This document shows positions 1-54,418 of a stretch of DNA of 54,418 bases, in pieces. The DNA is from Gammaproteobacteria bacterium (lineage in GTDB: Bacteria; Pseudomonadota; Gammaproteobacteria; Ga0077536). The number at the start of each line of letters is the position of its first letter. The first letter of the stretch is position 1. Location: assembly GCA_019747795.1 (NCBI GenBank), contig JAIEQK010000246.1:1-54418 (forward strand), given 5' to 3'. The translations under genes and the position numbers were made by a program. The notes beneath the pieces are model-generated. The model was not told the origin of the DNA. It worked only from the letters and a program-made list of their open reading frames with translations, and made no database searches.

Positions 1-692
1 GCTTCGGCCGCGCTCGGGCCAGTCGCGGGCAGACTCTGGAGCGCGGCGGCGGCCGGTGGAAAGTCCGCGGCGGCGGTGGCGAACAGCGCTCGGGCGCGCG
101 GGACATCCGCGGGGCCGCCCGCGCCGCGCGCCAGCAGCGTGGCGAGGTTGTACTGCGCGGGGGCATAGCCCTGGCGCGCCGCGCATTCCAGCAGGCCGCG
201 GGCTTCTTCCGGCGCACGCTCCGCGCGGCGCGTGCCCAGAGCGAAGCAGGCGAGCGCCTGCCCCTGCGCCGCGGCGGCCGCCCAGAGCCGTTCCGCGCCC
301 GCGGGATCCTGCGCCAGCAGCGCGAGCCCGAGGTTGTACTGCGCGTCAGGGTGACCGGCATCGGCTGCGTTCCGCCACCATGCGAGTGCCGTCGGCGTCC
401 CGCCTGTGAGCGCGCCCAGCACGAAGGCGGCGTGCGCATCGCCGCCCGTCGCCGCACGCGCCAGGAGCGCCTCCGCCGCCGGCCGCGAACCGGGCAGTTC
501 ACCCCGCAGGACGAGTTCGGCCTCGGCGAGGTCGGCACCGGATGCGCGGCGCGCGACCGCGCCCTTCACGGTCGCGGCGACGTCGACAGGCAGTTCGGCA
601 CGGGCGCCGTCTAGCGCGAGGATCAGCGTCAGGCCGACGAGGGCGAGAGCCCTGCGCCGTGGCCCACGGTGCGATTTCGAGCCGAGGGTCAC
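1..692 (-). CDS. Sel1/TPR-repeat exported protein (partial, C-terminus off the window)
   Basis: The minus-strand frame is open from a GTG at 692 to the window edge, about 230 codons. The N-terminus has a basic n-region (KSHRGPRRRA) followed by a hydrophobic stretch (LALVGLTLILAL) and ARA, which looks like a signal peptide. Further on come Sel1-like helical repeats with the signatures DAQYNLGLALLA and APAQYNLATLLARGAG. Proteins of this kind are usually scaffolds for protein contacts in the periplasm, and the specific role cannot be told. The GTG was chosen because no in-frame ATG lies upstream and the signal peptide follows it directly. The gene sits 46 bp downstream of nadC in the same direction, so it may be co-transcribed. 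Confidence 0.7.
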   Translation of the reverse strand, partial: MTLGSKSHRGPRRRALALVGLTLILALDGARAELPVDVAATVKGAVARRASGADLAEAELVLRGELPGSRPAAEALLARAATGGDAHAAFVLGALTGGTPTALAWWRNAADAGHPDAQYNLGLALLAQDPAGAERLWAAAAAQGQALACFALGTRRAERAPEEARGLLECAARQGYAPAQYNLATLLARGAGGPADVPRARALFATAAADFPPAAAALQSLPATGPSAAE

Positions 693-738
693 CGGACGTG
701 CGGACCGTGCCGGCGCATCGCGCGTCGCGGCGCGCGCG

Positions 739-1587
739 TCACTCGTCGATGCGCATCGAGAAGTCGACCGCGCGCACATGCTTGGTCAGGGCGCCGATGG
801 AGATGAAGTCCGCGCCCGCCTGGCCGAGCGCCGCCAACGCGGGCAATTCCACGCCGCCCGAGATCTCGACCAGCGCGCGGCCGGCGATGTACGCGGTGGC
901 TTCGCGAAGTTCGTCCAGGCTGAAGTTGTCGAGCAGCACCATTTCGACGCCGTTGGCGAGCGCCTCCTCGAGTTCCGCGCGAGTCTCGATTTCCACTTCG
1001 ATGCGCAGCCCGGGGTGGGACGCACGCAACGCGGTGACCGCCGCGGTGATCGAGCCCGCCGCCGCGATGTGGTTCTCCTTGATCAGGATGGCGTCGTACA
1101 GGCCCATGCGATGATTCACGCCACCACCGGCGCGCACCGCGTATTTCTGCGCGGCGCGCAGGCCGGGCAAGGTCTTGCGCGTATCGAGGATGCGCGTGCG
1201 GGTGGCGCCCAGGGCATCGACATAGCGGCGCGTCGTGGTCGCGGTGCCGGACAGCGTCTGCAGGAAGTTGAGGGCGGTGCGTTCGCCCGTGACGAGCGCG
1301 CGCGCCGGACCGTGCAGGCGGCAGACCACCGTGTCCGGCGAAACCGCACTGCCTTCGCCGACCAGCCACTCCACGGTCACGCGCGCGTCCAGTTGGCGGA
1401 ACACCCCGTCGAACCACGGCGCGCCCGCCAGCACCGCGGCTTCGCGGCACAGCACGTGCGCGCGGCTGACGCGCGCCGCGGGAATCAGGCTCGCCGTGAC
1501 GTCACCCGCGCCGACGTCCTCGCGGAGCGCGTTGCTGACGGTGGCATCGATGTCGTCGGGAAGGGGCGGTGAAGTGACTGCGGACAT
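739..1587 (-). CDS. nadC: Nicotinate-nucleotide pyrophosphorylase (carboxylating)
   Basis: This enzyme makes nicotinate mononucleotide from quinolinate and PRPP, with loss of CO2, in de novo NAD synthesis. Family signatures seen are ILDTRKTLPGLR (PRPP and quinolinate binding), the RMGLYDAILIKENH motif, the VEIETRAELEEAL segment, and the C-terminal ISGGV...DFISIGALTKH. At about 282 residues it has normal full length. A start at 1596 (MRR extension) is possible, but ATG 1587 has the better upstream purines (GGATGAG). The gene is divergent from egtD, and the two share the region 1588-1747. Confidence 0.95.
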   Translation of the reverse strand: MSAVTSPPLPDDIDATVSNALREDVGAGDVTASLIPAARVSRAHVLCREAAVLAGAPWFDGVFRQLDARVTVEWLVGEGSAVSPDTVVCRLHGPARALVTGERTALNFLQTLSGTATTTRRYVDALGATRTRILDTRKTLPGLRAAQKYAVRAGGGVNHRMGLYDAILIKENHIAAAGSITAAVTALRASHPGLRIEVEIETRAELEEALANGVEMVLLDNFSLDELREATAYIAGRALVEISGGVELPALAALGQAGADFISIGALTKHVRAVDFSMRIDE

Positions 1588-1747
1588 GCGTCTCATCCGG
1601 TGGAGCGGGGCGGCGCGGGGTGGTCGCGTCGCGCGCGCGTGGCGATGAATCTTGCCATCGCGGGTGTTAACCTTGATGCTCGGGTCGCTGACGGCGACGG
1701 GCCATCGGCGGTGCGTCGAGCGGCCGGTATCTTACTAAGGAACCGAC
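1588..1747. promoter_or_regulatory. Divergent intergenic region, nadC / egtD
   Basis: These 160 bp separate two divergent genes and must hold both promoters. No convincing sigma-70 pair could be picked. An AAGGA Shine-Dalgarno element lies 6 nt before the egtD GTG at 1748. Confidence 0.4.
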
Positions 1748-2734
1748 GTGAACACCGCAATCCGCATGCCCTTCACCTGCGAGGCCGTGAAGCCCGCGCG
1801 CGCCGCGCCCAGCCTGTGGGACGACGTGACGGAGGGGCTGTTCCATCCGCCGCGCACGCTGCCCGCCAAGTACTTCTACGACGAGCACGGCTCGGCGCTG
1901 TTCGATCGCATCTGCGAACTGCCGGAGTACTACCCGACGCGCACCGAGGGCGCCCTGCTCGCCGAGGTCGCGGACGACGTCATCGCGCGCACGCGCCCGG
2001 CCTGCCTGCTCGAACTCGGCAGCGGCATGTCGCGCAAGACCGAACACCTTCTCGACGCCTGCGCGCGTCAGCGCTGCGTCGCGCGTTACGCGCCCTTCGA
2101 CGTGTGCGACGAAGTGCTGATCGCTGCGGGCGAGCGCTTGCGCGAGCGCTATCGCTGGCTGGATGTGCAGCCGCTGCGCGGCGACTACGGCGCGGGTCTC
2201 ACGCAACTGCCTCGGCGCGCCACGCCGACCCTGCTGGCTTTCCTCGGCGGCACCATCGGCAACTTCACACCCACCGAAGCGCACGATTTCCTGGCCGAGC
2301 TGCGCGCCTGGTGCAAGCCCGGTGACAGCCTGCTGCTCGGCGCCGACAGGCTGAAGGAACCGGCCGTGCTGCATGCCGCCTACAACGACGCAGCCGGCGT
2401 CACCGCGGCCTTCAACCGCAATGTGCTCAGCGTGCTGAATCGTGAACTGGGCGCGGATTTCGAACTCTCGCATTACGCCCACTACGCGTTGTTCGACCCG
2501 GTCGCTTCGCAGATCGAGATGCATCTCGTGGCCATGGCGCCGCAGCGCGTGCGCTTCGCGGCCCATGATCGCGTGCTGGATCTCGCCGAGGGCGACAGCC
2601 TGCGCACCGAGATCAGTCGCAAGTTCACCGCGGCGGCGTTGGAAGACCTGCTGCGCGGCGCGGGTTTCGCCATCGAACGACACTACGCGGCGCGCGATCC
2701 CGCCTTCTCGCTGGTGCTGGCGCGCCCGGCCTGA
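1748..2734 (+). CDS. egtD: EgtD-family histidine N-alpha-methyltransferase
   Basis: The 328-residue protein matches the EgtD family (DUF2260), which trimethylates L-histidine to hercynine with SAM in ergothioneine synthesis. Visible signatures are KYFYDEHGSALFD with LPEYYPTRTE near the N-terminus, the SAM-site LELGSGMSRKTEHLL, the GGTIGNFTP substrate loop with its Asn, and near the C-terminus TEISRKF, the E-x-S pair that contacts the imidazole in characterised EgtD. The start is a GTG preceded by AAGGA at 6 nt; ATG 1766 is the alternative. EgtB, the usual partner, is not next to it. The ampD stop-start junction follows with no gap. Confidence 0.85.
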   Translation: MNTAIRMPFTCEAVKPARAAPSLWDDVTEGLFHPPRTLPAKYFYDEHGSALFDRICELPEYYPTRTEGALLAEVADDVIARTRPACLLELGSGMSRKTEHLLDACARQRCVARYAPFDVCDEVLIAAGERLRERYRWLDVQPLRGDYGAGLTQLPRRATPTLLAFLGGTIGNFTPTEAHDFLAELRAWCKPGDSLLLGADRLKEPAVLHAAYNDAAGVTAAFNRNVLSVLNRELGADFELSHYAHYALFDPVASQIEMHLVAMAPQRVRFAAHDRVLDLAEGDSLRTEISRKFTAAALEDLLRGAGFAIERHYAARDPAFSLVLARPA

Positions 2735-3289
2735 ATGGGCATGCCGGGCGACTCCGCGGGCTGGCTGCCCGGCGCGCGACACGTGGCTTCGCCCAATCAC
2801 GACGAGCGGCCCGCCGGCACGATCATCGACCTGGTGGTACTGCATGCCATCAGCCTGCCGCCGGACGAGTTCGGCGGGCCCTACGTCGAGGCGCTCTTCA
2901 CCAATCGCCTCGATCCGCGCGCGCATCCCTATTTCGCCGACCTGCAGGGCCTGCGCGTGTCGGCGCACTTCTTCATCGACCGCGGCGGCGCCTTGACCCA
3001 GTTCGTGCCGCTCGACGCGCGCGCCTGGCATGCCGGCGTGTCGCGCTGGCAGGGACGCGAGCGCTGCAACGATTTCTCGGTCGGCATCGAACTCGAGGGC
3101 TGCGATACGCGTCCCTTCGAAGAGGCGCAGTACGCGACACTGGCGGGCCTGCTCGCCGAACTCTTCGCACGTCTACCGGCCCTCGGCCGCGAGCGCGTGG
3201 TCGGCCACAGCGATGTGGCGCCGGGGCGCAAGACCGATCCGGGGCCCTGCTTCGACTGGGGGCGCGCGCGTCGCGATCTGCCGCGATGA
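2735..3289 (+). CDS. ampD: 1,6-anhydro-N-acetylmuramyl-L-alanine amidase
   Basis: AmpD cleaves the lactyl-amide bond of anhydromuropeptides in the cytoplasm during peptidoglycan recycling, and loss of AmpD often derepresses AmpC-type beta-lactamases. The 184-residue protein has the amidase_2 fold with zinc ligands His37 (VLHAIS), His158 (VGHSDVAPGRKTDPG) and Asp168, and the general base region SVGIELEG (Glu119). Lys166 of the K-T-D-P-G motif is also present. No signal peptide is seen, as expected for AmpD. It starts on the base after the egtD stop and overlaps ampE by 4 bp (ATGA), so translation is probably coupled. Confidence 0.95.
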   Translation: MGMPGDSAGWLPGARHVASPNHDERPAGTIIDLVVLHAISLPPDEFGGPYVEALFTNRLDPRAHPYFADLQGLRVSAHFFIDRGGALTQFVPLDARAWHAGVSRWQGRERCNDFSVGIELEGCDTRPFEEAQYATLAGLLAELFARLPALGRERVVGHSDVAPGRKTDPGPCFDWGRARRDLPR

Positions 3290-4146
3290 ATTTCCTGCTG
3301 GTGCTCGCCGCGGTCGTCATCGAGTTCTCGCTCGCCGGCGTGGTGCGGCTGCGTTCGCCGCACTGGAGCGCGGCGTGGGCTCGCCGCTTCGGCGCCGCCT
3401 GTGAGGGCACCGCGCTGTGCCGCGGCTGGCTCGGCGCCCTGCTGCTCCTCGGGCTGCCCTTGCTGGCCGCGAGTCTCGTGTTCGGCTGGCTATGGGAGCA
3501 CGCGCGGCTGGTGCATCACCTGGCGAGCCTGGGGCTCCTGGTGTGGATGCTGGGACCGACCGATCTGAAGCGTGAGATCGTGGAGTACCGCGCGGCCGTG
3601 GGCGACGCGGCAAGCGAGGCGCCGGCCTTCACCGCCACCACCGCCGGCATCGATCTCGGGATACCCACCGGCGACGAGGGCTTCGATGCCTGCCGCGGCG
3701 AACTCGCCGCCATCGCGCTGGCCGCTGAGCGCGCCTGGTTCGCGCCGCTCGCGGTGTTCTTCGTGTTGGGGCCGGTCGGCGTGCTCGCCTACCGGCTCGC
3801 CGTCAGCCTCGAGCACGCGCCCGAGGTGCCGGCCGACGTTGCGCGGCACGTGGCGCGGGTCCACGAAGCGCTGGCCTTCCTGCCGGCGCGGGTGACGGCC
3901 CTGTGCCTGGGCGTCGCCGGCACCTTGGTGCCGGTGCTGGAGGGCGCTGCCGCCGCGGGCTTCTTCGCCTGGGGCGCCAGCGCGCGGCTGGTGGCGCGGT
4001 CCGCGCTCGCGGCGACCGACTACGGGCGCGTCGAGCAGGGTCCCGAGCAGGCCACGGCCCGGCGCCGGGTCGACCAGATGGAGGCGCTGGTCGGGCGCAC
4101 CTTGAACGTATGGCTGGCGCTGTTCGCGCTGCTCGCCCTCCTGTGA
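3286..4146 (+). CDS. ampE: AmpE-like inner-membrane protein
   Basis: This 286-residue polytopic membrane protein has hydrophobic segments near residues 1-20, 45-65, 73-90, 160-180, 207-232 and at the extreme C-terminus. Its place behind ampD, with a 4-bp overlap, and its LGPTDLKREIVEYRAA segment, fit AmpE, a CobD/CbiB-related protein of unknown biochemical role linked to ampD. It converges tail to tail with lpxH, leaving a single base between the two stops. The family call rests partly on context. Confidence 0.8.
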   Translation: MNFLLVLAAVVIEFSLAGVVRLRSPHWSAAWARRFGAACEGTALCRGWLGALLLLGLPLLAASLVFGWLWEHARLVHHLASLGLLVWMLGPTDLKREIVEYRAAVGDAASEAPAFTATTAGIDLGIPTGDEGFDACRGELAAIALAAERAWFAPLAVFFVLGPVGVLAYRLAVSLEHAPEVPADVARHVARVHEALAFLPARVTALCLGVAGTLVPVLEGAAAAGFFAWGASARLVARSALAATDYGRVEQGPEQATARRRVDQMEALVGRTLNVWLALFALLALL

Positions 4147-4147
4147 C

Positions 4148-4882
4148 TCAGGGCGCCTCGCTGGCGAGATAGTCCGCCACCCGCAGCACGCGCGGCCCGT
4201 CGTGGTCGTAGGCCAGCAGATGGTCCTGCTCGTACCAGTCGCCGAGCACGATGCGCCGGCGTCCGTCGGGGTAATCGTGGATCGCCGGCCGGTGGGTGTG
4301 GCCATGTATCAGGAGCCGCACGTCCTGTTGGGCCATGACTTGCGCGACGCTGCTCTCCTCGACATCCATCACCGCCGCGGCCTTGCGCGCGGTGGACGCC
4401 ACCGTGCCGGCCCGCGTGCGCTGCGCGATGCGCTGGCGCCAGGCGAGCGGCGTGGCGAGAAAGCCGCGACGCGTCAGCGGATGACGCACGACGCGACGAA
4501 AGCGCTGGTACTTCACGTCCCGCGTGCACAGCAGGTCGCCGTGGGTCAGCAGGGTAGGGACGCCGTACAGGTCGATGCGCGCATAGTCGTCGAGCAGTCG
4601 CGCGCCGGTGGCGGCGGCGAAGCGTGGGCCGAACAGGAAGTCGCGGTTGCCGTGGCCGACGTGGAGCGCCACGCCAGCCTTGGTGAGGGCGGCGAGGGCG
4701 GCGACCACCGTGGCGTTGGGCGGCGTGTCGTCGTCATCGCCGAGCCAGACCTCGAACAGGTCGCCCAGGATGTAGAGCGCCTGCGCGCGCGCGCGCGCGC
4801 AGGCGAGGAATGCGAGAAAGCGTTCGAGCTGCGCGGGGCGCGAGGCCGACAGGTGCAGGTCGGAGACGAACAGCGTCGTCAT
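4148..4882 (-). CDS. lpxH: UDP-2,3-diacylglucosamine diphosphatase
   Basis: LpxH hydrolyses UDP-2,3-diacylglucosamine to lipid X and UMP in lipid A synthesis, acting as a peripheral membrane metallophosphoesterase. The metal-site motifs are all seen: SDLHL (Asp8, His10), GDLFEVW (Asp41), GHGNRDFL (Asn79), THGDLLCT (His113) and, near the C-terminus, IHGHTHRP. At 244 residues it has the usual length. It starts 19 bp after the cyclophilin stop on the same strand, a ppiB-lpxH arrangement that is common in gammaproteobacteria. Confidence 0.95.
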   Translation of the reverse strand: MTTLFVSDLHLSASRPAQLERFLAFLACARARAQALYILGDLFEVWLGDDDDTPPNATVVAALAALTKAGVALHVGHGNRDFLFGPRFAAATGARLLDDYARIDLYGVPTLLTHGDLLCTRDVKYQRFRRVVRHPLTRRGFLATPLAWRQRIAQRTRAGTVASTARKAAAVMDVEESSVAQVMAQQDVRLLIHGHTHRPAIHDYPDGRRRIVLGDWYEQDHLLAYDHDGPRVLRVADYLASEAP

Positions 4883-4901
4883 CGTGCCCGCTGCGCGGCG
4901 C

Positions 4902-5408
4902 TCAGGCCGGGACGACCGTCGCGCTCAGGATCTCGACGGGCTCGCTCGGCACGTCCTGGTGCGGGCCGTGGGAGCCGGTCTTCACGCCCTTGATGGCGTT
5001 CACCGTGTCCATGCCGTCGGTCACCTTGCCGAATACGCAGTAGCCCCAGCCGCTGCCGGTGGGGCTGGTGTGGTTCAGGAAATCGTTGTCCTTCACGTTG
5101 ATGAAGAACTGCGCGGTGGCCGAGTGCGGATCGGAGGTGCGCGCCATGGCGATGGTGCCGGTGTCGTTGCCGAGACCGTTGGTCGCCTCGTTCTTGATCG
5201 GCGCGTTGGTCGGCTTCTGCTTCATGTTCCGATCCATGCCGCCGCCCTGGATCATGAAACCGTTGATCACGCGGTGGAAGATCGTGCCGTCGTAATGGCC
5301 GCTCTCGACGTAGGCGAGGAAGTTGCGGGTCGTCTCCGGGGCCTTGTCGGCATCGAGTTCGAGGGTGATGTCACCAAGGGTGGTGGTCAGCTTGACGGTG
5401 GTCGGCAT
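4902..5408 (-). CDS. ppiB: Cytoplasmic cyclophilin-type peptidyl-prolyl isomerase
   Basis: This 168-residue single-domain cyclophilin catalyses cis-trans isomerisation of Xaa-Pro bonds. Active-site segments are [13 protein letters not shown] (catalytic Arg), [23 protein letters not shown] and the [10 protein letters not shown] loop. There is no signal peptide. The frame extends upstream to 5453, but ATG 5408 ([19 protein letters not shown]) is chosen because GGAG lies 8 nt ahead and because family members begin near this motif. It is the first gene of a probable two-gene unit with lpxH and diverges from the tRNA cluster. Confidence 0.95.
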
Positions 5409-5584
5409 GGGGATATCTCCAGCGCGGCGCGCGAGGGCAGAGAGGATGAACACGCCGCGCGACCTGCGCGCGGCCCTGGGACGCTGCGGCCGGTGGCGGC
5501 GCGCCGGCGGGCATGGTGCCGCGAAGCTCGCCGAGGGCGCAAGCCGTGAGCGGCCGTTGACGCCAACGCCTCACGCCGCGCGCA

Positions 5585-5613
5585 TTGACCATGCCGGAGG
5601 GCCTGCGTATCAT
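5585..5613 (+). promoter_or_regulatory. Sigma-70-type promoter of the tRNA cluster
   Basis: TTGACC at 5585-5590 and TATCAT at 5608-5613 are separated by exactly 17 bp. The expected start point is near 5620, about 30 bp before tRNA-Pro. This is one of the best consensus matches in the window. Confidence 0.75.
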
Positions 5614-5648
5614 CGCGCCTCCCGTCGGGCAGGGTTGGCCCGCGACCC

Positions 5649-5725
<77 letters not shown>

Positions 5726-5803
5726 CTCCCGCGGCGCCAGCGCAAGCCAGCATCACGACGGGACAGGAGGTCGCACTGGAAGTTTGTGCACAGGTCGGTC
5801 ACG

Positions 5804-5880
5804 GCGCCTGTAGCTCAATCGGATAGAGCATCGGCCTTCTAAGCCGAGGGTAGCAGGTTCGAATCCTGCCAGGCGCGCCA
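5804..5880 (+). tRNA. tRNA-Arg (TCT)
   Basis: This is a 77-nt cloverleaf with acceptor GCGCCTG pairing with CAGGCGC, anticodon loop CTTCTAA (anticodon TCT, reads AGA/AGG) and encoded CCA. It closely resembles the E. coli AGA-reading tRNA. Confidence 0.97.
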
Positions 5881-5949
5881 TCCAGGACAGTGCCAAGCAG
5901 AAAGGGCGCAGGCCACCCGGCCCGCGAATTTTCTGCTTGCTAGTGCAAT

Positions 5950-6026
5950 GGTGGACGTAGCTCAGTTGGTAGAGCGCAGGATTGTGGCTTCTGTGGTCGT
6001 GGGTTCGATTCCCATCGTCCACCCCA
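5950..6026 (+). tRNA. tRNA-His (GTG)
   Basis: The acceptor GTGGACG pairs with CGTCCAC. The extra G at position -1 (5950) faces C73, the hallmark of tRNA-His. The anticodon loop is TTGTGGC (GTG), the anticodon stem holds one G-U pair, and CCA is encoded. Confidence 0.97.
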
Positions 6027-6033
6027 TTCGCTA

Positions 6034-6109
<76 letters not shown>

Positions 6110-6138
6110 TCTTCTCCCCTTCTCTCATGTAATCCTCC

Positions 6139-6157
6139 CGGCGGCGCCGCGCCGCCG
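6139..6157 (+). terminator. GC-rich hairpin after the tRNA cluster
   Basis: CGGCGGCG and CGCCGCCG form a perfect 8-bp stem with loop CCG, 30 bp downstream of tRNA-Lys. No T-run follows, so function as a terminator is only inferred from position. Confidence 0.4.
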
Positions 6158-6365
6158 ACCTGTCGGCTGTCGGTTGTTCGGCCGCCTGCGCCCTTCGTGG
6201 CACGCCCATTGCTCCCTGCTCCACAAGGCCGAGGTGCGCCACGTCCATTGCGGGCGGCGCCTGAACCTCCGCGAGTGGCCGTGGTGGCAGCCGTGAAAAT
6301 CTTTCACGCGCGCTCCGTAAATTGCTCCGCGGCTCGCGGCGGAACTGCTCCCTGGGAGAACGACG

Positions 6366-6644
6366 ATGAAACCGATTGCCTATACCCTGACCGTGCTGGC
6401 CTTGAGCGGCTTGCTCGGGGCGTGCGACTCGCGCCAGGAGAATCAACGCGAACAGGCGCTGGAGAACCGCGCCGACACTCTGGAGGAGCGCGCCGACACG
6501 ACCCGTGACCGCGCCGAGACCCAGGCTGACGCCCTCGAGGATCGCGACGCTGACCGCTCGGCCGAGGCCGTGCGCGATAGCGCCGAGAGCAAGGCTGACA
6601 CGCTCGAGAACCAGGCGGACCAGGTGCGGGATCGCAAGGACTGA
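6366..6644 (+). CDS. Small coiled-coil lipoprotein, hypothetical
   Basis: The 92-residue protein begins with a lipoprotein signal (MKPIAYTLTVLALSGLLGAC, lipid-accepting Cys20). The rest is almost entirely a charged heptad-like array of Ala, Asp, Glu and Arg (units such as RADTLEE, RADTTRD and RAETQAD), predicted to be a continuous helix or coiled coil. GGGAGA lies 6 nt before the ATG. It may be a small Lpp-like or YgdI-like envelope spacer, but no family is recognised. It converges on the carbonic anhydrase gene with a hairpin between them. Confidence 0.75.
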   Translation: MKPIAYTLTVLALSGLLGACDSRQENQREQALENRADTLEERADTTRDRAETQADALEDRDADRSAEAVRDSAESKADTLENQADQVRDRKD

Positions 6645-6649
6645 AGGTC

Positions 6650-6685
6650 CGCGGGAGCGCGGCCGCAGGTGACCTCGCTCCCGCG
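6650..6685. terminator. Bidirectional hairpin between convergent genes
   Basis: CGCGGGAGCG (6650-6659) and CGCTCCCGCG (6676-6685) form a perfect 10-bp stem with a 16-nt loop. It lies between the lipoprotein stop (6644) and the carbonic anhydrase stop (6704), where a two-way terminator would be expected. Confidence 0.5.
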
Positions 6686-6703
6686 TTGGCGAACGCCTCA
6701 GGC

Positions 6704-7360
6704 TCAGGGCAGGGGCGGCTGCGGATCCTCCGGAAAGTCGTAGACGAAGATGTTGTGCGGCAGGTGGGCGGGGTCGACCATCGCGGTCTGCTTCAGGATG
6801 CCGGTGTTCAGGTCGTAGATCCAACCGTGCAGGATGGGGCGCTGTTCGCGCTTCCAGGCCAGCTGCACGAACGACAGTTCAGCCAGGTGGTAGACCTGCT
6901 CGATGACGTTCAGCTCGATGAGCCGGTTGTAACGCTTGTCCTCGTCGGGCATCGAATCGAGCTCGACGGCGTGGAGCCGGTAGACGTCCTTGATATTGCG
7001 CAGCCACTTGTTGATCAGCCCGAGGTGCTGATGGGACATCGCGGCGCGCACGCCGCCGCAGCCGTAGTGGCCGCAGACGATGATGTGCCGCACCTTCAGC
7101 ACCTCCACCGCGTACTGCACCACGCTCAGCATGTTGATGTCTGTGTGCACGATGAGATTGGCGATGTTGCGGTGGACGAACAGTTCGCCGGGCTCCACGC
7201 CGGTGACTTCCTCCGCCGGCACGCGGCTGTCGGAGCAGCCGATCCAGAGAAACTCGGGCTTCTGCACGCCAGACGAGCGTGTGAAGAAATCCTCGCGCAG
7301 GGCCAGCTTGTCGGCGACCCACGCCTGGTTGTTCAACAGCAGTCGCTTGTAGCTTTCCAT
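6704..7360 (-). CDS. can: Beta-class carbonic anhydrase
   Basis: This zinc enzyme interconverts CO2 and bicarbonate. The ligands fall at the same numbers as in E. coli Can: Cys42 and Asp44 in CSDSRVPAE, and His98 and Cys101 in CGHYGCGG, with Arg46 of the Asp-Arg dyad. At 218 residues it has typical length. The open frame runs further upstream to 7429, but [15 protein letters not shown] at 7360 is the family start. It begins 4 bp after the SulP transporter stop on the same strand, so the pair is probably one transcript that couples anion import to CO2/bicarbonate exchange. Confidence 0.95.
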
Positions 7361-7364
7361 CGGT

Positions 7365-8942
7365 TCAATCCTGGCTGGTCGAGGAGCGGACCAGCCGCTT
7401 GTCGAAGAAGTGGAAGTATTGGATCTCAATGCCGCGATAGGCGGCGCCTGCCTCGAACTCGCGCAGGGTCTCGTAGATGTCGTTGTCGATGTACAGCGCC
7501 TTGGTGCCGTCGACGATCACGCGGGCCTGGTCGGGCACGCGGCGCAGTTTGCGCTTGAGTTCCGCCTTGTGGATGAACGAGGTGTCCTTGTTCAGCCGCA
7601 GCAGCCAGTTCTCGTCCTGGCTCACCAGCGTGACCGCCGCGTGGTAATTGGAGCGCAGCACGAAGAACACACCGGCGAGCATGCCGATGGCGATGCCTTG
7701 CAGCAGATCGGTGAAGACGATGGCCACCAGTGTGACGATGAAGGGGATGAACTGCGCTGAGCCCTGGGCCCACATGCTCTTGATGATGCTCCAGGACGAC
7801 AGCTTGTAGCCCACCACCACCAGCACCGTGGCGAGCGTCGCCAGCGGCACGCGGTTCAACTGCGCGCCGAGGAACACCACCGCCACCAGCAGCGCGATGC
7901 CGTGCACCAGCGTCGACAGGCGGGTGCGCGCGCCGGAATAGACGTTCGCCGAGCTGCGTACGATGACCGAGGTGATGGGCAAGCCGCCGAGCAGGCCGCA
8001 GACGACATTGCCGATGCCCTGTCCGCGCAGTTCGCGATTGGGATCGGAGATGCGGTTCTCCGGATCGAGCTTGTCCGTGGCCTCGATGCAAAGCAGGGTC
8101 TCGATGCTGCCGACTACCGCGAGGGTGGCGGCGACGACCCACACCTCGGCGCGCAGCAGCGCCGTCAGATCGGGCGTGGTGAACATCGAAGTCAGGTCGT
8201 TCACGGAGCCGATCACCGGCAGCTGCACCAGGTGCTGTTTCTGCACGGCGAGTTCCCGCAGCGTCGGCAAGGCGAGGAACAGCTCGTTCAGCAGCGTGCC
8301 GACCACGACGCACAACAGCGGCGCGGGCAGGATCTTGGTCCACGCCTGCCGCTTCATCACAGGATGCTCCCACAGCAGCATCAGCACCAGCGCCACCACG
8401 CTGATCAGCAGGGGCCCCGCGGTCGGCGTCTGCAAGGCCATGAGCAGGTCGGTGAAGGTGTTGTCCTGGCCGGGCTTGCGAAAGGCCTCGTCACCGAGGA
8501 AATCGCGGTCGTAGCCGAGCGCGTGCGGCAGTTGCTTCAGGATGATGATGATGCCGATGGCGGCCAGCATGCCCTTGATGACGCAGTTCGGGATGTAGTC
8601 ACCGAGCACGCCGGCGCGAACGACGCCGAGGCCCATCTGCAGGATGCCCGCGAGCAGCACCGCGACGGTGAAAGTCTCGTAGCCGCCCAGACTCGCGATG
8701 GCGCCGGCGACGATGACGGTGAGGCCCGCGGCCGGGCCGCTGACGCTGAGTTCCGAGCCCGAGACGAACGCCAGCACGATGCCACCGACGATGCCGGAGA
8801 TGATGCCGGCGAACAGCGGCGCGCCAGAAGCCAGGGCGATGCCGAGGCAGAGTGGCAGTGCAACCAGGAAGACGACGATGCCGGCTGGAATGTCCCGCTT
8901 CGCGGCGACCAGCGTGGGAATGGAGAACGTTTTTAAATCCAT
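7365..8942 (-). CDS. SulP-family inorganic anion (probably bicarbonate) transporter
   Basis: This 525-residue SLC26/SulP protein has about 10-12 hydrophobic segments from residue 15 to 420. Family motifs seen are [25 protein letters not shown] and [13 protein letters not shown] near the N-terminus. The C-terminal 100 residues ([24 protein letters not shown]) look like a short STAS domain. SulP proteins move sulfate, bicarbonate or other anions. The tight link to the downstream carbonic anhydrase favours bicarbonate, but substrate cannot be read from sequence. The start ATG lies at 8942. Confidence 0.88.
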
Positions 8943-9056
8943 CCGCCGGAGTGTACGGCACCTCGTTCGCGAGTTCTACCCAACACGCGCCGCGCCGCCG
9001 CAGAGGATGCGCGCATCCGACAGGCGCCACGCGCCTGCGGTAACGGCGGCACGGAT

Positions 9057-9857
9057 TCAGTTCCGGTCCCGCTCCCAGCGCGGCGCGCGCTTGCCGAGAA
9101 ACGCGGCGATCCCTTCGTCCAAATCGCCGTTCGCGACGGTCAGTATCTGGTTGCGATCCTCCAGCGCCACCGCGGCGTCCAGCGCCTGGGCGTCTACGTT
9201 GGCCCAGAACGCCTCCTTGGTGAGACGCAGGCCGAGCGGCGCGGTGGCGAGCATGTCCGCGGCGAGCGCGCGGCCGGTGGCGATGAGTTCGTCGACAGGC
9301 ACCACGTCGCTCACCAGGCCGATGCGTAGCGCTCGCGCGGCGTCGACGAAGCGGCCGGTGTAGAGCAGTTCCGCGGCGTTAGACGTGCCGATCAGGCGCG
9401 GCAGGTGATAGCTCGAGCCCATCTCGCAGCCGGACAGCCCAATCTTGATGAAGGCGCAGTTCATCTTCGTGCCCTCGGCGGCGATGCGCACGTCGCAGCC
9501 GAGGGCAATCGAGAAACCGCCGCCCGCGGCAAAGCCGTGCAACAGGCCGATCATCGGCTGGGGCGCGCGACGCATCTTCATCACCAGCCCGGAGAAGCGA
9601 CGTTGGCTCGCCATGCCTTCGTTGGTGTTGCGCGGCGAGTTGCGTTCCGGGTCCTTCATGTCCAGGCCCGCGCAGAACGCGCGTCCCTCGCCGCGGATCG
9701 CAACCACACGCACCGCATGGTTGTCCTGCAGGCTGTCGAAGTAGTGATGGAGTTCGGCGACCATGCGTCGGCTGAGCGCGTTCAGCGCGTCCGGCCGATT
9801 GAAGATCAGCCAGTCGAGCGCACCTTCCTTCTCCACGCGCAGCGTCTGGTAGTCCAT
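9057..9857 (-). CDS. Enoyl-CoA hydratase/isomerase family protein (crotonase)
   Basis: The 266-residue protein has the crotonase fold. Oxyanion-hole segments are AFCAGLD and the GFAAGGGFSIALGCD turn, followed by FIKIGLSGCEMGSSYHLPRLIG, where the catalytic Glu of hydratases is usually placed. It acts on an acyl-CoA, possibly in fatty acid or side-chain breakdown, and the exact substrate is unknown. It lies 15 bp downstream of the epoxide-hydrolase-like gene on the same strand, and an acyl-CoA synthetase is divergent from the pair, which suggests one catabolic set. Confidence 0.85.
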   Translation of the reverse strand: MDYQTLRVEKEGALDWLIFNRPDALNALSRRMVAELHHYFDSLQDNHAVRVVAIRGEGRAFCAGLDMKDPERNSPRNTNEGMASQRRFSGLVMKMRRAPQPMIGLLHGFAAGGGFSIALGCDVRIAAEGTKMNCAFIKIGLSGCEMGSSYHLPRLIGTSNAAELLYTGRFVDAARALRIGLVSDVVPVDELIATGRALAADMLATAPLGLRLTKEAFWANVDAQALDAAVALEDRNQILTVANGDLDEGIAAFLGKRAPRWERDRN

Positions 9858-9872
9858 CGTCGGTCGTCCCGC

Positions 9873-10244
9873 TCACTCGCCCTTCAGGGCCTTCATGAAC
9901 ATGCCGTTGTCGAAGTAGTCGCGCCAGAAGCTGATCCTGCCGTCCGTGACCTCGAACACGCCGCTCACCGGCATCGCCACCTGCTTGCCGTTCATCACGA
10001 AGCGATCGATACGTTCGTTCATCACCACCTTGCCGCTCGCTGCCTGGCGCAGCACCTCGAACTTGACCGGGTCGGTGCCGCCCATGATCGGCGCGAGGAA
10101 TTCGCGCATCTTGTCGCGGCCGCGCATGTCACCGAGCGGGACGTTGTCGTAATAGCAGTCGTCCGTGACCAGCGCGAGCGCCGCGTCCAGGTCCTTGCGA
10201 TCGAAGGCCGCCATGAAGTCATTGACCACTTGTTCCGCGTTCAT
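9873..10244 (-). CDS. Limonene-1,2-epoxide-hydrolase-like (NTF2-fold) protein
   Basis: This 123-residue NTF2-like protein keeps the residues that define limonene-epoxide hydrolases: Tyr and Asn in YYDNVPLG, the Arg-x-Asp pair in NERIDRF, and Asp in WRDYFD. Members open epoxides by direct water attack, using an Asp-Arg-Asp triad. GGAG sits 8 nt before ATG 10244, so the longer open frame to 10319 is not used. The gene precedes a crotonase in the same direction. It could serve epoxide or isoprenoid breakdown; a nearby steroid-isomerase-type function is the alternative. Confidence 0.75.
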   Translation of the reverse strand: MNAEQVVNDFMAAFDRKDLDAALALVTDDCYYDNVPLGDMRGRDKMREFLAPIMGGTDPVKFEVLRQAASGKVVMNERIDRFVMNGKQVAMPVSGVFEVTDGRISFWRDYFDNGMFMKALKGE

Positions 10245-10475
10245 CGTGCGTCTCCTGCCGGGTGGGTGAGCGAATGTCGTCGGCACTATACGATGAAGGG
10301 CGGCGCGCGAGACCTCCAAGGGCTAGGCGGGATGCACCTCCCCAAGTGGGTGGGCACGGAGCGCGCCGGCGACGCACGGCTTGAACTCGAAGTGGGCTGC
10401 GGAGATGCTAGCGCCGCGCGCGCTGCCGCCGCTCCCGCGCGGGCATTCGTCAATCCCACCGAAGGACAGCCAGCG
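10245..10475. promoter_or_regulatory. Divergent intergenic region, acyl-CoA genes
   Basis: These 231 bp separate the epoxide-hydrolase-like gene from the acyl-CoA synthetase. No strong promoter pair was found by eye; the region should hold both promoters and any acyl-CoA-responsive operator. Confidence 0.35.
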
Positions 10476-12128
10476 ATGAGCTTCGACGTCGAGAATTTCC
10501 GCCACCGCCGCAACGACGACCGCTGGAACCGGGTGGCGGTCGGCGACATCATCGAACGTGTGACCTGGAGCGAGCCGGACAAGCTCGCGCTGATCATGAC
10601 GGCCGACTGCACGGTGAACCCGCGCTATGCGCGCGTGACCTATGCCGAGGCCAACGCGGTGATCAACCGGGTGGCCAACGCCCTGCTCGCGCGCGGCCTG
10701 CCGCCCGCCGCGCGCGTCGCGATGCTGTGCGACAACTCGGGTGAGGCCTGGCTCGCCAAGATTGGCATCGCCAAGGCCGGCCTGGTGGCCGCGCCGATCA
10801 ACGTCATGATGGCCCCTGACGTGATCGCCGACTGCCTGGAGCACGTCGAAGCGAAGTACGCCATCGTCGACCAGGCGCAATGGGACAAGCTCGGCGCGAG
10901 TCTCGCCGCGCGTGGCATCGAACCGCTGGTCGCGATCGGGCCGCGCGCCGACTACCCGGTGCCAGGCTTCGAGGCCTTCCTCGGCGACGCGAGCGACGGC
11001 GAGCCTGACGTGCGCATCCACGGCGACGACATCTGGGAGATCCTCTTCACCTCCGGCACCACCGCGCGGCCCAAGGCGGTGATGCTCTCGCACACCTACA
11101 CCTACATGACGGCCTACGCGCACGCCGTCACCATCACCCGCGGACTGGATCACGAGAGCGATCTGTGCCACGCCACCTTCACGCCGATGGTGTTCCACAT
11201 CGGTGACCACGCCTGCATCTTCTCGGCGCTGATCGTCGGCGGCACAGCGGTGGTCGGGCGCAAACCCGAGGGGCCGGCGATGGCGGAGACCATCACCCGC
11301 GAGCGCGTCACCTGCCTGTTCGGTGGCTCGCCCCAGTTCGTCGAGAGCCTGATTCGCGCGGTGCACGAGACGCCCTTCGCCTACGACCTCGACAGCCTGA
11401 CGGTGATGTACTTCGGCTGGGCGCCGCTCGCGCCCGGATCGCTGGCCGCCTTTCGGCGCCTGTGCCGGCCGGGGCTCAAGGTCTACGAGATCATCGGGCA
11501 GACCGAGGCTGTGGTCTGTCACCGCTTCCACATCGACCGCAACCTCGGCATGTACCTGCGCGAGGCGCCGGCGGTGAACCACGTCGGCAAGCCCAGCCCC
11601 CTGCTGGCGTCCACCGTGATGGACGACGAGGGCCGCGATCTGCGCGGCCAGCCCGGCGTCCAGGGCGAGGCGGTCTACCGCTCGCCCGCCATGTTCTCGG
11701 GCTATTACCGCGACGAGAAGGCGACCGAGGAGGCCTTCGCCGGCGGCTGGTTCCACTCCGGCGACAGTTTCGTCTACCACGACGACGACGTGCGGCTGAT
11801 GGTCGACCGCTACAAGGACATCGTGAAGTCGGGCGGCGAGAACGTCTCCAGCATTCGGGTCGAGGCCGTGCTGCAGCAGCACCCGCAGGTGGCGCGGGCG
11901 GCGGTGATCGGCATGCCCGACGAGCGTTGGGGCGAGGCGGTCACCGCCTGCGTGATCCCCACCCGCCCGGGCGAGTTCGACGAGCAGGCGGTGATCGCCT
12001 TCGCGCGCGAGCGCCTGGCCGGCTTCGAGACGCCCAAGCGCATCGTCCTGCTGGACGAGTTTCCGACCACCGTGGGCGGCAAGATCCTGAAATACAAGCT
12101 CCGCCAGGCGTTGGCCGCGGGAGGCTGA
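10476..12128 (+). CDS. Acyl-CoA synthetase (class I adenylate-forming enzyme)
   Basis: The 550-residue ANL enzyme activates a carboxylic acid with ATP and couples it to CoA. Motifs in order are the P-loop TSGTTARPKAVMLSH, YFGWAPLAPGS, IIGQTEAVVC, GGWFHSGDSF, VDRYKDIVKSGGENVSS (hinge) and, at the end, TTVGGKILKYKLR with the catalytic Lys. The usual Gly in TSGTTGxPK is Ala here. The frame is open far upstream (to 9405), but ATG 10476 has GAAGGA ahead and matches the family start. The substrate is unknown, and a medium- or long-chain or cyclic acid is plausible given the crotonase and epoxide-hydrolase neighbours. Confidence 0.9.
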   Translation: MSFDVENFRHRRNDDRWNRVAVGDIIERVTWSEPDKLALIMTADCTVNPRYARVTYAEANAVINRVANALLARGLPPAARVAMLCDNSGEAWLAKIGIAKAGLVAAPINVMMAPDVIADCLEHVEAKYAIVDQAQWDKLGASLAARGIEPLVAIGPRADYPVPGFEAFLGDASDGEPDVRIHGDDIWEILFTSGTTARPKAVMLSHTYTYMTAYAHAVTITRGLDHESDLCHATFTPMVFHIGDHACIFSALIVGGTAVVGRKPEGPAMAETITRERVTCLFGGSPQFVESLIRAVHETPFAYDLDSLTVMYFGWAPLAPGSLAAFRRLCRPGLKVYEIIGQTEAVVCHRFHIDRNLGMYLREAPAVNHVGKPSPLLASTVMDDEGRDLRGQPGVQGEAVYRSPAMFSGYYRDEKATEEAFAGGWFHSGDSFVYHDDDVRLMVDRYKDIVKSGGENVSSIRVEAVLQQHPQVARAAVIGMPDERWGEAVTACVIPTRPGEFDEQAVIAFARERLAGFETPKRIVLLDEFPTTVGGKILKYKLRQALAAGG

Positions 12129-12309
12129 CCGCGAGCCGCGTCACGAAATGTGGAATCGCGCACACTTTCCGCACTGCAGCGCAGGGTAATTGCGCGAGGG
12201 GGACGCGGAGGACCGCCGTCCGTTGTTATCCTGAAGAACACCGATCAGTCACTCCCCCTACGGGGTGGCACCGGACTCCACACCCAGACCCGTGCAGGAG
12301 ATCAGTACC

Positions 12310-13056
12310 TTGCCAGCCCTCGCTCTTCGAGTCGCGCCCCGCGCCGCCCCGCCCCTGGCCGTGATCGCCGGCCTGGTATTCAGCTCCGCCAGCAGCCTCG
12401 CCGAGGCCGCCACCTTCGCGGATGGCAGCTTCGCCGACGATTGGAGTTCCATCGTCGTCGGCACTGGCACGTCGGTTGCCACCCGCGTTACTTCCGGCGG
12501 AAATCCGAATTCCTATTTTTCGATCACCAACGTCACCGACCCCGGTGAGTTCGTATACGGCATCTACCTGAAGACCACGGCGGTCTACACGCCGTCGGTC
12601 GAGGGCGCGATTGCCAGCATCGATTACGACGAGGACGCCAAGTTTTTCCTCGGAGGCGGTAACCGCCAGGCGGCGGGCATGGCGCTCCGCCAGAACGGGG
12701 TGGTGTACATCCTGAATACGCCGGCGTTCACCAACAGCGCCGACTGGGGGCCGTTGATGAGCAGCGTGCTCACCCCACCGCCATTGCCGCTCACTTTCGC
12801 GGGGCTCGACGCGGAGGATTTCTCCACGATTACGGACGCGAGCCTGCACCCTGACTTCAGCGTCAACGGCGGAGCAATCACCTTTGGCTTCTTCCGTGCC
12901 AACGGCAGCTCCAATACGCGCATTGCCGGCATCGACAACTGGTTCGTCAGGGTCAACACGGTCGCCGCCCCGATTCCGCTGCCGGCGACCATCTACGCCC
13001 AGCTGGCGGGCGTAGCCCTGCTCTGGCACCGGCGCCGGGTGAGCCGCGCCGGCTAG
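12310..13056 (+). CDS. PEP-CTERM-like secreted protein (VPLPA-type sorting tail)
   Basis: This 248-residue protein has an N-terminal signal (APPLAVIAGLVFSSASSLAEAA) and a beta-rich, low-Lys body. It ends in a sorting-type tail: IPLPAT, a hydrophobic segment (IYAQLAGVALLW) and a basic end (HRRRVSRAG). That layout matches PEP-CTERM/VPLPA proteins, which are processed by exosortase and often tied to exopolysaccharide. The start is probably the TTG at 12310, because GGAG lies 9 nt upstream; ATG 12265 is the alternative. It shares the four bases CTAG at its stop with the oppositely oriented small gene at 13053. No exosortase lies in the window. Confidence 0.65.
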   Translation: MPALALRVAPRAAPPLAVIAGLVFSSASSLAEAATFADGSFADDWSSIVVGTGTSVATRVTSGGNPNSYFSITNVTDPGEFVYGIYLKTTAVYTPSVEGAIASIDYDEDAKFFLGGGNRQAAGMALRQNGVVYILNTPAFTNSADWGPLMSSVLTPPPLPLTFAGLDAEDFSTITDASLHPDFSVNGGAITFGFFRANGSSNTRIAGIDNWFVRVNTVAAPIPLPATIYAQLAGVALLWHRRRVSRAG

Positions 13057-13238
13057 GACCGCTCGTCTGGGGGCGGGGTGGGCGTAGGCACACGCGCCTC
13101 CGCCTGCGTACACATCCTGATTACCCGCGTCCGCGGCGCAGACGCCGCGGGAGCGGCGCCCGGTGCCGTGACGGGCGGGACCCCCACGCACACCACTCGG
13201 TAGATCTTCTCGCCCGCTGGCTTGTCCTGCTCGGCCAT
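13053..13238 (-). CDS. Small Pro/Ala-rich hypothetical protein (61 residues)
   Basis: The frame starts with ATG 13238, preceded by a strong GGGGAGA 7 nt upstream, only 16 bp after the kinase-HDOD stop, so co-transcription is likely. The N-terminal half (EKIYRVVCVGVPPV) is followed by a Pro/Ala/Thr-rich tail (VPTPTPPPDERS). No family is recognised. Its stop overlaps the stop of the convergent PEP-CTERM-like gene through a shared CTAG. Coding status rests on the ribosome site and position. Confidence 0.5.
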   Translation of the reverse strand: MAEQDKPAGEKIYRVVCVGVPPVTAPGAAPAASAPRTRVIRMCTQAEARVPTPTPPPDERS

Positions 13239-13254
13239 TCGGTCTTCTCCCCGT

Positions 13255-15030
13255 TCAGGCCGCGCCGGCCAGCGCAGCGACCTCGGTCAGTCGCGCGCAG
13301 GCGGGAAGAACGTCGGGCGCGAGCTTCAGCAGCCGGGCGTACTGGCGGGTCAACTGGGCCGCCTCGGGCAGCAGCGCTTCCAACTGCGCCGCCTCGACCT
13401 CGAAGGCCGAGCCCAGACGCCCGGCCAGGTCCGTGAGCGCCGTGTCGCGCGCGCCCGGGTCTTCCGTTTCGGCCACCAGGCGGCTGAGCGCGCCGGCGGC
13501 CGCGGCGCAGGCTTGGATGCGCTCCGCCGCGGACTGCGGCGCGGGCACCGCGCCTCGCGGCAGGGGCCGCATCGCGGCGATGATGGTTTCAGAGAATTTC
13601 CAGCGCGCGCCGACGCCGGCGCCGAGTTCGTGATAGGCGACACCAAGCACCACGCGTGATTCGGTGAGTTCATCGCCGTGCAATCGATCGGCACGGGCGA
13701 GGATGGCGGCGTATTCATCGGGAAAGTAATGGATGGCCAGCGTGCGCCCGAGGTCGTGGAACAGGCCGCAGGTGAAGGCGTCGGCGCGGTTGCCGGCGCC
13801 CCATAGCTCGCACAGGCCGCGCGCCAGCACCGCCGTATGGAAGGAGCGCAGCAGCGACACGCGAAGTTCCGGCGTACCGAGTTCGAACTCGTTCTCGAGC
13901 AGCGCGCTGGTGACGCACATGCGCACTTGTTCCACGCCGAGCATGCTGATCGCGCGCGCGAGCGCGGTGACCTCGGTCTTGCCGAAGAAGGCCGAGTTGG
14001 CCATGGTCAGCACCCGCTGGGTGAGCGTGATGTCCTTGGCGATGATGTTCACCAGTCGGCTGGCGGGCGCCTGGGAATCGTCCGAAGTCAGGTCCAGCAG
14101 CTCGCTGATGTGCTGGGAGAGGGCGGAGAAGCCTTTCTTCACTGTCATGCGACGCATCAGGAAGTCGACCGTGCCGTGCTCGGCGTGCGCCGGGCCTTCG
14201 TTGCCGCCGCGTGGCAGGCGGAAGCGGTCGAGCGCGTTCTTCATCGCGCGGGCATGGCGATAGCGCTTGGAAGTGTCCAGCGCCGAGGCGGTCTCGAGCA
14301 CCTCGAGGATGCGCTCGTCCAGCGCCATGCCTAGCGACCCGGAGGCGATGGACGGCTCCTGCAGAATCGCTTCGATGATCGCGCCGGGCGAGGCCTGGTC
14401 GAAGCGTCGCCTGCCGGTCAGCATCTCGAAGAAGATGCTGGCCAGCATGTAGACGTCGGAATGTGGGCCGCTCGGCAGGTGCATGAAGGGCTCGGGCGAC
14501 ATGTAGCGCAGCGTGCCGGTCACTTCGGCATTGTCCTGTGCCACCTGGCGCAGCACCGACAGCCCGAAGTCCGTGACCTTGGGTACACCGTCGCCTGTCA
14601 GCAGAATGTTGGACGGACTGAGATCGCGATGCACGATGTCGTTCTCGTGCAGGTAGGCGACGCCGGCCAGGATCTGGCTCATCAGCACCACCGATTCCGC
14701 GAAGGGCACCGCGCCGGCGCGATCGATGCGCGCGCGCAGCGACTCGCCATCGATGTACTCGAACACCAGGTAGCTCATGCGGTGGTAGGTGCCGATGTCG
14801 TGCAGCGTCACCACGTTCGGGTGCTGCAGGCGGCTGACGATGCGCGCTTCACCGGCGAGCACCACCTCGTCGTCAGTGACGCTGGGTTTCAGCAGCTTGA
14901 TGGCGACAAGACGCTCGAGCTCGGTGTCGCGCGCGAGCAGCACCACGCCTTCGCCGCCGCGCCCGAGGAGGCGCTCCACGTGATAGCGGCCGATGCGTTC
15001 CGGCAATACGGGGGATTGGCTGTGGGACAT
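13255..15030 (-). CDS. Ser/Thr protein kinase fused to an HDOD domain
   Basis: This 591-residue protein joins two signalling modules. Residues 16-270 form a Hanks-type kinase with all key elements: glycine loop GRGGEGVV (23-30), Lys45 in VAIK, HRDLSPSN (134-141), DFG (154-156) and a SPE version of the APE motif. Residues about 290-500 are an HDOD domain (VKKGFSALSQHISELLDL, ITLTQRVLTMANSAFFG, RAISMLGVEQVRMCV) that still holds an HDLGR element. No transmembrane segment is seen, so it is cytoplasmic. HDOD proteins are usually regulatory, often linked to cyclic nucleotides or stress. It lies downstream of the SnoaL-like and glutaredoxin-like genes on the same strand. Confidence 0.92.
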   Translation of the reverse strand: MSHSQSPVLPERIGRYHVERLLGRGGEGVVLLARDTELERLVAIKLLKPSVTDDEVVLAGEARIVSRLQHPNVVTLHDIGTYHRMSYLVFEYIDGESLRARIDRAGAVPFAESVVLMSQILAGVAYLHENDIVHRDLSPSNILLTGDGVPKVTDFGLSVLRQVAQDNAEVTGTLRYMSPEPFMHLPSGPHSDVYMLASIFFEMLTGRRRFDQASPGAIIEAILQEPSIASGSLGMALDERILEVLETASALDTSKRYRHARAMKNALDRFRLPRGGNEGPAHAEHGTVDFLMRRMTVKKGFSALSQHISELLDLTSDDSQAPASRLVNIIAKDITLTQRVLTMANSAFFGKTEVTALARAISMLGVEQVRMCVTSALLENEFELGTPELRVSLLRSFHTAVLARGLCELWGAGNRADAFTCGLFHDLGRTLAIHYFPDEYAAILARADRLHGDELTESRVVLGVAYHELGAGVGARWKFSETIIAAMRPLPRGAVPAPQSAAERIQACAAAAGALSRLVAETEDPGARDTALTDLAGRLGSAFEVEAAQLEALLPEAAQLTRQYARLLKLAPDVLPACARLTEVAALAGAA

Positions 15031-15095
15031 GCGCTCCGGGGTCCGTTAAGGAGACTCGAAGCGACAGCGGCAGGCGCAGAGGCGAACTTGAGTCC

Positions 15096-15530
15096 TCAGT
15101 GCAGACGGCGGGGTGGTGCGGCGCCGGTCGGGGCGGCACGTGGCGGGCGCAACGCGGCGGGTGCGACGCTCGCATGGTGGAGCACCATCCGCCAGCCTTC
15201 GGCGTCGCGTCGGTAGACATTCGTCGCCAGCACCGGCGGCGCGGTGAAGGTGGTGCCCGGCACGCGGATGTTCTCCTCCAGGAGGTGGATGCGCTGGTCG
15301 CCGCTGTCCAGCACCTGCAGGCCGCGCAGGTCGAAGGCGCGGGGCGTGCTGTCGGCGAGGATGTGTCGCCAGCTCTGGCGCACTTCGTCCACGCCGCACA
15401 GGCGCGGACCGCCCGGGTGGATGCAGACGATGTCCGTGGCGGGCGCCCACACCCGCATCATCTCGTCGAGACGTCCGCGGGCGAAGGCGGCGTAGAACGC
15501 CGCTTCGGCGGCTTCGGAGGTCTCGAACAT
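15096..15530 (-). CDS. SnoaL/DUF4440-like NTF2-fold protein
   Basis: The 144-residue protein has the SnoaL_3/YybH-like pattern: an N-terminal helix (SEAAEAAFYAAFARGRLDEMMRVW), then DIVCIHPGGPRLCGVDEVRQSWRHIL and VLATNVYRRDAEGWRMVLHHAS. The C-terminal 25 residues are Pro/Arg-rich and probably disordered. It starts 4 bp after the glutaredoxin-like gene and is followed 65 bp later by the kinase. Members of this family bind small ligands or act as isomerases; no substrate can be given. Confidence 0.75.
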   Translation of the reverse strand: MFETSEAAEAAFYAAFARGRLDEMMRVWAPATDIVCIHPGGPRLCGVDEVRQSWRHILADSTPRAFDLRGLQVLDSGDQRIHLLEENIRVPGTTFTAPPVLATNVYRRDAEGWRMVLHHASVAPAALRPPRAAPTGAAPPRRLH

Positions 15531-15534
15531 CGGT

Positions 15535-16023
15535 TCAGTTGGCCGCGGTCGGGGCGCCGGGCACCGGCGGCGGCGGGTAACCAGCCTGGTTCAGCGCATT
15601 GTCGATCGCCGAGCGGTTGTAGCCGGTGAGGACGGCGGTGCCGACGGTCATGGTCGGCACCGTCATGTTGCCGGTACGGGTCTTGAGCTCGTCCTGGTTG
15701 GCGGCGTTGTCCTGGACGTTCTTCTCCGTTACCGGTACCCCGCGGCTGTTCAGTGCGGCGCGCACCAGGTCGCAGGCATCACAGTTGGGCACGGTGTAGA
15801 GCAGCACCGGGTTGTCGGCCGCGATGTCGGCCACGGTCTTCGGCTTGGTGACCGACACGCCGCGAATCGTGCGGTCCCCCTTCTTGGTCGTGCCGGCCGG
15901 GCATCGGTCGCTGAACGACGAGCGTCCCTCGGCGTCCACGCACTCGCTCACGGTGATCGCGGCGAACACTGGCGCGGCGGCCAGCGAGAGCGCCAGCAGG
16001 GTTCCGGCGATGAGTTTTCGCAT
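15535..16023 (-). CDS. Periplasmic glutaredoxin-like protein with an N-terminal DUF4124-like segment
   Basis: The 162-residue protein begins with a signal peptide (MRKLIAGTLLALSLAAAPVFA). Next comes a short DUF4124-like part (ECVDAEGRSSFSDRCPAGT) and then a glutaredoxin-like domain with the redox motif Cys81-Asp-Ala-Cys84 (YTVPNCDACDLVRAAL) and the cis-Pro segment MTVPTMTVG. The tail is Pro-rich. It probably acts in thiol-disulfide exchange outside the cytoplasm. GGGAGA lies 8 nt before the ATG. It appears to be the first gene of a minus-strand run with the SnoaL-like protein and the kinase-HDOD fusion. Confidence 0.8.
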   Translation of the reverse strand: MRKLIAGTLLALSLAAAPVFAAITVSECVDAEGRSSFSDRCPAGTTKKGDRTIRGVSVTKPKTVADIAADNPVLLYTVPNCDACDLVRAALNSRGVPVTEKNVQDNAANQDELKTRTGNMTVPTMTVGTAVLTGYNRSAIDNALNQAGYPPPPVPGAPTAAN

Positions 16024-16140
16024 CGAAGCTATCTCCCTAAAACCTAAAGTGTTTCGTCCTCGGGCGCAGACCTCGGCAGTATAGCAGCGGGCGTCGGCGC
16101 GGGGCCTCGGCCAGGGCTATCAAGTCGCCATGCCTGCTCC

Positions 16141-16146
16141 TATAAT
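16141..16146 (+). promoter_or_regulatory. Consensus -10 element upstream of tRNA-Leu/tig
   Basis: There is a perfect TATAAT at 16141-16146, about 130 bp before tRNA-Leu. The -35 position has no good match, so only the -10 is claimed. Confidence 0.4.
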
Positions 16147-16277
16147 ACCGGCCGCACAGCGATCGCCGCCGCGCCCTGCCGGGTCTGCGTGGCCTGCGGC
16201 ACGGCATCGTCTCGGCGCCGGCCGCCAGCAGTCCTTCTCGTCGCGTCCGTCGAAGCGTTCCATGCGAAGCAAACCGG

Positions 16278-16362
16278 GCGAAAGTGGCGGAATCGGTAGA
16301 CGCGCTGGTTTTAGGTACCAGTGGGGCAACCCGTGAGAGTTCGAGCCTCTCCTTTCGCACCA
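16278..16362 (+). tRNA. tRNA-Leu (TAG)
   Basis: This is an 85-nt class II tRNA. The acceptor GCGAAAG pairs with CTTTCGC, the anticodon loop is TTTAGGT (TAG), the long variable arm is TGGGGCAACCCG, and CCA is encoded. It lies 80 bp before tig, a placement also known from other gammaproteobacteria. Confidence 0.97.
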
Positions 16363-16442
16363 ACTTACAACACCAGGTCCGACCTCGCCGGCGCGCCCCG
16401 TCCGGCCACGGTATCGGCACGCTTATCGGCACTCCGCTTCAA

Positions 16443-17765
16443 ATGCACATATCGGTAGAAAATTCGAGCACCCTCGAACGTCGCATGACGGTCGAGATTC
16501 CCGAGGACCGGATCGCGAACGAAGTCCAGACGCGACTCGAGAAGCTGTCCCGCACGGCCCGTATTCCGGGTTTTCGGCAGGGCAAGGCGCCGCTCAAGGT
16601 GGTGCGCCAGCAGTTCGGCACGCGGGTGCGTGACGAAGTGGTGGGCGAGATCCTGCAGTCGAGCTTCGGCGAGGCGATGAACAAGCAGGACCTGCGCCCC
16701 GCGGGTCAGCCGAACATCGACTCGGTGGACACCTCGGTCGGCAGCGGTCTGCGCTACACGGCCGTGTTCGAGGTCTTTCCGGAGATCGAACTGAAGCCGG
16801 TCGAGGCGCTCGCGCTGACCCGTCGCAGCTGCGACATCGGCGACGCCGACATCGACGCGATGATTGCCCGCCTCCGCGAGCAGCACAAGGAATGGCTGGC
16901 GGTGGAGCGCGCGGCGGCCGACGGTGACCAGCTGAACATCGATTTCGTCGGCAGCATCGACGGCGACGTCTTCGAAGGCGGCAAGGGCGAGGGCTTCAAC
17001 GTCCAGCTCGGCAGCGGCTCGATGATCGAAGGTTTCGAAGCGGGGCTCATCGGCAAGTCGGCCGGTGACAAGGCCACCCTGGATCTGCGCTTCCCCGAGC
17101 AGTATCGCGCCGCCCACCTGGCGGGCAAGCCGGTGCGTTTCGAAATCACCGTCAACAAGGTTTCGGAGCCGGTGCTGCCGGAGATCAACGACGCGTTCAT
17201 CGAGAAGTTCGGCGTCAAGGAAGGCGGGGTCGAGGCGTTTCGCGCCGAAGTCCGGCAGAACATGGAGAAGGAGCGCGAACGGGCGCTGCGCAACCAGTTA
17301 ACCTCCGAAGTGCTGGACAAGGTGGCCGAGGCCAACGACTTCGAAGTGCCCAACACCCTGGTGCGCGCCGAATCCCAGCGCCTGCGGCAGCAGGTCGCGC
17401 GGGAGATGGCCATGCGCGGCCTGAACCCGCAGAACGCGATTGCCGAATTTGAGAACTCGGTGCAGACCCAGGCGCAGAAGCGGGTCAAGCTCGGGCTCAT
17501 CATGGCCGAGATCGTCAAACGGGCGGAGCTGCGCGCCGACCCGGCCAAGGTGCGTCAGACCATCGAGGGCATGGCGTCGAGCTACGAAGATCCGGCGGCC
17601 GTGGTCAAGTGGTATTACGAGAATCCGCAGCAGCTGCAGCAGATCGAGGGCATGTGCCTGGAGGACGAAGCGGTCAACTGGATTGCCGCGCGCGCCCAGG
17701 TGACTGAGCAGTCGGTCTCGTTTGACGCTTTGATGAATCCGGTGCAGACTGGCGACAGTACTTGA
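16443..17765 (+). CDS. tig: Trigger factor, ribosome-associated chaperone
   Basis: Trigger factor binds the ribosomal exit tunnel and shields nascent chains. The 440-residue protein has the ribosome-docking motif IPGFRQGKAP in the N-terminal domain, an FKBP-type isomerase domain at about residues 150-245 (GDQLNIDFVGSIDGDVFEGGKGEGF, GSMIEGFEAGLIG), and a helical C-terminal chaperone domain. The ATG at 16443 (MHISVENSSTLERR) matches the family start; the frame is open upstream but that part overlaps tRNA-Leu. It heads the tig-clpP-clpX block. Confidence 0.97.
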   Translation: MHISVENSSTLERRMTVEIPEDRIANEVQTRLEKLSRTARIPGFRQGKAPLKVVRQQFGTRVRDEVVGEILQSSFGEAMNKQDLRPAGQPNIDSVDTSVGSGLRYTAVFEVFPEIELKPVEALALTRRSCDIGDADIDAMIARLREQHKEWLAVERAAADGDQLNIDFVGSIDGDVFEGGKGEGFNVQLGSGSMIEGFEAGLIGKSAGDKATLDLRFPEQYRAAHLAGKPVRFEITVNKVSEPVLPEINDAFIEKFGVKEGGVEAFRAEVRQNMEKERERALRNQLTSEVLDKVAEANDFEVPNTLVRAESQRLRQQVAREMAMRGLNPQNAIAEFENSVQTQAQKRVKLGLIMAEIVKRAELRADPAKVRQTIEGMASSYEDPAAVVKWYYENPQQLQQIEGMCLEDEAVNWIAARAQVTEQSVSFDALMNPVQTGDST

Positions 17766-17777
17766 GGCAAGTAATTG

Positions 17778-18434
17778 ATGTCGATGGAACATTCCGATTT
17801 TCGCATGGGCTACCAGGCACCGCGCGCACTCAACCTGGTGCCGATGGTGGTGGAGCAGTCGGCGCGCGGTGAACGCGCGTACGACATCTACTCGCGGCTG
17901 CTCAAGGAGCGGGTGATCTTCCTGGTCGGGCCGGTCGAGGACTACGTGGCGAATGTCATCGTGGCCCAGCTCCTGTTCCTGGAGTCGGAGAATCCCGACA
18001 AGGACATCCACTTCTACATCAACTCGCCGGGCGGCTCGGTGTCGGCAGGTCTGGCGATCTACGACACGATGCAGTTCATCAAGCCCGACGTCAGCACCAT
18101 GTGCATCGGGCAGGCGGCCAGCATGGGCGCGCTGCTGCTGGCTGGCGGCGCCGCCAAGAAGCGTTACTGCCTGCCCCATTCACGGGTCATGATTCACCAG
18201 CCGCTGGGCGGTTTTCAGGGCCAGGCGTCGGATTTCGACATCCACGCGCGGGAGATCCTCAAGGCGCGGGATCGCCTGAACGATATCCTGGCCTTCCACA
18301 CCGGCCAGCCGCTCGAGAAGATCGCCGCCGACACCGACCGCGATCGTTTCATGAGCGCTGACGAGGCGGCGACTTATGGCATCATTGATGCCGTGCTGAG
18401 CAAGCGCGAGTCCCTGACCGGCAGCGACCGGTGA
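17778..18434 (+). CDS. clpP: ATP-dependent Clp protease proteolytic subunit
   Basis: ClpP forms the two-ring serine protease chamber that works with ClpX and ClpA. The 218-residue protein has the catalytic Ser in [12 protein letters not shown], the His in [14 protein letters not shown] and the Asp in the [14 protein letters not shown] region. ATG 17778 has GAGG 10 nt upstream; ATG 17784 is an alternative. It lies 12 bp after tig and 34 bp before clpX. Both of its unfoldase partners, clpX and clpA, are in this window. Confidence 0.97.
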
Positions 18435-18468
18435 TCCGCGCAGGCCTTCTTCTTCGAGGTTTACCTGA

Positions 18469-19746
<1,278 letters not shown>

Positions 19747-19776
19747 GTCTGGCCCCCTTGCCGGCTCTGCTCACCG

Positions 19777-19797
19777 GGCGCGACACGCTGTCGCGCC
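19777..19797 (+). terminator. Hairpin downstream of clpX
   Basis: GGCGCGACA and TGTCGCGCC form a perfect 9-bp stem with loop CGC, 31 bp after the clpX stop. No T-run follows. Confidence 0.45.
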
Positions 19798-19830
19798 GGC
19801 TGCCCGCGATTCCTTCCCGCCCTCGTCCGT

Positions 19831-19848
19831 GGGGACCGCCCGGTCCCC
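19831..19848 (+). terminator. Second hairpin between clpX and lon
   Basis: GGGGACC and GGTCCCC form a perfect 7-bp stem around GCCC. With the hairpin at 19777 it suggests that lon has its own promoter within 19850-19927. Confidence 0.4.
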
Positions 19849-19927
19849 TGTCCGCACAGATTTATCATCGATCCTGCCACCCACCGGCGTATATGCCGTG
19901 TGTGGCATTTGCAGGAGTTACTGAGAC

Positions 19928-22333
<2,406 letters not shown>

Positions 22334-22373
22334 GAACGTGGTCACGAGCTGGGTCGAGTTCGAGTCGGCTCGC

Positions 22374-22403
22374 TTGACGGTTCTCTCGGCCGGTTGGTAT
22401 AAC
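22374..22403 (+). promoter_or_regulatory. Promoter of the HU gene
   Basis: TTGACG at 22374-22379 and TATAAC at 22398-22403 are separated by 18 bp. Transcription should begin near 22410, at the edge of the palindrome described next. Confidence 0.7.
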
Positions 22404-22408
22404 GGCGC

Positions 22409-22430
22409 CCCCGCGCGATATCGCGCGGGG
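22409..22430. repeat. Perfect 22-bp palindrome in the HU gene leader
   Basis: CCCCGCGCGAT followed by ATCGCGCGGGG is a perfect inverted repeat with no spacer. It sits right after the promoter at 22374-22403 and 80 bp before the hup start. It may be an operator or, in RNA, a stable stem at the 5' end. Confidence 0.6.
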
Positions 22431-22510
22431 CTCACGAACAACAATCATCAGCGCGCCGCCCACCAGCCGCAGCCGATGAACACCTACACGCAGGCACGAG
22501 GGGACGCGCG

Positions 22511-22783
22511 ATGAACAAAGCGGAACTCATAGACGCCGTGGCCACCGCCGCGGATATCTCCAAGGCGTCCGCCACGCGCGCGGTCGACGCGGTATTCGAC
22601 AACATCGTCGCCGCTCTCAAGAAAGAAGAGCAGGTGAACCTCGTGGGCTTCGGTACGTTCACGGTGCGCGGTCGTGCCGCGCGTGTCGGCCGCAACCCGC
22701 AGACCGGCGAGGCGATCGACATCAAGGCAGCGAAAGTTCCTGGCTTCAAACCTGGAAAAGCCCTCAAGGATGCCGTAAACTAA
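22511..22783 (+). CDS. hupB: DNA-binding protein HU, beta-type
   Basis: The 90-residue protein matches HU throughout: [11 protein letters not shown] at the start, the [25 protein letters not shown]-binding arm with the Arg-Asn-Pro tip, and the C-terminal [17 protein letters not shown] bends and compacts DNA and affects transcription and replication. It follows lon, as in many proteobacteria, but has its own promoter and a palindromic leader. Confidence 0.97.
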
Positions 22784-22806
22784 CGCCCTTCCCAGAACAT
22801 GGAACT

Positions 22807-22882
22807 GGGTGCTTAGCTCAGCTGGGAGAGCGTCGCCCTTACAAGGCGAAGGTCGTGGGTTCGATCCCCTCAGCACCTACCA
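22807..22882 (+). tRNA. tRNA-Val (TAC)
   Basis: This is a 76-nt cloverleaf with acceptor GGGTGCT pairing with AGCACCT (first pair G-U), anticodon loop CTTACAA (TAC) and encoded CCA. It lies just after hupB. Confidence 0.96.
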
Positions 22883-22895
22883 GCGCAAAACCATC

Positions 22896-22972
22896 GGAGT
22901 GGTAGTTCAGTTGGTTAGAATACCGGCCTGTCACGCCGGGGGTCGCGGGTTCGAGTCCCGTCCACTCCGCCA
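22896..22972 (+). tRNA. tRNA-Asp (GTC)
   Basis: This is a 77-nt cloverleaf with acceptor GGAGTGG pairing with CCACTCC, anticodon loop CTGTCAC (GTC) and encoded CCA. It is 13 bp after tRNA-Val. Confidence 0.97.
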
Positions 22973-23074
22973 AACTCGATGGATCGTAAAGCCGGGCGCA
23001 CCCAAGGGTGCGCCCGCTGCTTTTGGGACGCCAAAAAATCCACGCTGCGCGCGCTAGAGCAGAGGATTCTCCCC

Positions 23075-24982
23075 ATGCTGCAAACCATCCGTGATCGTAC
23101 CCAGGGTCTGATCGTCGCTGTCATCATCGGCCTGATCTCACTCACCTTCATCCTGTGGGGCGTAGAGAGCTACATCAACGCCGCGCGCCGCGTGATCGTG
23201 GCCAAGGTCGACGGGGACGACATTCCCCTCGAGGAATTCCAGCGCGAACTGCAGCGCTTCCGCCGCCAGGCGGAGAACATGCTCGGCGACAACTTCAATC
23301 CCGCCGAGTGGGACAAGCCCGAAATCAAGCAGAAGGCGCTCGACGAGATCATCAACGACAAGGTGCTCGGCCAACTGGTGGACGATGCGCGCCTGCGCGT
23401 TCCCGATGCCCTGGTCGCGCGGCAGATCCGCGAGATCGCGGCGTTCCACGACGACAAGGGCGAGTTCTCGCGGGCGCTCTACGACCAGCGCGTGAGCGCG
23501 CTCGGTTACTCGCAGGCCGGCTTCGAGCACCAGATGCGCGCCGACATCGCCAAGTCCCAGCTGCGCAACGGCGTGGCCGCGTCCGAGTTCGTCACCCGCG
23601 AAGAAGCCCAGCGCATCGCGGCACTGCGCAAGCAGCAGCGCGACATCGGTTACGCGGTGATTCCCGCCGCGGAAGTCGATGCCCAGGTCAAGGTGAACGA
23701 CGACGACATCGCCAAGTGGTACGAGGCGCACAAGGAAGACTACCGAACGCAGGCGCACGCCAGCGTCGAATATCTCGAGCTGTCGGCCGCGGCCCTGGCG
23801 GCGAAGGTCTCGGTGGATGAGGGCAAACTGAAGGCCTACTACGACGCCAACCCCGCGCAGTTCACCATCGCCGAAGAGCGCAACGTCAACCATATCCTGG
23901 TGCAGGTGCCGCAGAGCGCCGACGAAAAGGCTGTGGCAGCTGCGGAGGCGCGCATCAAGGACGCCCTGGCGCGCGCACGCGCGGGCGAGGACTTCGAGAA
24001 GCTCGCGCGCGAGTTGTCCGACGACGTGGGCTCGAAGGCCGAAGGTGGCGCCACCGGCTTCTTCGCGCGCGGCGCGATGGCGCCCGAATTCGAAGAGGCG
24101 GCATTCAAGCTCAAGGTCGGTGAGATCAGCGAACCGGTGCGCTCGCAGTTCGGGTTCCACATCATCCGCTGCAAGGAGATCAAGGCCGGTGGTCTGCAGC
24201 CCTTCGAGGCGCAGAAGGCCCAGGTCGAGGCCGCCTATCGCGCGGCCGAAGGTCAGAAGCTCTACCTCGAACAGGCCGAGCAGTTCTCCAACCTGGTGTA
24301 CGAACATCCCGACAGCCTGTCGGTGGCCGCCGAGGCGCTCGGTCTCGCGACGAGCAAGACAGAGGCACTCACGGCCGATGAGCTGGCCTTGAAGTTCACC
24401 GACAAGGTCAGCGCCGCGGTCTTCAGCCCCGAGGTGCTGAGCGAGGGCATGAACAGCGAACCCATCGAACTGCCGGACAGCCGCCTGGTGGCGGTCCGCG
24501 TGCTGGATCACCAGCCCGCGACGATTCCGCAGCTCGCCGAGGTCAAGCCCAAGGTCGAAGCGGCAGTGCGCGATGCGCGTCGGCGTGAGCTGACCGCCGC
24601 GCTTGGCCAGCAGCTGATCGAGAAGCTCAAGGCAGGCGAGACGGTGACCGACCTGGTCAAGGGGCACGGCTTCGGCTGGGAGAATGAGCCCGGCGCCACG
24701 CGCGAGACCGGCAAGATCAACCGTGCGGTGCTGCGCGCGGCCTTCAGCCTCGAGGTGCCGGCCGGTGAACCCGCCTACACCGGTATTCCGATAGGCAACA
24801 CCGACTACGCGGTGATCCGCGTTGCCAACGTGACCGTGCCGGCCGATGGCGATATCGCGCGCGAGGACAGTTCAGCGGTGATGCGCGACCTGGTGCAGGC
24901 GCGTATGGCGGCAGCCTGGACCGACTTCGTCGCCGCGGTCCGGGCCGCTGGCGACGTCGAGGTCCTGTCGAAGAACCTGTGA
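23075..24982 (+). CDS. ppiD: Membrane-anchored periplasmic folding factor PpiD (SurA/parvulin type)
   Basis: The 635-residue protein has one N-terminal transmembrane segment (GLIVAVIIGLISLTFILWGV), then a SurA-like chaperone region and a parvulin domain at about residues 265-365 (NVNHILVQVP, GGATGFFARGAMAPEFEEAAFKLKVGEISEPVRSQFGFHII). PpiD helps outer-membrane and periplasmic proteins fold near the Sec channel. ATG 23075 is chosen for AGAGG upstream and because the membrane anchor follows at once. The frame is open further upstream but that part overlaps tRNA-Asp territory. It ends the tig-to-ppiD block. Confidence 0.95.
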   Translation: MLQTIRDRTQGLIVAVIIGLISLTFILWGVESYINAARRVIVAKVDGDDIPLEEFQRELQRFRRQAENMLGDNFNPAEWDKPEIKQKALDEIINDKVLGQLVDDARLRVPDALVARQIREIAAFHDDKGEFSRALYDQRVSALGYSQAGFEHQMRADIAKSQLRNGVAASEFVTREEAQRIAALRKQQRDIGYAVIPAAEVDAQVKVNDDDIAKWYEAHKEDYRTQAHASVEYLELSAAALAAKVSVDEGKLKAYYDANPAQFTIAEERNVNHILVQVPQSADEKAVAAAEARIKDALARARAGEDFEKLARELSDDVGSKAEGGATGFFARGAMAPEFEEAAFKLKVGEISEPVRSQFGFHIIRCKEIKAGGLQPFEAQKAQVEAAYRAAEGQKLYLEQAEQFSNLVYEHPDSLSVAAEALGLATSKTEALTADELALKFTDKVSAAVFSPEVLSEGMNSEPIELPDSRLVAVRVLDHQPATIPQLAEVKPKVEAAVRDARRRELTAALGQQLIEKLKAGETVTDLVKGHGFGWENEPGATRETGKINRAVLRAAFSLEVPAGEPAYTGIPIGNTDYAVIRVANVTVPADGDIAREDSSAVMRDLVQARMAAAWTDFVAAVRAAGDVEVLSKNL

Positions 24983-24996
24983 GCCTGACTCAGGCG

Positions 24997-25020
24997 TGGC
25001 GAACGCTCAGACGTTCGCCA
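24997..25020. terminator. Hairpin between convergent ppiD and fabI
   Basis: TGGCGAACG (24997-25005) and CGTTCGCCA (25012-25020) form a perfect 9-bp stem with a 6-nt loop. It overlaps the last fabI codons and lies 14 bp after the ppiD stop, so it could terminate both transcripts. Confidence 0.5.
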
Positions 25021-25789
25021 TGCCCATGATGTTGAAGCCGCAGTCCACGTAGGTGATCTCGCCGGTGATGGCCGAGGCCAGGTCCGAGCAGAGGAACGCC
25101 GCGGCGTTGCCCACTTCGTCGATGGTCACATTGCGCCGCAAGGGCGCGGTGTTTTCGACGTAGGTGAGGAACTTGCGCATGTCCTTGATGCCGGACGCCG
25201 CCAGCGTGCGTATCGGCCCGGCGGAGATGCCGTTCACCCGTGTGCCTTCCGGCCCCAGGCTCTCCGCCATGTAGCGCACGTTGGCCTCGAGACTCGCCTT
25301 GGCCAGGCCCATCACGTTGTAGCTCGGCATGGTGCGCACCGCGCCCAGGTAGGACAGCGTGAGCATCGCGCCATTGCGCCCCTTCATCAGCGGACGCGCC
25401 GCGTTGCCGAGCGCCGCGAAGCTGTAGGAACTGATCTCGTGGGCGATGCGAAAGCCTTCGCGCGTCACGCTGTCGAGATAACCGTCCTGCAATTCCTCGC
25501 GCGGCGCGAAGGCGACCGAGTGGACCAGGATGTCGAGATGATCCCAGTAGTCGTCCAGGCTTTCGAACACCGCCTGGATCTCCTGGTCGCTGCCGACGTC
25601 GCAGGGCAGGGTGATCTCCGAGCCGAGTTCCGCGGCGAAGTCTTCCACGCGCGACTGCAGGCGCTCGTTCTGATAGGTGAACGCGAGTTCCGCGCCCTCG
25701 CGATGCATGGCCTTGGCAATGCCCCAGGCGATGGACTTGTTGCTCGCCACGCCGACGATGAGTGCGCGCTTGCCTTGCAGAATTCCCAT
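25007..25789 (-). CDS. fabI: Enoyl-[acyl-carrier-protein] reductase (NADH)
   Basis: FabI carries out the last reduction of each fatty acid elongation cycle and is the target of triclosan and isoniazid-type inhibitors. The 260-residue protein has the FabI form of the dinucleotide site ([14 protein letters not shown]), [10 protein letters not shown], and the catalytic Tyr-x6-Lys in [24 protein letters not shown]. The C-terminal [16 protein letters not shown] is typical. The start at ATG 25789 fits all family members; the same frame stays open for a further 2.2 kb upstream, which is only antisense to the ABC gene. It converges on ppiD. Confidence 0.98.
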
Positions 25790-25864
25790 GGACTGACCAC
25801 CTTGCTCGCTGCTGGACTTGGGCCCTCGCGGGGCGAGGCAAGTGTACAGGGTCACGCCGCCGTT

Positions 25865-25870
25865 TATAAT
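25865..25870 (+). promoter_or_regulatory. -10 element of the ABC transporter operon
   Basis: A perfect TATAAT lies at 25865-25870, 16 bp after TGTACA (25843-25848), a weak -35. It faces the ABC transporter genes. Confidence 0.45.
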
Positions 25871-25942
25871 CCTGAGGCCGGGTCGATGGCCTCCGCGCGC
25901 GGCGACCTTCCGGCGATCAAGCGCCCTCGAGTACACGCGCCC

Positions 25943-28096
25943 ATGCGAGCCCCGTCGACCGCCGCGCTCCTGATACTGTGCCTGGCGGCGCTCGCGGGTT
26001 GCATGGAAGAGCCGTGGAACTCGCCCTATCCGCGCGCTGACAGCGCGAAGGCGATCTTCTATGGCGCTTTCGCCGAGAGACCCAAGCATCTCGACCCCGT
26101 CTCTTCCTACAGCGAGACCGAGGCGCAGTTCACCGGGCAGATCTACGAGCCTGTGCTGCAGTATCACTTCCTCGAGCGACCCTACAAACTGGTGCCGCTG
26201 ACCGCCGAGCACCTGCCGGAGGCGCGCTACTTCGATCGTGACGGTGTAGAACTCGCGGCCACGGCCGCGGCCGAGCAGGTCGCCGAGACGGTGTACCGCA
26301 TCACGCTCAAGCCCGGCATCCAGTTCCAACCGCATCCGGCCTTCGCGCGCGATGCCGAGGGCGGCTATCGCTATCACCAGTTGAGCGCGACACAGGTGGC
26401 GCGTCACGCGACGCTCGCCGAGTTCACGCATACCGGCACCCGCGAGCTCACTGCGGAGGACTACGTCTACCAGATCAAGCGACTCATGCATCCGCACCTG
26501 CACTCGCCCGTGGCCGGGCTGATGGGCAAATACATCAAGGGGCTCGCCGCCTTCGGCGAGCGGTTGCGCGAGGCGGAGGGCGGCAACCACGGCTTCGTCG
26601 ACCTGCGCAAGTACGCGCTCGAGGGCGCGCGCGTGATCGATCGCTATACCTTCGAAATCGTCATCACTGACAAGTATCCGCAGTTCCGCTACTGGCTGGC
26701 GATGTCGTTCTTCGCCCCGGTACCCTGGGAAGCGGACGCGTTCTACGCCCGGCCCGGCATGCGCGAGCGCAACTTCAGCCTCGACTGGTACCCCGTGGGC
26801 ACCGGGCCTTACATGATGGTGGAGAACAATCCGAACCGCCGCATGGTGCTGGCACGCAATCCCAATTTCCGCGGCGAGCCCTACCCGTCCAGCGGCATGC
26901 CGGGCGACGAACAGGCCGGCCTGCTGCGCATGGCCGGCAAGCCCATGCCGTTCATCGACGTCGCCCATTACAGCCTGGAGAAGGAGGAGATCCCGCAGTG
27001 GACCAAGTTCCTGCAGGGCTATTACGACGTGGCTGCGGTGCTGCCGGACAGTTTCGACCAGGCCATCCAGTTCGCCGGCAACGGCGAGGCGGAATTGACA
27101 CAAGACATGCGTGAGAAGGGCGTGCAGCTGGTCACCGCGGTGGAGGAGGCGACCTACTACCTCGGCTTCAACATGCGTGATTCGGTGGTCGGCGGCGACA
27201 GCGAGCGCGCGCGTCTCCTGCGCCGGGCAATCTCCATCGCGGTCGACTTCGAGGAGTTCGTGGCAATCTTCGCCAACGGCCGGGGCGTCGCCGCCCACGG
27301 GCCCATCCCCCCGGAGATCTTCGGTTATCGCGCCGGCCAGGACGGCATCAATCCCTATGTCTACGAATGGCGCGGCGGCCGCGCCGTGCGGCGTGACATC
27401 GCCGAGGCGCGTGCGCTGATGCGCGAAGCCGGCTATCCGGAGGGGCGCGACCCGGCCACCGGTCAGCCGCTGCTGCTGTACTACGAAGCGGTCGCGGCCG
27501 GTCCGAGCGGCAAGGCCCAGCTCAACTGGTATCGCAAGCAGTTCGACAAGCTCGGCATTCAGCTGGTGGTGCGGGTGACCGACTACAACCGCTTCCAGGA
27601 GAAACTGCGCGAAGGCACGGGGCAAATCTTCACCTGGGGCTGGAACGCCGACTACCCGGATCCCGAGAACTTCCTGTTCCTGCTCTACGGACCGAACGGC
27701 AAGGTGCGGCATGGTGGCGAGAACGCCGCCAACTACGCAAGCGAGGCCTTCGACCGCCTGTTCGTCACAATGCGCGCGATGCCCGACGGGCCGGAACGCC
27801 AGGCGCTGATCGACCAGATGATGGAGATGGCGCGGCGCGACGCGCCCTGGGTGTGGGGCTTCCACCCCATGGCCTACGCGCTCAACCACGCCTGGTACGG
27901 CAACTCCAAGCCCAATCTCATGGCGCGTAACTCGCTCAAGTACAAGACCGTGGAGCCGGCGCTGCGCGCGCGGTTGCGACGCGCCTGGAATCGTCCGGTA
28001 CTGTGGCCGGTGGTGGCCGGCCTGGGCCTGCTGGCGCTGGCCGCGGTGCCCGCCTGGCGCGGCCATCGCGCGCGACAGCGAGCGCGAGCCCGATGA
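25943..28096 (+). CDS. Family 5 extracellular solute-binding protein (peptide type), lipoprotein with a C-terminal membrane segment
   Basis: The 717-residue protein is a DppA/OppA/YejA-class binding protein. It has a lipoprotein signal ([12 protein letters not shown]), then the SBP_bac_5 body ([81 protein letters not shown]). The last 40 residues hold a transmembrane helix ([19 protein letters not shown]) and a basic tail, which is unusual for this family. ATG 25943 is used because a lipoprotein n-region is short; ATG 25886 is in frame upstream. It is followed by two permeases and a double ATPase with overlapping stops. Confidence 0.88.
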
Positions 28097-29070
28097 GCGC
28101 CTACCTGCTGCGTCGCGCGCTCTACGCGCTGCCCATCCTGCTCGGGGTGAACCTGATCACCTTCGCCCTGTTCTTCGTGGTCAATTCACCCGACGACATG
28201 GCGCGCATGCAACTCGGCAACAAGCACATCACCCAGGCGGCGGTGGAGCAGTGGAAGGCGGAGCGCGGCTACAACCGGCCATTGCTGTGGAACGCCCAGG
28301 CCGACGGCCTCGCGCGCGCCACCGACACCATCTTCTATCGCAACACCCTGCGCCTGTTCCTGTTCGACTTCGGCCAGTCGGACAGCGGCCGCGACATCGG
28401 CTTCGACATCGCGCAGCGCATGGGCCCGAGTCTCGCGGTCAGCGTGCCCGTGCTGATCCTGGAACTGGCGCTGGCCATCGGACTCGCGCTCGTCGTGGCA
28501 GTGCTACGCGGCACCTATCTCGACCTGTGGGCGGTGGTGCTGTGCGTGGCGATGATGTCGGTGTCGATGCTGTTCTACATCATCGGTGGCCAGTTCCTGT
28601 TCGGCAAACTGCTGCGCCTGGTGCCGATCTCGGGCTACGACCAGGGCCTCGCCGGCTTCAAGTTCGTGGCCCTGCCGGTGCTGGTCAGCGTCGTCGCGGC
28701 GCTCGGTTATGGCACGCGCTGGTATCGCACGCTGTTCCTCGAGGAGATCAATCGCGACTACGTGCGCACCGCGCGCGCCAAGGGCCTCGGTGAGCGCGCG
28801 GTGATGCTGCGCCATGTCCTGCGCAACGCCCTCATCCCGATATTGACCGGCGTGGTGGTGCTGCTGCCGTCGCTGTTCATCGGCAACCTCATCATCGAGT
28901 CCTTCTTCGGCATTCCCGGGCTCGGCAGCTACACCATCGAAGCCATCCAGAGCCAGGACTTCGCCATCGTGCGCGCGATGGTGTTCCTGGGCTCGCTGCT
29001 CTACATCGTGGGACTGCTGCTGACCGATGTGTCCTACACGCTCGCCGATCCGCGCGTGCGCCTGGAGTGA
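28093..29070 (+). CDS. ABC transporter permease, peptide type (DppB/YejB-like)
   Basis: The 325-residue inner-membrane protein begins with a membrane helix ([23 protein letters not shown]) and has about six in all. The EAA loop that contacts the ATPase is seen in [46 protein letters not shown] near the end is typical of BPD_transp_1 peptide permeases. It overlaps the binding-protein gene by 4 bp (ATGA), so the two are translationally coupled. Confidence 0.93.
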
Positions 29071-29074
29071 CGAC

Positions 29075-30460
29075 ATGCAGGCGGTGCTGTTGAAGACCGA
29101 CGTGCTGTTCTTCGTCCTGCTGGTGGCGGGCGGGCTGTACGCCTGGCAGGCGCGGCGCCACGCGCACCTGCGCGCGCCGTGGCGCCAGGTGGCGCGCAGG
29201 CCGCTCGGCATGGCGGCGGCGGTGGTGTTGAGCGCCTACGTGCTCATCGCCTTGCTGGACTCGGTGCATTTTCGTCAGACCGGCGCCGATTCGGGCGGCG
29301 AACTGCTGAGCGTCTTCGATCTCCTGGTCACGCCGCTCAGGACCCAGGTCGAGCGGACCTATTCGGCGCCGCTCGCCGCCGAGGCCTATACCCGCGAGAT
29401 GGTCGAGCTCACCAATGGCACCACGGCGCGCGATTTCCCGCGGCTCGTGCATGGCGGCGCGCACCTGCGCGATCCCGCCAGCGAGCGCGGCGCGGACATC
29501 GCCGCGCGCCTGGTCGCGGGCGTCCTCTGCGGGACGGCTGCCGTGGCCGTGCTGATCGCGCTCGTGATCGTGAGCCTGGCGCGACGCCGGCGCGAACGTC
29601 CGAGCGAGCTGGCGCTCCGCCTGTTGCGTGGTGAGAGCGAGTTTCCCTGGCGCAGCGTGTTCGCGACGCTGCTGGCGCTGGCGCTGCTCACCGGCTGCGG
29701 CGCGCAGCTCGCCGAAGGCTATCATGTGCTCGGCACCGACCAGGTGGGCAACGACGTGCTCTACCAGGCGCTGAAGAGCATTCGCACCGGGCTTCTGATC
29801 GGCACCCTCACCACGCTCGTCATGCTGCCCTTCGCCATCGCCTTCGGGCTCGCCGCCGGCTACTTCGGCGGCTGGGTGGACGACGTCATCCAGTACCTCT
29901 ACACCACGCTGTCCTCCATTCCCGGCGTGCTGTTGGTCGCGGCTTCGGTGCTGGTGCTGGAGATCCACATGGGCAAGCATGCCGACGACTACTCGAGCCT
30001 CGCCGCGCGCGCCGACCTGCGCCTGCTCGCGCTGTGCTTCATCCTCGGTGTGACGGCCTGGACCGGCCTGTGCCGCTACCTGCGCGGCGAGGCGCTCAAG
30101 CTGCGCTCGGCCGACTTCATCCTGGCCGCGCGCGCCTTCGGCGTGTCGCATCTCGGCATTCTCGCGCGCCACGTGCTGCCGAACATCATGCACATCGTGA
30201 TGATCACCATCGTGCTCGACTTCAGCGGGCTGGTGCTGGCCGAGGCGGTGCTGACCTACATCGACATCGGCGTAGACCCGAGCATGGAGTCCTGGGGCAA
30301 CATGATCAACGGCGCGCGCCTGGAGCTCGCGCGCGAGCCGATGGTGTGGTGGTCGCTGTCCGCCGCGTTCGTCTTCATGTTCGCGCTGGTGCTCGCGGCG
30401 AACATCTTCGCCGACGCGGTACGCGATGCCTTCGACCCGCGTCTCCGGGATCTGCGATGA
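29075..30460 (+). CDS. ABC transporter permease, peptide type (DppC/YejE-like), with a large N-terminal insertion
   Basis: The 461-residue permease is longer than most DppC proteins. After an N-terminal helix pair ([33 protein letters not shown]) there is a long periplasmic stretch (about residues 70-145), another helix ([23 protein letters not shown]), and only then the transport core. The core has the [24 protein letters not shown] entry motif and the EAA loop [27 protein letters not shown]. The enlarged loop resembles YejE-type permeases and might contact the anchored binding protein. The start lies 4 bp after the previous stop. Confidence 0.9.
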
Positions 30461-32118
30461 GCGCGTCTTCACCAACGGTCACGGCGCGCGAGGACATGCC
30501 GCTGCTACGGGTCGAGGGGCTCGCGATCCGCTTCGGCCAGGGTGAGGACGAGGTGCGCGCGGTGGACGGTCTCGACTTCGAGGTCGCGGCCGGCGAGACG
30601 GTGGTGCTGGTCGGCGAGTCCGGCAGCGGCAAGTCGGTGGCCTCGCTCGCCATTCCGCGGCTGCTGCCGGGTACCGCGCGCATCACGGCGGGACAGGTCT
30701 GGTTCGAGGGCGAGGACCTGCTCGCGTGTCCGGAAGCGCGCATGCGGGACGTGCGCGGCGCGCGCATCGGGCTCGTGTTCCAGGAGCCGCAGTCGTCGCT
30801 GAACCCGATCATGACGGTGGGCGACCAGGTGGGCGAGGTGCTGGTGCGCCACCAGGGCCTGCGCGGCGCCGCGCTGCGCGCGCGCGTCACCGAGCTCCTG
30901 GAGGCGGTCGGCATCGCCGAGGCCGCGCGACGGCTCGGTGACTATCCGCACCAGTTCTCCGGCGGCATGAAGCAGCGTGTGATGATCGCCATCGCGCTCG
31001 CTGGCGATCCGCGCTTGTTGATCGCCGACGAACCGACCACCGCGCTCGATGTCACGCTACAGGCCCAGGTATTGGAGTTGATGCGCGCCGAGCAGCGCCG
31101 GCGCGGCATGGGCATGCTGTTCATCACGCACGATCTCGCCGTGGCGCACCAGATCGCCGATCGCGTGCTGGTGATGCGCAAGGGGCGCATCGTCGAACAG
31201 GGTACGCGCGAGGCGTTCTACGCGGCGCCGCGTCACGAGTATTCCCAGCAGCTGTTCGCCGCCCTGCCGAGCTGGGAGAAGCGTCTGGCTGAAGGGCTGC
31301 GGCCGACGCCGAGCACGGACGCCGAGACCGTGCTCGAGGTCGAGAACCTGGTGGTGAGCTACCCGGTGCGGAGCGGCTTCCTGCGGCGCCTGACCGGCGC
31401 GGTGCGCGCGGTGGACGGCGTCTCGCTGACGATCGCGCGGGGCCGCACGCTGGCGGTGGTGGGCGAGTCCGGTTGCGGCAAGACCACCATGGGCAAGGGC
31501 ATCCTGCGCCTCGCGCCGCTGGCCGGTGGGCGCGTGAACTTCGAAGGTGTGGATCTCGCGAGCCTGGACGCGCGTGCGTTGCGGCGCGCTCGCGCGCGTC
31601 TGCAGGTGGTGTTCCAGGATCCCTTCGCTTCGATGAATCCGCGCATGGTGGTGGCCGACATCGTCAAGGAGGGCATGGACGCGCAGAACATCGGCACGCC
31701 GGCCGAGCGCGCGCGGCGCGTGGACGAACTGCTCGAGCAGGTGGGCCTCGAGGCGCGCCACGCGCGGCGCTATCCCCACGAGTTCTCCGGCGGACAGCGG
31801 CAGCGCATCTGTATCGCGCGCGCGCTGGCGGTGGAGCCGCGACTGCTGGTCTGTGACGAGCCGACCTCGGCGCTCGACGTATCGGTGCAGGCGCAGATTC
31901 TCGCGCTGCTGCGCGATCTGCAGCAGCGCCTGGGGCTCAGCTACCTGTTCGTCACGCACAACATCGGCGTGGTCGCCTACCTTGCCCATGAGGTCGCGGT
32001 GATGCGCGCCGGACGCATCGTCGAGCAGGGCCCGGTGGAGGAGGTCCTGCTGCGGCCGCGTCACGACTACACACGGCAGCTGCTGGCCGCCGTGCCGACC
32101 ATCGGCGCGCGCGCCTGA
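30457..32118 (+). CDS. ABC transporter ATPase with two fused nucleotide-binding domains (YejF/DppDF type)
   Basis: The 553-residue protein carries two complete ATPase halves. The first has Walker [12 protein letters not shown], signature [12 protein letters not shown] and Walker [13 protein letters not shown]. The second has [26 protein letters not shown] and [12 protein letters not shown]. Each half has the SxxxxFQEP or [11 protein letters not shown] loop of the peptide class. It overlaps the second permease by 4 bp. With the two permeases and the binding protein it makes a full importer, probably for peptides or peptide-like compounds. The fabI-adjacent position resembles the Npp/Yej-type operon of Pseudomonas. 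Confidence 0.95.
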
Positions 32119-32128
32119 GGCCGGCGCG

Positions 32129-33487
32129 ATGCGTCCGGGGGCCAGCACGGTCGGCGCTGAGCTGCGCGCGCTGATCGCGCTCGGCGCGCCGCTCATCCTC
32201 AACAGCCTGTTCAGCATCGGCGTCAGTCTCGGCGACACCATGATGGCCGCGCGTCTTGGGCCCACCCAGCTGGCCGGCGTCGCGCTCGGCAACGGTCTGT
32301 GGATCGCCGCCTTCCTGTTCGGCCTCGGCGTGGTGATGGCGCTCGGGCCGACGGTCGCGCAGCACTTCGGCGCCGGGCGGCTCGCGGAGATCGGTCCCGA
32401 TCTGCGCCAGGGCCTGTGGCTCGCGCTCGCCGTCGCGGCGCTGGTCGTGACCGCGCTGCGCCACATGGACCCGGTGTTCGCGCTGTTCGGCATCGCGCCG
32501 GAGGTGGCCACGCTCGCGCAAGGCTACCTCGATCACCTGTGCTGGGGCGTGCCGGCGGCCTTTGCCTACCACGCTTTCAAGCAGTTGCACGAAGGCATCG
32601 GCCGCACCATGCCGGTCATGGTGGTGATGGCGGTGGCGCTGCCGGTCAACGTGCTGCTGAACTACGGTTTCTTGTTTGGTCGACTCGGGCTGCCGGCGCT
32701 GGGCGCACCCGGTTGCGGGCTGGGCACGGGCATCACCTTCTGGCTGATGCTCGCCTTGCTCGCCGGACACGCGCGGCGCGCACTCGACCAGCGCGCGTTC
32801 GCGCTATGGACGCGCTTCGACTGGCCCGAGGCGGCGGTGCAGCGTCGACTGCTGGCCCTCGGCCTGCCCATCGGCCTGTCGCTGCTCCTGCAGTCCGGCT
32901 TGTTCACCGTGATCGCGCTTCTCATCGGCCGACTCGGCAGCCCGGCCGTCGCCGCGCACCAGGTGGCGCTGAACGTCTGCGGGCTGGTGTTCACCGTGCC
33001 GGCGGGGCTCGCCATGGCGCTCGCCGTGCGTGTCGGCCAGGCGGCGGGCAGGGGCGATACGCGCGCGGTGCGGCGCATCGGGGCGAGCGGCATCCTGCTG
33101 TGCGGCGCGTGCAGCGGCACGGCGGCGCTCGTCACGCTGCTCTGCGCGCAGCCCATCGTCGCGCTCTACACCCAGGATCGGCAGGTGATCGCGATCGCCT
33201 TGAGCCTGTTTCCGCTCGCGGCCGCGCTGCAGTTCGCCGACGGCGTGCAGGTCGCCACGGCCTTTGCGCTGCGCGGACTGAAGGACGCGCGGGTGCCGCT
33301 GCTGCTGAACGCGGCAACCTACTGGGGCGTGGGATTCACCCTGGCCTGGCTCGGCGCCCATCGACCGGCGGCCGCGGCCAGCGACATCTGGCTCGGCATC
33401 GTCGCCGCGCTATGGGTGGTCGCGGCGCTGCTCATCACGCGCTTCGCGCGCCTGACGGCGCGCATGCAGGCCGAAGCGGGCGCGTAG
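32129..33487 (+). CDS. MATE-family multidrug efflux transporter (NorM-like)
   Basis: The 452-residue membrane protein has 12 hydrophobic segments. Family signatures are APLILNSLFSIGVSLGDTMMAARLG at the start, GVALGNGLWIAAFLFGLGVVMALGPTVAQHFGAGR, and PIGLSLLLQSGLFTVIALLIGRLG at the start of the second half. MATE transporters expel cationic drugs or metabolites in exchange for Na+ or H+. It starts 10 bp after the ABC ATPase stop, so it may be the last gene of that operon. Confidence 0.92.
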   Translation: MRPGASTVGAELRALIALGAPLILNSLFSIGVSLGDTMMAARLGPTQLAGVALGNGLWIAAFLFGLGVVMALGPTVAQHFGAGRLAEIGPDLRQGLWLALAVAALVVTALRHMDPVFALFGIAPEVATLAQGYLDHLCWGVPAAFAYHAFKQLHEGIGRTMPVMVVMAVALPVNVLLNYGFLFGRLGLPALGAPGCGLGTGITFWLMLALLAGHARRALDQRAFALWTRFDWPEAAVQRRLLALGLPIGLSLLLQSGLFTVIALLIGRLGSPAVAAHQVALNVCGLVFTVPAGLAMALAVRVGQAAGRGDTRAVRRIGASGILLCGACSGTAALVTLLCAQPIVALYTQDRQVIAIALSLFPLAAALQFADGVQVATAFALRGLKDARVPLLLNAATYWGVGFTLAWLGAHRPAAAASDIWLGIVAALWVVAALLITRFARLTARMQAEAGA

Positions 33488-33505
33488 TGTGTATGCGCGC
33501 GAAGC

Positions 33506-33922
33506 TCAGCCGCCGGCGGTGAACTCGACGATCTGCACCTTGCGCGTGTCGAAGGCAACGTAGTCCTTGATCGCGTCCGCGATCGGCAGCGTGCGATCGT
33601 AGGACCAGGCCACCTCCGCGATACGCTGACCCGCGACCTCGGCGTCGAAGTACTCGGTGTCGCCCTTCAAGGGGCAATGGGTGGACTTGTCGAGCCGCAC
33701 GAGCTTGCCCATGTCGACGTCCTCGCGCGGGAAGTACAGCACCGGGTCGTAGACGTCGCGCGCCACCTCCTTCAGCTTGATGGCCCGCGTGCTGCTGGCC
33801 ACTTCGACGCCGGCGATGCTCGCGGTGACGCGATGGGCGGGGCGCGCGAGACGCATGAAGTGGCGCGGCTCGGCCGGGTTGTGGATCGCGTCGCGTACCA
33901 GGGTCAGGGGCGTGTCCTGCAT
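33506..33922 (-). CDS. DUF427 family protein
   Basis: The 138-residue protein has DUF427 signatures: HRVTASIAGVEVASSTRAIKLKE, DPVLYFPREDVDMGKLVRLDKSTHCPLKGDTEYFD with its Cys, and AWSYDRTLPIADAIKDYVAF. The fold is a small beta barrel of unknown role. ATG 33922 has GAGG 9 nt upstream, so the longer open frame to 33985 is not used. It lies downstream of the peroxiredoxin and gor on the same strand. Confidence 0.85.
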   Translation of the reverse strand: MQDTPLTLVRDAIHNPAEPRHFMRLARPAHRVTASIAGVEVASSTRAIKLKEVARDVYDPVLYFPREDVDMGKLVRLDKSTHCPLKGDTEYFDAEVAGQRIAEVAWSYDRTLPIADAIKDYVAFDTRKVQIVEFTAGG

Positions 33923-33998
33923 GGCGCCTACCTCGTCGTGGTTGGGGTTGAACGCGGACCGCGCGGCGCGGGCGACATTCGCCACCCGCGCCGCGCGT

Positions 33999-34526
33999 TC
34001 ATTTCTTCGGCACGCCCAGCGCCGCCAGGCGCGCGGCCATGTCGGCGCCCGCCTTGAGCGCGCTCACCTCCTTGTCGATGTAGGCGATCTTGCCCGCGGC
34101 ATCGATGTAGAAGGTCCAGCGCGAGGCGAAGCCCATCATGCCGAGCACGCCGTAGGCCTCCGCGGCCTGCTTGGTCGGGTCGGCCAGGACAGGAAAGTCG
34201 GCCTGGTTCGCCTCGGCGAACTTGCGGCTGGTCTCCGCGTCTTCGGTGCTCGCCATGAAGTAGGCGACGTCGAAGGTCTTCAGCACCTCGCCGCTCTCAC
34301 GGAGCGACTTGCACTGCGCGGTTCAGCCGCCGGTGAAGGCTTTCGGAAACCAGGCCAGCACCACGGTCTTGCCGCGGTAGTCGGCCAGGCGGTGGACCTT
34401 GCCGTCCGAGCCCGTCAGCGCGAAATCGGGCGCGCTGTCGCCGACCTTCAGATCGGCAGCCTGCGCCAGTCCGCACAGCGTGCCGAGGCCGAGGCCCAGC
34501 AGCAGGCGGCGTAGAGTCTTGTTCAT
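33999..34526 (-). CDS. Exported peroxiredoxin with in-frame UGA at the peroxidatic Cys: probable selenoprotein
   Basis: Read through the UGA at 34325-34323, this is one 175-residue peroxiredoxin without a frameshift. It has a signal peptide ([23 protein letters not shown]), the thioredoxin-fold start ([19 protein letters not shown]), and the catalytic segment [20 protein letters not shown]. Sec68 takes the peroxidatic place of PxxxTxxC, Cys72 is a possible resolving residue, and ASRWTFYID supplies the conserved Arg. The C-terminal 95 residues are intact. A hairpin that fits the bacterial SECIS rules lies just downstream (34290-34308). The ATG has GGGAG 7 nt upstream. It lies 64 bp after gor. 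A sequencing error or Cys-to-stop mutation is the alternative, but the intact frame on both sides speaks against decay. Confidence 0.88.
34290..34308 (-). promoter_or_regulatory. Putative bacterial SECIS hairpin
   Basis: On the minus strand GTCGCTC and GAGCGGC form a 7-bp stem (one U-G pair) around the loop CGTGA. The stem begins 14 nt after the UGA and the loop begins 21 nt after it. A G is the second base of the loop. The published consensus asks for a loop 16-37 nt from the UGA with G in one of its first two places, which is met. It lies inside the coding sequence. Confidence 0.75.
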
Positions 34527-34590
34527 GAGCACGCTCCCGAGTGAATCAACAGTGTCTTCGCTTACGCGCCGCGGCGGCGGCCGGATTGCC

Positions 34591-35943
34591 TCACGCCACA
34601 GGTTCGCGCATGGTCACCCATTCCTCGGCCGAGGTCGGGTGGATGCCGATGGTGCGGTCGAACATCGCCTTGGTCGCGCCGGCCTTGATGGCCACGGCCA
34701 GGCCCTGGATGGACTCGCCCGCATCGGGTCCCACCATGTGCGCGCCGACCACGCGATCGCTGGCCTTGTCGACCACCAGCTTCATGAGAGTCTTCTCCTT
34801 GCTGCCGGACAGCGTGTGCTTGAGCGGCGTGAAGGTAGAGCGAAAGATCACCAACTCGCCGAACTTCTCCCGCGCCTGGGCCTCGGTGTAGCCGACGGTC
34901 GCCAGGTTGGGATGACTGAACACCGCGCTCGGCACGTACTCGTAGTCCACCGGCCGTTCGTGATCGCGATACAGGTGCCACGCAAGCGCCATGCCTTCGG
35001 CGAGCGCCACGGGCGTGAGATTGATGCGGTCGGTGACGTCACCGATGGCATAGATCGACGGCACGCTGCTGCGGTAATTGCCGTCGACCTCGATGGCGCC
35101 GGCGTCGTTCATCTGCACGCCCAGCGCTTCCAGTCCGAGATTCGCCGAGTTCGGCCGCCGCCCGGTGGCGTAGAGCACGAGGTCGGTGTCCAGCGTGCTG
35201 CCGTGGGCCAGGTGCACGCGCAGCGCCTCGCCGTGGCGCTCGATGCGCGCAATGTCGGTGTCGAAGCGCAGGTCGACGCCCTTCTTGCGCATCTCCTCGG
35301 CCAGGAACCTGCGGCAGTCGTCGTCGAAGCCGCGCAGGAACAGCGGACCGCGGTAGAGCTGGATCGTCTCGCTGCCGAGGCCGTTGAAGATGCCGGCGAA
35401 CTCGACCGCGATGTAGCCGCCGCCGACCACCACCGCGCGGCGCGGCAGGCGTTCGAGGAAGAATACTTCGTTGGACGTCACAGCGAGTTCGCTGCCGGGA
35501 AACTGGGGCACGTAGGGCCAGCCGCCGGTCGCGACCAGGATGCGCTCGGTGGTGTAGTCCCGGCCGTCGACGCGCACGGTGTGCGCATCGACGACGGTCG
35601 CGCGGCCGCGCAGCACCGTGGCGCCGGCGTTGTCCATGAGCCGCTGGTAGATGCCGTTCAGCCGCTCGATTTCCTCGTTCTTGTTCGCGACCAGGGTCGG
35701 CCAATCGAAGCTGCCGGGCGTGTGGGTCCAGCCGAAGCCGACCGCGTCGTGCACTTCTTCCGCGACGTGCGCGGCGTAGGCGAAGAGCTTCTTCGGCACG
35801 CAGCCCACGTTCACGCAGGTGCCGCCCATGTAGCGCTCTTCAGCCATCGCGACCCGCGCGCCGAAGCTCGCGGCCATGCGTCCGGCGCGCACGCCGCCCG
35901 AGCCGCCGCCGATGATGAAGAGATCGTACTGATATGCGGACAT
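34591..35943 (-). CDS. gor: Glutathione-disulfide reductase
   Basis: The 450-residue flavoenzyme reduces GSSG with NADPH in the cytoplasm. Features in order are the FAD site ([19 protein letters not shown]), the redox-active CVNVGC motif ([13 protein letters not shown]), the NADPH site [20 protein letters not shown], the second FAD segment [10 protein letters not shown], and the C-terminal catalytic His in [17 protein letters not shown] lies 6 nt before ATG 35943; the frame is open to 36009. The UGA-containing peroxiredoxin follows 64 bp later on the same strand, so they probably share a transcript. The gene is divergent from HMG-CoA lyase. Confidence 0.95.
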
Positions 35944-36047
35944 GACAACTCCTGACCTGGACAGCGTCGCTAGTATAGTGGCTCGTGTGAGCGCGGCGGC
36001 GGCGCGCATTGGCTACAATCGGCGCGAACAGGCCAGGGGAGCGCAGC

Positions 36048-36956
36048 ATGGGCGAACAGGTGGAAATCGTCGACGTCGGTCCGCGGGACGGGCTGCAGGC
36101 GCAGCCCAAGTTGCTGTCCACGGCGGACAAGCTCGAACTCATCGCTCGCCTGGTGGACGCCGGTGTCAAGCGCCTCGAAGTGGCGAGCTTCGTCAATCCG
36201 AAGCGTGTGCCGGCGATGGCCGACGCGGACGCGGTGCTCGCCGGTCTGCCCCGCCGCGAAGGGGTGAAGTACATCGGCCTGGTGCTGAACGAGCAGGGGC
36301 TCGAGCGCGCGCTCGCGACCTCCGTCTCGCAGTTGAACTGCGCGGCGGTCACCACCGACAGTTTCTGCCTGCGCAACCAGGGGCGCCCGGCGGCCGAGAT
36401 GCTGGACGTGATCGCGCTGATGGCGCGGCGCGCGCGGGATGCCGGCCGCTTCTTCGGCGTGACCATCGCCGCGAGCTTCGGCTGTCCCTTCGAAGGCGAG
36501 GTCGCGCCCGCGACCGTCGTCGGCATCGCGCAGCGCCTGCACGACATGGGCGTGGACGAGATCGCGCTCGCCGACACCATCGGCGTCGCCGTGCCGTCGG
36601 ATGTCACGCGCCTGGTCGAACTGGTACGGCCGCGTATCGGCGCGACGCCCCTGCGCGTGCACTTCCACAACACCCGCGGCACCGGCATCGCCAACGTCTA
36701 CGCCGCGGTCCAGGCCGGCGTGCGCATCGTCGACGCGAGCTGCGGCGGCGTCGGCGGCTGCCCGTTCGCGCCCGGCGCCACTGGCAATGTCGGTACCGAG
36801 GACGTGCTCTACCTGCTGCATCGCATGGGCTACGACACCGGCGTGGACGTGGAGAAGATCATCGCCACCGCCAAGTGGCTGGAAGGTCCGCTGGCCGCGC
36901 CGATGCAGGCCGCGGTGTCCCGCGCGGGGCTCTTTCCCAAGCCGCGCGCGGCCTGA
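36048..36956 (+). CDS. Hydroxymethylglutaryl-CoA lyase
   Basis: The 302-residue TIM-barrel enzyme splits HMG-CoA into acetyl-CoA and acetoacetate, the last step of leucine breakdown. Signatures are DVGPRDGLQ with the catalytic Arg, FVNPKRVPAM, the metal-binding VHFHNTRGTGIAN and the C-terminal GGVGGCPFAPGATGN with the catalytic Cys. GGGGAG lies 7 nt before ATG 36048. The other leucine catabolism genes are not nearby. An EamA transporter follows 27 bp later. Confidence 0.93.
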   Translation: MGEQVEIVDVGPRDGLQAQPKLLSTADKLELIARLVDAGVKRLEVASFVNPKRVPAMADADAVLAGLPRREGVKYIGLVLNEQGLERALATSVSQLNCAAVTTDSFCLRNQGRPAAEMLDVIALMARRARDAGRFFGVTIAASFGCPFEGEVAPATVVGIAQRLHDMGVDEIALADTIGVAVPSDVTRLVELVRPRIGATPLRVHFHNTRGTGIANVYAAVQAGVRIVDASCGGVGGCPFAPGATGNVGTEDVLYLLHRMGYDTGVDVEKIIATAKWLEGPLAAPMQAAVSRAGLFPKPRAA

Positions 36957-36983
36957 AGCCGCCGACCCGCGGCGGCTGCGGCG

Positions 36984-37913
36984 ATGCCCTCGGGCCTGGC
37001 CCGCCTGTGGCAGCGCCACGGCGACGTCCTGCTGGTGGTGCTCGGCGCCCTGCTGGTCTCGGGCAAGGGCATCATCGCCAAGCTGCTTTATCGCGACGGT
37101 ATCGCCGTCGAGCCCATCCTGCTGCTGCGCGCCTGGTTCTCACTGCCCCTGGTGTGGGCCTGGAGCCTGTGGCGGGTCGGCTGGCGTCCGCTGCTGGCGA
37201 CGCCCTCGGCGCTGCTGGGTCTCGCCATGCTCGCGGGTTTCGCCAGCCACTACGCCGGGGCGTGGATGAACTTCGTCGCGCTCACCATGATCGACGCGAG
37301 CCTCGAACGGGTGCTGCTGTTCACCTACCCGGCGATGGTCGTGCTGGGCCGGGCGCTGATGACCCGGCGCTGGCCCTCGGGCCGGGTGCTCGCCGCCTGC
37401 GCGCTGACCTACGTCGGCGTGGCCTGCGCGGTCGGCGGGCTGGAGGCGGGGCTGTGGCGCGCCAATGCGCTCGGCGCGGCGCTGGTGCTGGGCTCGGCGG
37501 CGCTGTTCGCCTATTACCTGATCGCGAACGAGCGGGTGGCGGTGAGCCTCGGCAGCGTGCCCTTCATCGTCTATGCGAGCAGCGCCGCCGCGCTGGCGCT
37601 GACCGTCCACGCGCTGCTGGTGGACGAGCGGGGACTGCTGGAACTGGTACGCATGCCGCGCCACGACCTCGGCCTCATCCTGCTCATGACCGCGCTCACC
37701 AACGTCCTGCCGCTGTTCCTGTTCTCGGCCAGCATCCGTCGTATCGGCGCGCAGCGCGCCGCGCTGGTCAGCACCATCGGCCCGCCGGCCACGCTCTCGC
37801 TGGCGGCGCTGGTGCTGGGCGAGACCCTGGCGCCGGTGCAGATGCTGGGCGCGGGCCTCATCCTGGCCGGTATCGTGGTGCTGGAGAGCCGACGGCCCGT
37901 CGCCGCCGGGTGA
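36984..37913 (+). CDS. EamA/DMT-family transporter
   Basis: The 309-residue membrane protein has ten hydrophobic segments in two EamA repeats: the first around LLVVLGALLVSGKGIIAKLLY, the second around NALGAALVLGSAALFAYYLIANERVA, ending LAALVLGETLAPVQMLGAGLILAGIVVLE. DMT transporters export amino acids, metabolites or drugs. The substrate is unknown. It follows HMG-CoA lyase by 27 bp and converges on lpxD. Confidence 0.88.
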   Translation: MPSGLARLWQRHGDVLLVVLGALLVSGKGIIAKLLYRDGIAVEPILLLRAWFSLPLVWAWSLWRVGWRPLLATPSALLGLAMLAGFASHYAGAWMNFVALTMIDASLERVLLFTYPAMVVLGRALMTRRWPSGRVLAACALTYVGVACAVGGLEAGLWRANALGAALVLGSAALFAYYLIANERVAVSLGSVPFIVYASSAAALALTVHALLVDERGLLELVRMPRHDLGLILLMTALTNVLPLFLFSASIRRIGAQRAALVSTIGPPATLSLAALVLGETLAPVQMLGAGLILAGIVVLESRRPVAAG

Positions 37914-37928
37914 GGGCAGGCGCGGGCC

Positions 37929-38927
37929 TCAGGACAGGCCCTGGTAGAGCCTGGCCATGGCCTTGCGCCACAGCCGCGCGGGCTTGAGCGGCATGCCGGC
38001 GTAGACGCCGGGCTCGCGGATGTCCTTGGTGATGCCGCCCTTGCCGAGCACGGTGACATCGTCCGCGACCGTCACGTGCCCCACCGTGCCGACCTGGCCG
38101 GCCAGGGTCACGCGGTTGCCGAGCCGGGTGCTGCCGGACACGCCGACCTGGGACACGATCACGCAGTTCTCGCCGGTCACCACGTTGTGCGCGAGCATCA
38201 CTAGGTTGTCGATCTTGGTGCCGCGGCCGATGCGGGTCTCGCTGAAGCGTGCCCGGTCGATGGTGGAATTGGCGCCCACCTCGACGTCGTCCTCCAGCAC
38301 CACGCGGCCGAGCTGCGGGATCTTGAAGTGCCGCCCCTCGTGCTGCACGAAGCCGAAACCGTCGCCGCCGATGGACACCCCGGGCTGCAGGATCACCCGC
38401 TCGCCGAGCACGGTGTCCTCGCGCAGCGTGCAGTTGGGGTAGATGATGCAGTCGGCGCCGATCTCGACCCGGTCCATGATGACGACGTTGGGAAAGATCT
38501 TGCAGCGCGGCCCGATGCGCACATGCTGTCCTATCACGACATGCGGGCCGATATAGCTGTCATCGCCGAGCGCCGAACTGATGCCGACGATGGCGCTGGG
38601 ATGGACGCCGCGGGTGTCACCCAGCTGGCTGGGCGCGAAGCGCGCCGCGATGCGCGCCATCATGTATTCCGGCTCCGCGTGGAACAGGTTCGCCTTGCCG
38701 GGCACCGGCTTGCCCGGACGCGTGACGAAGGCCGGTATGCGCGAAGCCGCCGCCAGGTCGAGATACTTGTCCTGGGCAACGAAGGACAGCCGGGCGGGCA
38801 GGTCGTCGGACAGGCCGCACACGCCTTCGATCTCGAGGGCGGGGTCGCTGTCGAGGTCGAGTTCGAATTCCCGGGCAAGGCGCCCCAGGGGCAGGGACAG
38901 GATGGGTGTGCTGAACTGCTGGGACAT
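37929..38927 (-). CDS. lpxD: UDP-3-O-acylglucosamine N-acyltransferase
   Basis: LpxD adds the second acyl chain in lipid A synthesis. The 332-residue protein has the N-terminal uridine-binding domain and a left-handed beta helix of hexapeptide repeats (IGPHVVIGQHVRIGPRCKIFPNVVI and similar). GDGFGFV and the catalytic His segment LVMLAHNVVTGENC are clear. GAGG lies 6 nt before ATG 38927. It stands alone, away from the usual bamA-skp-lpxD-fabZ-lpxA run, so it may be an extra copy or a relocated one. Confidence 0.9.
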   Translation of the reverse strand: MSQQFSTPILSLPLGRLAREFELDLDSDPALEIEGVCGLSDDLPARLSFVAQDKYLDLAAASRIPAFVTRPGKPVPGKANLFHAEPEYMMARIAARFAPSQLGDTRGVHPSAIVGISSALGDDSYIGPHVVIGQHVRIGPRCKIFPNVVIMDRVEIGADCIIYPNCTLREDTVLGERVILQPGVSIGGDGFGFVQHEGRHFKIPQLGRVVLEDDVEVGANSTIDRARFSETRIGRGTKIDNLVMLAHNVVTGENCVIVSQVGVSGSTRLGNRVTLAGQVGTVGHVTVADDVTVLGKGGITKDIREPGVYAGMPLKPARLWRKAMARLYQGLS

Positions 38928-39241
38928 GAATTCCTCGACGGGCGGGCCGACGCTGCCAGGGGGCAAGTCTACAAGAGCGGGCCGCGCCTGCGCTCGGGCC
39001 AGCGCCTGGCGCGCGCGGCGGGCAGCGTTACAAAACTTGTGTTAATTCCCTCGAGCTGTGCGCCGCTCGACACGGCAAACTGCCGGCACTCGACTAGGCT
39101 TGCCGCGCCGGCTTGGGACAGCCCCTTGTCCCCGACCTGAGACAAAACTTTAGGTTGTAGGGGGTATTCCAATAACTTTCATTGAGTTATATTATTTTCC
39201 AATAAATAACATTAGCTCTGTCATTCAGCCCGTTTCCAAGC
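38928..39241. promoter_or_regulatory. AT-rich divergent region upstream of the lytic transglycosylase
   Basis: This 314-bp gap between lpxD and the transglycosylase has no gene. Its last 90 bp (about 39140-39230) are sharply AT-rich in an otherwise GC-rich window. Candidate -10 hexamers TATATT (39188-39193) and TATTAT (39190-39195) are seen; TTCCAA lies 17 bp before the latter. It probably holds the promoter for the plus-strand gene. Confidence 0.5.
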
Positions 39242-39844
39242 ATGACGAAGCGCACGCTCTATTTCTTTCTTGGCCTGTCCCTGGTGCTGGTGCCTTTGCT
39301 GGCCGGCGCGGACATCTACAAGTACGTCGACAAGCGCGGTCATGTGCATCTGACCGACCGGCCCGATCACGGCGGCTATCGCCGGCTGGTGAAGACCTGG
39401 AAGGGCTGGAGCGAGGCCAAGGTCAGTTTCAAGAGCGCCTCCAAGAATCGCCAGAAGTACAGCCCGACCATCGCCCAGGCCGCCAAGATCCATCGCCTGC
39501 CGCCGGCCCTGCTGCACGCGGTGATCACCGCCGAATCGGCCTACAACCCCGACGCGGTGTCGACCGCCGGCGCGGTCGGCCTGATGCAGCTGATGCCGGA
39601 CACCGCGCTGCGCTACGGCGTGCGCAACCGCCGCGATCCCACCGCCAACGTCGCCGGGGGCACGCAGTACCTGCGCGACCTCCTGAACATGTTCGATGAC
39701 AACCTGGTGCTGGCGCTCGCCGCCTACAACGCGGGCGAGAACGCCGTGCTGAAGAACGGGCGGCGCATCCCGCCGTACCCGGAAACCGAAACCTACGTCC
39801 AGCGCGTGCTCAAGTACTACAACGACTACAAGCGCCAGATGTGA
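39242..39844 (+). CDS. Periplasmic lytic transglycosylase (SLT family) with DUF4124 N-terminus
   Basis: The 200-residue protein has a signal peptide (TLYFFLGLSLVLVPLLAGA), a DUF4124 segment (DIYKYVDKRGHVHLTDRP) and an SLT domain with the catalytic Glu in AVITAESAYNPDAVS, then AVGLMQLMPDTALRYGV and ALAAYNAGENAV. These enzymes cut peptidoglycan glycan strands and leave 1,6-anhydro ends, the compounds that AmpD (2735) later processes. The AT-rich upstream region is unusual for the window. Confidence 0.93.
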   Translation: MTKRTLYFFLGLSLVLVPLLAGADIYKYVDKRGHVHLTDRPDHGGYRRLVKTWKGWSEAKVSFKSASKNRQKYSPTIAQAAKIHRLPPALLHAVITAESAYNPDAVSTAGAVGLMQLMPDTALRYGVRNRRDPTANVAGGTQYLRDLLNMFDDNLVLALAAYNAGENAVLKNGRRIPPYPETETYVQRVLKYYNDYKRQM

Positions 39845-39886
39845 GGCCGGCCGGCGCCCGTCGAGCGCCCGGCCGACCGCTACGCC

Positions 39887-41566
39887 TTACTCGTCCGTCA
39901 CGCAGCCTTCGGACGCGTTCTTCACCCGCTGGATGTACTTGAACAGCGTCCCACGCTCGGCCTTGAGCGGCGGCGCCGTCCAGGCGGCCTTGCGCCGCGC
40001 CAACTCGGCATCGTCCACCTTCACCTCGATGGCGTTCTTGTCGGCGTCCAGCACGACGATGTCGCCGTCCTGCACCAGCGCGATGGGACCGCCCTCCTGG
40101 GCCTCCGGCACCACGTGGCCGACGATGAAGCCGTGGGAACCGCCGGAGAAGCGGCCGTCAGTGATCAGCGCCACCGAGTCACCGAGCCCCGCGCCCATGA
40201 TGGCCGAGGTGGGGGTGAGCATCTCCGGCATGCCCGGGCCGCCCTTCGGCCCTTCGTAGCGGATGATGACCACGTCGCCCTTCTGGATCTTCTTCTGCTC
40301 GAGACCGGCGAGCATGTCTTCCTCGCAGTCGTAGACCCGCGCCGGGCCCTCGAAGCGCAGCCCTTCCTTGCCGGTGATCTTGGCCACCGAGCCCCCGGGC
40401 GCCAGGTTGCCCTTCAGGATCTGGATGTGACCGGTCGGCTTGATCGGGTCGCTCATCGGCCGGATGACCTTCTGTCCCGGGGTCAGGCCCGGCAGCTCAG
40501 CGAGGTTCTCCGCCAGGGTCTTGCCGGTCACCGTCAGGCAGCTGCCGTCGATCAGCCCCTCGGCCAGCAGGAACTTCAGCACCGCCGGAATGCCGCCGAC
40601 CTTGTGCAGGTCTTCCATGACATAGGTGCCGCTCGGCTTGAGATCCGCCAGGAAGGGCACGCGGTCGCTCACCGCCTGGAAGTCGTCGATGCCGAGTTCG
40701 ACGCCGATGGCCTTGGCCATGGCGATGAGGTGGAGCACCGCGTTGGTCGAGCCGCCCAGCGCCGAGATCACCACCATGGCGTTCTCGAAGGCCGCGCGGG
40801 TCATGATGTCGCTCGGCTTGATGTCGCGCTCGAGCAGCAGGCGGATGGCCTCGCCGGCCTTGCGGCATTCTTCCTTCTTCAGCGGATCGACCGCCGGCAC
40901 GGAGGAGGAGTAGGGCAGGCTCATGCCCATCGCCTCGATGGCCGAGGCCATGGTGTTGGCGGTGTACATGCCGCCGCAGGCGCCGGCCCCGGGACAGGCG
41001 TGGCGCACGATGTCCTGGCGCTCCTGGTCGGTGATCGAACCCGCCACGTAGGCGCCGTAGCTCTGGAAGGCCGAGACGATGTCGAGCACCTTGCCCCCGG
41101 AGTGACCGGGCTTGATCGTGCCGCCGTAGAGCATCAGCGACGGCCGGTTGAGACGCGCCATGGCGATCAGGCAGCCCGGCATGTTCTTGTCGCAGCCCGG
41201 GATGGAGATGTTGGCGTCGTACCACTGGCCGCCCATCACGGTCTCGATGGAGTCGGCGATGAGGTCGCGCGACTGCAGCGAATAGCTCATGCCACGGGTA
41301 CCCATGGAAATGCCGTCGCTGACGCCGATGGTGTTGAAGCGCATGCCGACCATGCCGGCCGCCTGTACGCCGCGCTTCACTTCCTCGGCGAGGCCGAGCA
41401 GGTGCATGTTGCAGGGATTGCCCTCGAACCAGACGCTCGAGATCCCCACCTGCGCCTTGGCGAGATCCGCCTCGCTGAGGCCGGTACCGTAGAGCATGGC
41501 CTGCGAGGCGCCCTGGGAGCGGGGTTGGGTGATACGTTCGCTGACTTTGTTGATCTTGTTCGCCAT
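39887..41566 (-). CDS. ilvD: Dihydroxy-acid dehydratase
   Basis: IlvD dehydrates dihydroxy acids in valine, leucine and isoleucine synthesis, using an Fe-S cluster. The 559-residue protein has the cluster cysteines in [18 protein letters not shown] and [16 protein letters not shown], and the catalytic Ser in [11 protein letters not shown]. The start at ATG 41566 ([13 protein letters not shown]) has CGGAGA 6 nt upstream; the frame is open for another 57 bp. It is divergent from argA. Confidence 0.97.
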
Positions 41567-41675
41567 GGTCATCTCCGGCGTGCTGGGGCGGACGGGTGGA
41601 TATGCAGCGCGCATGATATGCAAAATCCCTCGCTCGCGGTGTCACGCCGGCTGCCTGCGGGCCCGCGGCTGTCGG

Positions 41676-41681
41676 TAGAAT
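41676..41681 (+). promoter_or_regulatory. Candidate -10 element upstream of argA
   Basis: TAGAAT at 41676-41681 would place the transcript start close to 41688, the ATG of the short leader frame described next. No clear -35 is present. Confidence 0.3.
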
Positions 41682-41687
41682 GCGCGC

Positions 41688-41726
41688 ATGAGAAAGTCGC
41701 CTCGCCAGCCGGTGTACCGCAGATGA
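41688..41726 (+). CDS. Possible Arg-rich leader peptide overlapping the argA start
   Basis: A 12-codon frame, MRKSPRQPVYRR, runs from ATG 41688 to a TGA that overlaps the argA ATG (ATGA). Four of 12 codons are Arg, two of them AGA, a codon uncommon in this GC-rich DNA. No good ribosome site precedes it. It could be a coupling or sensing leader, or chance. Confidence 0.3.
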   Translation: MRKSPRQPVYRR

Positions 41727-43057
41727 GCGAGCCCGAGTCAGCCCTGTCCGGCGCGTCGGTGGTGGCCTGGCTGCGCCAGGTGTCGCCCTATTTCCAACGC
41801 CATCGCGGCCAGACCTTCGTGGTCTATTTCGGCGGTGAGGCGGTGGCGGCGTCCGGCTTCACCGATCTCATCCGCGACCTGCTGCTGCTCGCCGCCGTGG
41901 GCGTTCGCCTGGTGGTGGTGTTCGGCGCGCGCCCGCAGATCGAGCGGCGCCTGGCGGCGCGCGGCATCGCCCCGCGGGTGGTGGGGGATCTCAGGGTCAG
42001 CGACGCCGAGACCATGGCCGAAGTGCGCGAAGTGGTGGGCGCGATGCGGCTCGAGATCGAGGCGGCTTTTTCCTTCGGCAGCCGCGGCGGCCCGCTGACG
42101 GGCGCCGGCTGCCGCATCGCGAGCGGCAATTTCGTACTGGCCCGACCCGCCGGGATCATCGAGGGCGTGGACCTGATGTTCACCGGCCTGGTGCGCAGCG
42201 TGGACGCGCGCGCCATCGCGGCGCGATTGGAGGCGGGCGACATCGTGCTGCTCGCGCCCCTCGGCTACTCGCCCACCGGCGAACTGTTCAACCTGAAGGC
42301 CAAGGACCTCGCGGCCACGGTGGCGGCGGAGATCGGCGCGAGCAAGCTGGTGATGCTCACCGAGCGCGACGGCATCGCCGCCGAGCAGGGCGGCATCGCG
42401 CGGCAGCTCACGCTGCGCGAGGCGCGCGCTTTGCGCGACACGACCCGCGCCCGGCCCCACGACGACTTCGAGGCCCTCGACACCGGCATCGCGGCCTGCG
42501 AGGGCGGGGTAGAGCGCGTGCACATCGTCAGTCGCCTGGTCGACGGCGCGTTGCTGCGGGAGCTGTTCACCCGCGACGGCATCGGCACCCTGCTGAGCGG
42601 CGCGCCCTTCGACGAACTGCGCGAAGCGCGGGTCGACGACGTGGGCGGCATCCTGCAGCTGGTCCAGCCGTTGGAGGCGCGCGGCCTGCTGGTCAAGCGC
42701 TCGCGCGAGAAGCTGGAGACCGAGATCGACCATTTCGTGGTGATGGTGCGCGAGAACACGGTGGTGGCCTGCGGCGCGCTGTACCCCTATCCCGAGCAGC
42801 GCACCGCCGAGATCGCCTGCATCGCGGTGCACCCGGATTACCGCGGCGACCAGTTCGGCGACCTGCTGCTCGACGCCCTCGAGCGGCGCGCGCGCGGCCA
42901 GGGACTCGACTCGGTGTTCGTGCTCACCACCCAGGCCACGCAGTGGTTCAACGAGCGTGGCTTCGCCGCCGGCGCGCTGGACGCGCTGCCGGTGGCGAAA
43001 CGTGAGCTGTACAACTATCAACGGAACTCGGCAGTGCTGCGCAAGGCCCTCGCCTGA
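41723..43057 (+). CDS. argA: Amino-acid N-acetyltransferase (N-acetylglutamate synthase)
   Basis: ArgA makes N-acetylglutamate, the first step of arginine synthesis, and in its classical form is feedback-inhibited by arginine. The 444-residue protein has an amino-acid-kinase-like domain at residues 1-285 (FVVYFGGEAVAA, VVVFGARPQIERRLAARG) and a C-terminal GNAT domain (IACIAVHPDYRGDQFGDLLLDALERRA). The ATG at 41723 overlaps the stop of a 12-codon frame. No strong Shine-Dalgarno element precedes it, so initiation may depend on that upstream frame. The in-frame region farther upstream is antisense to ilvD. Confidence 0.95.
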   Translation: MSEPESALSGASVVAWLRQVSPYFQRHRGQTFVVYFGGEAVAASGFTDLIRDLLLLAAVGVRLVVVFGARPQIERRLAARGIAPRVVGDLRVSDAETMAEVREVVGAMRLEIEAAFSFGSRGGPLTGAGCRIASGNFVLARPAGIIEGVDLMFTGLVRSVDARAIAARLEAGDIVLLAPLGYSPTGELFNLKAKDLAATVAAEIGASKLVMLTERDGIAAEQGGIARQLTLREARALRDTTRARPHDDFEALDTGIAACEGGVERVHIVSRLVDGALLRELFTRDGIGTLLSGAPFDELREARVDDVGGILQLVQPLEARGLLVKRSREKLETEIDHFVVMVRENTVVACGALYPYPEQRTAEIACIAVHPDYRGDQFGDLLLDALERRARGQGLDSVFVLTTQATQWFNERGFAAGALDALPVAKRELYNYQRNSAVLRKALA

Positions 43058-43082
43058 GCCACTGCCACGGAGAAATCGAGCC

Positions 43083-43595
43083 ATGCGCTGCTCATCGCGC
43101 TTCCTTCTGATCGCCGGTCTCGCGTCCATGTTCGCGCTGCCGCACCCCCTGCTGGCGGCGCCCGTCGCCTCCGCCCAGCGCGACGCGGCGGCCGCCTTCG
43201 TCGCCACCCAGGCCTTCATCGTCGGCCGGCTGGGCCGCGACTGTCTGCCGGTGCTGAAGCGCGAGGAGACGCCGCGTGACTATCTGGACAAGTGGCAGAA
43301 GGAGAACGCGCGTTACCACGACGCCGCGACGCGCTACATCGAGCGCCGCCTGGCGGAGATCGAAGACCCGGTGGAGCGGGACCAGACCGAGGCGGCCTAT
43401 TACCAGTCGGTGCAGGCCAAGGGCATGGGTGCGGTGAACGCGCTGTTCAAGAAGGGCGTGAACGAAGAGGTGTGCAAGTACGCCCTGACGCTCATCGACG
43501 GCGGCAGCATGAACATCGAGCCGATGGCGACGGCGGGCAAGGGCAGCCTGCTGGAAGACCTGAACGGGCTCGCCGACCTGATGAAGGCGCCCTGA
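43083..43595 (+). CDS. Exported hypothetical protein (170 residues)
   Basis: It begins with a signal peptide (FLLIAGLASMFALPHPLLAAPVA). The mature part is mainly helical, with two Cys (GRDCLPVLKR and EEVCKYALTL) that could form a disulfide, and it carries a DYLDKWQKENARYHDAATRYIERRL helix. No family is recognised. GGAG lies 9 nt before the ATG. It is 25 bp after argA and 5 bp before the next gene. Confidence 0.75.
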   Translation: MRCSSRFLLIAGLASMFALPHPLLAAPVASAQRDAAAAFVATQAFIVGRLGRDCLPVLKREETPRDYLDKWQKENARYHDAATRYIERRLAEIEDPVERDQTEAAYYQSVQAKGMGAVNALFKKGVNEEVCKYALTLIDGGSMNIEPMATAGKGSLLEDLNGLADLMKAP

Positions 43596-43600
43596 GCCGG

Positions 43601-44023
43601 GTGGACATCGAGCACGAAAACTACCGGGCCTTCGTCGCCGCGCAGATCGCGCGGCTCGGTGGCGCCGAGCGTCGCGACGCCTTCCTCGAGCTCGCTGAGA
43701 TGCCGGTCGAGGTGCTCCCGCTGCTGATCGAAGCCTATTGGCACACCCACGATGCGGAGGCGCGCACCGCGCTCATTCGCCTGGTCGGCCAGTTCCGCCG
43801 GGAGGAAAGCGTGCGATTTCTCTGCCAGGCGCTGGACGATATCCACGACCCGGCCTGGATGGCGGCGCTGGACGCGCTGGTGGACCTGGGCACGCCGCGC
43901 GTGGTGCGCGAACTGCGCGACGTCGTGGCGATGCTGAACCCGGACGACGGGCGCCTGGAGTGGGTGAGGCTGGCGATGGAGCAGCTGATGCAGAGCCTGA
44001 GCGCCGCGCGGAAGGATGCGTAG
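43601..44023 (+). CDS. HEAT-repeat-like small protein
   Basis: The 140-residue protein starts with GTG 43601, 5 bp after the previous stop. Its sequence is a run of paired helices (EARTALIRLVGQFRREESVRFLCQALDD and PAWMAALDALVDLGTPRVVRELRDVVAML) typical of HEAT or PBS-lyase repeats, which act as binding scaffolds. No exact family can be named. The start is uncertain because the ribosome site is weak. It ends 2 bp before a perfect palindrome. Confidence 0.7.
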   Translation: MDIEHENYRAFVAAQIARLGGAERRDAFLELAEMPVEVLPLLIEAYWHTHDAEARTALIRLVGQFRREESVRFLCQALDDIHDPAWMAALDALVDLGTPRVVRELRDVVAMLNPDDGRLEWVRLAMEQLMQSLSAARKDA

Positions 44024-44025
44024 AC

Positions 44026-44059
44026 CCCTGTAGGTCGGACTGAAGTCCGACCTACAGGG
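44026..44059. repeat. Perfect 15-bp inverted repeat (REP-like or terminator)
   Basis: CCCTGTAGGTCGGAC (44026-44040) and its exact complement (44045-44059) flank the loop TGAA. It fills the space between the convergent HEAT-like gene and clpA. The TGTAGGTCGGAC...GTCCGACCTACA form resembles dispersed REP-type palindromes of proteobacteria. It would also work as a two-way terminator. Confidence 0.75.
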
Positions 44060-44069
44060 CAGGCGACCC

Positions 44070-46334
44070 TCAGGTCGCCTGCTCGGTCTCTTCCTCGAAC
44101 TCGACCGCGATGTCGTCGTCCTTCACGGTGATCATCACGTGACCGCCGTTGGCGAGGCGTCCGAACAGGATGTCCTCGGCGAGCGACTTCTTGATCTTGT
44201 CCTGGATGAGGCGCGCCATGGGACGCGCGCCCATCAGCGGATCGTAGCCGTGTTCCGCCAGCCAGCCGCGCGCCGCGGCATCCACTTCCATGGTGACCTT
44301 CTTGGCGTCGAGCTGGGTCTCGAGTTCGACCAGGAACTTGTCCACCACGTGGCTCACGGTGTCCGGCGTCAGCGCATTGAACTGGATGATGCCGTCCAGG
44401 CGGTTGCGGAATTCCGGGCTGAACATGCGCTTGATCTCGCCCATCGCGTCCGCGCTGTGATCCTGGCGGGTGAAGCCCACCGAGGCGCGGCTCATGCGTT
44501 CGGCGCCCGCGTTGGTGGTCATGATGATGATCACGTTGCGGAAGTCGCTCTTGCGCCCGTTGGTGTCGGTCAGCGTGCCGTGGTCCATGACCTGCAGCAT
44601 GATGTTGAACACGTCCGGGTGCGCCTTCTCCATTTCGTCCAGCAAGAGCACCGCGTGGGGCTGCTTGTTGACCGCCTCGGTCAAGAGGCCGCCCGTGTCA
44701 TAGCCGACGTAGCCGGGCGGTGCGCCGATCAGGCGCGAGACGGTGTGCCGTTCCATGTACTCCGACATGTCGAAGCGGATGAGCTCGATGCCCATGATGC
44801 GGGCGAGCTGGCGCGTGACCTCGGTCTTGCCGACGCCGGTCGGACCGGCGAACAGGAAGGAGCCGATGGGCTTGTCGGTGTGGCCGAGGCCCGAGCGTGA
44901 CATCTTGATCGCCGCGGCGAGGTTCTCGATCGCCTCGTTTTGGCCGAACACCACCATCTTGAGGTCGCGCTCGAGATTCTTCAGCACGTCGCGATCGGAG
45001 GTGGACACCGCCTTCGGGGGGATGCGCGCGATCTTCGCCACGATCTCCTCGATGTCGCTGACCCCGATGGTCTTGCGCCGCTTGGAGGCAGGCAGCAGCC
45101 GCTGACGGGCGCCGGCCTCGTCGATGATGTCGATGGCCTTGTCCGGCAGGTGGCGGTCATTGATATAGCGGTGGGTCAGTTCGACCGCCGAGCGCAGCGC
45201 CTGGTTGGTGTAGCGCACGTCGTGGTGATCCTCGAAGCGCGACTTCAACCCCTGCAGGATCTTGACCGCCTCGTCCTCGCTCGGCTCGCCTACGTCGATC
45301 TTCTGGAAGCGGCGCGCGAGCGCGCGGTCCTTCTCGAAGATGCCGCGGTATTCCTGGTAGGTGGTCGAGCCGATGCACTTCAGGTCGCCCGAGGCGAGCA
45401 TCGGCTTGATCAGGTTGGACGCGTCCATCACGCCACCCGAGGCCGCGCCCGCGCCGATGATGGTGTGGATCTCGTCGATGAACAGCACCGCGCCTTCCTC
45501 GCGCTTCAGCTGCGCGAGCACGTTCTTCAGGCGCTTCTCGAAGTCGCCGCGGTACTTGGTGCCGGCGAGCAGCGCGCCGAGGTCGAGCGAGTAGATGGTC
45601 GAGTTCGCGATCACCTCCGGCACTTCGCCGTCGACGATCATCTTGGCCAGGCCTTCGGCGATGGCGGTCTTGCCGACCCCGGCCTCGCCGACGAACAGCG
45701 GGTTGTTCTTGCGCCGGCGGCACAGGATCTGGATGGTGCGTTCCACCTCTTCCTGGCGGCCGATGAGCGGGTCGATCTTGCCCGCCGCGGCCTGCTCGTT
45801 CAGGTTGGTGGTGAAGGCGGTGAGCGCGTTGTTCTGCGTCTCCCCCTGCTCGGTCTCTTCCTCCTGCGGCTGGTTCACCTCTTCGTTGTTCTCCTCTTCG
45901 TTGACCTTGGAGATGCCGTGGGAGATGCAGTTGACCACGTCGAGGCGGGCGATGTTCTGCTGGTTCAGCAGGTATACCGCGTGGGACTCGCGCTCGCCGA
46001 AGATCGCCACCAGCACGTTGGCGCCGTTCACTTCCTTCTTGCCCGAGGACTGCACGTGGAACACCGCGCGCTGCAGTACCCGCTGGAAGCCCAGCGTGGG
46101 CTGGGTGTCGCGGTCCTCGTCCTCCGGCAGGAGCGGCGAGGACTCGCGGATGAAGTCGGTGAGCTGGCGGCGCAGGGCGTTCAGGTCGGCGCCACAGGCG
46201 CGCAGCACCTTGGCGGCGGTGGGGTTGTCCAGCAGTGCCAGCAGCAAGTGCTCGACGGTCATGAATTCGTGGCGCTGCTCTCGGGCCTCCTTGAAGGCCA
46301 TGTTGAGCGTGACTTCGAGTTCTTTGCTCAGCAC
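44070..46334 (-). CDS. clpA: ATP-dependent Clp protease ATP-binding subunit ClpA
   Basis: ClpA is the second AAA+ unfoldase partner of ClpP and takes N-degron substrates from ClpS. The 754-residue protein has the N-domain ([35 protein letters not shown]), two ATPase modules with Walker [14 protein letters not shown] and [13 protein letters not shown], and the Walker B elements [14 protein letters not shown] and [10 protein letters not shown]. An acidic linker near residues 145-165 ([19 protein letters not shown]) is prominent. It starts 22 bp after clpS. Confidence 0.98.
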
Positions 46335-46356
46335 TGCGGAATCCTCTCTCGGTGAG

Positions 46357-46680
46357 TCAGGAATCGAGTTCCAGCGTGCACAGCAACGGGTGCTCGTTGT
46401 CGCGCGCGTAGGTATTGACCTGGGCCACCTTGGTTTCGGCTATTTCGTGGGTGAATATACCGCACACACCTTTTCCTTGTGTATGCACCTCCAACATGAC
46501 CCGCGTCGCGGTCGGTCGGTTCATGTTGAAGAACTTCTCGAGCACATGCACGACGAACTCCATGGGCGTGTAATCGTCGTTCAACATCACCACCCGGTAG
46601 AGCGGCGGCTTCTTGAGCTTCGGTTGCGCTTCCTTGAGCGCGATGCCGGTATCACGGTGATGGGCGGGTTGATTGGACAT
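46357..46680 (-). CDS. clpS: ATP-dependent Clp protease adaptor ClpS
   Basis: ClpS binds proteins with destabilising N-terminal residues and hands them to ClpA. The 107-residue protein has [24 protein letters not shown], the binding-pocket segment, then [25 protein letters not shown] disordered N-terminal tail of about 25 residues is normal for ClpS. It is directly upstream of clpA on the same strand. Confidence 0.98.
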
Positions 46681-47186
46681 GTCTCGTCGTCAGTCACATG
46701 GACCCGAGGTCCCGGGCGCGGTTCACTCGAAATTTAAACGTCTGACCCGGGCGGCGCAAATGCGCGCGGCCCGGACCGCCCCGCGTCGGGTGGCGGGGCG
46801 CCTGGAATCGCGCGCGCCCGCACAATCTCCCGGTAAAACATCGATAAATGGCCGCACGCGGATTGACACCTTGTGCACTGCAACGTAACGTGCGCCCCGC
46901 GCTGGCGATGCAGGTTACCGCGCCGCCCGGAGGCGCCCGCCGACGGCCGGCACTCCATTCCCATCCTCGGCGTGCCAGGCGGCGTGAACAGCGCTGTCGC
47001 GGTTGCCGCCCGTGGGGGCGGGTATTAACATGCCGCCCCCCGCCAGCCGCCCCGGATCCGCCCGCAGGTAGCCGACAGCGCTCGCCTGGTGGTCGCGGCC
47101 GTCGTCCGGCCCGAGTCGCCCCACGCCCCGCGTCACCGGGTACTGGGAGCAGAATCATCGCAGAGAGACTCCAGGAGATCATGAGC
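46681..47186. promoter_or_regulatory. Intergenic region between clpS and aceA, with a candidate aceA promoter
   Basis: This 506-bp stretch shows no believable gene; the open frames across it are Arg/Gly/Pro-rich noise. A TTGACA at 46863-46868, with 17 bp to TAACGT (46886-46891), could drive aceA. Between the two lies TTGTGCACTGCAACG, which looks like a regulator site. Upstream of clpS nothing stronger than scattered AT-rich bits (46835-46850) was found. Confidence 0.4.
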
Positions 47187-48470
47187 ATGTCGTCATTCGA
47201 GGAACAAGCCAAGCAGCTCAAGCAGGACTGGGCGACCAACCCGCGCTGGAAGGGCATCACCCGTCCCTACAGCGCCGAGGACGTCGTCCGTCTGCGCGGC
47301 AGCGTGATGGTCGAGCACACCCTGGCCCGTCGCGGCGCCGAGAAGCTGTGGAAGCTGGTCAACACCGAAGACTTCGTGCCCTGCCTCGGCGCGCTCACCG
47401 GCGGCCAGGCCGTGCAGCAGGTCAAGGCCGGCATCAAGGCCATCTACCTGTCCGGCTGGCAGGTCGCGGCCGATGGCAACACCTCCGAGACCATGTACCC
47501 CGACCAGTCGCTGTACGCGGTCAATTCCGTGCCGACCATGGTCCGCCGCATCAACAACGCGTTCAAGCGCGCTGACGAGATCCAGTGGTCGAAGCAGAAC
47601 GGCAACACCGACTACTTCATCCCGATCGTGGCGGACGCCGAGGCCGGGTTCGGCGGCGTGCTGAACGCCTTTGAACTGATGAAGAACATGATCGAGGCCG
47701 GCGCCGCCGGCGTGCACTTCGAAGACCAGCTCGCCTCGGTCAAGAAGTGCGGTCACATGGGCGGCAAGGTGCTGGTCCCGACCCAGGAAGCCATCCAGAA
47801 GCTGGTCGCCGCGCGTCTCGCCGCCGACACGGCCGGCGTGCCGACCGTGGTACTGGCGCGTACCGACGCCAATGCCGCCAACTTGCTGACCTCCGACATC
47901 GACGAGCGCGACCATCCCTTCGTCACCGGCGAGCGCACCTCCGAAGGCTTCTACGTGACCAAGGCCGGCCTGGACCAGGCCATCGCCCGCGGTCTCGCCT
48001 ACGCGCCCTACGCCGATCTCCTGTGGTGCGAAACCGCGGTGCCGGACATGGACGAGGCCAAGCGCTTCGCCGAGGCGATCAAGAAGCAGTTCCCGGACCA
48101 GCTCCTGGCCTACAACTGCTCGCCGTCGTTCAACTGGAAGAAGAACCTGGACGATGCCTCCATCGCCAAGTTCCAGCGCGAGCTGGGCGCGATGGGCTAC
48201 AAGTACCAGTTCATCACTTTGGCCGGCATCCACAACATGTGGTACAACATGTTCGACCTGGCGCAGAACTACGTCGAAAAGGGCATGACCGCCTACGTGG
48301 AGATGGTGCAGGAGAAGGAGTTCGCCGCGGCCAAGCGTGGTTACACCTTTGCCAGCCATCAGCAGGAAGTGGGCGCGGGCTACTTCGACGACGTCACCAC
48401 CGTGATCCAGGGCGGCCAGTCCTCGGTCACGGCGCTGACCGGTTCCACCGAGGAACAGCAGTTCCATTGA
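47187..48470 (+). CDS. aceA: Isocitrate lyase
   Basis: Isocitrate lyase splits isocitrate to glyoxylate and succinate, allowing growth on acetate or fatty acids. The 427-residue protein has the catalytic loop [13 protein letters not shown], the substrate segment [10 protein letters not shown], the metal site [10 protein letters not shown] and the [10 protein letters not shown] motif. AGGAG lies 9 nt before ATG 47187; ATG 47181 would have only 3 nt, so 47187 is preferred. It fits with the fatty-acyl genes at 9057-12128. Malate synthase is not in the window. Confidence 0.96.
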
Positions 48471-48497
48471 TAGCGCTGGCCTGACCGCGCTATCTCT

Positions 48498-48522
48498 CGA
48501 CGCCGGCCTCGTGCCGGCGTCG
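48498..48522. terminator. Bidirectional terminator between aceA and dapE
   Basis: CGACGCCGGC (48498-48507) and GCCGGCGTCG (48513-48522) form a perfect 10-bp stem with loop CTCGT, 27 bp after the aceA stop and before the dapE stop. A short T-rich stretch (TCGTTTC) follows on the plus strand. Confidence 0.65.
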
Positions 48523-48541
48523 TCGTTTCAGGCTCCTGCGC

Positions 48542-49675
48542 TCAGACGCCGAGCAGTTCGTCCAGGATGCCCTCGTAGACGCCGGCCAGGGCCGGCAGCT
48601 CCTCGACGTTCACCCACTCATCCACCTTGTGGATGCTCGCGTTCAGCGGCCCCAACTCCACCACCTCCACGCCCAGCGGCGCGATGAAGCGGCCATCCGA
48701 GGTGCCGCCGCCGGTCGAGAGTTCCGGCGACACGCCGAGCCGCGCGCCCAGCACCTTCTGCACCGCCGCCACCAGCCGTCCGCCGGCGGTCAGGAAGGGC
48801 GCGCCCGACAGGTGCCAGGCGAGCTCGTAGTCCAGGCCGTGGCGATCGAGCACTTCATGAACCGCGGCCTTCAGGCCCGCCTCGGTCTGCTCGGTGCAGT
48901 AGCGGAAGTTGAACAGCACGGCGAGGCTGCCAGGGATGACGTTCTCGGCGCCGGTGCCAGCGTTCACGTTCGAGACCTGGAAGGAGGTCGGCGGGTAGAA
49001 GGCGTTGCCCTCGTCCCAGCGCCGCGCGGCCAGCTCGGCCAGGGCCGGCAGGGCGCGGTGTACGGGATTGTTCGCGCGGTCCGGATAGGCGACGTGACCC
49101 TGCACGCCGCGCACGGTCAGGCGTCCGTTCAGGGAGCCGCGCCGTCCGACCCGCACCATGTCGCCCAGGCGCTGGTCGCTGCTCGGTTCACCGACGATGC
49201 ACCAGTCGAGCTTGATGCCCTGCTCCTCGAGATGCCGGACGATGCGCACCGTGCCGTCGGTCGCCGGCCCTTCCTCGTCCGAGGTCAGCAGGAAGGCGAT
49301 GCGTCCCGCGGGCTTGGGGCAGCGCGCGAGAAAGCGTTCGACCGCCACCACCATCGCCGCCAGGCTGCCCTTCATGTCCGCCGCGCCGCGGCCCCACAGG
49401 CGGCCGTCCGCGACCACCGGCTCGAAGGGCGGGCGCGTCCAGGCGGTGAGCGGTCCGGTCGGCACGACGTCGGTGTGCCCGGCGAAGCCGAGGCAGGGCC
49501 CGGTGTCGCCGAACTCCGCCCACAGGTTGTCGACGCCGTTGGACGGCAGCCGCGTGCAGCGAAAGCCGAGCGGCGCGAGGCGCGCGCTGATGAGATCCAG
49601 GCAGCCCGCGTCCTTGGGCGTGACGGATGGTCGGGCGACGAGTTCGGCGGTGAGCGCCAGGGTCGGTTCGGTCAC
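48542..49675 (-). CDS. dapE: Succinyl-diaminopimelate desuccinylase
   Basis: DapE releases LL-diaminopimelate in lysine and peptidoglycan precursor synthesis. The 377-residue M20 metallohydrolase has metal ligands in [22 protein letters not shown] and [13 protein letters not shown], and the C-terminal [24 protein letters not shown] with its His. The start is a GTG at 49675 that overlaps the stop of the upstream DNA methyltransferase (GTGA), so its translation is likely coupled to that gene. Confidence 0.95.
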
Positions 49676-50508
49676 GCGGATTCTCCGCTCGCGGCTTCCG
49701 CCAGGCGGCGGGCCGCGAGGCTGCAGTACTCAGGGTCGATTTCACTGCCGACGAAGCGCCGCCCGAGGCGCAGCGCCGCGACACCGGTCGAGCCCGAGCC
49801 GGCGAAGGGATCGAGCACCAGGTCGCCGGGCCGGGTGCTGGCCGCCAGGCAGCGTTCGATCAGCGCCAGCGGCTTCTGGGTCGGATGCTTGCCGTGGGCC
49901 TTCTCCGCGGCGCCCGGCGCCGTGAAGCGCCACACGTTCTTCATCTGGCGGCCGTCGTTCTCGGCCTTCATCTCGGCGTAGTTGAAGGTGTGACGCGCCG
50001 CCGGACCCTTGCCGCCGCGGGCTGCCCACAGCAGCATCTCGGTCGCATGGGTGAAGCAGCGGCAGCCGAGGTTGGGCGGCGGATTGGGCTTCTCCCACAC
50101 GATGTCGTTCAGGAGGCGATAGCCGAGCTCCATCAGCGCCATGCCGACCGAGAAGTACACGTGGTGGGTGCCGCTGACCCACAGCGTGCCGCCGGGCTTC
50201 AGCACCCGGCGACATGCTTCGAGCCAGGCGCGGTTGAAGTCGTGGTCGGCGGTGACCCCCGCGCTCGCGTCCCACTCGCCCTTGGCCACGCTGACCCGCC
50301 GGCCGGCATGGCAGGTGGTACCGCCGTTGGAGAGGAAATAGGGAGGATCGGTCCACACGCAGTCCACCGACGCCTCATCGAGGGCTTCGAGCAGCGCCAG
50401 GTGTTCGCCGTGATGCAGGCGCGCACGGCCGTCGCCGCTGTCCCAGAACGCCGCCGCCTTGCCGCGCTCAGCCTTCTTGCGGCGCGCGGGCGTCGATGCT
50501 GAGGGCAT
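49672..50508 (-). CDS. Orphan DNA adenine-N6/cytosine-N4 methyltransferase
   Basis: The 278-residue protein has the DPPY catalytic motif ([13 protein letters not shown], near residue 54) ahead of the SAM-binding [27 protein letters not shown] near residue 235. This is the beta order of amino-methyltransferases. [15 protein letters not shown] is also typical. No restriction nuclease or specificity gene is adjacent, so it looks solitary. ATG 50508 lies inside the 3' end of bolA and has no strong ribosome site, so the start is uncertain. It overlaps dapE by 4 bp. Confidence 0.9.
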
Positions 50509-50743
50509 GGATGTCGGTTTCGAGCAAAGTCTCCAGCGCGGCATACACCAGGCGATGGCGCTTGAGTGGCGGCAGGCCGGCGAAGCGTTCCGCGACGATG
50601 CGCACGCTGAAATGACCCTTGCCGGTCAGCGCGCCGGCATGTCCGGCGTGGGCCGCGCTGTCGTCGCTGATGTCGAGGGCGCTCGGCGCGAGCGCCGCCT
50701 CGAGCGCCGCGCGTATGCGTTCGACCCGCTGGTTGTCGGTCAT
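50468..50743 (-). CDS. BolA-family protein
   Basis: The 91-residue protein has the BolA pattern: TDNQRVERIRAALEAAL, the GKGHFSVRIVAERFAGLPPLKRHRLVYAAL core and [10 protein letters not shown] at the end. BolA proteins work with monothiol glutaredoxins in Fe-S handling or act as DNA-binding morphogenes. Its last codons overlap the start of the methyltransferase gene by about 40 bp, suggesting one bolA-methyltransferase-dapE transcript. Confidence 0.92.
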   Translation of the reverse strand: MTDNQRVERIRAALEAALAPSALDISDDSAAHAGHAGALTGKGHFSVRIVAERFAGLPPLKRHRLVYAALETLLETDIHALSIDARAPQEG

Positions 50744-50943
50744 GCCTGTTGCTCGTGGCTCGCGCGCCGCGTGAACTGCTGCGGGATGGTTTCGGCGTCG
50801 ATGATGCTAGACTCGCGACTTCAATCGTCGCGCCTAGAGTGTGCCTCAAAGCGCGGGGGCAAGGCCAGCGCGCACCGCGGCCCAGGCGCAGCTCTTCTTG
50901 TCCGGCGCCCATCGGCGTCGTCGCGCTCTACCGGCATCGTTCC

Positions 50944-51573
50944 ATGAAGGCTCTACATATCCGCGTGCACCCCACGCACCCGCAGGCGCGTCTGGTGAAG
51001 CAGGCGGCCGACATGCTCGCGCGCGGCGGCGTAATCGCCGCGCCCACCGACGCCTGCTACTCATTGCTGTGCGAGACCGGCAACAAGGCTGCCGAGGATC
51101 GGCTGCGCGCCATTCGCCATCTCGAGCGCGACCATCACCTGACGCTCTTGTGCCGCGACGTGGCCGAGATAGCCACCTACGCGAAGGTCGACAACGACGC
51201 CTTTCGGCTGATGAAGACCCTGGCCCCCGGCCCCTACACCTTCATCCTGCCGGCGACCCGCGAGACGCCGCGCCGCCTGCAGGACGAGAAGCGCCGCACG
51301 GTGGGTCTGCGCATCGTCGACCACCCCTTCATCCAGGGCCTGCTGGACGACCGCTCGCCGCTGCTGGCCTCGACCGTGATGGACGACCGCATCGGTCTGC
51401 CCTACGCCGATCCGGAGGACATCCTGGCCGACGTCGGCCATGCCCTGGAGGCGGTGTTCGACAGCGGCGCGGTGGGCATCGAGATGTCGACCATCCTCGA
51501 CCTCACCGGCCCGGAGCCGCGCCTGGTGCGCCAGGGGCTGGGCGACGTGTCGCGCGTGGTCGACCTCGGCTGA
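50944..51573 (+). CDS. yciO: YciO-type Sua5/YrdC-family protein
   Basis: The 209-residue protein matches the YciO branch of the threonylcarbamoyl-AMP synthase family: QAADMLARGGVIAAPTDACYSLLC at the start, LTLLCRDVAEIATYAKVDNDAFRLMKTLAPGPYTFILPAT in the middle, and RRLQDEKRRTVGLRI, the region that binds RNA or nucleotide. YciO is not the main TsaC enzyme in E. coli, and its role is less clear. The ATG at 50944 matches the family start. It is divergent from bolA and upstream of trpS. Confidence 0.9.
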   Translation: MKALHIRVHPTHPQARLVKQAADMLARGGVIAAPTDACYSLLCETGNKAAEDRLRAIRHLERDHHLTLLCRDVAEIATYAKVDNDAFRLMKTLAPGPYTFILPATRETPRRLQDEKRRTVGLRIVDHPFIQGLLDDRSPLLASTVMDDRIGLPYADPEDILADVGHALEAVFDSGAVGIEMSTILDLTGPEPRLVRQGLGDVSRVVDLG

Positions 51574-51585
51574 GCCCCGCGTCTT

Positions 51586-51614
51586 TTGATCTGCCTGCCG
51601 TCCGCTGGAATAAT
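51586..51614 (+). promoter_or_regulatory. Promoter of trpS-scpAB
   Basis: TTGATC (51586-51591) and AATAAT (51609-51614) are separated by 17 bp, 13 bp after the yciO stop and about 100 bp before trpS. Confidence 0.5.
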
Positions 51615-51721
51615 ACCGGCGCTTTCACCATGACCACCCGGCCCCATGCCCAGGCGTCGCCCGTCGGCCAACGACCGGGCGTCGAATGCCATTTCCGCGC
51701 GCCAACCAGGAATCTCCTGCA

Positions 51722-52933
<1,212 letters not shown>

Positions 52934-52934
52934 C

Positions 52935-53774
52935 ATGAGCGAGACCGAGGTCGAGGTCGAGGCGCTGGCGCCTGCCCGCATGGGCCCGCCGCAGCAGGCG
53001 GAGATGCCCTTCGCGGTGGTGCAGGGCGTGCCGCTCACCGAGCCGCCGCGGGATCTCTACATCCCGCCCGAGGCGCTGGAGGTGTTCCTCGAGGCCTTCG
53101 AGGGGCCGCTCGACCTGCTCCTGTATCTCATCAAGCGTCAGAACCTCGACATCCTCGACATTCCGATCGCGCGCATCACCGAGCAGTACATGACCTACAT
53201 CGAACTGATGCAGGAGATGAAGTTCGAGCTGGCGGCGGAATACCTCCTGATGGCGGCCATGCTGGCCGAGATCAAGTCGCGCATGCTGCTGCCGCGGCCG
53301 AAGCGCGAGGGCGAAGAGGAAGAGGGCGATCCGCGCGCCGAGCTCGTACGTCGCCTGCAGGAATACGAGCGCTACAAGAAGGCCGCCGAGGACATCGACG
53401 TGCTGCCGCGCATGGAGCGCGACTGGTACCCGGTGGTGGTGGAGTTCGAGCGCGCGAGCGCCGCGCGCGATCTGCCGGACATCACCTTGCAGGCCCTGCT
53501 CGACGCCTTCCGCGACGTGCTGCACCGGGCCGAGATGTTCGCCGACCATCGCATCAAGCGCGAGGCGCTCTCGGTGCGCGAACGCATGTCGCGGGTGCTG
53601 GCCCAGGCGCGCGGCGACGTGTTCACGGCGTTCCACGATTTCTTCACGGTCGAGGAGGGGCGCGCCGGCGCGGTGGTGACCTTGATGGCCATCCTCGAAT
53701 TGCTGAAGGAAGCGCTGATCGAAATCGTGCAGAACGGCGAGCGCGAACCCATCTACGTCAAGCTGGTCGCCTGA
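52935..53774 (+). CDS. scpA: Segregation and condensation protein A
   Basis: ScpA is the kleisin that links SMC (or MksB-like) ATPases with ScpB during chromosome condensation. The 279-residue protein has the N-terminal EAFEGPLDLLLYLIKRQNLDILDIPIARITEQYMTYI signature and a C-terminal winged-helix part (AVVTLMAILELLKEALIEIVQ). The first 45 residues are charged and probably flexible. It sits between trpS and scpB in a tight run. Confidence 0.95.
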   Translation: MSETEVEVEALAPARMGPPQQAEMPFAVVQGVPLTEPPRDLYIPPEALEVFLEAFEGPLDLLLYLIKRQNLDILDIPIARITEQYMTYIELMQEMKFELAAEYLLMAAMLAEIKSRMLLPRPKREGEEEEGDPRAELVRRLQEYERYKKAAEDIDVLPRMERDWYPVVVEFERASAARDLPDITLQALLDAFRDVLHRAEMFADHRIKREALSVRERMSRVLAQARGDVFTAFHDFFTVEEGRAGAVVTLMAILELLKEALIEIVQNGEREPIYVKLVA

Positions 53775-53789
53775 GGCACGGGAGTGAAC

Positions 53790-54418
53790 ATGACCGAGGC
53801 GATGAACCTGAAACCCGTGGTCGAGGCGCTGGTGATGGCGTCCGACACGCCGCTCAATGTCGAGCGCCTGTGCAAGCTCCTGGAAGAGGAGGGCGGCGGC
53901 GGCCCCAGCCGCGACGAGGTGCGCGGGGCACTCGATGCGCTCCAGTCCGACTACGCCGAACGTGGCGTGGAACTGGTGGAGGTCGCGAGCGGCTATCGTT
54001 TCCAGGCCCGCTCTGCCTATGCCGAGCGCGTCGGCCGCCTGTGGGAAGAGCGCAAGCCGCGCTACTCGCGCGCGCTGCTCGAGACGCTGGCGCTGATCGC
54101 CTATCGCCAGCCCATCACCCGCGGCGAGATCGAGCACGTGCGCGGCGTGGCGGTCAGCAGCAACATCATGCGCATCCTGCAGGAGCGCGACTGGATCAAG
54201 ACCGTCGGTCACCGCGACGTGCCGGGACGCCCGGCGGTGTACGCCACCACCAAGGAATTCCTCGACTACTTCGGGCTGAAGTCCCTGGCCGAACTGCCGA
54301 GCCTGGCGGAGCTCAAGGACTTCGACGCGATCAACGCCGATCTCTTCGCCAACATCGTGATGGACGAAGAGCAGGCGGCGAGCGAGGGCGGCGAGAACGT
54401 GGTGCAGGCGGTGGCCGA
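53790..54418 (+). CDS. scpB: Segregation and condensation protein B (partial, C-terminus off the window)
   Basis: The frame starts at ATG 53790 with GGGAG upstream, 15 bp after scpA, and stays open to the window edge, 209 codons. ScpB motifs are VEALVMASDTPLNVERLCKLL, SRALLETLALIAYRQPITRGEIEHVRGVAVSSNIMRILQERDWI and the winged-helix segment VPGRPAVYATTKEFLDYFGL. ScpB dimers bind ScpA in the condensin complex. Only the acidic tail appears to be cut off. Confidence 0.95.
   Translation, partial: MTEAMNLKPVVEALVMASDTPLNVERLCKLLEEEGGGGPSRDEVRGALDALQSDYAERGVELVEVASGYRFQARSAYAERVGRLWEERKPRYSRALLETLALIAYRQPITRGEIEHVRGVAVSSNIMRILQERDWIKTVGHRDVPGRPAVYATTKEFLDYFGLKSLAELPSLAELKDFDAINADLFANIVMDEEQAASEGGENVVQAVA

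Follow-up and report, generated by a model that had tools for sequence, protein, structure and literature searches.

A selenocysteine (Sec)-containing peroxiredoxin family has reportedly been described in Eubacterium acidaminophilum. Sec-peroxiredoxins with a TxxU motif are listed as an experimentally verified family in PMC13188914, and two further papers count 43 Sargasso Sea sequences (PMC1088965) and 253 sequences in GOS samples (PMC2398784). According to PMC1794560, low oxygen favors the Sec form, and four selenoproteins of three families had already been counted in Acidobacteria. The first-pass annotation of the present locus had stated that Sec-peroxiredoxins are known in some bacteria. 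Given that such enzymes have long been known, the surprise offered by a further example is limited.

The gene described here lies in a 54,418-nucleotide stretch of gammaproteobacterial DNA, the whole of which is referred to as the window. When TGA was read as U, the minus-strand frame gave 175 residues with a sole internal stop at codon 68, and the final stop of the gene is also TGA (34001-33999). The internal stop falls within the site motif [13 protein letters not shown], in which the pattern PxxxTxxC places the peroxidatic Cys at U68. Translation bore out the earlier description of two minus-strand frames that share one phase and meet at a UGA, with this UGA at the catalytic Cys position. 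The flanking sequence had been described as conserved-looking and free of other stops, and dN was indeed lower than dS on either side of the UGA in all 12 pairs tried (ungapped comparison). For L022/L023, the values downstream of the UGA were 0.040 (dN) and 0.922 (dS). The downstream half is therefore under protein-level selection. The internal stop is almost certainly read as selenocysteine, and we infer from the computations presented below that Sec is inserted at codon 68. The preferred reading, held with very little reservation, is that the gene encodes an exported Sec-containing peroxiredoxin in which UGA codon 68 would be decoded by SelB and tRNA-Sec by way of a hairpin. A stop-to-stop reading cuts such a gene in two, so that annotation can miss the enzyme. 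The features considered are collected in Table 1.

Table 1. Features of the Sec-peroxiredoxin locus (window positions) and Sec machinery of the same genome (contig:positions)
Feature	Position	Strand	Details and basis
Sec-peroxiredoxin gene	33999..34526	(-)	175 codons + stop, one UGA read through; Pfam AhpC-TSA/Redoxin, orthologues
Signal-peptide-like N-terminus	34458..34526	(-)	[26 protein letters not shown] cleavage-like site; sequence, hydrophobicity
UGA almost certainly read as selenocysteine, residue 68, peroxidatic position	34323..34325	(-)	Translation; TGA 92/100, TGC/TGT 8/100 close loci
Cys72 codon (U+4), putative resolving Cys	34311..34313	(-)	In 100/100 close loci
SECIS-like hairpin	34290..34308	(-)	7-bp stem 34308-34302 with 34296-34290; loop CGUGA 34301-34297
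Glutathione reductase-like Pyr_redox gene	34591..36009	(-)	Immediately upstream, 64-nt gap; Pfam
selA	C291:16182-17531		593 bits, above curated cut-off, own genome
selB	C291:17573-19456		419 bits, above curated cut-off, own genome
selD	C281:31694-32524		266 bits, above curated cut-off, own genome
tRNA-Sec	C291:20917-21008		62.4 bits, above curated cut-off; ARAGORN tRNA-SeC(tca)

Conservation of the UGA was assessed in 36 genomes of the window's order (own genome included) and in a scan of GTDB genomes, from which the best 80 of 308 relatives were examined. A close orthologue with 53-99% identity was found in 20 of the 36 order genomes, the own genome among them. All 20 contain exactly one in-frame stop, a TGA at the same codon, which argues that the in-frame TGA is not due to chance. 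Among the best 80 of 308 scanned relatives, the site codon was TGA in 72, TGC in 6 and TGT in 2. The two samples together provide 100 close loci, 14 of the 80 repeating order genes, with 75 distinct UGA sequences. Across these 100 loci, the codon is TGA (92), TGC (6) or TGT (2), and TAA, TAG or a Trp codon is seen in none; the site interchanges with Cys only. The question of whether homologues carry UGA or Cys at this position, raised at the outset, is thus answered for the close ones by these two and nothing else. The motif over the 100 loci is P-K-A-[FY]-T-[GS]-G-[UC]-T-x-[EQ]-C, with T65 and C72 present throughout; K occupies U+5 in 89 loci, and C is not among the letters listed there. Ten loci of 32-37% identity, all with TGC (L041-L050), were excluded as paralogues by an identity limit of 48% and proved to be BCP-type where checked. 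The gene is also carried by two metagenome bins titled Klebsiella pneumoniae (L053 and L054), the UGA regions of which match those of order genomes G020 and G006 (loci L023 and L027) exactly. Given this identity and the place of both loci among order rows in the tree, the Klebsiella labels look wrong.

According to PMC1088965, a bacterial SECIS has a stem-loop shortly after the UGA whose small apical loop contains a G. Such a stem-loop is present here: the stem begins 14 nucleotides beyond the UGA, the hairpin lies inside the coding sequence, and the second loop base is an invariant G in the 75 distinct UGA rows. Across these 75 genes, 93.3% of stem cells were paired compared with 83.6% after shuffling, and 43 double changes were observed compared with 8.2; neither value was reached in any of 500 shuffles. 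Displacing the 3' arm by 1-3 columns lowered pairing to 33-68% of cells. When codons were redrawn synonymously, 257 ± 13 cells were paired, with a maximum of 294 in 1000 draws, compared with 490 of 525 observed. Two further measures were weaker, namely the number of pairs that show a double change (5 versus 3.3, reached in 10 of 500 shuffles) and the number of pair types (12 versus 9.8, 23 of 500). The hairpin is thus kept by compensatory change and synonymous choice and is under selection, a claim that rests on the shuffle counts for the named structure and on the synonymous-codon null. RNAalifold recovered 6 of the 7 stem pairs from the 20 order sequences, 3 of them with compensatory change. 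It returned no pairs for all 75 UGA rows, which may be due to six rows whose register is slid by 3 nucleotides. These six genes (L079, L085, L086, L117, L128 and L129) form all 7 pairs in the slid register with an 8-nucleotide loop, which suggests that the SECIS register may move by one codon. Taken alone, the 45-nucleotide hairpin region of the window was not unusually stable (z -1.14, with 27 of 200 shuffles being equally or more stable).

In the eight genes with Cys at the site, 34 of 56 hairpin cells were paired compared with a null of 27.4 ± 3.2, and 30 of 1000 draws were as high. This excess arises partly because one of them, L073 (TGC; L073:4001-4519), keeps all 7 stem pairs; the other seven keep 3 to 6 in the same register. 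The hairpin of L073 is possibly a fossil SECIS. Given the intact hairpin and the presence of selB in the same genome, L073 looks like a gene that has recently switched from Sec to Cys.

The own genome (5.94 Mb, 331 contigs, 99% complete) contains selA, selB, selC and selD, the four genes whose absence had been named in the first-pass annotation as an argument against Sec. The selD match spans positions 38-310 of the profile and is cut by the contig end at 32531. A second RF01852 match above the cut-off, on contig C259, is a tRNA-Ser by ARAGORN. Across the order sample, 31 of the 36 genomes contain selA, and so do 18 of the 20 that carry the Sec-peroxiredoxin gene, the two carriers in which selA was not found being G021 (62% complete) and G029 (87%). 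A selB gene scored above the cut-off in 49 of 60 UGA genomes (17/20 + 32/40) and in 4 of 10 Cys genomes (4/8 + 0/2), giving a Fisher p of 0.010 for related genomes that are not independent. Of the 72 UGA loci from the scan, the selB search covered all but 12, the UGA regions of which are identical to those of order genomes tested for selA. The 11 of 60 UGA genomes in which no selB scored above the cut-off are nearly all metagenome bins by title, and in one of these 11 the selB gene is broken into two frames.

Two more Redoxin-like frames with an in-frame TGA were noted on the minus strand of other contigs of this genome. One (L140, contig C327, ~27841-28140) has the TGA in the motif WSSWUGC and is probably a second selenoprotein, of the WAxxUGC type. 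Several other genomes of the order have weak matches of about this length that also contain a TGA. The other (L141, contig C315, ~25045-25350) has the TGA in FRGHWUPYC, a UxxC arrangement, and is probably a third selenoprotein.

With C in place of U, residues 27-155 matched the Pfam families AhpC-TSA (4.1e-31, 107.9 bits) and Redoxin (8.6e-24, 84.4 bits), above the gathering thresholds of 26 and 26.6 bits, respectively. Residues P61, T65, C72 and R136 and the site residue 68 are invariant in 66 aligned rows, so that both the peroxiredoxin pattern PxxxTxx(C/U) and a conserved Arg are present; R136 would be the catalytic Arg. An AlphaFold model built with C for U from the 66-row alignment had a mean pLDDT of 92.4 and a pTM of 0.84, with values of 53-57 over residues 1-20, and places residue 68 and Cys72 in the same helix (66-77). 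The closest PDB folds were BCP (9a4d_B, Z 22.9), Sulfolobus Bcp1 (22.8), PrxQ (22.7) and BcpB (22.7), followed by a Burkholderia AhpC-type protein (22.6) and AhpE (22.5), differences in Z of less than 1 being regarded as ties. As modelled, the Sec protein is a BCP/AhpE-type peroxiredoxin. The own genome also has Cys-type genes that we take, from their motifs, to be BCP-like and AhpC-like, so that the Sec enzyme is an addition and not the sole peroxiredoxin.

The N-terminus, [23 protein letters not shown], looks signal-peptide-like. In 97 of the 100 close loci, an 11-residue stretch with a Kyte-Doolittle mean of at least 1.6, a crude measure of hydrophobicity, is present in the upstream frame, and the remaining three reach 1.55-1.58. 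Five close loci have no ATG at the N-terminus and would need another start. The cell probably exports the Sec-peroxiredoxin, as had been proposed earlier, and it is this N-terminus that points to export.

The first-pass annotation had drawn attention to an adjacent glutathione reductase. The adjacency is real: the upstream Pyr_redox gene, presumably a glutathione reductase from its motifs, is also found next to the gene in 14 of the 20 order orthologues. A tblastn search (1e-6) of the flanks outside the order (~4 kb or less on each side) detected no homologue of this gene. Glutathione reductase was considered as an obligate partner and rejected, and a shared pathway is not claimed. Clustering of the neighboring ORFs of L051-L130 gave no partner common across phyla, and the largest clusters (9 loci each) were the order's own neighbors. 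With its likely start at MSAYQYD, where the homologue at L061 also begins, the glutathione reductase-like protein has no space for a signal peptide, and the two proteins may therefore lie in different compartments. As no such neighbor was found beyond the order within these flanks, a functional link between the two genes is weak. Beyond the Pyr_redox gene upstream, the other strand carries HMGL-like and EamA genes; on the downstream side of the Sec-peroxiredoxin gene, DUF427 is followed by a MATE gene on the opposite strand.

A quick tree of 81 rows was calculated without bootstrap, with order loci L022-L040 and near-copies left out. In this tree, whose outgroup was not split off by a single branch and for which the program warned of long branches meeting, a clade of 71 rows (62 Sec and 9 Cys) has a long stem and an SH-aLRT support of 99. 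Over the whole tree, Sec and Cys require 7 changes. The rows come from Acidobacteriota, Planctomycetota, Verrucomicrobiota and Pseudomonadota, with single records labelled Myxococcota, Chloroflexota and Actinomycetota, and most clade rows are from metagenome bins by title. The gene of L074, from a bin named Woeseiaceae, falls inside an Acidobacteria group (support 95), and its neighboring genes are common to L098, L099, L102, L103 and L116; misbinning, mislabelling or transfer of the whole stretch would each account for this. In a phylum sample, at least 7 of 398 genomes matched the clade profile at E ≤ 1e-35, some matches possibly having been missed as only 8 first-look candidates were scored in most listed genomes. 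Among these 7, TGA was found in the own genome only; the clade also takes in G431 and G405, both with Cys, whereas the other four lie outside it with BCP-like motifs. The chances are about even that the clade is a distinct, unnamed branch of Sec-peroxiredoxins that acts extracytoplasmically through a U-x3-C selenenylsulfide cycle, with selenium chemistry exported for peroxide defence, and that it has switched repeatedly between Sec and Cys in its spread over Acidobacteriota, Planctomycetota, Verrucomicrobiota and a gammaproteobacterial family without cultured members. Given that UGA, hairpin and selB can be read from each genome, the clade suits the question of when bacteria keep Sec and when Cys, for which it is a ready data set.

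The lone in-frame TGA in a window taken from a 331-contig assembly looks just as it would if the UGA were a real or false nonsense mutation, with a downstream half that is dead or mis-sequenced. Against this, the TGA recurs at one and the same position in all 20 order orthologues and in 72 of the best 80 of 308 scanned relatives, dN stays below dS downstream in every pair tried, and neither TAA nor TAG occupies the site in any of these loci. The conservation of the UGA already refutes a pseudogene or sequencing error, and the probability left to either is negligible. Readthrough itself does not name the residue inserted, and a reassigned code or near-cognate suppression would place Trp or Cys at codon 68 of a non-seleno protein. 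We consider this very improbable: the site alternates with Cys and never with Trp in the 100 close loci, the Sec machinery is present in the genome, the hairpin is conserved, and the TGA at the end of the gene indicates that UGA also terminates here.

A different question is posed by the chemistry, as the Sec protein might act mainly as an extracytoplasmic thiol/disulfide oxidoreductase through U-x3-C and not as a peroxidase. The exported-looking N-terminus, the second Cys at U+4 in all 100 loci and a match to the ResA model (49 bits against a cut-off of 170) are consistent with such a role. By contrast, the peroxiredoxin active site, PxxxTxxU with Arg136, is kept, the best fold matches are peroxidases, and the UxxC/UxxU spacing of Prx-like thiol:disulfide oxidoreductase selenoproteins, as listed in PMC13188914, is absent. 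Such a main role is unlikely, although it is the most probable of the rival readings. On the preferred reading, an exported Sec-peroxiredoxin, tRNA-Sec delivered by SelB would decode UGA codon 68 as directed by the hairpin 14 nucleotides beyond it, and the signal peptide would take the protein out of the cytoplasm, to the periplasm. Together with Pro61, Thr65 and Arg136, Sec68 at the N-terminal end of the active-site helix would reduce H2O2 or organic hydroperoxides and be converted to a selenenic acid. Cys72, one helix turn away, would probably resolve this as a selenenylsulfide, which a thioredoxin-like or thiol reductant could then reduce. An exported Sec enzyme of this kind would raise the question of which extracytoplasmic reductant serves it.

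In BCP/PrxQ enzymes (thioredoxin-dependent thiol peroxidases), the resolving Cys lies at +5. The own-genome BCP-type homologue conforms to this spacing (GCTKEAC), whereas the clade, including all 100 close loci, has its second Cys at +4. The BCP model NF006960 gave the best NCBIfam score, 82.9 bits, and is matched by 66 of 66 members; BCP/PrxQ structures are also among the closest folds (9a4d_B as above; 3ixr, Z 22.7). The protein nevertheless falls under the 140-bit cut-off of this model, as it does for all 12 NCBIfam models matched, and differs from BCP/PrxQ in having Sec for Cys and an exported-looking N-terminus. AhpE of Mycobacterium tuberculosis (1xxu_A) is similarly close (Foldseek 5.1e-15, 34% identity; VIA Z 22.5 with an rmsd of 1.8 across 147 residues) but is a 1-Cys enzyme by its entry title, unlike the clade with its second Cys at U+4. 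Among selenoprotein models, the protein scored 41 bits with PrxU (NF040737; cut-off 270) and matched Prx-SUH (NF045827) and WAxxUGC (NF041054) weakly, at 27.5 and 25.7 bits, far under their cut-offs of 298 and 300; by their names, the latter two have different Sec motifs.

No description of an exported Sec-peroxiredoxin clade was found in the literature searched, with most subscription papers and figures outside the search. That the gene encodes a genuine selenoprotein is well supported, and published TxxU sets may already include members of the exported-looking clade. As described in PMC13188914, PMC1088965 and PMC2398784, the known TxxU Sec-peroxiredoxins (PF00578/COG1225) share with this protein the AhpC/TSA fold, a Sec at the peroxidatic position of PxxxTxxU and widespread Cys homologues, whereas the signal-peptide-like N-terminus and the second Cys at U+4 set the present protein apart from them.
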